A stretch of 32,870 nucleotides of DNA from an uncultured Algoriphagus sp. GTDB taxonomy: Bacteria > Bacteroidota > Bacteroidia > Cytophagales > Cyclobacteriaceae. The notes beneath the pieces are model-generated. The model did no database searches and was not told the DNA's origin. It saw nothing but the letters and a program-made list of their open reading frames with translations. Both the position numbers and the translations under genes were made by a program. Each line of letters begins with the position of its first letter. Positions within the stretch are counted from its first letter, which is position 1. The stretch is from assembly GCA_903952135.1 (NCBI GenBank), contig CAJBER010000219.1:1-32870 (forward strand), read 5' to 3'. Of the stretch, positions 1 to 32,870 are shown one piece after another.

Positions 1-40
<40 letters not shown>

Positions 41-225
41 ATGTTGTCTATTTTAATAAGTCTGTCTACAGGTAAAGTATACCCATAAACAACCTCGTTC
101 TCAGGTTAATCTTTTTTGCCTTACATCACTTCAAAGAACTTGCTTCCAAACATTTTTGGAACACGTACATTTCTAGAGTTTAACCCCCTAAAAACATCCA
201 CTTTTTCTCCTGTTCCTTCCGAACA
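41..225 (-). other. 16S rRNA leader (transcribed spacer)
   Basis: About 185 bases lie between the inferred rRNA transcription start and the mature 16S 5' end. No ORF is visible. The stretch holds a short hairpin at its start (209-227), a small TTCCAAA/TTTGGAA stem around 144-162 and a boxA-like motif at 131-140. The remaining stretch from about 262 to 433 is AT-rich, and I see nothing further in it. Confidence 0.7.
131..140 (-). promoter_or_regulatory. boxA-like rRNA antitermination motif
   Basis: The minus strand reads AGTTCTTTGA about 90 bases before the 16S 5' end. It resembles the boxA motif (TGCTCTTTA-like) bound by NusB/S10 in rRNA leaders. The position fits; the assignment rests on motif similarity only. 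Confidence 0.45.
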
Positions 226-227
226 GG
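209..227 (-). other. Hairpin at the predicted 5' end of the rRNA transcript
   Basis: CCTGTTC and GAACAGG form a perfect seven-base stem with a five-base loop. It begins about 5 bases downstream of the rRNA -7 element, so the nascent transcript would start at or inside the stem. A role in 5'-end protection or initiation control is inference. Confidence 0.4.
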
Positions 228-231
228 GTTG

Positions 232-261
232 CAAAGGTAATCAAACTCTACTTCACCACAA
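232..261 (-). promoter_or_regulatory. rRNA operon promoter (Bacteroidota type)
   Basis: The minus strand shows TTG (261-259), a 19-base spacer and TACCTTTG (239-232). This matches the Bacteroidota consensus TTG-N19-21-TAnnTTTG recognised by the primary sigma factor. Transcription should start near 224-227 and run into the 16S gene. Confidence 0.8.
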
Positions 262-433
262 CTAATTCAAGAAAATAAATTTTAAAAATCTACCCACCCT
301 GAATTCCCACAAAAACCGCTTACCCGCCTTTTGGGAGTGCAAAGATCGTAAAAAGAATCCAATTGACAAGAATAAATCAAGATTCTACCCGGGAATCGCA
401 CAAGTGCTTGAGCCTGAACAAGAAAAATTTGCA

Positions 434-468
434 GAAAAAATGCCCTGTAAATCCGAATTTACAGGGCA
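434..468 (-). terminator. Rho-independent terminator of the DUF1080 operon
   Basis: TGCCCTGTAAAT (441-452) pairs perfectly with ATTTACAGGGCA (457-468) around a four-base loop. On the minus strand it is followed by a run of T. It sits about 25 bases after the DUF1080 stop and separates that operon from the rRNA promoter. Confidence 0.88.
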
Positions 469-492
469 TTAACTTATTTAAAATTTGGTAAA

Positions 493-1089
493 CTATAATT
501 TTTTCAAAACTATATTTCTCCAATAGACTTTTATTCCTCCACCATCGTGGATTTGAAGCAAAACACCGCCTTTTCCTGCACCAATCTTCTCATCGGCATA
601 ATTGACCATTTCTACCCCATTCACATAAGATATCACTCGATCCCCCTGCACCACAATACGCATGGTGTTCCATTCGCCAAACTTTAAGGCCTTGTCCTTC
701 TCTGGATCAGGCTTTACCAGCCAGCCCCGACCATAGGATTCGTAAATCCCTCCAGTATCGTTGCCCGGAGGAGCTACCTCCACCTGCCAGCCAGATACCT
801 TGGTGCCGTCTACCGTGGAACGGATAAACACCCCAGAGTTTCCATTGGCCTCTTGCTTAAACTCCAACTCCACCTCAAAATCACCATACTCGGCTGTGGT
901 GCCCAAATAGCCATAGCCCTTGTCAGGTCCACTTTCAGAAACCAACAAGCCCTTCTCTACATACCATTTCTCTGTTCCATACACGGTCCATCCCGTCAGG
1001 TCTTTTCCGTTAAACAATTTTTCCTTTTTCTGGGCATACACCGTCTGCATCCCAACCAGTAGCAAGGCTACTAAAATCACTTTTTTCAT
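493..1089 (-). CDS. Secreted DUF1080 (3-keto-disaccharide hydrolase-type) protein
   Basis: A 198-residue protein with a clear signal peptide (MKKVILVALLLVGMQTVYAQ), followed by one DUF1080 domain (PF06439, concanavalin-like fold). The domain opens with the family motif LFNGKDLTGW and contains GNSGVFIRS and the late GGVLLQIHDGGG. Members are described as 3-keto-disaccharide hydrolases or carbohydrate-binding modules of the outer compartment, and are abundant in Bacteroidota and Planctomycetes. It overlaps the upstream DUF1080 gene by four bases (ATGA), so the two are probably translationally coupled. A strong terminator follows. The precise substrate cannot be read from the sequence. Confidence 0.9.
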   Translation of the reverse strand: MKKVILVALLLVGMQTVYAQKKEKLFNGKDLTGWTVYGTEKWYVEKGLLVSESGPDKGYGYLGTTAEYGDFEVELEFKQEANGNSGVFIRSTVDGTKVSGWQVEVAPPGNDTGGIYESYGRGWLVKPDPEKDKALKFGEWNTMRIVVQGDRVISYVNGVEMVNYADEKIGAGKGGVLLQIHDGGGIKVYWRNIVLKKL

Positions 1090-1853
1090 AAGGGTCGAAT
1101 TTTAATGTTTTTATACCAAACAGGATCCCCATGATCCTGCAATGCAATTAGCCCCTTGCGGGCAATTTTGTAATCAGGGAAATCATTCCACTTGCCTGAA
1201 TTCCGTCGCGTCTTCCAGTCTTCAGAATAAGGCACAAAAGCAACCGTCTGCTTTCCATTCAACCAGTAGCTGGCACCTGCTTCAGAAAAAACAATCTTAG
1301 ACTCGTTCCACTCTCCGGCAGGTTTCACCACTCCTTCGTAATCCGGCTCATACATCGCATAATCTCCAGCAAGTGATTGCCACTTTTCCAGAGGCTGTGC
1401 AAAGCCCAACTGATCAATCACCTGGTATTCCGGTCCTGTATAATAAGGAGCCTTGTAGGCTGGACCCTCCACTACATGGTAGAATACCCCTGAATTACCC
1501 CCTGCGGAGATTTTCCAAGAAAACTTCAATTCAAACTCCTCGAACTCCTGAGGACCATAGACCACATCTCCTCCAAAATCTTCTCCACCCGTAGCACCCA
1601 ATCCCTTCATCGCGCCATCTTCAATGATCCAGTTGGCTGGAGTCGTATCCCCATTGAAGGCTCTCCAACCCTGCATACTATTCCCATCAAATAACAAAAT
1701 CCAGCCCTCGGCCTGCTCCTCTGGAGTCAATGCATTTTCGGCCTGAGCCCCAGTCCCAAGGGAATCCAATCCCGTGGCAGATTCTTGAGACTTGGGACTG
1801 CACCCAAATCCAAGCCCTACCATAAGCGCTAGTACAACAGCAATTTTTTTCAT
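1086..1853 (-). CDS. DUF1080 lipoprotein (3-keto-disaccharide hydrolase-type)
   Basis: A 255-residue protein. The N-terminus MKKIAVVLALMVGLGFGC ends in a lipobox-like GFGC, so it is predicted to be lipidated. One DUF1080 domain follows from about residue 50, with LFDGNSMQGWRAF near its start and GGNSGVFYHV in the core. It is longer than its downstream partner because of an insert around the YTGPEYQVIDQ segment, a form typical of larger family members. It is first in a two-gene unit, with an ATGA overlap at its stop. Likely role: periplasmic or surface processing of (oxidised) sugars together with the neighbour. The family is certain; the substrate is not. Confidence 0.9.
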   Translation of the reverse strand: MKKIAVVLALMVGLGFGCSPKSQESATGLDSLGTGAQAENALTPEEQAEGWILLFDGNSMQGWRAFNGDTTPANWIIEDGAMKGLGATGGEDFGGDVVYGPQEFEEFELKFSWKISAGGNSGVFYHVVEGPAYKAPYYTGPEYQVIDQLGFAQPLEKWQSLAGDYAMYEPDYEGVVKPAGEWNESKIVFSEAGASYWLNGKQTVAFVPYSEDWKTRRNSGKWNDFPDYKIARKGLIALQDHGDPVWYKNIKIRPL

Positions 1854-1954
1854 TTTTCTGTTCGTTTAACTACTAATTCAAACTCGTATTTTTCACTTTT
1901 TAATTCTACCTGTAAACCTGATTTTTTACAGATTCAGGATTGTAGCAACAAGTT

Positions 1955-1999
1955 AAAAAAAAAGTCCCAACCCCATTTCTATAATTTATACAAATGGGG
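1955..1999 (-). terminator. Terminator after the M42 peptidase gene
   Basis: CCCCATTT (1971-1978) pairs with AAATGGGG (1992-1999) over a 13-base loop. On the minus strand a nine-T run follows a few bases later. It lies just after the stop of the peptidase gene, so it probably ends that transcript. The long loop and the spacer before the T run lower confidence. Confidence 0.6.
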
Positions 2000-2010
2000 A
2001 TGTCCCCTCC

Positions 2011-3075
2011 TTAACTGATGTATCGGAAATCAAAACTCGGATCAAAGTCTACCAAAAACGCATACATCAGTTCAATGACCTGCTCAATATCACTTTTGCT
2101 GGCAGTTTCTACCGTAGTATGCATATACTTCAAGGGAAGCGAAATCAATGCAGAAGGCACCCCTCCATTGGAATAAGCAAAGGCATCGGTATCCGTGCCA
2201 GTAGTCCGTGATGCAGCCGCTCGCTGAAAAGGAATCTCATGCTTTCGCGCAGCGGCAATGATAAGATCTAGTAATTTTTTGTGCACCGAAGCTCCATAGG
2301 TGAGCACGGGGCCTTTGCCCGCGGCCTGATCACCGCTACTGATTTTGCTGTACAAGGGCGCTGTAGTATCGTGACAAACATCTGTGATGATCGCCACATC
2401 AGGCTTGATTCGTTGCGCAATCATTTCAGCTCCTCGAAGTCCAATTTCCTCCTGAACCGCATTCACTATATATAGTCCGAAAGGTAGTTTCTTCCCAGAC
2501 TCCTTGATTTTACGAGCTACCTGCGCAATCATGTATCCTCCGATTCGATTGTCCAAGGCTCTGCCTGACCAATATTTTCCATTTAATTCGGTCAGCTCGT
2601 CCTGAAAGGTAATGACACATCCCACATGGATCCCCAACTGCTCCACCTCCGCTTTGGATTGTGCGCCCACATCGATAAAGATATTGTCCAAGGTAGGCGC
2701 ATCTTCTTTTCCTTCTTTCCGCACGTGGATGGCTGGCCAACCGAAGACTCCTGGAACAATCCCTTTATCGGTATGGATATTGACCCGCATGGAAGGAGCA
2801 ATCATGTGATCGGATCCTCCATTGCGGCGAACATAGATGTATCCATCGTCTTTGATGTAGTTGACAAACCAGCTGATCTCGTCGGCATGAGCTTCAATCA
2901 CCACGCGAAAGGGAGCATCGGGCTCGATCACTGCCACAGCGGTACCATAGGAGTCGGTAAAGTAGCTGTCGACATAGGGCTTGATGTAATCTAGCCAGAT
3001 CTGTTGCCCCGAAGCCTCATGTCCTGTGGGGGAAGCATTGTTTAAATAGGTTTTCAAAAACTGAGTCTCATTCAT
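2011..3075 (-). CDS. M42 family metallopeptidase (glutamyl aminopeptidase/endoglucanase family)
   Basis: A 354-residue protein with no signal peptide, the usual length for the M42 family of cytoplasmic, often dodecameric aminopeptidases. The dinuclear metal-site residues are visible in order: H63 and D65 in EAHADE, bridging D175 in GRALDN, E209-E210 in VQEEIG (catalytic base and ligand), D232 in TDVCHD and H319 in YMHTTVE. The role would be trimming of peptides in the cytosol. Some members were historically called endoglucanases, but the residues fit a peptidase. It lies 97 bases after the carboxylase gene on the same strand, and a palindrome sits in the gap, so co-transcription is uncertain. 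A terminator follows. Confidence 0.93.
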   Translation of the reverse strand: MNETQFLKTYLNNASPTGHEASGQQIWLDYIKPYVDSYFTDSYGTAVAVIEPDAPFRVVIEAHADEISWFVNYIKDDGYIYVRRNGGSDHMIAPSMRVNIHTDKGIVPGVFGWPAIHVRKEGKEDAPTLDNIFIDVGAQSKAEVEQLGIHVGCVITFQDELTELNGKYWSGRALDNRIGGYMIAQVARKIKESGKKLPFGLYIVNAVQEEIGLRGAEMIAQRIKPDVAIITDVCHDTTAPLYSKISSGDQAAGKGPVLTYGASVHKKLLDLIIAAARKHEIPFQRAAASRTTGTDTDAFAYSNGGVPSALISLPLKYMHTTVETASKSDIEQVIELMYAFLVDFDPSFDFRYIS

Positions 3076-3089
3076 CGCTTTAGGGGTAG

Positions 3090-3116
3090 GACACTATAAT
3101 TTAAATGGATAGTGTC
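3090..3116. promoter_or_regulatory. Eight-base inverted repeat upstream of the M42 gene
   Basis: GACACTAT (3090-3097) and ATAGTGTC (3109-3116) are perfect inverted arms around an 11-base AT-rich centre, 15 bases before the peptidase ATG. No T run follows on the minus strand, so it is a weak terminator candidate. A dimeric regulator operator or a leader hairpin is possible. Confidence 0.35.
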
Positions 3117-3172
3117 TTTAAGTTTAGGTAAGTGAAAATTTGAAAAGGTGAAAACTTACACCTGAATACTAC

Positions 3173-4756
3173 TTAGAGTGGAATATTGCCATGCTTCTTT
3201 CGAGGCAATTGAGCCACCTTATTTTCGAGCATTTTAAATGCCTTGATTAATTTAGTTCTCGTGTCAGAAGGGAGAATCACCTCGTCAATGTAGCCTCGGT
3301 GTGCAGCACGGTACGGGTTGGCAAACTTGGTCGTATACTCCTCCACCTTCTCTTGTAGTTTGGCTTCGGAATCTTCAGCTTCGGAAATCTCTTTTTTGAA
3401 GATAATTTCTGCTGCTCCCTTTGCCCCCATCACGGCGATTTCAGCCATGGGCCAAGCGTAATTCAAATCTGCTCCAATATGCTTGGAGTTCATCACATCG
3501 TAGGCTCCCCCATAGGCTTTTCGGGTAATCACGGTGATCCGTGGGACCGTCGCTTCGGAGAAGGCATAGAGCAACTTCGCTCCATTGGTAATGATCCCAT
3601 TCCATTCCTGATCGGTGCCTGGCAAAAACCCTGGGACATCCACCAATACCAATAGCGGCACATTGAAACTATCACAGAAGCGCACAAAGCGTGCTGACTT
3701 GATCGATGCATGATTGTCCAAAACCCCTGCCATGGATTGGGGCTGATTGCCCACAATGCCGATGCTCCTGCCGGCAATTCGTGCAAAACCAACTACAATA
3801 TTATCCGCATAGCTTTCATGTACTTCTAAAAACGAGCCTTCATCCACTATCCCGCCAATCACTTCCCGCATGTCGTAGGGATGGTTTGGGTTTTCTGGTA
3901 TCAAAGTATCCAAAACAGGTCTTGTCTCGTCTTTCTTGGGTTCGTAGGGATAACTAGGTGCTCGGTCCTCACAATTTTGTGGGAGGTAGCTCAGCAAGGA
4001 TTTGATTCGCTTCAGCGCCTCCACCTCATTCGCACAGGCAAAATGGGTGACTCCTGACTTAGTGCTGTGGGTGGAAGCTCCGCCCAATTCCTCAGCCGTG
4101 ACTGTTTCCTGGGTAACCGTCTTGACCACATTGGGTCCAGTCACAAACATGTAGGAGGTATTTTCTACCATCAAGATAAAGTCCGTGATCGCTGGAGAGT
4201 AAACTGCCCCACCTGCACAGGGACCCATGATGGCAGAAATCTGAGGCACCACCCCTGAAGCAAGGGTGTTGCGGTAAAAAATATCGGCATAGCCGCCGAG
4301 GGAATTGACCCCTTCTTGAATTCGGGCCCCTCCCGAATCATTCATTCCAATAATTGGCGCACCATTCTTGAGTGCCAAATCCATCACCTTACAGATCTTT
4401 TCGGCATGAGTCTCGGAAAGCGAACCACCAAAAACAGTAAAGTCCTGGGAGTAAACATACACCAATCGTCCATTCACCTCCCCATATCCAGTCACTACAC
4501 CATCCCCGAGGTAATGCTCCTTGTCCAAACCAAAGTCTTTGGATCGATGCATGACAAACTTATCCAACTCTTCAAAGGTGCCCTCGTCCAATAGCAAGGC
4601 GATTCGCTCTCGAGCGGTGAGTTTCCCTTTTTTATGCTGCGCATCAATTCGTGATGCCCCTCCCCCTTGTTCTGCTTCTGCATTTTTTTTCGCCAGAAGG
4701 GCGGTTTTCTCTAGGTGGCCTGATGGGCTGTAATTTGGGTTCTTTGGATCTGTCAT
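3173..4756 (-). CDS. pccB: Acyl-CoA carboxylase beta subunit (propionyl-CoA carboxylase type)
   Basis: A 527-residue carboxyltransferase subunit that moves carboxylate between biotin and an acyl-CoA, probably propionyl-CoA giving methylmalonyl-CoA. Family blocks are clear: the N-terminal [19 protein letters not shown], the acyl-CoA site around [11 protein letters not shown], the oxyanion region [12 protein letters not shown], and the C-terminal half with [13 protein letters not shown] and [15 protein letters not shown]. The ending [10 protein letters not shown] is typical of PccB/MmdA. No biotin carboxylase or biotin-carrier gene lies nearby, so the alpha partner is encoded elsewhere. A methylmalonyl-CoA decarboxylase alpha subunit is the main alternative. 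A TATATTTG promoter element lies 23 bases upstream of the ATG. Confidence 0.93.
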
Positions 4757-4778
4757 CTTGGGAAATTAATTCTTCTAC

Positions 4779-4786
4779 CAAATATA
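4779..4786 (-). promoter_or_regulatory. -7 promoter element for the carboxylase gene
   Basis: The minus strand reads TATATTTG, an exact TAnnTTTG match, 23 bases before the carboxylase ATG. No good TTG is visible 19-21 bases upstream, so only the -7 half is supported. Confidence 0.5.
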
Positions 4787-4939
4787 AACTCTCCAACGGA
4801 TAGAAAAAGCCTTCGCTCCCCAAATCAAGTCCCAAGCTGGATTCAAGCTACTGCTAACCTGCGTTTTATTTGATGTATAAAAACTTAAAATAGAACTTTT
4901 AAAAAACTTTCTATATTCGCCCATCCAAAAAAAAGGACA

Positions 4940-5884
4940 ATGGCAGATCCCAAGAAGGCAGCGGTAATTGATATGGGGACCAACACGTTTCATCTCTTGT
5001 TGGTGGAGCTGGATGGGAAAGAATTTAAGACCATTTACAAGGAAAAAATTGCCGTAAAATTGGGTCAAGGAGGCATCACCCAAAATCAAATTACTCCCGA
5101 AGCCGAAAAAAGAGCGGTACATACCCTTGGTCATTTTAAGAACATGATCGATGGGGAAACAATCAGCCAGGTATTTGCCTTTGCTACCTCCGCAGTTCGC
5201 AATGCAACCAATGGGCCTGACTTTGTCAAAAAAGTCAAGGAGGAACTCGGCATACAAATCCACGTCATTTCTGGGGAAGAAGAAGCCCAGCTGATTTACG
5301 AAGGCATTCATTTTTCAGGAGCGCTGGACGAGCGAACTTCTCTGATGATGGATATCGGCGGGGGCTCTGTGGAATTTATCATAGGCAATTCACAAGAGGT
5401 ATTCTGGAAAAGAAGTTTTGAAATAGGCGGACAGCGTCTTTTAGATGCATTCCATTACCATGACCCCATTTTGCCAGAAGAGGTAGAAAAGCTAGAACAG
5501 TATTGTGGAGAAAAACTTCAGCCCCTACTCGAAGCCATTGCCACCTACCAGCCCAGTGGATTTGTGGGTGCATCAGGTACCTTTGATACGCTGATTGATA
5601 TGTATTATGCGACCATGCTGCAAAGCAAACTCACGGGAGAGCATGTGTTCGAGTTACCAGTGAACCATTTTCACCAGATTTTTCAGTTGCTGGTTACCAA
5701 AAATAGAGCAGAACGATTACTCATCCCAGGCATGATTGCCATGCGAGTGGATATGATTGTGGTCGCAAGCTGCCTCATCGACTTTATCTTGCAACATGTC
5801 CAAGTGGAAAGCATTCGCTGCTCCCATTATTCCTTAAAAGAGGGTGCAGTATCTCGAATGGTCTCGGGGGAAATAAACCTGTAA
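4940..5884 (+). CDS. Ppx/GppA family exopolyphosphatase/guanosine pentaphosphatase
   Basis: A 314-residue cytoplasmic phosphatase with the actin-like ATPase fold. The first phosphate-binding loop is IDMGTNTFHLL near residue 10, the second is MDIGGGSVEF near residue 140, and the catalytic region includes ISGEEEAQLIYEG. The family removes terminal phosphate from polyphosphate or pppGpp. The length matches short single-module members lacking the C-terminal HD-like domain of E. coli Ppx, so it should be called Ppx/GppA rather than either one. It is divergent from the carboxylase gene over 183 bases. A TATATTCG sequence (4912-4919) is a possible, imperfect -7 element. The long minus-strand ORF over its 5' half is a shadow. 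Confidence 0.92.
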   Translation: MADPKKAAVIDMGTNTFHLLLVELDGKEFKTIYKEKIAVKLGQGGITQNQITPEAEKRAVHTLGHFKNMIDGETISQVFAFATSAVRNATNGPDFVKKVKEELGIQIHVISGEEEAQLIYEGIHFSGALDERTSLMMDIGGGSVEFIIGNSQEVFWKRSFEIGGQRLLDAFHYHDPILPEEVEKLEQYCGEKLQPLLEAIATYQPSGFVGASGTFDTLIDMYYATMLQSKLTGEHVFELPVNHFHQIFQLLVTKNRAERLLIPGMIAMRVDMIVVASCLIDFILQHVQVESIRCSHYSLKEGAVSRMVSGEINL

Positions 5885-5969
5885 GGAGCCCCTCATTTCC
5901 ACTTGAGTAAAACCAGCCCATCGCTTATTTTTTAAGAGAGCAAGGGAATACACCCTGCCTCTTGATTTC

Positions 5970-5977
5970 TATCTTTG
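5970..5977 (+). promoter_or_regulatory. -7 promoter element that fixes the start of the Ldh-family gene
   Basis: TATCTTTG matches TAnnTTTG exactly. It overlaps the TTG codon (5975) that the ORF track uses as a start, so transcription would begin after that codon and translation must use the ATG at 6011. No clear -33 TTG is seen. Confidence 0.55.
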
Positions 5978-6010
5978 CAACATACTTTATCGCTATTTAC
6001 TCCAGCAGCC

Positions 6011-7084
6011 ATGCAACAATTCTCCTACGATCACTTGTACCGCTTCACCTACGACATGCTCCTCAAGATTGGTTGTCCTGAAGCGGATGCTCAATTGGCG
6101 GCAAAGGTGTTGCTTTCGGCAGACCTTCGCGGTGTAGATAGCCATGGAGTAGCACGACTCAGTGGCTATGTGCGTCTATGGGAAAAAGGAAGAATTAATG
6201 CAGCACCTAAGTTGCGGGTGAGCTACGAAACCCCCTCCACTGCCGTAGTAGATGGGGATGGAGGCTTGGGTTTGGTGGTGGCACCTTTTGCCATGAAAGT
6301 GGCCATGGAGAAGGCCAAGCAAGTAGGTACTGGCTGGGTATCCGTCAAAAATTCCAACCACTATGGCATCGCAGGATATCACGCCATGATGGCCTTAGAA
6401 GAGGACATGATTGGCATTTCCTTGACCAACGCCAGTCCACTGGTAGCTCCAACCTTTTCCAAAGAGCGACTGCTCGGCACAAATCCCATTGCAGTGGCCA
6501 TTCCCGCCAAGGAGGAACCTGCCTTCGTAGCAGACATGGCTACTACTACAGCTGCAAATGGAAAATTAGAAATCCTTCAACGCAAAGGTTTGGATACCCC
6601 CAGCGGCTGGGTGCAAGACAAGTCTGGAAACCCCACCACCTCTGCCAATGGGGTAAAGGATGGGGGAGCATTACTTCCATTAGGCGGTGATCGGGAGCAT
6701 GGCTCGCACAAGGGGTATGCACTCGGGGCTGTGGTAGACATTCTCTCTGCCGTACTTTCAGGAGCCAATTATGGGCCCTGGGTCCCTCCCTTTGTGGCAT
6801 TTTTGGATCCACTTCCCAACCTTGTTGGCGAAGGGATTGGACACTTTTTTGGGGCCATGCGGGTAGATGCCTTCCGTCCCGCTGAAGAATTTAAAGGACA
6901 CATGGATCAGTGGATCCGTAGATTTCGATCTGCAGAACCTACCCCAGGTCATGAGAAAGTATTGATCCCCGGAGACCCAGAGCGGGAACTCGAAATCATT
7001 CGAAAAAAAGAAGGCATACCCTTACTCGATCCGGTAGTGCAAGATTTGACGGAACTGGGGAAAAAGTTTGGGGTCAGTTTTTAA
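6011..7084 (+). CDS. Ldh family oxidoreductase (malate/L-lactate/ureidoglycolate dehydrogenase)
   Basis: A 357-residue NAD(P)-dependent 2-hydroxyacid dehydrogenase of the COG2055 family, unrelated to Rossmann-fold MDH/LDH. Typical blocks are DLRGVDSHGVARL with the substrate histidine, VKNSNHYGIAGYHAM, the nucleotide-site segment VADMATTTAANGK, and GSHKGYALG. The length is normal for the family. The start was moved 36 bases downstream of the track's TTG because a -7 promoter element covers that codon, and MQQFSYDHLYRF aligns with the usual family start. The true substrate (malate, lactate, a sugar acid or ureidoglycolate) cannot be inferred. It precedes the peptidoglycan cluster by 136 bases and is probably a separate transcript. 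Confidence 0.9.
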   Translation: MQQFSYDHLYRFTYDMLLKIGCPEADAQLAAKVLLSADLRGVDSHGVARLSGYVRLWEKGRINAAPKLRVSYETPSTAVVDGDGGLGLVVAPFAMKVAMEKAKQVGTGWVSVKNSNHYGIAGYHAMMALEEDMIGISLTNASPLVAPTFSKERLLGTNPIAVAIPAKEEPAFVADMATTTAANGKLEILQRKGLDTPSGWVQDKSGNPTTSANGVKDGGALLPLGGDREHGSHKGYALGAVVDILSAVLSGANYGPWVPPFVAFLDPLPNLVGEGIGHFFGAMRVDAFRPAEEFKGHMDQWIRRFRSAEPTPGHEKVLIPGDPERELEIIRKKEGIPLLDPVVQDLTELGKKFGVSF

Positions 7085-7220
7085 CATTCTAAGAAAAAGA
7101 GGCAAGGGCTCCAAGGAAAAGAGCTTTGAGGTATCAGTTTTTCGGTTTCTATCTAATCCGAGGTGCATTCCTCCCTTTTTCTGCCTAACTTAGACCTTAG
7201 GTCCATTTTATCCCTTACCC

Positions 7221-7889
7221 ATGAACCGATTCACGCTTTTCCTTGGCTGGTTTTTGACCTGCATTAGCTTCACTGCGTGCAGCCAAAAGGCTACTTTACG
7301 CATTTTTGACAAGCCCATCACCTGGAATACCGAACGGGAGCAGCTCTCGCTTAACTACCTCAAGGAGCGCCATGGCTTGGAGCAAACAACCGCTACCATC
7401 AAACCCCAAATGGTGGTGGTACACTGGACGGCCATCTCCAACATCGAAGTGACCTTTGACGTCTTCAACCCAACCACCTTGGGTGGTAGAGCCGACCTCA
7501 CCGGAGCCAGCAACTTGAATGTTTCCAGTCAATTTTTGATCGACCGCGACGGTACCATTTTTCGCCTATTGCCAGAAACCACCTTTGCCAGGCACGTGAT
7601 CGGCCTCAATTACCTCGCTATCGGCATCGAAAATATTGGTAGCGACGACATGCCCCTGACCAAGGCCCAACTGGATGCCAACGAGAAACTGATTCGATAC
7701 CTCAAACGGAAATACGCCATCGAATACGTCATTGGCCACCACGAGTACCAACGCTTCCAAAAAACAGAACTTTGGAAAGAGACGGATCCCAACTACCGTA
7801 CCGTAAAATCAGATCCTGGAGATGCCTTCATGAATCGATTGCGGAAAAATCTGACTGACCTGAACTTAAAACCGCTTCCTCCGCTTTGA
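7221..7889 (+). CDS. N-acetylmuramoyl-L-alanine amidase (Amidase_2 type), exported
   Basis: A 222-residue amidase that cuts the bond between MurNAc and L-alanine in peptidoglycan. The N-terminus is a signal sequence ending at SFTAC, an imperfect lipobox, so it is either a lipoprotein at C20 or secreted. The Amidase_2/PGRP zinc ligands are apparent: H68 in VVVHWTA, H173 or H174 in IGHHEY, and D198 in SDPGDAF. The core also has LNYLAIGIENIG. It is first in a tight run: the DigH-like gene begins seven bases after its stop. An amidase of this kind yields stem-free glycan, the preferred substrate of the DigH family, so the gene order makes biochemical sense. An AmiD-like outer-membrane enzyme is the closest functional analogy. 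Confidence 0.9.
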   Translation: MNRFTLFLGWFLTCISFTACSQKATLRIFDKPITWNTEREQLSLNYLKERHGLEQTTATIKPQMVVVHWTAISNIEVTFDVFNPTTLGGRADLTGASNLNVSSQFLIDRDGTIFRLLPETTFARHVIGLNYLAIGIENIGSDDMPLTKAQLDANEKLIRYLKRKYAIEYVIGHHEYQRFQKTELWKETDPNYRTVKSDPGDAFMNRLRKNLTDLNLKPLPPL

Positions 7890-7896
7890 TTGCATT

Positions 7897-9510
7897 ATGA
7901 ATCTGGTCCTCAAATTTACCGCAACTTTTCTTCTTTTACTTTCCGTATGGACAGGCAGCTCTGCCCAAGAATTGGATCCTCAAACTCCAAAAACTAGCGC
8001 TACAGAAACCACAAGCAGTGCCTTAGAAAGCAGCGAGGCTTCCTTTGTGACCATTCCCCACAACCTACCCGAAATTCCACGAGAATTTAGAGGCGTTTGG
8101 ATCGCTACTGTAGCCAATATTGACTGGCCACTCTCCCCCACAGATCCTTGGGAAAAACAAAAAAAGGACTACCTCGCGCTTTTGGATTACTACAAAGGGC
8201 TGCATTTCAATGCGGTAATCGTCCAAATTCGTACTGCCGGTGATGCCTTGTACCCTACCAAATTGGCCCCATGGTCCAAGTTCCTAACTGGCCAACAGGG
8301 GACAGCGCCTAAAACCCAGGAAGATCCTTTGACATGGATGATTGATGCCGCTCACCAGCGCGGCTTGGAATTCCATGCCTGGCTCAACCCCTACCGTGCC
8401 ACCATGGACCTCAATACCGCTGCATTAAGTCCAGAACATGACTTCAACACCCATCGAAAGTGGATGCTCAAATACAGCACCAAGTGGTACTACGACCCAG
8501 GTCTACCTGAGGTGAAAGCCCATTTACTCAAAATCATCGACGAAGTAGTCTTAAACTACGACATTGACGCCATCCATTTCGATGACTATTTTTACCCCTA
8601 CCGAGAGCCCAACTTGGAGTTTCCCGACCAAGCTTCTTATGCGGCTTACAAAAAGCCAGGCCAAACCAAAGACGATTGGAGAAGGCAAAATGTGGATGAG
8701 CTAATTCTAGCCCTCAGCCAAACCATCAAAAACAAAAAGCCTTGGGTTCAGTTTGGCATCTCTCCATTTGGGGTGTGGCGCAACAAGAGTAAAGACCCGA
8801 AAGGTTCTCCCACCCAAGCAGGGCAAACCAACTACGACGACCTTTTTGCAGATGTGCTGCTTTGGATGAAAAACAGGTGGATTGATTACCTGATTCCTCA
8901 ACTCTACTGGAGCATGGAGCACCGCCTTGCCTCACACCGCATTTTGGCCGACTGGTGGTCCAATACCAGCTATGGTGTTCCCATTTACCTAGGCAATGGC
9001 CCTTACAAGATTCGAGACGATTCGGATGCCGCTTGGAAAGAGCCCAAGGAACTCATTACGCAAGTGCATTACGGAAGAACCCTGCCTCAAATTCAAGGCA
9101 ATGCCTTTTTTTCGGCCAAATCCATGTACCAAAAGAATCAGGACATCGCCCAACTCCTGAAAAAAGAGGTGTACGATCGTCCGGTATTGCCTCCTGCTTT
9201 TGAACCCAAAACACCCGTACGCATCAGCGCTCCACAGGTCTTGGATCTCAGCATTTCTTCTTCAAAAATCCAACTTCAACTTGAAAAGCAGTTGGACCCT
9301 GCCATCCGCTATGCCCTCGTTCAAGGCAGCAATGACCTGAACAGCATTCATCAGACCACCCTTCACAAGGTATGGGTAGGAAGCAACCAAAAATCCAGTC
9401 TAGATATCCCGCAACTCAATAGCAGCTACCTGGCCATCCGCTGGGTGGATAGCTATGGTAGAGTGATCCAAAGCCAAGTCCTCCAACTCACCAAACCATC
9501 ACGACCATGA
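7897..9510 (+). CDS. GHL10/DUF187 glycoside hydrolase, DigH (YddW)-like
   Basis: A 537-residue secreted protein with signal peptide MNLVLKFTATFLLLLSVWTGSSAQ, a low-complexity T/S/E linker, and the GHL10 (PF02638) TIM-barrel. The barrel opens with IPREFRGVWIATVANIDWP and carries HAWLNPYRA and the acidic active-site motif IHFDDYFYPY near residue 230. E. coli DigH/YddW of this family cleaves denuded peptidoglycan glycan strands. The C-terminal 120 residues look like an Ig/fibronectin-type domain, as in Bacteroidota homologues. It lies seven bases after the amidase and overlaps the GNAT gene by four (ATGA). The family is sure; action on denuded glycan is inferred from the homologue and the neighbours. 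Confidence 0.9.
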   Translation: MNLVLKFTATFLLLLSVWTGSSAQELDPQTPKTSATETTSSALESSEASFVTIPHNLPEIPREFRGVWIATVANIDWPLSPTDPWEKQKKDYLALLDYYKGLHFNAVIVQIRTAGDALYPTKLAPWSKFLTGQQGTAPKTQEDPLTWMIDAAHQRGLEFHAWLNPYRATMDLNTAALSPEHDFNTHRKWMLKYSTKWYYDPGLPEVKAHLLKIIDEVVLNYDIDAIHFDDYFYPYREPNLEFPDQASYAAYKKPGQTKDDWRRQNVDELILALSQTIKNKKPWVQFGISPFGVWRNKSKDPKGSPTQAGQTNYDDLFADVLLWMKNRWIDYLIPQLYWSMEHRLASHRILADWWSNTSYGVPIYLGNGPYKIRDDSDAAWKEPKELITQVHYGRTLPQIQGNAFFSAKSMYQKNQDIAQLLKKEVYDRPVLPPAFEPKTPVRISAPQVLDLSISSSKIQLQLEKQLDPAIRYALVQGSNDLNSIHQTTLHKVWVGSNQKSSLDIPQLNSSYLAIRWVDSYGRVIQSQVLQLTKPSRP

Positions 9511-9986
9511 AAGACATGCTCGTTCGACTTCTAGAACTTCCTTCAGCCGCAGCACTGGAGCAGCGACTATTAGAGAAGGAAAAAATAGTGGTGCGCAGAG
9601 CGATAGCGCCAGAAAAACACCTAGTGAGCGACTGGGTCATGCAAGCCTTTGGTGCCTATTGGCATTCGGAGGTGGAGGTGGCATTTTCCCGGCAACCCGT
9701 AACTTGTTGGATTGCTCAGCGGGGCAATGCTATTTTGGGTTTTGCCTGCTACGAAAGTACGGCTCGAAATTTTTTTGGTCCTACGGGGACCCTGGAGTCT
9801 GAGCGAGGCAAAGGCATCGGCAAACTACTACTACTCAAATCCCTAGAATCCATGCGAGAAATGGGCTATGCTTATGCCATTATCGGTGGCGTAGGACCAG
9901 CAGAATTCTATGAAAAGGCGGTTGGGGCAAAAGTCATCGAAGGCTCAGAAATCAGCATTTACCAACACTTACTCCGCAAACCATGA
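9507..9986 (+). CDS. GNAT family N-acetyltransferase
   Basis: A 159-residue cytoplasmic protein. The C-terminal half has the acetyl-CoA pyrophosphate loop (motif A) as ERGKGIGKLLLLKSLESM, preceded by the FFGPTGTL strand and followed by AIIGGVGPAEFYEKAVGA, typical of GNATs. It starts with an ATGA overlap on the DigH-like gene and ends with an ATGA overlap into the AmpG-like gene, so it is firmly part of the operon. No acceptor can be read from the sequence. The context suggests an amino sugar or muropeptide-derived amine, but a protein N-terminus or unrelated small amine is not excluded. Confidence 0.88.
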   Translation: MKDMLVRLLELPSAAALEQRLLEKEKIVVRRAIAPEKHLVSDWVMQAFGAYWHSEVEVAFSRQPVTCWIAQRGNAILGFACYESTARNFFGPTGTLESERGKGIGKLLLLKSLESMREMGYAYAIIGGVGPAEFYEKAVGAKVIEGSEISIYQHLLRKP

Positions 9987-11248
9987 CCCAAAGTCACTCC
10001 AAAAACCCTTGGTTGTGGGTTCCCACGCTCTACCTCACCGAATCGGTACCTTATGTACTGATTATTTCGGTCTCGGTAGTGATGTATAAAAATCTGGGTA
10101 TCTCCAATGAAGACATTGGATTGTATACTTCCTTTCTCTACTTGCCTTGGGTGATCAAACCTATCTGGAGCCCAATTCTAGAACTCTTTGGCCACAAAAA
10201 GCAATGGTTTTTGAGTATGCAGTTTATCCTATCCCTGGTGTTTTTGGGAGTAGGATTGACTACCGGTAGTTCGCATTTTTTCACGCTTACGCTTGCTTTT
10301 TTTTGGATGGGAGCCTTTGCTTCTGCCACCAACGACATTGCTTCAGATGGCTTGTATTTGATTGCCTTAAAACCCGAGCAACAAAGTTTTTTTGTGGGCA
10401 TGCGCAGCACCTTCTACCGGGTGGGGATGATTACAGGTCAGGGTTTGATCGTGATTGTTGCCGGCTTTTTGGAAGAGAAATTTGCCGACCCTACCCAGGC
10501 CTGGTCTTGGACCATGTTGGGCGTAGGGGGCTTAATGCTCGTACTGACCGGAATCAACTACCTCGCTACGCCAAAAGTGCTGGAGGAACGCATCGCCAAG
10601 GAAGACCAACCCAGTTTTGGGAAGGTGTTTTCCACCTTTTTTACGAAGAAAAATATAGGCCTATCTCTGGGCTTTGTCCTTCTCTACCGCTTGGGAGAAT
10701 CCCAACTCGTGAAGATGGCCTCGCCCTTCTTTTTGGATAAGCGAGCAGCCGGGGGACTGGAATTAAGTACCACCGAGGTGGGATTTATTTACGGAACACT
10801 TGGGGTGATTGCCTTATTAGTTGGCGGGATTTTGGGAGGCATCTTCATCTCCCGAGATGGACTGGGCAAGTGGATGATGCCCATGGCCTTTGCGATCAAT
10901 GCTCCGAATATCGGCTACGTGTTTTTGGCATGGCTTCAACCGGACAACGTCTACTTTGCAGCCTTTGTGGTCGTAATTGAGCAGCTGGGCTATGGTTTTG
11001 GCTTTGCTGCCTTTATGGTGTTTTTGCTGTTTCTGGCAGAAGGAATTTTCAAAACGGCCCATTATGCCCTCGCCACCGGATTTATGGCCATGGGGATGAT
11101 GCTTCCAGGCATGCTCAGTGGCTACGTGCAGCAGTGGCTAGGCTATCCCGGATTTTTCGTTTGGGTGGTGATTGCTACGATTCCAGGATTTGTGATGGCC
11201 TACACGGTGAAGTTTCCGAGGGAGTTTGGGAAGAAGCTGGAGGGCTAA
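9983..11248 (+). CDS. ampG: AmpG-like MFS muropeptide permease
   Basis: A 421-residue inner-membrane protein with about 12 hydrophobic segments. It belongs to the major facilitator superfamily in the AmpG branch, judged by the N-terminal TESVPYVLIISVSVVMYKN and the LYLPWVIKPIWSPILELFG segment after helix 2. AmpG imports GlcNAc-anhydroMurNAc peptides or disaccharides. Start overlap with the GNAT gene (ATGA) and neighbours encoding an amidase, a glycan hydrolase and a NagZ-like enzyme support a muropeptide or amino-sugar substrate. The gene symbol is given on family plus context. Gap to the NagZ-like gene: 176 bases, holding a repeat. Confidence 0.82.
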   Translation: MTQSHSKNPWLWVPTLYLTESVPYVLIISVSVVMYKNLGISNEDIGLYTSFLYLPWVIKPIWSPILELFGHKKQWFLSMQFILSLVFLGVGLTTGSSHFFTLTLAFFWMGAFASATNDIASDGLYLIALKPEQQSFFVGMRSTFYRVGMITGQGLIVIVAGFLEEKFADPTQAWSWTMLGVGGLMLVLTGINYLATPKVLEERIAKEDQPSFGKVFSTFFTKKNIGLSLGFVLLYRLGESQLVKMASPFFLDKRAAGGLELSTTEVGFIYGTLGVIALLVGGILGGIFISRDGLGKWMMPMAFAINAPNIGYVFLAWLQPDNVYFAAFVVVIEQLGYGFGFAAFMVFLLFLAEGIFKTAHYALATGFMAMGMMLPGMLSGYVQQWLGYPGFFVWVVIATIPGFVMAYTVKFPREFGKKLEG

Positions 11249-11250
11249 GA

Positions 11251-11404
11251 TTCATCATTCGCTACTCAACATTCGATATTCATTATTGATTTATATTCAA
11301 ATGTCGAATGTCCAAGGCTGAATTTCGAATAGCGAGCACTTCGACATTCGCTGCTCAGCATTCATCATTTAAATAATGTCGATAGAAGAAGGATGAATTT
11401 CGAA
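11251..11404. repeat. Intergenic repeat cluster (degenerate direct and inverted copies)
   Basis: The gap between ampG and the NagZ-like gene is built from related short motifs. ATTCGCTnCTCAnCATTC occurs near 11257 and 11347, differing at two positions. GAATTTCGAA occurs at 11320 and 11395. GAATAGCGAGC is roughly the inverted form of the first motif. The pattern resembles a decayed non-coding mobile repeat of the kind scattered through Cytophagales genomes; that comparison is from memory. No ORF or terminal transposon ends are seen. Confidence 0.6.
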
Positions 11405-11424
11405 GAACCTACAACGACACGAAC

Positions 11425-12924
11425 ATGAATAAAAATCAAAAAATTGCGCAGCTGTTTTCTCCTGCAGCATTTATTCACGATACGGAAGAAAATTACCAAG
11501 CCATCGAGGCGCTGATTCACGAACAGGAAATCGGGGGGCTGACTTTTTTTCACAGCAGGCATTCTGCAGCGGCTAACTTTGAAAAGCGGGCAGAAGTCCT
11601 GGATGTGAGTGGCACTTTTGAGAAATTGATCGGCTTAATCCATCGCTACCAGAAAGTCTCCAAAACTCCCCTACTCATCAGTATCGATGGGGAATATGGA
11701 TTGGCCATGCGGATCGAAAATACCCCACAATACCCCTTTGCAATTACCCTCGGAGCTTTGAAAAACGATGCGGCAAGATGGGTGGAGGAAGTGGGCTACC
11801 ACATGGGCTTGGACATGAAGCGCTCCGGCATTCACCTCAACCTTGCCCCTTGCGCAGACGTGAATACGAATCCCGACAACCCCGTGATTGGCTACCGCTC
11901 TTTTGGAAATAGCCCCGAAAAAGTATCCCAATTGGCATTTGCAGCCTATTCAGGAATGAAAAATGCGGGCATCGGAGCTTGCTTGAAGCACTTTCCAGGA
12001 CACGGGGATACGGCCACGGACTCGCATCTGGGCTTGCCGATTTTACATAAAAGCAAAGCGGAACTTCAATCCGAAGAGTTGCTGCCTTTTCAATACGGCA
12101 TTGATCGAGGCGTAGAACTGATCATGGTGGGCCACTTGGCGGTGCCTGCCCTCACTGGGGGCAAAAACATTCCCGCAAGCGTCAGCCGCGAATTGATCAC
12201 CGACTTGCTGAAAGGCGAAATGGGATTCAAAGGGCTGGTGATCTCTGATGCGCTGAATATGAAGGCAGTGGCCAATCTGTATCCCGAGCCAGGGGAACTC
12301 GAATGGCAGGCTTTTCATGCGGGCAATGACATCCTATGCTTTTCGGATCACGCGAAAGAGGGCATCGAGAAAATTGCCCAGAAGGCCTCAGATTCAGAGA
12401 TAGATGCTGTTTATGAAAAAGTAATGGGGTTAAAATTCCGCCTAGGCGCTGTAGAAACCCAGCCCATTGCTGTCCCTACTTTTGATTGGGAAAGCCATTC
12501 CCAACTTCAAAAAGACTTGGCCGAAAACTACGTTTCGGTAATCTCAGGGGAACATAATCCTACACAGCTCCAGAAGGTGGCAGCAGCTGGAAAACTGGGA
12601 TACCGAGAATTTTTCTCCACCAGCCCAAGCATCTTTTCCCAAGAGTTGGACCTCTCCTTTGGGTCGATCCAAGAGGCAGAGCAAGTGATTTTGGCCGTAT
12701 TTGTGCCAAGTCACAAGCCCCTCAACCAGTTTGGAATGGAACAAGATATCCTAAATAAAATCCAAAACTTGGCGAAAACCAAGCCTTGCATCCTGGTCCA
12801 TTTTGGCAATCCCTTGGCACTCAAACATCTGGGGGAGCTGTCCGATTTTGATGCAGTGATCTGTGCCTACCAAGGGTTTATTGAGGCCCAAGTTCAGGCT
12901 GCAGTAGTTCTTAAAGGAAGGTAA
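11425..12924 (+). CDS. nagZ: Cytoplasmic beta-N-acetylglucosaminidase, NagZ-like (GH3)
   Basis: A 499-residue GH3 enzyme without a signal peptide, hence cytoplasmic, as expected for NagZ acting on imported GlcNAc-anhydroMurNAc. The NagZ signature is present: LKHFPGHGDTATDSH (residues 187-201), whose histidine acts as general acid/base, and the catalytic nucleophile D275 in LVISDALNMKAV. LISIDGEYGLAMRI is the substrate-side motif. About 150 residues follow the barrel, longer than E. coli NagZ (about 340) and resembling a reduced GH3 C-terminal domain. It is not fused to a beta-lactamase-like domain, unlike some Bacteroidota homologues. It follows ampG after a repeat-filled 176-base gap, so it may have its own promoter. 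Confidence 0.85.
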   Translation: MNKNQKIAQLFSPAAFIHDTEENYQAIEALIHEQEIGGLTFFHSRHSAAANFEKRAEVLDVSGTFEKLIGLIHRYQKVSKTPLLISIDGEYGLAMRIENTPQYPFAITLGALKNDAARWVEEVGYHMGLDMKRSGIHLNLAPCADVNTNPDNPVIGYRSFGNSPEKVSQLAFAAYSGMKNAGIGACLKHFPGHGDTATDSHLGLPILHKSKAELQSEELLPFQYGIDRGVELIMVGHLAVPALTGGKNIPASVSRELITDLLKGEMGFKGLVISDALNMKAVANLYPEPGELEWQAFHAGNDILCFSDHAKEGIEKIAQKASDSEIDAVYEKVMGLKFRLGAVETQPIAVPTFDWESHSQLQKDLAENYVSVISGEHNPTQLQKVAAAGKLGYREFFSTSPSIFSQELDLSFGSIQEAEQVILAVFVPSHKPLNQFGMEQDILNKIQNLAKTKPCILVHFGNPLALKHLGELSDFDAVICAYQGFIEAQVQAAVVLKGR

Positions 12925-13080
12925 AGCAGTTCTTAAAGCTATTTTATTAATCTAGAGAAAAAGAAAAAGCCCTTCACCGTGCTAAGGATTGCTTTTCGTT
13001 ATGACGGCCTTTGTTGACAAAAGGTGAAAATACAATATCATGATGGATTAGGTAACCATCAGGAAATTGAAGCGTTGAAT

Positions 13081-14025
13081 TTATCTTTTGAATTTTTTAA
13101 AAAAGGCCCAAGCGATTTCACAGGCATTCATATCCTGACTTGTTTTGCCAATTATTGCTTCGCTTAAATACTGATATCCTTGAGGCCAAGTATGACCACC
13201 ATTTAAAACCACATAACTTACTACTTCGCTACCATTGGTTCCACCGGAATAAACTCTTCGTTTTATGGTAGTTCCATCGTTTGAAAAATCTGGTAAATCT
13301 GTAATGGTCGGTGTAGAATTACACCCATTGATTGTTATCCATTTGTCTATTACTTGAAAATGAGATAATATCATTCCACCTGCAGTACCGCCTGCGGTCA
13401 TTTGTCCTCCAGTAAATGGTACAAGAGGATCGGCAGTGCCGTGAATATATAAGGTTGGAACTGGAAGACTAGGATTGCAATTGGGCGCTATGGTAGTAGC
13501 TTCCATAGTAGCTGCTACTACTGCAATGGCTGCAATTCTGTTACTTAATTCGCACGCTAAGCGTGAAGACATAAAACCTCCATTTGAAATGCCTGTAACA
13601 TATATTTTTGCTTCATCTACTGGATAGTTCTCAATCAAATAATCGGAAAGCTTATTAAAAAAACTTACATCATTAATCCCCAATTGATTGGGCGTAGTGG
13701 GTCGACCATCATTCCAGTTCTTTTGAATTCCAGCTGGATAAACCAAGAGCACCTTATCTCTATCAGCGATTGGCTTGAAATTGGCAATGGTTATCATGCC
13801 GTCAGGTGTTCCGCTTCCGCCATGAATGGCAAAAATCAAAGGCATTTTATCCGCATTGTTGAACCCTTCTGGTAAATAAATAATAAAACTTCTATCGATT
13901 CCATCAATAGTCAAGTTTATCGTTTTCTGTTCACCTGGTTTATCCCCCCTTGATAACAGTGCATCTTCTTTTATACAAGAACACATCAAAGTGGAAATTG
14001 CAAGAAGAATAATATGTACTCTCAT
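13081..14025 (-). CDS. Poly(3-hydroxybutyrate) depolymerase/feruloyl-esterase-like lipoprotein (LpqC family)
   Basis: An alpha/beta hydrolase of 314 residues from the ATG at 14025; the track start at 14040 is a TTG five codons earlier. The N-terminus MRVHIILLAISTLMCSC is a lipoprotein-type signal with an atypical lipobox. The catalytic triad is visible: serine in GISNGG, aspartate in HGTADPLVPF and histidine in NGGHTWPQG, with IHGGSGTPDG as oxyanion segment. Family members hydrolyse PHB-type or aromatic esters outside the cytoplasm. The gene is visibly richer in A+T than its neighbours, its flanking gaps hold no genes, and it has no operon partner, which suggests recent acquisition. The substrate is unknown. 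Confidence 0.85.
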   Translation of the reverse strand: MRVHIILLAISTLMCSCIKEDALLSRGDKPGEQKTINLTIDGIDRSFIIYLPEGFNNADKMPLIFAIHGGSGTPDGMITIANFKPIADRDKVLLVYPAGIQKNWNDGRPTTPNQLGINDVSFFNKLSDYLIENYPVDEAKIYVTGISNGGFMSSRLACELSNRIAAIAVVAATMEATTIAPNCNPSLPVPTLYIHGTADPLVPFTGGQMTAGGTAGGMILSHFQVIDKWITINGCNSTPTITDLPDFSNDGTTIKRRVYSGGTNGSEVVSYVVLNGGHTWPQGYQYLSEAIIGKTSQDMNACEIAWAFFKKFKR

Positions 14026-14236
14026 ATTGAATTCTATCAATTCACCATTTTAAACTAAATGACAATTTTGACTATTTAAATGTGAAATGGTTTAAAAATA
14101 AGTAATCAAAAAAATTAAAGTATTGCGTTGATTTTACCAATCAGGCTTAGTTCAACTTGCCGATTGCCAAATGAATAAACAGTATCCACCAAGGTGAATG
14201 GCTTGCCTAGTTTGTCTCCTTTTAACTAAATTCAAC

Positions 14237-14617
14237 TTACTTCAACACATGATGCGCCAAGACGCGCTGTACTTCGTAGACGTTGACGGACTTGTTGAAC
14301 TGCTTTTTGATGCTAGGATGCACCTCACTGGACACCCAAATCTTTAGCTCCGCATCCAAATCAAAGGTGCCTGCAGTCTCTATACTAAACCTAGAAATAC
14401 TCTTGTAAGCGATCGAGGTATATTCGGTTTTGCTCCCCGTTATTCCTTGGATATCGACCAAAATAAGTCGCTTGTTAGTAAAAATAAAGGTGTCTCGGAC
14501 AAGCTTGAAACCAAGCTCAATCTCCTCTCCGGTAGTAAGCAACTCCCCATATTTCTTTTGAAGTTCTTCTTGACTTACCGCCCCCGCATTCCCCAATAGT
14601 GCTGAAAATAATCCCAT
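14237..14617 (-). CDS. Bacterial PH-domain protein (PF08000-like)
   Basis: A 126-residue protein made almost entirely of one bacterial PH domain. Family-like features are GEEIELGFKLVRDTFIFTNKRLILVDIQG near the start, then TEYTSIAYKSISRFSIET, and a C-terminal helix (VYEVQRVLAHHVLK). No signal peptide or membrane segment is seen, so it is likely cytosolic or peripherally bound. The function of these single-domain PH proteins is unknown. It stands alone, 98 bases after galM on the same strand. Confidence 0.85.
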   Translation of the reverse strand: MGLFSALLGNAGAVSQEELQKKYGELLTTGEEIELGFKLVRDTFIFTNKRLILVDIQGITGSKTEYTSIAYKSISRFSIETAGTFDLDAELKIWVSSEVHPSIKKQFNKSVNVYEVQRVLAHHVLK

Positions 14618-14715
14618 GATGATTTTTTAAGATGAATGACTAATTGAATCGCTGTCCATGAAGACGAAAGATATGCCCCAAAGGTTTTTTGTATCCCTCG
14701 GGAATGTGGACCTAC

Positions 14716-15876
14716 TCAATCTTCTACGGAAAAGCGGTAGTCGATGGTATGCGTGTAGGTTTCCCCAGGCCGAAGTACGGGGCTTGGGAAGTTGGAATGA
14801 TTGATCGCATCAGGCCAATTTTGAGATTCTAAACAAAAGCCCCAATGGGTATCGTAGGTCTGACCCCCTGCACCGGGAAACTTGCTTAGAAAATTGCCCG
14901 TGTAGAATTGAACGCCCACATTGTCTGAATACATTTCCATCACCCGACCACTTTCCGGATGACGCACGCGAGCCACTTGCTTCATTTCGCTTGATTTTTC
15001 ACGTTTCGTCACGAAGTTGTGATCAAAGCCTCCTCCATTGGCTGCGATTTGGTCCCCCAAGATTTTTGGCGAACGAAAATCAAATGGAGTACCTGCTACA
15101 TCCTTCACCTCTCCGGTAGGAATCAGCTCCTCGTCAATGGGTGTGTAGGCGTCAGCCCAAAACTGAATTTCATGATCCAACACATCGCGTTTCATACCTC
15201 CCAAATTGAAGTAGGTATGGTTGGTCAAGTTGACCAAGGTGGCTTGATCTACAGTCGATTCAAATCGAATTCGGAGCGTATTGTCACCATGTAGCTCCAT
15301 CCAGAGCGTCGTCTGCAGGTTGCCAGGATAGCCCTCTTCCCCATCTGGACTGAGGTAAGTCATCTTGACCCCTACCGTGGAGTCTGTGGAGTAGGTTTCG
15401 GGTGTCCACACCTTCTTGTCAAATCCCACTTTTCCTCCATGGAGGTGATTGTCTCCATTGGTCTTCGCTAGATCATAGGTCTTTCCGTCCAACTTGAACT
15501 GAGCATTCGCAATTCGGTTGGCCACTCTACCTGCGGTCGCGCCAAAGAAGGGGTTTTCTGTATCCAAAAAATCTTCTACTCGATCCAAAGTCAAGGCCAC
15601 ATTCTCCTTCTTCCCGTCACGATCTGGTGCTAGGATTTTGTAGACAATCCCTCCAAAGTTGGAGAGTTCTACTTGAATGGTGCCGTTGTCCAACACATAG
15701 CGGTAAACGGGCTGTCCCTGAAAGTCGGTTAGGTGTTCGGATTGAATCATAAAGGTGGTGGTTGCTGATTTGGGGTTTTGTTTTGGAGGAGCGGTACAGC
15801 TACTAATCGCTAAAGTAATTAAAAGTAGGAGTTGGCCTAACCGGAGATTTAAACTAGGAATAGAGTGCTTTTTCAT
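14716..15876 (-). CDS. galM: Aldose 1-epimerase (mutarotase), lipoprotein
   Basis: A 386-residue galactose mutarotase interconverting alpha and beta anomers of aldoses. Catalytic groups are visible: histidines in NGDNHLHGGKVGFDKK and NLTNHTYFNLGG, substrate aspartate in GGGFDHNF, and the glutamate base in FCLESQNWPD. The start was moved to the ATG at 15876 because MKKHSIPSLNLRLGQLLLLITLAISSC is a normal lipoprotein signal (AISSC) and the longer ORF start would bury it. It is therefore exported, as is common in Bacteroidota. It begins eight bases after the amidohydrolase stop, so the two probably share a transcript. Confidence 0.92.
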   Translation of the reverse strand: MKKHSIPSLNLRLGQLLLLITLAISSCTAPPKQNPKSATTTFMIQSEHLTDFQGQPVYRYVLDNGTIQVELSNFGGIVYKILAPDRDGKKENVALTLDRVEDFLDTENPFFGATAGRVANRIANAQFKLDGKTYDLAKTNGDNHLHGGKVGFDKKVWTPETYSTDSTVGVKMTYLSPDGEEGYPGNLQTTLWMELHGDNTLRIRFESTVDQATLVNLTNHTYFNLGGMKRDVLDHEIQFWADAYTPIDEELIPTGEVKDVAGTPFDFRSPKILGDQIAANGGGFDHNFVTKREKSSEMKQVARVRHPESGRVMEMYSDNVGVQFYTGNFLSKFPGAGGQTYDTHWGFCLESQNWPDAINHSNFPSPVLRPGETYTHTIDYRFSVED

Positions 15877-15883
15877 AAACAGT

Positions 15884-17254
15884 TCAGTTTCTGAGGTGAT
15901 TTTTTTCGATACGATCCAAATTACTTTGAAGTTCTTCTCTCCCAATCCACTTTCCTCGGATCACTACACCCACGGGCTTTTGGAGGGTTTTAAGATCAAG
16001 CAGCGGGTTTTGTTCCACAAGGACAAAATCGGCTTCAAAGCCTTCTTTAATTTGTCCCCAACTGTCTGTTACTCCCATGTACTGGGCAGGAACAAGCGCC
16101 CCTGTTTTTAAGATTTCAAGGTTGGACATTCCTGCTTCCGACATCAAGGCGATCTCGTGGTGGATTGAAAATCCTGGAACATTGAATACCTGCGGGGAGT
16201 CAGAGGCCATGATCATGGGCACGCCAGCGCGGTGCATTTCAAGAAACAACTTTCGGCGAAAAGCGAGGTAAGGAGCCACTACTTCTTTGTTCAGCATGCC
16301 TGCCCGTTCCAATTGCTTTTTGGTATTCACCCATTGTTGGATCTGCAAGCCTGGGAGGTATTTCATTTCTGGAGCCAGACGAAAGGTATCGGCCGGAATG
16401 TATCCAAAATACCGGTCAAACAGCGTGAGCGTAGGCGCCAAGTAAGTCCCTTGATCCAAGGTCTTCTGAATGAGTCCTGGGAGTTTGCTCCAGTCCACTT
16501 GAGAAGATAAATTCAGGTTAAATGGGCCAGAGGTAGCGGGGTCAATGGTAACCGTATTGGGAAGTAAACCTTCCATGTACCCATCCATGTGTTCGATGGA
16601 TTTAAAGCCATCTTCCAGGGCCTGATGAATCCCAACATCCAAAGGTACGTGTCCTCCAAATGGAATATTTTCTGCCTTGGCTGAAGTTGCGATTGCTTTC
16701 ATTTCATCCGAAAGCACTCCTGGATGGATCTTTAAGTGATCGTAGCCTTCTTGCTTTTGGGATTTGACCATCGCCGCACCCTGCGCTGGGTCTGTCACGG
16801 AATTGGCATTGAAGGAGGGGCCTGAAATGTAGGTTTTTGGTCCCATCAATTGCCCTGCATTCAATTTATCTCGAAGGGCAATGTGGCTCGGGTGTCCCAA
16901 CATGCTTCGAATCCGTACCACCCCATTGGCTAGGTAAAGCCACATGGATTCCTCTTGGAGTTGGGTATTGCCATCTGCAGCTACCGGCAAATGCGCATGA
17001 AATTCGGCAAGCCCAGGGAAAACATAACTACCCTTGCCCTCGACTTGGGTCACTTGCTGCCAGGCCGCGGGCAACTTTCCAGCAGGGACAATGGATTCAA
17101 TTTTGCCATTTTTGACCAAAAGGGTTTGGTCCTCTTGAATCTTTCCCGTTTCCAAAGAAACCACATGGACGGACGTGATGACTAGGTCTTGGCCAAAAGC
17201 AAGGAGCGAAAGAAGTCCAAAAAGAAGAGTCAGGGCAAGCGATTTGAATGTCAT
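15884..17254 (-). CDS. Secreted metal-dependent amidohydrolase
   Basis: A 456-residue amidohydrolase-superfamily protein. The start was moved to the ATG at 17254, which opens a clean signal peptide (MTFKSLALTLLFGLLSLLAFG); the track ORF adds 35 residues before it. Metal-site motifs appear in order: HxH in FPGLAEFHAHL, the lysine-containing HLKIHPG, histidines in FGGHVPLD and KSIEHMDGY, and aspartate in MIMASDSPQV. The C-terminal LLDLKTLQKPVGVVIRGKWI is the usual family ending. Relatives include imidazolonepropionase-like and prolidase-like enzymes that hydrolyse peptides or cyclic amides in the periplasm. The substrate cannot be assigned. It is followed after seven bases by galM, which need not be functionally related. 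Confidence 0.88.
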   Translation of the reverse strand: MTFKSLALTLLFGLLSLLAFGQDLVITSVHVVSLETGKIQEDQTLLVKNGKIESIVPAGKLPAAWQQVTQVEGKGSYVFPGLAEFHAHLPVAADGNTQLQEESMWLYLANGVVRIRSMLGHPSHIALRDKLNAGQLMGPKTYISGPSFNANSVTDPAQGAAMVKSQKQEGYDHLKIHPGVLSDEMKAIATSAKAENIPFGGHVPLDVGIHQALEDGFKSIEHMDGYMEGLLPNTVTIDPATSGPFNLNLSSQVDWSKLPGLIQKTLDQGTYLAPTLTLFDRYFGYIPADTFRLAPEMKYLPGLQIQQWVNTKKQLERAGMLNKEVVAPYLAFRRKLFLEMHRAGVPMIMASDSPQVFNVPGFSIHHEIALMSEAGMSNLEILKTGALVPAQYMGVTDSWGQIKEGFEADFVLVEQNPLLDLKTLQKPVGVVIRGKWIGREELQSNLDRIEKNHLRN

Positions 17255-17411
17255 AGGGGTATACTTCAGTTGATGTTTGAAGTTCGCTCCTTGTTTAACC
17301 AAATCCAATCCCATTGATGGAAAAAAGAGGATCATTTTGGTCAACGGTCCACAGTTCACGGCTGATGGGATTGAACTTCAACTCCAAGTTGCTTTTTATC
17401 GAGTGACTTTT

Positions 17412-17442
17412 CAAAAAAAAAGCTGGACGATTTTCCAGCTTT
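17412..17442 (-). terminator. Terminator of gntK-gnd
   Basis: AAAGCTGGA (17419-17427) pairs with TCCAGCTTT (17434-17442) around a six-base loop. On the minus strand it is followed by a run of nine T. It begins 15 bases past the gntK-gnd stop and isolates that gene from the amidohydrolase. Confidence 0.88.
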
Positions 17443-17457
17443 AGTGTAGTATGAAAT

Positions 17458-19359
17458 TTAAGAATTCGTCCATTGGGTGTGGTAAAACTTCCCGCTTGGA
17501 TCGTCCTTGCGCTGATACGTGTGCGCCCCAAAATAATCGCGCTGGGCCTGAATCACCGATGCTGAAGACTCGGCAGTAATTCGACCTAGCAGGTAGTTGA
17601 TCCCTGCACTCATCACCGGCAAAGCAAACCCATTGGTCACCCCCAAGCCCACCAATTCCGCCAAGGCCTTTCTTCCAGAAATCACCTGTTCTTTCACTCC
17701 CGGGATTTCAAAGAAGGCCACTTGATCTGCATAATTGGCTGAAATTCGCTCCATCAAACCGGATCGGATGATGCAGCCATTGGTCCAGATGCGGGCGATT
17801 TCATTGAAATTCAGTTCCCAGCCTTTGGTGTCTGATACGGTTTTCATCAATCGGAAGCCTACCTCATGATTGATGATTCGAGCCAAGGCATAGGCCTCTT
17901 TGATTTTGGGAAGCCAAGTTTCCAAAGAACCCTCCACCTTTTGAAATTCATGTTGGAAGGTTTTGGAAAATGCTACGCGCATCGCCTTTTCTCCAGACAC
18001 ACCACGCGCATTCACGGCCTCAGCCAATGGACTGTAGGGAATTCCGTACTCCAAGGCAGTGGTTAAGGACCAAGCTCCAGTCCCTTTTTGACCAGCCTGG
18101 TCCAAGATTTTATCGAGCAGCAATTCTCCCCCTTCTTTGAAAAGCAAAAGATCGGCAGTGATTTCCAGCAGGAAGGACTTCAACTCGCCTTTTCCCCAAT
18201 CCGAAAAAATAGCAGATACCTGAGCAGCCGAGCAGCCAAATCCAAAACGGAGGAAGTGAACCAACTCCGCCAAAACCTGCATCTCCCCGTACTCAATCGA
18301 GTTGTGGACCATTTTGATAAAGTGACCGGATCCTCCCGGACCAACGTAGGTCACGCAAGGCTTTCCATCCTTGTCTTTGGCAGAGATTCTGCCCAAGAAA
18401 TCGGCCACCATCGCATAACCTTCCGCATTTCCGCCAGGCATGATGGATGGTCCTTTGCGTGCCCCTTCTTCTCCGCCGGATACCCCCATGGGGAGGAAAT
18501 GCATGCCCACTTCTTTGAGGCGATTGACTCTTCGATCTGAATCGAGGTAGAAGGAATTGCCTCCATCGATCACCAAATCGTCTTTCTCCAAAATCGGAAT
18601 CAAGGCATCCAACTGGGCATCGATCGCAGCGCCCGCAGGAATCATCATCAAAATGCGACGCGGGGTAGCCAAGGAAGCCACAAAAGCTGCAAGGTCCTCA
18701 AATGCAGCCATTTGCGTGAACTCTGGATTTTCTAAGAGCACTTTTTGAGCGATACCCTCCTCCTTACCCGCCACAAATCGGTTGTAAAGAGATACGGAAA
18801 CCCCATTTTCTGCGAGGTTGAGTGCCAAGCTTTTGCCCATCACACCCATACCGATCACCCCCATGTTCATTTTCATGTCCTGCATTTTTAAATAGTGTAG
18901 TGAAACCTCCAACACTTCAGCTGGGGTTCCAGAAATAGCAACCAAATGGCCGACTCGTGGCTGCTCCCAAATGACAAGTTGGGAGTCCAAAAGTCCTGCC
19001 TTCATGTAGTGGTTTTGACGCGCAAGCATCCGTTGCCAGATCAGGTCTCGGTCACCAACCAGGTGGATCCAACGCAAACTTTCGCTCACCTGAAGCTGCT
19101 CCCGGTAGCCGTTTTTAAGTGCCGAACAGGCGAGTACTGCGCCCCCCTTTTCTTCCATCTCCAGCAACTTGGCCGCCAAGCTGGCTAACCAGGGTTGGCG
19201 ATCAGCATCCGTGAGTGGCTCTCCACTGCTCATTTTTTCAATGTTGGCAGGAGGATGAAAGTCATCGGCATCCAAAAAGGGGATTCCCAGTGCCTGAGAC
19301 AAGCCCAATCCTAGGGTAGTTTTCCCTGTACCTGAAACTCCGGTGACCACTACAAGCAT
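17458..19359 (-). CDS. gntK-gnd: Bifunctional gluconokinase / 6-phosphogluconate dehydrogenase fusion
   Basis: One uninterrupted ORF of 633 residues joins two enzymes. Residues 1-160 are a GntK-type gluconokinase: Walker A GVSGTGKTT, then DADDFHPPANIEKMSSGEPL and ACSALKNGYREQL. Residues about 164-633 are a full-length decarboxylating 6-phosphogluconate dehydrogenase: GVIGMGVMG nucleotide loop, GVSGGEEGARKGPSIMPGG, HNSIEYGEMQ, DQAGQKGTGAW and the ending AQRDYFGAHTYQR. Together they would turn gluconate into ribulose-5-phosphate. Four in-frame ATGs (18885, 18876, 18870, 18864) cluster at the junction and could also start a free Gnd of about 470 residues. The start at 19359 is preferred because MLVVVTG aligns with GntK and a -7 promoter element lies immediately upstream. 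Confidence 0.9.
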   Translation of the reverse strand: MLVVVTGVSGTGKTTLGLGLSQALGIPFLDADDFHPPANIEKMSSGEPLTDADRQPWLASLAAKLLEMEEKGGAVLACSALKNGYREQLQVSESLRWIHLVGDRDLIWQRMLARQNHYMKAGLLDSQLVIWEQPRVGHLVAISGTPAEVLEVSLHYLKMQDMKMNMGVIGMGVMGKSLALNLAENGVSVSLYNRFVAGKEEGIAQKVLLENPEFTQMAAFEDLAAFVASLATPRRILMMIPAGAAIDAQLDALIPILEKDDLVIDGGNSFYLDSDRRVNRLKEVGMHFLPMGVSGGEEGARKGPSIMPGGNAEGYAMVADFLGRISAKDKDGKPCVTYVGPGGSGHFIKMVHNSIEYGEMQVLAELVHFLRFGFGCSAAQVSAIFSDWGKGELKSFLLEITADLLLFKEGGELLLDKILDQAGQKGTGAWSLTTALEYGIPYSPLAEAVNARGVSGEKAMRVAFSKTFQHEFQKVEGSLETWLPKIKEAYALARIINHEVGFRLMKTVSDTKGWELNFNEIARIWTNGCIIRSGLMERISANYADQVAFFEIPGVKEQVISGRKALAELVGLGVTNGFALPVMSAGINYLLGRITAESSASVIQAQRDYFGAHTYQRKDDPSGKFYHTQWTNS

Positions 19360-19363
19360 GTGA

Positions 19364-19371
19364 CAAAGGTA
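19364..19371 (-). promoter_or_regulatory. -7 promoter element of gntK-gnd, near-leaderless
   Basis: The minus strand reads TACCTTTG, an exact TAnnTTTG match, ending four bases before the chosen ATG (19359). A TTG lies 22 bases further upstream (19396-19394), slightly beyond the usual spacing. The transcript would begin at or within a few bases of the ATG. Confidence 0.55.
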
Positions 19372-19533
19372 ACTTTTTGATTTCAACTCTGCACAATTTG
19401 GTAGCCCTAGGATTTCCATTTTTAGTAGGTGCCCAACCTAAATGAATGAAGTAGGCAAGAAAACCACTCTTCTATTCACAATTCCTTAATGCACTAATTT
19501 TGAGCTGGGTGATTTTTCCAAGAACTGAATCCC

Positions 19534-19541
19534 TACCTTTG
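19534..19541 (+). promoter_or_regulatory. -7 promoter element of the ABC-F gene
   Basis: TACCTTTG is an exact TAnnTTTG match 20 bases before the ABC-F ATG. The -33 region is T-rich but lacks a clear TTG at 19-21 bases. Confidence 0.5.
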
Positions 19542-19561
19542 CTGCTCAATTTCAAGTACTC

Positions 19562-21196
19562 ATGATTTCAGTAGACAATGTATCCGTCATTCACGGCGGC
19601 AGCCCCCTCTTCAGCAACATCACTTTCAACATCAACGAAAGTGATAAAATCGCCCTTATGGGTAAAAATGGAGCAGGAAAATCCACACTCCTTAAAATTA
19701 TTGCTGGGGTAAACAAGCCGAGTTCAGGTTCGGTTTCTGCCCCAAAAGGATATGTAGTTGCCTACCTCCCACAGCACCTGCTGACTGCAGACGACTGCAC
19801 GGTCATGGAAGAAGCCTCCAAGGCCTTCGCTTCCTACTTGAGCATGAAATCGGAAATTGACCAGATCAACGAGGAGCTGACCGTTCGTACCGATTACGAA
19901 TCCGAGGAGTACTACAAACTCATCGAGCGGGTATCCGAACTCAGTGAGAAATTCTATGCCATCGAGGAGATCAACTACGAGGCAGCCGTTGAAAAGGTAT
20001 TGCTAGGCCTTGGCTTCCTACGGGAAGATTTTACACGCTCCACCTCTGAATTTTCGGGAGGTTGGAGAATGCGTATTGAGCTCGCGAAGATTCTCTTGCA
20101 AAACCCAGACCTCATCCTTCTCGATGAGCCCACCAACCACCTGGATATCGAATCCATCCAATGGCTGGAAGACTTTTTGCTGACCAAAGCCAAAGCGGTG
20201 GTCGTGATTTCCCACGACCGGGCCTTTGTAGACAACATCACCTCCCGAACCATCGAGGTGACCATGGGACGCATTTACGATTACAAAGCGAAATACAGCC
20301 ACTACCTCGAGCTTCGCAAGGAGCGTCGAGAGCAGCAACAAAAACACTACGAGGAGCAGCAACGCTTCATCGCCGACACCACCCAGTTTATCGATCGCTT
20401 CAAAGGCACCTACTCCAAAACCCTGCAGGTGCAGTCCCGTGTGAAAATGCTGGAAAAACTGGATATCGTCGAAGTCGATGAAGTGGATACTTCTGCATTG
20501 AAGCTTCGATTCCCTCCCTCCCCACGATCCGGAAAATACCCGGTAATCGTGGAGGACATGAGCAAAAACTATGGGGACCATGTGGTATTTCACCAAGCAT
20601 CAATGACCATCGAGCAGGGGCAGAAAGTAGCCTTTGTCGGAAAAAATGGTGAGGGAAAATCCACGATGATCAAGGCCATCATGGGGCAGATTGATTTTAA
20701 GGGAAAGTGTGAATTGGGGCACAATGCCTTGATCGGCTACTTTGCTCAAAACCAAGCCTCCCTCCTCGACGAAACGCTGAGCATCTTCGAAACCATCGAT
20801 CAGCTAGCAGTGGGCGAGGTCAGAACAAAAATCAAGGATATCCTCGGAGCTTTTATGTTTAAGGGGGACGACATCAACAAAAAAGTGAAGGTGCTTTCAG
20901 GGGGTGAAAAAACCCGTTTGGCAATGATTAAACTCCTCTTGCAGCCGGTCAATTTTCTGATTCTCGATGAACCGACCAACCACTTAGATATGAAGACCAA
21001 GGACATCATCAAAGATGCGCTCAAGGCCTTTGACGGTACGCTCATCTTGGTTTCCCACGATAGAGACTTCTTGGATGGCTTGGCCAGCAAGGTCTTTGAA
21101 TTTGGCAACAAGCGGGTGCGCGAGCATTTTGAAGATATCAATGGGTTCTTGAGAAACAAGAAACTTGAAAACTTACGCGAAGTAGAGCGCAAGTAA
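19562..21196 (+). CDS. ABC-F family ATPase (ribosome-associated type)
   Basis: A 544-residue soluble protein with two ABC cassettes and no membrane segments, the hallmark of ABC-F. Cassette 1 has Walker A GKNGAGKST, signature FSGGWRMR and Walker B LILLDEPTNHLD. Cassette 2 has GKNGEGKST, LSGGEKTR and LILDEPTNHLD. The charged linker around ELRKERREQQQKHYEEQQ is the P-site tRNA-interacting region. ABC-F proteins act on the ribosome, in translation control or antibiotic protection. It is distinct from the ettA gene further right; which housekeeping subgroup (Uup-, YbiT- or YheS-like) cannot be settled by eye. No resistance-type leader is apparent. It ends at a bidirectional terminator shared with rny. 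Confidence 0.92.
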   Translation: MISVDNVSVIHGGSPLFSNITFNINESDKIALMGKNGAGKSTLLKIIAGVNKPSSGSVSAPKGYVVAYLPQHLLTADDCTVMEEASKAFASYLSMKSEIDQINEELTVRTDYESEEYYKLIERVSELSEKFYAIEEINYEAAVEKVLLGLGFLREDFTRSTSEFSGGWRMRIELAKILLQNPDLILLDEPTNHLDIESIQWLEDFLLTKAKAVVVISHDRAFVDNITSRTIEVTMGRIYDYKAKYSHYLELRKERREQQQKHYEEQQRFIADTTQFIDRFKGTYSKTLQVQSRVKMLEKLDIVEVDEVDTSALKLRFPPSPRSGKYPVIVEDMSKNYGDHVVFHQASMTIEQGQKVAFVGKNGEGKSTMIKAIMGQIDFKGKCELGHNALIGYFAQNQASLLDETLSIFETIDQLAVGEVRTKIKDILGAFMFKGDDINKKVKVLSGGEKTRLAMIKLLLQPVNFLILDEPTNHLDMKTKDIIKDALKAFDGTLILVSHDRDFLDGLASKVFEFGNKRVREHFEDINGFLRNKKLENLREVERK

Positions 21197-21214
21197 TCGG
21201 ATCCACAGACAACA

Positions 21215-21250
21215 TAAAAAATAGCAATTCTTTCGAATTGCTATTTTTGT
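21215..21250. terminator. Bidirectional terminator between ABC-F gene and rny
   Basis: AATAGCAATTC (21220-21230) and GAATTGCTATT (21235-21245) are perfect arms around a TTTC loop. The flanks give a T run on both strands (TTTTTG on plus, TTTTTTATG on minus). It lies between two convergent genes and can stop both. Confidence 0.92.
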
Positions 21251-21265
21251 TTGGGTGAGCTGGAC

Positions 21266-22834
21266 TTAGCGGGCGTAGTTCACGGCTCGCATTTCGCGAA
21301 TCACCGTCACCTTGATTTGTCCAGGGTACTGCATTTCCTTTTCGATCTTTTGGGAAATATCGAAGGAAAGTTGACCTGCCTTCTGATCATCCACATTGTC
21401 TGCATCAACTAGAATTCGCAACTCTCTACCTGCCTGCATGGCGAAGCATTTGTTGACTCCGTCAAAGTTCAAGGCGAGTTCCTCTAATTCTTTCAGACGC
21501 TTCACATAGCTATCCATGATCTCTCGACGGGCACCTGGACGTGATCCGGAGATCGCATCTGAAGCCTGTACAATAGGCGATATCATGGAAGTCATTTCGA
21601 TTTCATCGTGGTGAGCACCGATGGCATTGCAAATTTCTGGATGCTCCTTGTAGCGCTTGGCAAGTTCCATACCCAAGAGTGCGTGCGGCAATTCCTGCTC
21701 TTCAGGCCATACCTTACCGATATCGTGGAGTAAACCGGCGCGCTTAGCGAGCTTGGCATTGAGCCCCATCTCTGCAGCCATAGTGGCGGAGAGCTTGGCC
21801 ACTTCTCTGGAGTGCTGAAGCAGGTTCTGTCCATAAGACGAACGGAAACGCATACGGCCTACCATCTTGATCAATTCAGGGTGCAATCCATGAATTCCCA
21901 AGTCGATACAGGTACGCTCCCCGATCTCAACAATTTCCTCTTCGATGTTTTTCTCTGTCTTGGCCACAACCTCTTCGATACGTGCGGGGTGGATACGTCC
22001 ATCCTGTACCAAGCGGTGAAGGGAAAGGCGAGCAATCTCTCTTCGAACGGGATCAAAGCCAGAGATGATGATTGCTTCTGGAGTATCGTCTACGACGATT
22101 TCCACACCCGTAGCTGCTTCCAGCGCACGAATATTTCGACCTTCTCTTCCGATAATTTTTCCTTTGATGTCGTCGCTTTCAATATTGAATACGGACACAC
22201 AGTTTTCCACTGCATGCTCGGTAGCGGTACGTTGGATGGTATCCAAAACGATCTTCTTGGCCTGCTTGGTGGCGGTCAATTTAGCCTCGTCTAGAATGTC
22301 CTTTATTTGAGAGGAAGCCTTGCTTTGCGCCTCTTCGGTCAGCATGCTTACCAATTGCTCTCTCGCCTCTTCTCTGCTCAAGCCCGCAAGTTTTTCCAAG
22401 TCTGCAATGCGCTGATTGGTGACACGATCTAGCTCTTCTTTCTTCACTTGAACGGCATGCAATTGAGCCGTCAAGTTTTCTTTTTTGGAGTCGAGTTCAG
22501 CCTCTCTGCGCTTGACATTTTCTTGTTCCTTAGCCACCTGCTGCTGCAGTTGCTTCACCTTATTTTCGTTGGTGATGATGAAGTTTTTCTTGTTATTGGT
22601 TTCCTCATCAAATTCCGCCTTGAGCTTAAAGAACTTTTCTTTTGCCTCAAGCATGCGGTCTTTTTTGATGGTTTCCGCGGTCAATTCCGCTTCTCGGAGC
22701 ATGGATTTAATCTTCTCCTTGGTCTCCCCAACCTGTTTGTTTTGTTTATTTTTAAATAGGAAGCCTGAAATTACGGCTCCTCCTCCTAGCCCTGCAAGGG
22801 CCGCTAGGATGGAAAATAAAAGTACGTTTGCCAT
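21266..22834 (-). CDS. rny: Ribonuclease Y
   Basis: A 522-residue membrane-anchored endoribonuclease that starts mRNA decay. One N-terminal transmembrane helix (residues about 4-24, ending near GFLFKNK) is followed by a long coiled coil rich in K/E to about residue 190. Then comes a KH domain with [20 protein letters not shown] and an HD domain with [15 protein letters not shown] and AHHDEIE. The C-terminus [18 protein letters not shown] is characteristic, and the length matches the family. It follows zapA after 65 bases, as in many Bacteroidota. A shared transcript with zapA and pheT is plausible. Confidence 0.96.
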
Positions 22835-22899
22835 AGTAGTGAATATATATAAGGTTCACCTACCGGCTCCAGAATCATCAAAATGAAAGGGACTTACTC

Positions 22900-23184
22900 C
22901 TAAACAGCCTTGGCAAGCAAGGAGGAAATATGGACAAGACTGCGCTCTATTTGCTCGCTGTCTTCCGCATTTCCAGCATTGGTCTCAAGGGATTCCACCA
23001 TGCAATCAAAGGCCACCATGGCCAATAGATCGGTGGAATCATCCAAGCCAAACTCGGATTTATACTTTCTTAACTTCTCATTGATCACTCGTCCTGCATG
23101 GCGGATTTTGGCCTCATCTTCGGGCTTTACGCGCATGGGATATTCCCTGTCTCCGATTTTTACTTTTATGGCTAATGTTTCCAT
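22900..23184 (-). CDS. zapA: Cell division protein ZapA
   Basis: A 94-residue protein matching ZapA, which bundles FtsZ filaments at the division site. The N-terminal VKIGDREYPMRVKPEDEAKIRHAGRVIN gives the beta-hairpin plus helix of the family, and the C-terminal half is helical for tetramer formation. It begins one base after the stop of the coiled-coil ORF, so translation is probably coupled, and rny follows after 65 bases. Confidence 0.9.
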   Translation of the reverse strand: METLAIKVKIGDREYPMRVKPEDEAKIRHAGRVINEKLRKYKSEFGLDDSTDLLAMVAFDCMVESLETNAGNAEDSEQIERSLVHISSLLAKAV

Positions 23185-23185
23185 G

Positions 23186-23470
23186 TTATTCGGATAGGTG
23201 GGTAATCAACTGATCGATTTCTTGTATATAGGAATTGATTAAGTCACTCATTTCGACGGTATCCTCAGGGCTTACCGGTCGGTTGTCCACAATGTTACTA
23301 ATTTTAATCTTATTTTTAAAATGGTCGAGGGCGACTTCCTTCTCTTGCACCTGGGCTTCAAGCTCTGCCAAACGGGCATTTAAGCGCTCATTTTCAGCAG
23401 TCAAGGCTTCTACCTTTTTACTTACCTGTACAGAAAGTTTTTCAAGTTTTTGTAATTCCTCGTGAATCAT
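23186..23470 (-). CDS. Small coiled-coil protein between pheT and zapA
   Basis: A 94-residue protein I do not recognise as a named family. Residues about 5-55 form a strong heptad-type coiled coil (LEKLSVQVSKKVEALTAENE and following). The acidic C-terminal part (PEDTVEMSDLINSYIQEIDQ) looks like a second amphipathic helix. It has no signal or membrane segment. It starts three bases after pheT and ends one base before zapA, a packing that argues for coupled expression. Size and architecture recall ZapB, the coiled-coil partner of ZapA in E. coli, but sequence relatedness is not claimed. Confidence 0.85.
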   Translation of the reverse strand: MIHEELQKLEKLSVQVSKKVEALTAENERLNARLAELEAQVQEKEVALDHFKNKIKISNIVDNRPVSPEDTVEMSDLINSYIQEIDQLITHLSE

Positions 23471-23473
23471 AAC

Positions 23474-25891
23474 TTAGCTTCGGATGATGGCCCCCACTTG
23501 ATTTTGAAAGGCATGAATCAAGTTACTCATTGTTTTTTCAATTTCCTTATCGGTCAAGGTATTTTCTTGATCCTGAAGAATAAAACTCAGCGCATAGGCT
23601 TTTTTCCCAGCCTCCAATTTGTCTCCTTGGTACACATCAAAAACATCCAATCGCTTCAATAATTTTCCTCCTGCTTTTTCGGCCACTACCTTGACACGGG
23701 CAAAGGAAACCTCCTTATCCAGCACCAAGGAAAGGTCACGACGAACCTCAGGAAACTTGGATAGTTCTTGGAATTTTTTCAATCCTGAAGATTTCTTAGC
23801 CAGCAAATCCCAGTCAAGCTCTGCATACCAAACCTCCTGTCTTACTTCGGCCAACTTCAGTTGTTTATCTTCGACCAGACCCAAGGTAGCTACCACTTTT
23901 TCACCCAGTTTCAAACTCAAGCCGTAGGCAAAAGGGGCTGTTTCCATCACCTCCACCTCACTTGCTTCTACATTCAAACGCTCGAGGATTCGAGATACTG
24001 TGGCATACAAGTCGGTAAAGCCAAATGGCTTCGCGGGCTCTACCCAGCTCTCCGAAGAACGGTTGCCGGACTGAAAAATCGCCAAACGGCGCGATTCCTT
24101 GTAGCCCCCTTCCGCCTTCTTTTGGTATATCGTACCAAACTCAAAGCACTTCAAGTCAGTTTGTCTTCTGTTGATGTTGTGTGCTACAACCTCCAAGCCG
24201 GAGAACAAGAGGGTTTGGCGCATGACACCTAAGTCTTCACTCAACTTGTTGTAGATCTCCACGGTGGTGCTGGCATCCAAAAAGCCTGCCTTTTCCACAT
24301 ACTTGGGGCTGGTCAAGCTGTTGGTCACCAACTCAAAATAGCCTTGATTGGCAAGCAGCTCGGTGAGTCTGTACTGCAGCTTCGCCACATCCTTTACGGG
24401 ATGCTCAGCCAAGTAATCCGTGCGTAGTGCATTAGAAAGTAGCACTTGCTGGAAGCCATGAATACGCAACACTTCCTCGATGATGTCTGCTTCACGCGTC
24501 ACATCCACTCGGTAAGGCTTGACGGTAGCTACAAATCCTTCGGTCGTCAACTCAGAAACTGCAATCTCTAAACTTTCCAAGATCCCCACCACTTCGGTAG
24601 GTTCGATAACTTTGCCAATCAGGCGATTGATGTGCCCAAAATTGACTGGAATACGCACGTCCTGCTTGGACTCAGGATAAACATCAATGATTTCGGAGGC
24701 AACTTTTGCTCCGGCATACCGCTGCAAAAGGATGACGGCCTGCTTCAGTGCATACACAGGCATGTTGGGATCGGTTCCCCGCTCAAAACGGAAGGAAGCA
24801 TCGGTCTTCAATCCATGCACCTGAGATCCCTTGCGAATCACGTCAGGGGAGAAATAAGCAGACTCCAAAAAGATACTTGTGGTCTGATCGGACACACCTG
24901 AAACGGCTCCTCCAAAGACCCCAGCAATACACATCCCTCCCTTCGGATCACAGATCATTAATTCTTCGCCAGAAAGCTTTCGCTCTTTTCCGTCTAGGGT
25001 CACGAAGGTGCTCCCTTTCGGAAGTTTGCCTACGCGAATTTTGCCCTCCCCAATTTTGGAAGCATCAAAGGCATGCAAAGGCTGCCCCAAATCGTGAAGG
25101 ATGTAGTTGGTGATGTCGACCACATTGTTGATCGGCTCCAAGCCCAGTGAGCGCAGAAAATGCTGGATCCATTGTGGGGAAGGTCCTACTTGAATATTCG
25201 TCAAGACGACCCCTGCATAGCGAGGGCAATCGTCCGTTTTGTCCACGACTACTTGTACGGCAGGGCCTTGGGCCTCTACAGGAAGTGGTTTTTCCTCAGG
25301 CAAACAAAGATCTCTACGCACAAGGGCTTTCAAGTCTCTAGCTACTCCTAGGTGTGAAGCGGCATCTGCTCTGTTGGGGGTAAGTCCGATTTCTAAAATT
25401 TGATCTTGGGTTACTTCAAAATAGGCCGAAGCAGGAGTTCCGTTTGGTAGGTCCGTGTCCAGCACCATGATTCCCGCATGGGAAGTACCAATTCCGATTT
25501 CGTCTTCGGCACAAATCATTCCTTCGGAAACTTGTCCTCGGATTTTAGCTTTCTTAATTTCAAAAGGCTCTCCATTGCTTGGGTACAAGGTGGCTCCAAC
25601 AGTAGCTACCACTACCTTCTGGCCTGCTGCCACATTGGAAGCACCACAAACAATCTGAGAAACCTGGTCTGGGCCGAAGGCTACAGTCGTCAAACTCAAC
25701 TTATCGGCATCGGGATGCTTTTCACAGGTCAACACCTCTCCAATGACCATCCCTTCCAAGCCTCCAGGTACAGACACAAAAGAATCAATGCTCTCTACTT
25801 CAAGCCCAGATTGGGTGAGTAGCGCGGCAATTTCGGCTGGACTTTCAGTCAAATGGATGTACTCCTTGAGTCTATTGATCGATATTTTCAT
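23474..25891 (-). CDS. pheT: Phenylalanyl-tRNA synthetase beta subunit
   Basis: An 805-residue PheT, the normal bacterial length. Domain order is visible: N-terminal segment MKISINRLKEYIHL, EMAP-type tRNA-binding domain (about 40-150, with VCGASNVAAGQKVVVATVGA), B3/B4 editing domain, B5 domain near 400-475, a catalytic-like core with FEFGTIYQKK, and the C-terminal ferredoxin-fold anticodon-binding domain (SKFPEVRRDLSLVLDKEVSF to the end). It needs PheS, which is not in this window. It is first in the block pheT, coiled-coil ORF, zapA and rny. A hairpin with a T run lies 30 bases before its ATG, either the terminator of the upstream gene or part of a leader. Confidence 0.97.
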   Translation of the reverse strand: MKISINRLKEYIHLTESPAEIAALLTQSGLEVESIDSFVSVPGGLEGMVIGEVLTCEKHPDADKLSLTTVAFGPDQVSQIVCGASNVAAGQKVVVATVGATLYPSNGEPFEIKKAKIRGQVSEGMICAEDEIGIGTSHAGIMVLDTDLPNGTPASAYFEVTQDQILEIGLTPNRADAASHLGVARDLKALVRRDLCLPEEKPLPVEAQGPAVQVVVDKTDDCPRYAGVVLTNIQVGPSPQWIQHFLRSLGLEPINNVVDITNYILHDLGQPLHAFDASKIGEGKIRVGKLPKGSTFVTLDGKERKLSGEELMICDPKGGMCIAGVFGGAVSGVSDQTTSIFLESAYFSPDVIRKGSQVHGLKTDASFRFERGTDPNMPVYALKQAVILLQRYAGAKVASEIIDVYPESKQDVRIPVNFGHINRLIGKVIEPTEVVGILESLEIAVSELTTEGFVATVKPYRVDVTREADIIEEVLRIHGFQQVLLSNALRTDYLAEHPVKDVAKLQYRLTELLANQGYFELVTNSLTSPKYVEKAGFLDASTTVEIYNKLSEDLGVMRQTLLFSGLEVVAHNINRRQTDLKCFEFGTIYQKKAEGGYKESRRLAIFQSGNRSSESWVEPAKPFGFTDLYATVSRILERLNVEASEVEVMETAPFAYGLSLKLGEKVVATLGLVEDKQLKLAEVRQEVWYAELDWDLLAKKSSGLKKFQELSKFPEVRRDLSLVLDKEVSFARVKVVAEKAGGKLLKRLDVFDVYQGDKLEAGKKAYALSFILQDQENTLTDKEIEKTMSNLIHAFQNQVGAIIRS

Positions 25892-25920
25892 AGCAATGGG
25901 TGAGCTACCTTTCCGGTTAG

Positions 25921-25943
25921 CAAAAAAGGTGCATGAGCACCTT
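25921..25943 (-). terminator. Hairpin plus T run upstream of pheT
   Basis: AAGGTGC (25926-25932) and GCACCTT (25937-25943) pair perfectly around a four-base loop. On the minus strand they are followed by TTTTTTG. This is a good intrinsic terminator shape between the DUF1684 gene and pheT. It most simply ends the DUF1684 transcript, but a -7-like element just before it leaves open a leader role. Confidence 0.6.
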
Positions 25944-25955
25944 GTGGGTAAGTTA

Positions 25956-25963
25956 CAAATTTA
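25956..25963 (-). promoter_or_regulatory. Possible -7 element upstream of pheT
   Basis: The minus strand reads TAAATTTG, matching TAnnTTTG, 65 bases before the pheT ATG. No TTG is seen at the usual spacing, and the terminator-like hairpin lies downstream of it, so its role as the pheT promoter is doubtful. Confidence 0.3.
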
Positions 25964-25987
25964 AAAGATTTGCCTGAGCCCTGGGCA

Positions 25988-26602
25988 TTAATCGTAATTT
26001 TTCTCCCCTACCGGAATGGCAATTTCCAAGATATTTTCTCGAGGAGGCAGCGGGCAGGCAAAGTCAGGATTGTAGGCGCAGTAGGGGTTGAAGGCCAAGT
26101 TAAAATCAATGGTAATGCTGTTTTTTCCATCTTGGCGAACATTCAGGTAGCGCCCTCCTCCATAGGTTTCTTTGCCCGAGGTCTCGTCTGCAAAGGCCAA
26201 GAAAAAGTTGCGCATATCGGATTCACTCAGGGATTGTAGCAGGAGGACTTTGTTGGTTTTTCCGCCCAACTCAAATTCTGCCCAGGAATGTTCCAAGTAG
26301 CGCTCGGTACTTCCATCTGTCAAAGGCACCTCCCGAACTTTCTTGATTTCGATGGGGAGTAAGCGTGCTTTGACCCGATAGTCTGGGTTGATGGCATAAA
26401 ATTTCAAACTTTGTAATCCTCGTTTTTGCTCTTCGGTCAAGGGGGACTCGACATTGAAGCGGATGTATTTGAATTGGCGCTCGCGCTCTGTTTCGATTTT
26501 TTCTTGGTAATCTTCCGGACTCTCGGCAGCGGTAAACATGTAGGCAACGGCGGCCAAGACCACTAGCGATGCCAGAATAAGTAGAAGATGACTTGATTTC
26601 AC
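25988..26602 (-). CDS. DUF1684 domain protein, membrane-anchored or secreted
   Basis: A 204-residue protein with an N-terminal hydrophobic segment (SSHLLLILASLVVLAAVAYMF) that acts as signal peptide or anchor. The rest is a DUF1684 domain (PF07920). The family's conserved C-terminal block is clear: TYGGGRYLNV, then IDFNLAFNPYCAYNPDFACP and LPPRENILEIAIPVGEK. The biochemical function of DUF1684 is not known to me. It lies between radC and pheT on the same strand, with gaps of 78 and 96 bases, so it may be its own unit. Confidence 0.88.
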   Translation of the reverse strand: MKSSHLLLILASLVVLAAVAYMFTAAESPEDYQEKIETERERQFKYIRFNVESPLTEEQKRGLQSLKFYAINPDYRVKARLLPIEIKKVREVPLTDGSTERYLEHSWAEFELGGKTNKVLLLQSLSESDMRNFFLAFADETSGKETYGGGRYLNVRQDGKNSITIDFNLAFNPYCAYNPDFACPLPPRENILEIAIPVGEKNYD

Positions 26603-26680
26603 GTGTTCTTTTATTTTTAACTATTCAAACTACCCTTCCCTACTCTTGGTTTGAACCCCTGCGAAAGAATAGTCCCAATT

Positions 26681-27376
26681 CTACATCATCCCTTCATCCG
26701 CAAAACTAAAGTACCCCTGATCGGTGTAGATGAGGTGTTCAATTAGTGGCAGTTCCAACTCCCTTCCTATTTGCTGTACGCGTTGGGTGAGGCGCTGATC
26801 CGCCTCGGAAGGTTTTAGGTTGCCGCTGGGGTGATTGTGTACCAAAATTAGGGAATGCGCTCCGTGTTCCAAAGCAAATTTGAAGACCACCTTGGGATCA
26901 ACTACCGAAGCAGTGGTTCCACCTTGACTGATGCGTTGCTTTTTGATCAAGCCATTGGTTCGATTCAGGAGGAGTAAATACACTTGCTCTACCGGTTCGT
27001 CATGCAAATCCGGTCGCATAAGCAAATAGACTTGTCGGGAACTGGTGATTTTTTCTCGTTTGGGCAGTTCCTGTTCTTTTCTCCGTCTACCCAGTTCCAA
27101 GGCACTGACAATCGAAACGGCTTTGGCCTCCCCTATCCCTTTGAATTGGGTGAGGTCTGCTATGGACATCCGTGCCACAGCTCCCAGGTCATTACCTACC
27201 GACGATAGCAGCATGCGGGCTAGGTCGACGGCACTGCAGGCCGCGGTGCCTGTGCCAATCAGGATGGCAATAAGCTCTGCATCGGAGAGGGCTGCTTTCC
27301 CTTTGAGGAGGAGCTTTTCGCGGGGCCGATCTGCTTCGGCCAACTCAAAAATTCTAATTGAGGAGTGTATATCCAT
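26681..27376 (-). CDS. radC: RadC family JAB/MPN-domain protein
   Basis: A 231-residue protein with an N-terminal helix-hairpin-helix part (SIADLTQFKGIGEAKAVSI) and a C-terminal JAB/MPN metalloprotease-like domain with the JAMM-type motif LILVHNHPSGNLKPSEAD. The length is standard for chromosomal RadC. The name comes from a radiation-sensitivity phenotype later attributed to another gene, so a direct repair role is doubtful. It lies downstream of rpsT on the same strand but beyond the rpsT terminator, so it probably needs its own promoter or readthrough; no TAnnTTTG was found in the short gap. Confidence 0.94.
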   Translation of the reverse strand: MDIHSSIRIFELAEADRPREKLLLKGKAALSDAELIAILIGTGTAACSAVDLARMLLSSVGNDLGAVARMSIADLTQFKGIGEAKAVSIVSALELGRRRKEQELPKREKITSSRQVYLLMRPDLHDEPVEQVYLLLLNRTNGLIKKQRISQGGTTASVVDPKVVFKFALEHGAHSLILVHNHPSGNLKPSEADQRLTQRVQQIGRELELPLIEHLIYTDQGYFSFADEGMM

Positions 27377-27420
27377 GCGTAGGTTAAAAAGTAAATTAAA
27401 CCTACGGAAAAAAGGGCATA

Positions 27421-27447
27421 AAAAAACCCTGCTTGTAGGCAGGGTTT
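27421..27447 (-). terminator. Terminator of rpsT
   Basis: AAACCCTGC (27424-27432) pairs with GCAGGGTTT (27439-27447) around a six-base loop. On the minus strand a T run follows directly. It starts about 20 bases past the rpsT stop. A T run on the plus side (GATTTTTTGG) also gives it bidirectional character. Confidence 0.9.
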
Positions 27448-27466
27448 GATTTTTTGGTGGGATAAA

Positions 27467-27721
27467 TTATCCCAAAGCGCTTACCACTTTAGCCAATCTT
27501 GACTTCTTGTTGTTTGCGTTGTTTTTATGAATGACATTCTTCTTAGCCAGTTTGTCCAACATGGAAGAAACTTTCTTATACAACTCCATCGCTTCTACTT
27601 TATCGGTAGCCGCCTTCAATCTTTTGATAAAAGTACGGGTGGTCTTAGCCTGATATCTGTTTCTCAAACGCTTTACGTCGTTGGCGCGAATTCTCTTTAG
27701 AGCTGATTTATGATTTGCCAT
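27467..27721 (-). CDS. rpsT: 30S ribosomal protein S20
   Basis: An 84-residue, strongly basic protein beginning MANHKSALKRIRANDVKRLRN, the characteristic S20 start, and ending in a lysine-rich helix (ANNKKSRLAKVVSALG). S20 binds the 5' domain and helix 44 of 16S rRNA early in 30S assembly. It is a single-gene unit with a strong promoter 50 bases upstream and a terminator just downstream. Confidence 0.97.
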   Translation of the reverse strand: MANHKSALKRIRANDVKRLRNRYQAKTTRTFIKRLKAATDKVEAMELYKKVSSMLDKLAKKNVIHKNNANNKKSRLAKVVSALG

Positions 27722-27771
27722 ATCTAGTTAATTTTCTAATTCTTGTCCGAGTCCTATTTTGAACGGGAATG

Positions 27772-27802
27772 CAAAGTTATTGGAAATAATTAATTCTGCC
27801 AA
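27772..27802 (-). promoter_or_regulatory. rpsT promoter (Bacteroidota type)
   Basis: The minus strand has TTG (27802-27800), a 20-base spacer and TAACTTTG (27779-27772). Both halves fit the TTG-N19-21-TAnnTTTG consensus, and the leader to the rpsT ATG would be about 45 bases. Confidence 0.78.
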
Positions 27803-27928
27803 AGGAATTTTAAACATTCCTTACCAAGTATCGAGGTCTTCGGGGAAAAATAAAAGATTGAATGAAAAAAAGTGGGTAAAAATGGGTTCTAGACCCTATT
27901 TATCCGAAAAAATCCAGTAGATTCAATC

Positions 27929-28870
27929 ATGAATTTTTTAATCTTTTCTTTCGCATCTATTTTTTTTTATCTCCTTCCGATGCCCTTCTGGGGCTTTTTT
28001 GGACATGCCTTGATCAATCGACAGGCTGTATATTCCCTCCCTCCCGAGATGCTGCACCTCTACAAGAAGGAGCTAGCTTACCTTGCGGAAAAATCGGTGA
28101 ACCCCGACCGAAGGCGCTATGCCGTCAAAGGGGAAGCAGAAAAGCACTACATCGACTTGGATCATTACGGGGACAGTGTGCGCTACCGGCTACCAAAATA
28201 CTGGGCAGCCGCATTGGAACAGTATCCCGAAGATTCCCTGCGGGCACATGGCATTGGACCTTGGTCTACCTACCTTACTTTTTTGAGTTTGACCAAAGCC
28301 TTTGCAGCTCAGGATAAAGCCGCCATCCTACGCCTGTCAGCAGATCTTGGGCATTACCTTGGGGATTTGAATGTCCCCTTGCATACCACTCAAAACTACA
28401 ATGGGCAACTCAGCGGACAAACGGGTATTCATGGCTTCTGGGAAAGCAGAATCCCGGAGCTGCAGGCCAAGAATTACTCCTTCTGGGTGGGTAAGGCAAG
28501 TTATGTTGCGGACCCCCAACAAGCCCTTTGGGAAGCGGTCTACCGAGCCCATGCACAGGTAGACTCCGTGTTGAAATTTGAAAAACTAGTAACGGAGACG
28601 TTTCCCGAGGGCCAAAAATATAGCTACGAGGAACGAGGAGGACAGACGGTGCGGGTCTATTCTCGAGCGTTTACTGAAGCCTACGCCTTGGCACTCAACA
28701 AACAGGTAGAACGGCAAATGCGTGCGTCCATCAAGATGATAGCTGACTTTTGGTATACCGCTTGGGTCAATGGCGGGCAGCCAGATTTAAGTTCACTCAA
28801 GCAGGAGTCTGTGCGAGAGGATGGGCTTCGCCCAGATCCCAAACTGCGGGTACGCGAGCATCGCCCCTAA
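27929..28870 (+). CDS. S1/P1-nuclease / zinc-dependent phospholipase C superfamily protein, secreted
   Basis: A 313-residue protein with a hydrophobic signal peptide ending just before WGFFGHALIN. In this superfamily the mature N-terminal tryptophan itself binds zinc, so cleavage directly before W21 is expected. Further trinuclear-zinc motifs are present: HYIDLDHYGD, and the block LGHYLGDLNVPLHTTQNYNG followed by GIHGFWES, matching HxxxDxxxPLH and GxHxxWE patterns. The enzyme could be a secreted nuclease/nucleotidase or a phospholipase C-like hydrolase; sequence alone does not decide. It stands alone on the plus strand between rpsT and the split barrel gene. The charged C-terminal tail after residue 280 is likely disordered. 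Confidence 0.85.
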   Translation: MNFLIFSFASIFFYLLPMPFWGFFGHALINRQAVYSLPPEMLHLYKKELAYLAEKSVNPDRRRYAVKGEAEKHYIDLDHYGDSVRYRLPKYWAAALEQYPEDSLRAHGIGPWSTYLTFLSLTKAFAAQDKAAILRLSADLGHYLGDLNVPLHTTQNYNGQLSGQTGIHGFWESRIPELQAKNYSFWVGKASYVADPQQALWEAVYRAHAQVDSVLKFEKLVTETFPEGQKYSYEERGGQTVRVYSRAFTEAYALALNKQVERQMRASIKMIADFWYTAWVNGGQPDLSSLKQESVREDGLRPDPKLRVREHRP

Positions 28871-28978
28871 GCAGGAGGTGAATTAAGGCGTTCCTTTACA
28901 CTCCCAGGTTTTTGAGCCAAACGCTTATCAAATAGTTAACTTTTTTTTCCCCTTAACTAACTAAATGCTAGAAGCCTC

Positions 28979-29620
28979 CTACAAATACAGGAGGTGGATG
29001 CCAAAAACACCCTGCAAGGCATTGGCCCGCTGCATGTAGCTTCGGTCACTAGGGTTGATGACAATTTTGTTTCCATTCAGAAGGCTGTAATTCCCCCCAA
29101 ATACCAACTTGAGATCAAAAATGCCCTTGACTTCCTTGGCAACAGTGTACTGAAATGCCAGCCTTCCAGAAAAATTCCCGTAGTCGAGAATAAATCGGGA
29201 GGGACTTAGGCCGTGAATCACCTGCAATTGTCCATAACCCAGTTCACCCCGGAGATCAAGATTTTTGACTAGAGGCACCTGATGGTAGAGCTAAATTCCA
29301 GTTTCTGGCATACGCACCTCGGTAAAAAACCCTCCCAAAAACCGGTTGTTTTGAATGCTAGCTTCTTGCTTGTCAAAGTAAATCCCAACACCTGGATAGC
29401 CATGAAATCCAAAATCTACGGTGAGGCGGTAGCTCAACCCCACCGCATAGGTATCCCCTAAAAAAGTGCCCTTTTCGAAGGCACGGTATCCCAGCGCTGC
29501 CCCTTGGGCAAAGGTAAACTGCCCCTTGGGAAGCCTTCCTTCCTCCTCCTTCACCTCTTGAGAAAATCCGGGCAAAACCGCCCAAAACAAAAGGATTGCA
29601 AAAAAGCTTTTTCGGATCAT
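28979..29620 (-). pseudogene. Outer-membrane beta-barrel protein gene interrupted by an in-frame TAG
   Basis: Two track ORFs, 29291-29620 and 28979-29278, are in the same frame and separated only by a TAG (29293-29291) plus four sense codons (LYHQ). Read through, they give a 213-residue protein. It has signal peptide MIRKSFFAILLFWAVLPGFSQ and alternating hydrophobic/aromatic strands (QFTFAQGAALGYRAF, TYAVGLSYRLTVDFGF, LVKNLDLRGELGYGQL, GRLAFQYTVAKE) ending in LLYL, as in small outer-membrane barrels. The TAG lies mid-barrel, so the first half alone should not fold. A nonsense mutation (from TGG or CAG, for example) or a sequencing error is likely. It overlaps the upstream lipoprotein gene by four bases, so both formed an operon. 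Confidence 0.75.
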
Positions 29621-30054
29621 TCGCGGACAATTTTTAAAATGCCCAAATCCCTAACCCCATCTGCATCTCTGGGCGCATCAGTGGCGAGCAGGAAATTTTC
29701 TGTGAGCTGTATGCCATTGAATTCGGTTTGAAACCGAGCCGGCGCAGTCAGCATTAGGTAATATTCATTTTCAAAAGAGCTATCCGTACGAGATGGTAGG
29801 ATGAAACTAAACTCCCCTCTTTCATCGGTTTTTATCCGGTAAACTATCGACTTGGCTACCGGAACTTGTCCATTCAAAAAATCAATATTTTGGGATAAAG
29901 TAAGTTCCAAACCAGGGACTGCTTTTCCTTCCTTATCCACTATCCGTCCCGTAAACGTATCAAAGCTATTGTGGATAAATTCCTGGCAGGCCCCAAGCGA
30001 AAACAGGAGGCTGACCAGTAGAAAAAAAAATCCTTTGCTACAGATTTTTCTCAT
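29617..30054 (-). CDS. Lipoprotein with carboxypeptidase-regulatory-like domain
   Basis: A 145-residue protein. The N-terminus MRKICSKGFFFLLVSLLFSLGAC ends in a classic lipobox (LGAC). The rest is a small beta-sandwich of the carboxypeptidase-regulatory-like type: TFTGRIVDKEGKAVPGLELTLS, then YRIKTDERGEFSFILP. Such domains are common on surface lipoproteins and TonB-dependent receptors of Bacteroidota, where they serve as adhesion or interaction modules. Its stop overlaps the barrel gene's ATG (ATGA), which suggests a lipoprotein/barrel pair; the partner is now broken. No enzymatic motif is visible. Confidence 0.85.
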   Translation of the reverse strand: MRKICSKGFFFLLVSLLFSLGACQEFIHNSFDTFTGRIVDKEGKAVPGLELTLSQNIDFLNGQVPVAKSIVYRIKTDERGEFSFILPSRTDSSFENEYYLMLTAPARFQTEFNGIQLTENFLLATDAPRDADGVRDLGILKIVRE

Positions 30055-30129
30055 TTATTTAGTGAAAACACGCGAAAGGGACAAATACACCGTTGCCATT
30101 ACTAAAAACCTCGACGGTTTAAGTATTAA

Positions 30130-30202
30130 AACCTTCGAGGTCTAAAAAGACCTCAAAGGTTGGAGGAACAAAACCTTCGAGGTCTGGAAGACCTCAAAGG
30201 TT
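30130..30202. repeat. Two tandem copies of a 31-32-base hairpin repeat at the ettA stop codon
   Basis: AACCTTCGAGGTCT and AGACCTCAAAGGTT form a 14-base stem with one mismatch. The unit occurs twice, at 30130-30161 (loop AAAAA) and 30172-30202 (loop GGA), with identical arms. The right copy shares two bases with the ettA stop codon (30201-30203). A smaller related stem, AAACC/GGTTT, lies at about 30106-30120. Such AACCTTCGAGGT-type palindromes look like dispersed Bacteroidota intergenic repeats and here may serve as the ettA terminator. Confidence 0.85.
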
Positions 30203-31880
30203 ATTTCAAATTCTTATATCGGATACGCTTCGGCATCACGTCGCCCAGGCGCTTTTTCTTGTTTTCCTCGTAGTCGGAGAAGTTGCCTTCAAACCAGTAC
30301 ACCTGTGAATCGCCTTCAAAGGCCAGGATATGCGTACAGATTCGATCTAGGAACCAGCGGTCGTGGGAAATCACCACGGCACAGCCTCCAAAATTTTCCA
30401 AGGCTTCTTCCAAGGCACGAAGCGTGTTCACGTCCAAATCGTTGGTCGGCTCATCGAGCAAAAGCAAGTTGCCCCCTTCCTTCAAGGTGATCGCCAAGTG
30501 CACGCGGTTGCGCTCTCCACCGGAAAGCACGCCTACCTTTTTCTCCTGATCGGAACCGGCAAAGTTGAACTTGGACACGTAGGCCCGTGAGTTCACTTCC
30601 TTATTGCCGAGCTTCATCAACTCATTGCCATCGGAGATTAACTGGTATACTGTCTTGTTGGGATCCAAGGTATCGTGCTCCTGGTCCACATAGGCCAGCT
30701 TCACTGTATCTCCCACTTCAAAGTTTCCTGAATCCGCTTTTTCCTGTCCAGTAATCAATTTGAAAAGGGTAGACTTACCCGCACCATTGGGACCAATGAT
30801 TCCCACAATCCCCCCTTGCGGTAGGGAGAAGCTGAGGTTTTCAAAAAGTAATTTGTCTCCGTAGGCTTTGGACACGTTGTTGACCTCAATCACCTTGGCA
30901 CCCAAACGTGGTCCCGGAGGGATAAAGAGTTCCAACTTGGCTTCCTTGTCCTTGGATTCTTCGCCAATCAATTTGTCGTAGGCATTCAAACGGGCCTTGC
31001 CTTTGGATTGTCTGGCCTTGGGAGACATGCGAATCCATTCCAGTTCCCGTTCCAAGGTCTTCTGACGCTTGGATTCGGTTTTCTCCTCCTGCTTGAGTCT
31101 GTTTTGCTTTTGATCGAGCCAAGAGGAATAGTTGCCCTTCCAAGGAATGCCCTCGCCACGGTCTAGTTCGAGGATCCAACCGGCCACATTGTCTAGGAAG
31201 TAACGGTCGTGGGTAACGGCAATGACTGTACCCTTGTAATTCTGCAAATGCTGCTCTAGCCAATGCACGGATTCGGCATCGAGGTGGTTGGTCGGTTCAT
31301 CGAGTAGCAACACATCGGGCTCCTGCAAAAGCAATCGGCAAAGCGCCACACGTCTTTTCTCCCCACCGGAAAGGTTGGCCACATTGGCATCGGCAGGTGG
31401 GAGACGCAAGGCATCCATGGCCTTGTCCAGCATCACGTCCAGTTCCCAGGCGTTGACTGCATCTAATTTTTCCTGCACCTCTCCCTGACGGGTAATCAAC
31501 TTGTCCATGGCATCCGGATCTTCCATGAGGGCGGGATCCATGAATTTCTCGTTGATTTCTTCAAATTCTTTGAGCAAGGCTACCGTGCTCGCTACCGCTT
31601 CCTCCACTACTTCCTTGACGGTCTTGCTTGGATCGAGTTTGGGCTCTTGTTCCAACATGCCTACTGTGTAACCTGGAGACCAGACTACCTCCCCTAAAAA
31701 TTCCTTGTCTAGGCCTGCGATGATGCGAAGTACAGAGGACTTACCGGAGCCATTGAGACCCAAAACGCCAATTTTAGCACCGTAAAAAAAGGATAGGTAA
31801 ATGTCTTTTAAGACTTTTTTCTGTGGTGGGTAGATTTTGGATACCCCTGCCATGGAAAAGATAATTTTTTCTGCACTCAT
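30201..31880 (-). CDS. ettA: Energy-dependent translational throttle protein EttA (ABC-F)
   Basis: A 559-residue ABC-F ATPase, close to E. coli EttA (555). It binds the ribosomal E site and gates entry into elongation according to ATP/ADP. EttA-specific features are the opening IIFSMAGVSKIYPPQKKVLKDI and PGYTVGMLEQEPKLDP. Cassette 1 has GLNGSGKSS, LSGGEKRR and LLLDEPTNHLD; cassette 2 has GPNGAGKST, LSGGERNR and LLLDEPTNDLD. The linker SWLDQKQNRLKQEEK is the arm/tRNA-interaction motif. The start was set at the ATG at 31880 because the 37 extra track residues have no counterpart in EttA and a TATTTTTG element lies 43 bases before this ATG. The 3' end runs into a hairpin repeat. Confidence 0.95.
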   Translation of the reverse strand: MSAEKIIFSMAGVSKIYPPQKKVLKDIYLSFFYGAKIGVLGLNGSGKSSVLRIIAGLDKEFLGEVVWSPGYTVGMLEQEPKLDPSKTVKEVVEEAVASTVALLKEFEEINEKFMDPALMEDPDAMDKLITRQGEVQEKLDAVNAWELDVMLDKAMDALRLPPADANVANLSGGEKRRVALCRLLLQEPDVLLLDEPTNHLDAESVHWLEQHLQNYKGTVIAVTHDRYFLDNVAGWILELDRGEGIPWKGNYSSWLDQKQNRLKQEEKTESKRQKTLERELEWIRMSPKARQSKGKARLNAYDKLIGEESKDKEAKLELFIPPGPRLGAKVIEVNNVSKAYGDKLLFENLSFSLPQGGIVGIIGPNGAGKSTLFKLITGQEKADSGNFEVGDTVKLAYVDQEHDTLDPNKTVYQLISDGNELMKLGNKEVNSRAYVSKFNFAGSDQEKKVGVLSGGERNRVHLAITLKEGGNLLLLDEPTNDLDVNTLRALEEALENFGGCAVVISHDRWFLDRICTHILAFEGDSQVYWFEGNFSDYEENKKKRLGDVMPKRIRYKNLK

Positions 31881-31922
31881 GCCCGAATAGTTAGGAAGTT
31901 GGTAAGTAACTGATGAATGAGG

Positions 31923-31930
31923 CAAAAATA
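31923..31930 (-). promoter_or_regulatory. -7 promoter element of ettA
   Basis: The minus strand reads TATTTTTG (TAnnTTTG), 43 bases before the ettA ATG at 31880 and downstream of the ORF-track start, which supports the shorter protein. A -33 TTG at normal spacing is not evident. Confidence 0.45.
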
Positions 31931-32011
31931 TACCTTTCTTAGGATAAGTGAGGGCTAATTGATTATTTTGCATAAAATTGAGCCTCAACACCTATAACTT
32001 AGTCTAGTACC

Positions 32012-32870
32012 ATGAAACATTCCTTTGGATATATCAAAGACGGAAAGGTCTTTCTAAAGGGTTTTTTAGGGGGAGAAGACCGGGAAATAGGCGAGGTAAA
32101 GGGGGATGAACCCTCTACTCTCCGCTACTTTGAAGCCCGTTTTGCTCAACTTCAGGAAAAAGTGGCCCATTTAAAGGCTGCCATCCAAGAAAATCAAAAC
32201 AAGGGCTCTTTTTTGATGAAATTGATTCACCTCAAGGAATCCCTCTTCGAAAGTGATGCATTGGGGGATTTCCCTTCCCTAATTGCAGAACTAGAGGAGC
32301 AGGAGGCTATTTTGGGTGAAATTATTCAAGGCAACCGAAGCAAAAACTTGGAGATCAAGCAAGGATTGGTTCAGGAAGCCCTTGCCTTGCAGGACAGTAC
32401 CGACTGGAAGGAAACCACAGAAAAATTCAAGGAACTGAAGTTGCGCTGGATCAAGACCGGCCCTGTGGAGAAGGAAGTTCATGAGGATTTGGAAGGGCAG
32501 TTCAATCAGGCAGTAAACTACTTCTTTGGACAGCGTCAAGAATTCTACGATCAGATGACGCTTCAAGCGGAAGTAAACATCAAAGTGTACGAATCTTTGC
32601 TGGAGCAGGCACGCGAAGCACACGACCTACCCGATGCCAAAATGGCTTTTGACATCAGCAAACGCATTCAAAAAGAGTGGAAAGCAGCAGGGAAAGTTCC
32701 TGCCGAACGGCGCCAACCCATCTGGGATGAATTTTCTCGATTGAATAACCGAATCTTTTCCCGCTACAAGCGAACGCTCAATCCAGGTCCAGAAATGCAT
32801 CCTCGAGAAGTGCTTCGTAAAATCGAGGGGATGGTAGAGGAGTTGAAAAAAATGGCTCACCTGCCAACCA
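32012..32870 (+). CDS. DUF349 domain protein, 5' part (runs off the window)
   Basis: An open frame from ATG 32012 to the window end (286 codons, no stop) that is absent from the ORF track. The start MKHSFGYIKDGKVFLKGF is the conserved N-terminus of Bacteroidota DUF349 proteins. DUF349 repeats follow, recognisable by ELKLRWIKTGPVEKEVHED and then IQKEWKAAGKVPAERRQPIW. The protein is highly charged and helical, probably coiled coil. I know of no established function for these cytoplasmic proteins. It is divergent from ettA over about 130 bases. Minus-strand ORFs shown over this region are shadows. Confidence 0.88.
   Translation, partial: MKHSFGYIKDGKVFLKGFLGGEDREIGEVKGDEPSTLRYFEARFAQLQEKVAHLKAAIQENQNKGSFLMKLIHLKESLFESDALGDFPSLIAELEEQEAILGEIIQGNRSKNLEIKQGLVQEALALQDSTDWKETTEKFKELKLRWIKTGPVEKEVHEDLEGQFNQAVNYFFGQRQEFYDQMTLQAEVNIKVYESLLEQAREAHDLPDAKMAFDISKRIQKEWKAAGKVPAERRQPIWDEFSRLNNRIFSRYKRTLNPGPEMHPREVLRKIEGMVEELKKMAHLPT

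Follow-up and report, generated by a model that had tools for sequence, protein, structure and literature searches.

A GntK-Gnd fusion protein of Bacteroidota, a probable bifunctional enzyme leading from gluconate to ribulose 5-phosphate

The window, by which we mean the whole stretch of 32,870 nucleotides from an uncultured Algoriphagus sp. that was analyzed, encodes in a single open reading frame a gluconokinase (GntK) joined at its C-terminus to a 6-phosphogluconate dehydrogenase (Gnd). This GntK-Gnd fusion is an established protein architecture and no peculiarity of one genome, as it is present across the genus, the family, other families and another class of the phylum. With a probability of roughly 0.7, we read the protein as a bifunctional enzyme that takes gluconate to ribulose 5-phosphate in carriers that are mostly without glucose-6-phosphate dehydrogenase (G6PDH, encoded by zwf), that originated from a pair of overlapping genes, and that was joined at a later time by zwf and pgl in the window's clade. 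We infer both activities, the role of gluconate as the main substrate, the evolutionary order and the physiological role from sequence.

Results

Two complete enzymes in one frame

The fused gene occupies positions 17458..19359 of the minus strand (633 amino acids), and in the window's sequence its frame is open from 19359 to the stop codon at 17458-17460 without an internal stop. The start at 19359 is conserved in the alignment of relatives; the start chosen by the ORF caller is 19419 (653 amino acids). The sequence-only reading had described a complete GntK and a complete Gnd in one ORF, and this description stands: both halves score above curated cutoffs, with no stop between them. The GntK/IdnK-type gluconokinase domain (residues 1-152, 18904..19359, minus strand) carries the P-loop GVSGTGKT, and its match to TIGR01313 (residues 3-138, 151.9 bits, cutoff 113.75) places it in the GntK family. 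The Gnd domain (residues 164-633, 17461..18870, minus strand) matches TIGR00873 as a full-length Gnd (residues 165-631, 510.6 bits, cutoff 426.7) and PRK09287 with 515.6 bits (cutoff 413). Solved relatives of the GntK half are 3t61, 4eun and 1knq, and the Gnd half matches the solved structure 2zyg with an E value of 4.5e-121 (phmmer).

The AlphaFold2 model of the fused monomer has a mean pLDDT of 92.6 and a pTM of 0.84. It contains an interdomain linker of about six residues (160-165, 18865..18882, minus strand), which connects the helix that ends the GntK domain (146-159) to the strand with which Gnd begins (166-169). A Foldseek comparison of the Gnd part of the model with the solved Gnd folds 3fwn/2zya gave a target TM of ~0.95.

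All GntK motifs that we checked (GVSGxGKT, HPxxN, a DRxPWL-type motif, CSAL and SQ..E) are present, as are those of Gnd, namely the catalytic Lys/His/Asn in KMVHN, the SGG motif and the C-terminal R...H tail. Residues G7, G10, G12, K13, H35, P36, N39, D53 and R54 of GntK, and likewise W57, C78, S79, A80, L81, S126 and Q127, are invariant in 16 of 16 fusions; in Gnd, K349, H352, N353, S294, G295, G296, R607 and H613 are invariant in 16 diverse fusions. Across these proteins the P-loop, the GntK motifs and the Gnd elements SGG, KMVHN and QAQRDYFGAH are invariant or nearly so. As the motif residues of both enzymes are preserved over so diverse a set, both halves are probably active. The NR dipeptide at residues 193-194 is compatible with NADP as the cofactor of Gnd.

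The two domains thus resemble well-characterized families. The kinase shares its P-loop and substrate-motif residues with GntK/IdnK-type gluconokinases (TIGR01313; E. coli GntK, 1knq), but E. coli GntK is a stand-alone protein of ~175 amino acids. The dehydrogenase has the full length, the fold, and the catalytic and C-terminal tail motifs of NADP-dependent Gnds (TIGR00873/PRK09287), but belongs to a Bacteroidota clade of its own, fused to or paired with GntK.

Upstream region and junction

The sequence TACCTTTG at 19364..19371 (minus strand) matches TAnnTTTG, the −7 element of Bacteroidota. As this box ends 4 nt ahead of the start codon, the mRNA of the fused gene is possibly nearly leaderless. 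In related genera, a sequence similar to TACCTTTG is likewise located ahead of the start.

The junction does contain the four ATGs noticed in the sequence-only reading, all of them in frame (codons 159, 162, 164 and 166; 18862..18885, minus strand), and initiation at them could yield both the fused protein and free Gnd from a single mRNA. In the window's genus, at least one ATG lies within eight codons of the Gnd start in all 22 analyzed fused sequences. Of the 33 fused sequences analyzed from other lineages, however, no more than 12 have such an ATG, and the analyzed fused sequences display no extra third-position conservation at the junction, where it is average. We consequently rejected a conserved internal start, and the earlier proposal of free Gnd is not supported as a general mechanism; a dual product from one mRNA is very unlikely. 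The junction methionines could instead be relics, since they stand where a free Gnd would have started.

Distribution of the fusion

In the window's genus, the fusion was found in 22 of 37 sampled genomes, in two of these split over contig ends; 14 genomes are non-fused and one has neither form. At the family level, full-length fusions were present in 63 of 247 genomes, the carriers representing 26 genera, and a sample of 396 genomes of the phylum revealed the fusion in other families and in another class. Gluconokinase was detected in 72 of the 292 genomes of the order, in 20 of them inside a frame of at least 600 amino acids, i.e. fused. Named carriers among the matches listed include Lacihabitans sp. 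and Salinimicrobium sediminis, each with a single frame. An assembly or frameshift artefact is excluded because the same uninterrupted frame recurs in dozens of independent genomes, single-contig ones included.

Outside Bacteroidota, where our sampling was light, there was no fusion among the matches listed, and both genes, where found, were separate. Unfused neighboring gntK and gnd occur in Rhodococcus, Vibrio, Granulosicoccus and Desulfosediminicola. A horizontal or plasmid origin was rejected: matches on plasmids are remote, with <60% identity, and the best of them are adjacent unfused genes. One genome (G254) contains two divergent fused copies ~20 kb apart (L061, L062), one adjoining a gene for a GntP-family permease and the other near genes for an Nramp-family transporter and a GntR/FCD regulator.

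Probable origin from overlapping genes

In the Gnd tree, a single clade (SH-aLRT 100) unites the fused Gnds with most of the Bacteroidota Gnds whose gene adjoins gntK; classical Gnds, including the zwf-linked Gnds of congeners, stand apart from it. The paired genes often overlap, by 4-17 nt in L088, L089, L090, L101, L139 and L221: the overlap is 8 nt in the first three (ATGAGTAA or GTGAGTAA), ATGA in L139, 11 nt in L101 and 17 nt in L221. As these pairs encode Gnds of the same clade, the pattern suggests that the fusion arose from overlapping gntK and gnd genes, which a small frameshift at the overlap would join. Fused and paired sequences furthermore interleave in the trees, so more than one fusion event, or some splitting, is likely. 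In Bacteroidota, a translationally overlapping gntK/gnd pair would thus have become a fused gene, possibly more than once.

The same overlaps lend themselves to a more modest account, in which both domains are active and the fusion is a near-neutral by-product of the overlapping pair with no gain beyond co-expression. The Gnds of overlapping pairs are of the same lineage as the fused ones, yet their genes have stayed separate. Unfused gntK and gnd also lie next to each other in the four genera named above. The single frame nevertheless persists across 26 genera, and losses in the window's genus accompany another Gnd and not splitting. This account deserves serious consideration, even if we lean against it.

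Probable loss of the Gnd half in congeners

The fused gene of the window is followed downstream by an amidohydrolase gene (15884..17359, minus strand), a conserved neighbor that serves as the syntenic anchor of the locus, and by an aldose 1-epimerase family gene (14716..15945, minus strand), the next syntenic neighbor within the genus. The fused gene is followed by the same amidohydrolase gene in 11 relatives of other genera (L037-L047). Non-fused congeners have gntK at the same locus, again with the amidohydrolase and aldose epimerase genes downstream of it, and their GntK groups with the fused GntKs of the genus, with the fused L037-L047 relatives as sister in the tree. Their Gnd is of a different lineage, ~39% identical to the fused Gnd, and lies elsewhere, adjoining zwf and pgl in the loci examined.

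As gntK is kept at the same locus while another, zwf-linked Gnd is used, the simplest reading suggests a secondary loss of the Gnd half in non-fused congeners, where the classical zwf-pgl-gnd set is present. An AU test of the alternative, in which all fused forms make up one clade that excludes the standalone congeners, did not reach significance (p = 0.066); synteny bears much of the argument, as the sequences by themselves do not decide the matter. The sequence-only reading had named two separate genes at this locus in close relatives as evidence against the fusion. This is partly the case, as 14 of 37 congeners are non-fused, but it leaves the fusion standing: gntK is at the same locus in them, and their Gnd is a different one, linked to zwf and located elsewhere.

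Source of 6-phosphogluconate

The N-terminal gluconokinase would phosphorylate gluconate to 6-phosphogluconate, which the C-terminal NADP-type dehydrogenase would oxidatively decarboxylate to ribulose 5-phosphate and NADPH. That the fused enzymes catalyze consecutive steps had been pointed out from the window's sequence, with channelling of 6-phosphogluconate as a hypothetical consequence, and the architecture has since proved widespread. In HMM searches of genomes that were partly drafts, zwf was undetected in 48 of 53 genomes with a fused or paired gene, a count in which G6PDHs unrelated to the model would be missed. In 59 genomes, the same type of search, with the same reservation about draft genomes, gave no edd match that reached the cutoff; the leftover matches score far lower and probably represent IlvD-type dehydratases, and we rejected the use of 6-phosphogluconate by the Entner-Doudoroff pathway.

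As most carriers are without zwf and none has edd above cutoff, gluconate, often supplied via a GntP permease, would be the apparent source of 6-phosphogluconate. At least 15 carriers have a gene for a GntP-family permease immediately next to the fused or paired gene; the GntP family also takes in transporters of other substrates. In one carrier (G178:C1:3641493-3642813), the GntP permease gene that adjoins the fused gene is split into three frames. An SMP-30/gluconolactonase gene adjoins the gntK/gnd pair in L101 and L221. In the L101 locus (665-5870), from a Flavobacteriaceae MAG, genes for a GMC oxidoreductase and a gluconate-2-dehydrogenase-subunit-3-like protein come ahead of the gluconolactonase gene and the overlapping gntK and gnd; the locus looks like a full glucose-to-ribulose-5-phosphate operon. 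In the window's genus and its sister genera, the link to gluconate is indirect because the fused gene has the amidohydrolase gene and not GntP as its neighbor.

The classical branch in the window's own genome

Neither zwf nor pgl lies beside the fused gene, as the sequence-only reading had noted; they are found side by side on another contig of the same genome (C129). The consecutive genes of this cluster are a glucokinase-like gene, which weakly matches the polyphosphate glucokinase model, a short zwf, and pgl; gnd is missing from it (G000:C129:15277-18081; L070 9247-12051). Its zwf differs in type from that of non-fused congeners (461 vs ~645 bits), and no Gnd other than the fused one was found in the genome. 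Because the zwf-pgl cluster is there without gnd, we infer that in the window's clade the fused Gnd also serves the classical oxidative branch. The four well-assembled fused genomes of the genus that are without zwf (G016, G025, G032 and G296) take the basal positions in the fused group, as would be expected if its other members acquired zwf-pgl later. A zwf-pgl cluster without gnd would have been added to the window's clade at that point, and the fused Gnd would then complete the classical oxidative branch.

With zwf and pgl present and no other gnd found, the protein of the window's organism could even be mainly the Gnd of the classical oxidative pentose phosphate pathway, its kinase half being vestigial or minor. 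The kinase motifs are intact, however. Non-fused congeners moreover keep a standalone gntK without the Gnd half, so that gluconokinase seems to be under selection, and a mainly dehydrogenase role is unlikely.

Discussion

The GntK-Gnd fusion appears to provide its carriers with another way into the pentose pathway, a reading to which the scarcity of glucose-6-phosphate dehydrogenase among its carriers lends weight. Whether it belongs to a G6PDH-free oxidative route at the level of the phylum is a question to which we would give just short of even odds: glucose or other sugars would be oxidized to gluconate, gluconate would be imported by GntP and turned by fused or overlapping GntK-Gnd into NADPH and ribulose 5-phosphate, and the Gnd half would be dropped when the classical zwf-pgl-gnd set was regained.

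Several known systems offer parallels. In eukaryotes, G6PD is fused to 6PGL (chordate H6PD, Plasmodium, Giardia/Trichomonas) and, in Phaeodactylum, to 6PGD (PMC3148214). These fusions likewise join enzymes of one short pathway, but they involve G6PD, whereas here the kinase of gluconate entry is fused, in bacteria mostly without G6PD. Obligate methanotrophs have a gluconate shunt of glucose dehydrogenase and GntK, for which no fusion is described (PMC8062543). It likewise leads from glucose via gluconate to 6-phosphogluconate and bypasses glucose 6-phosphate but, unlike the GntK-Gnd fusion, is unfused and feeds the Entner-Doudoroff pathway or the pentose cycle (PMC8062543). Adjacent gntK and gnd (Rhodococcus opacus plasmids, L101/L221) encode the same two steps at one locus, but as two polypeptides. 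A search confined to the open literature found no published description of the GntK-Gnd fusion; an earlier notice may exist in subscription papers or protein databases.

Annotating the fused proteins gene by gene as Gnd conceals their gluconokinase half. Genes at successive stages, from the overlapping pair to the fusion and on to the loss of one half in the presence of a substitute, form a natural series in which to test what makes enzymes of consecutive steps join and separate. Together with the missing zwf in most carriers, the fusion implies that part of the Bacteroidota may feed the oxidative pentose branch from gluconate and not from glucose 6-phosphate.
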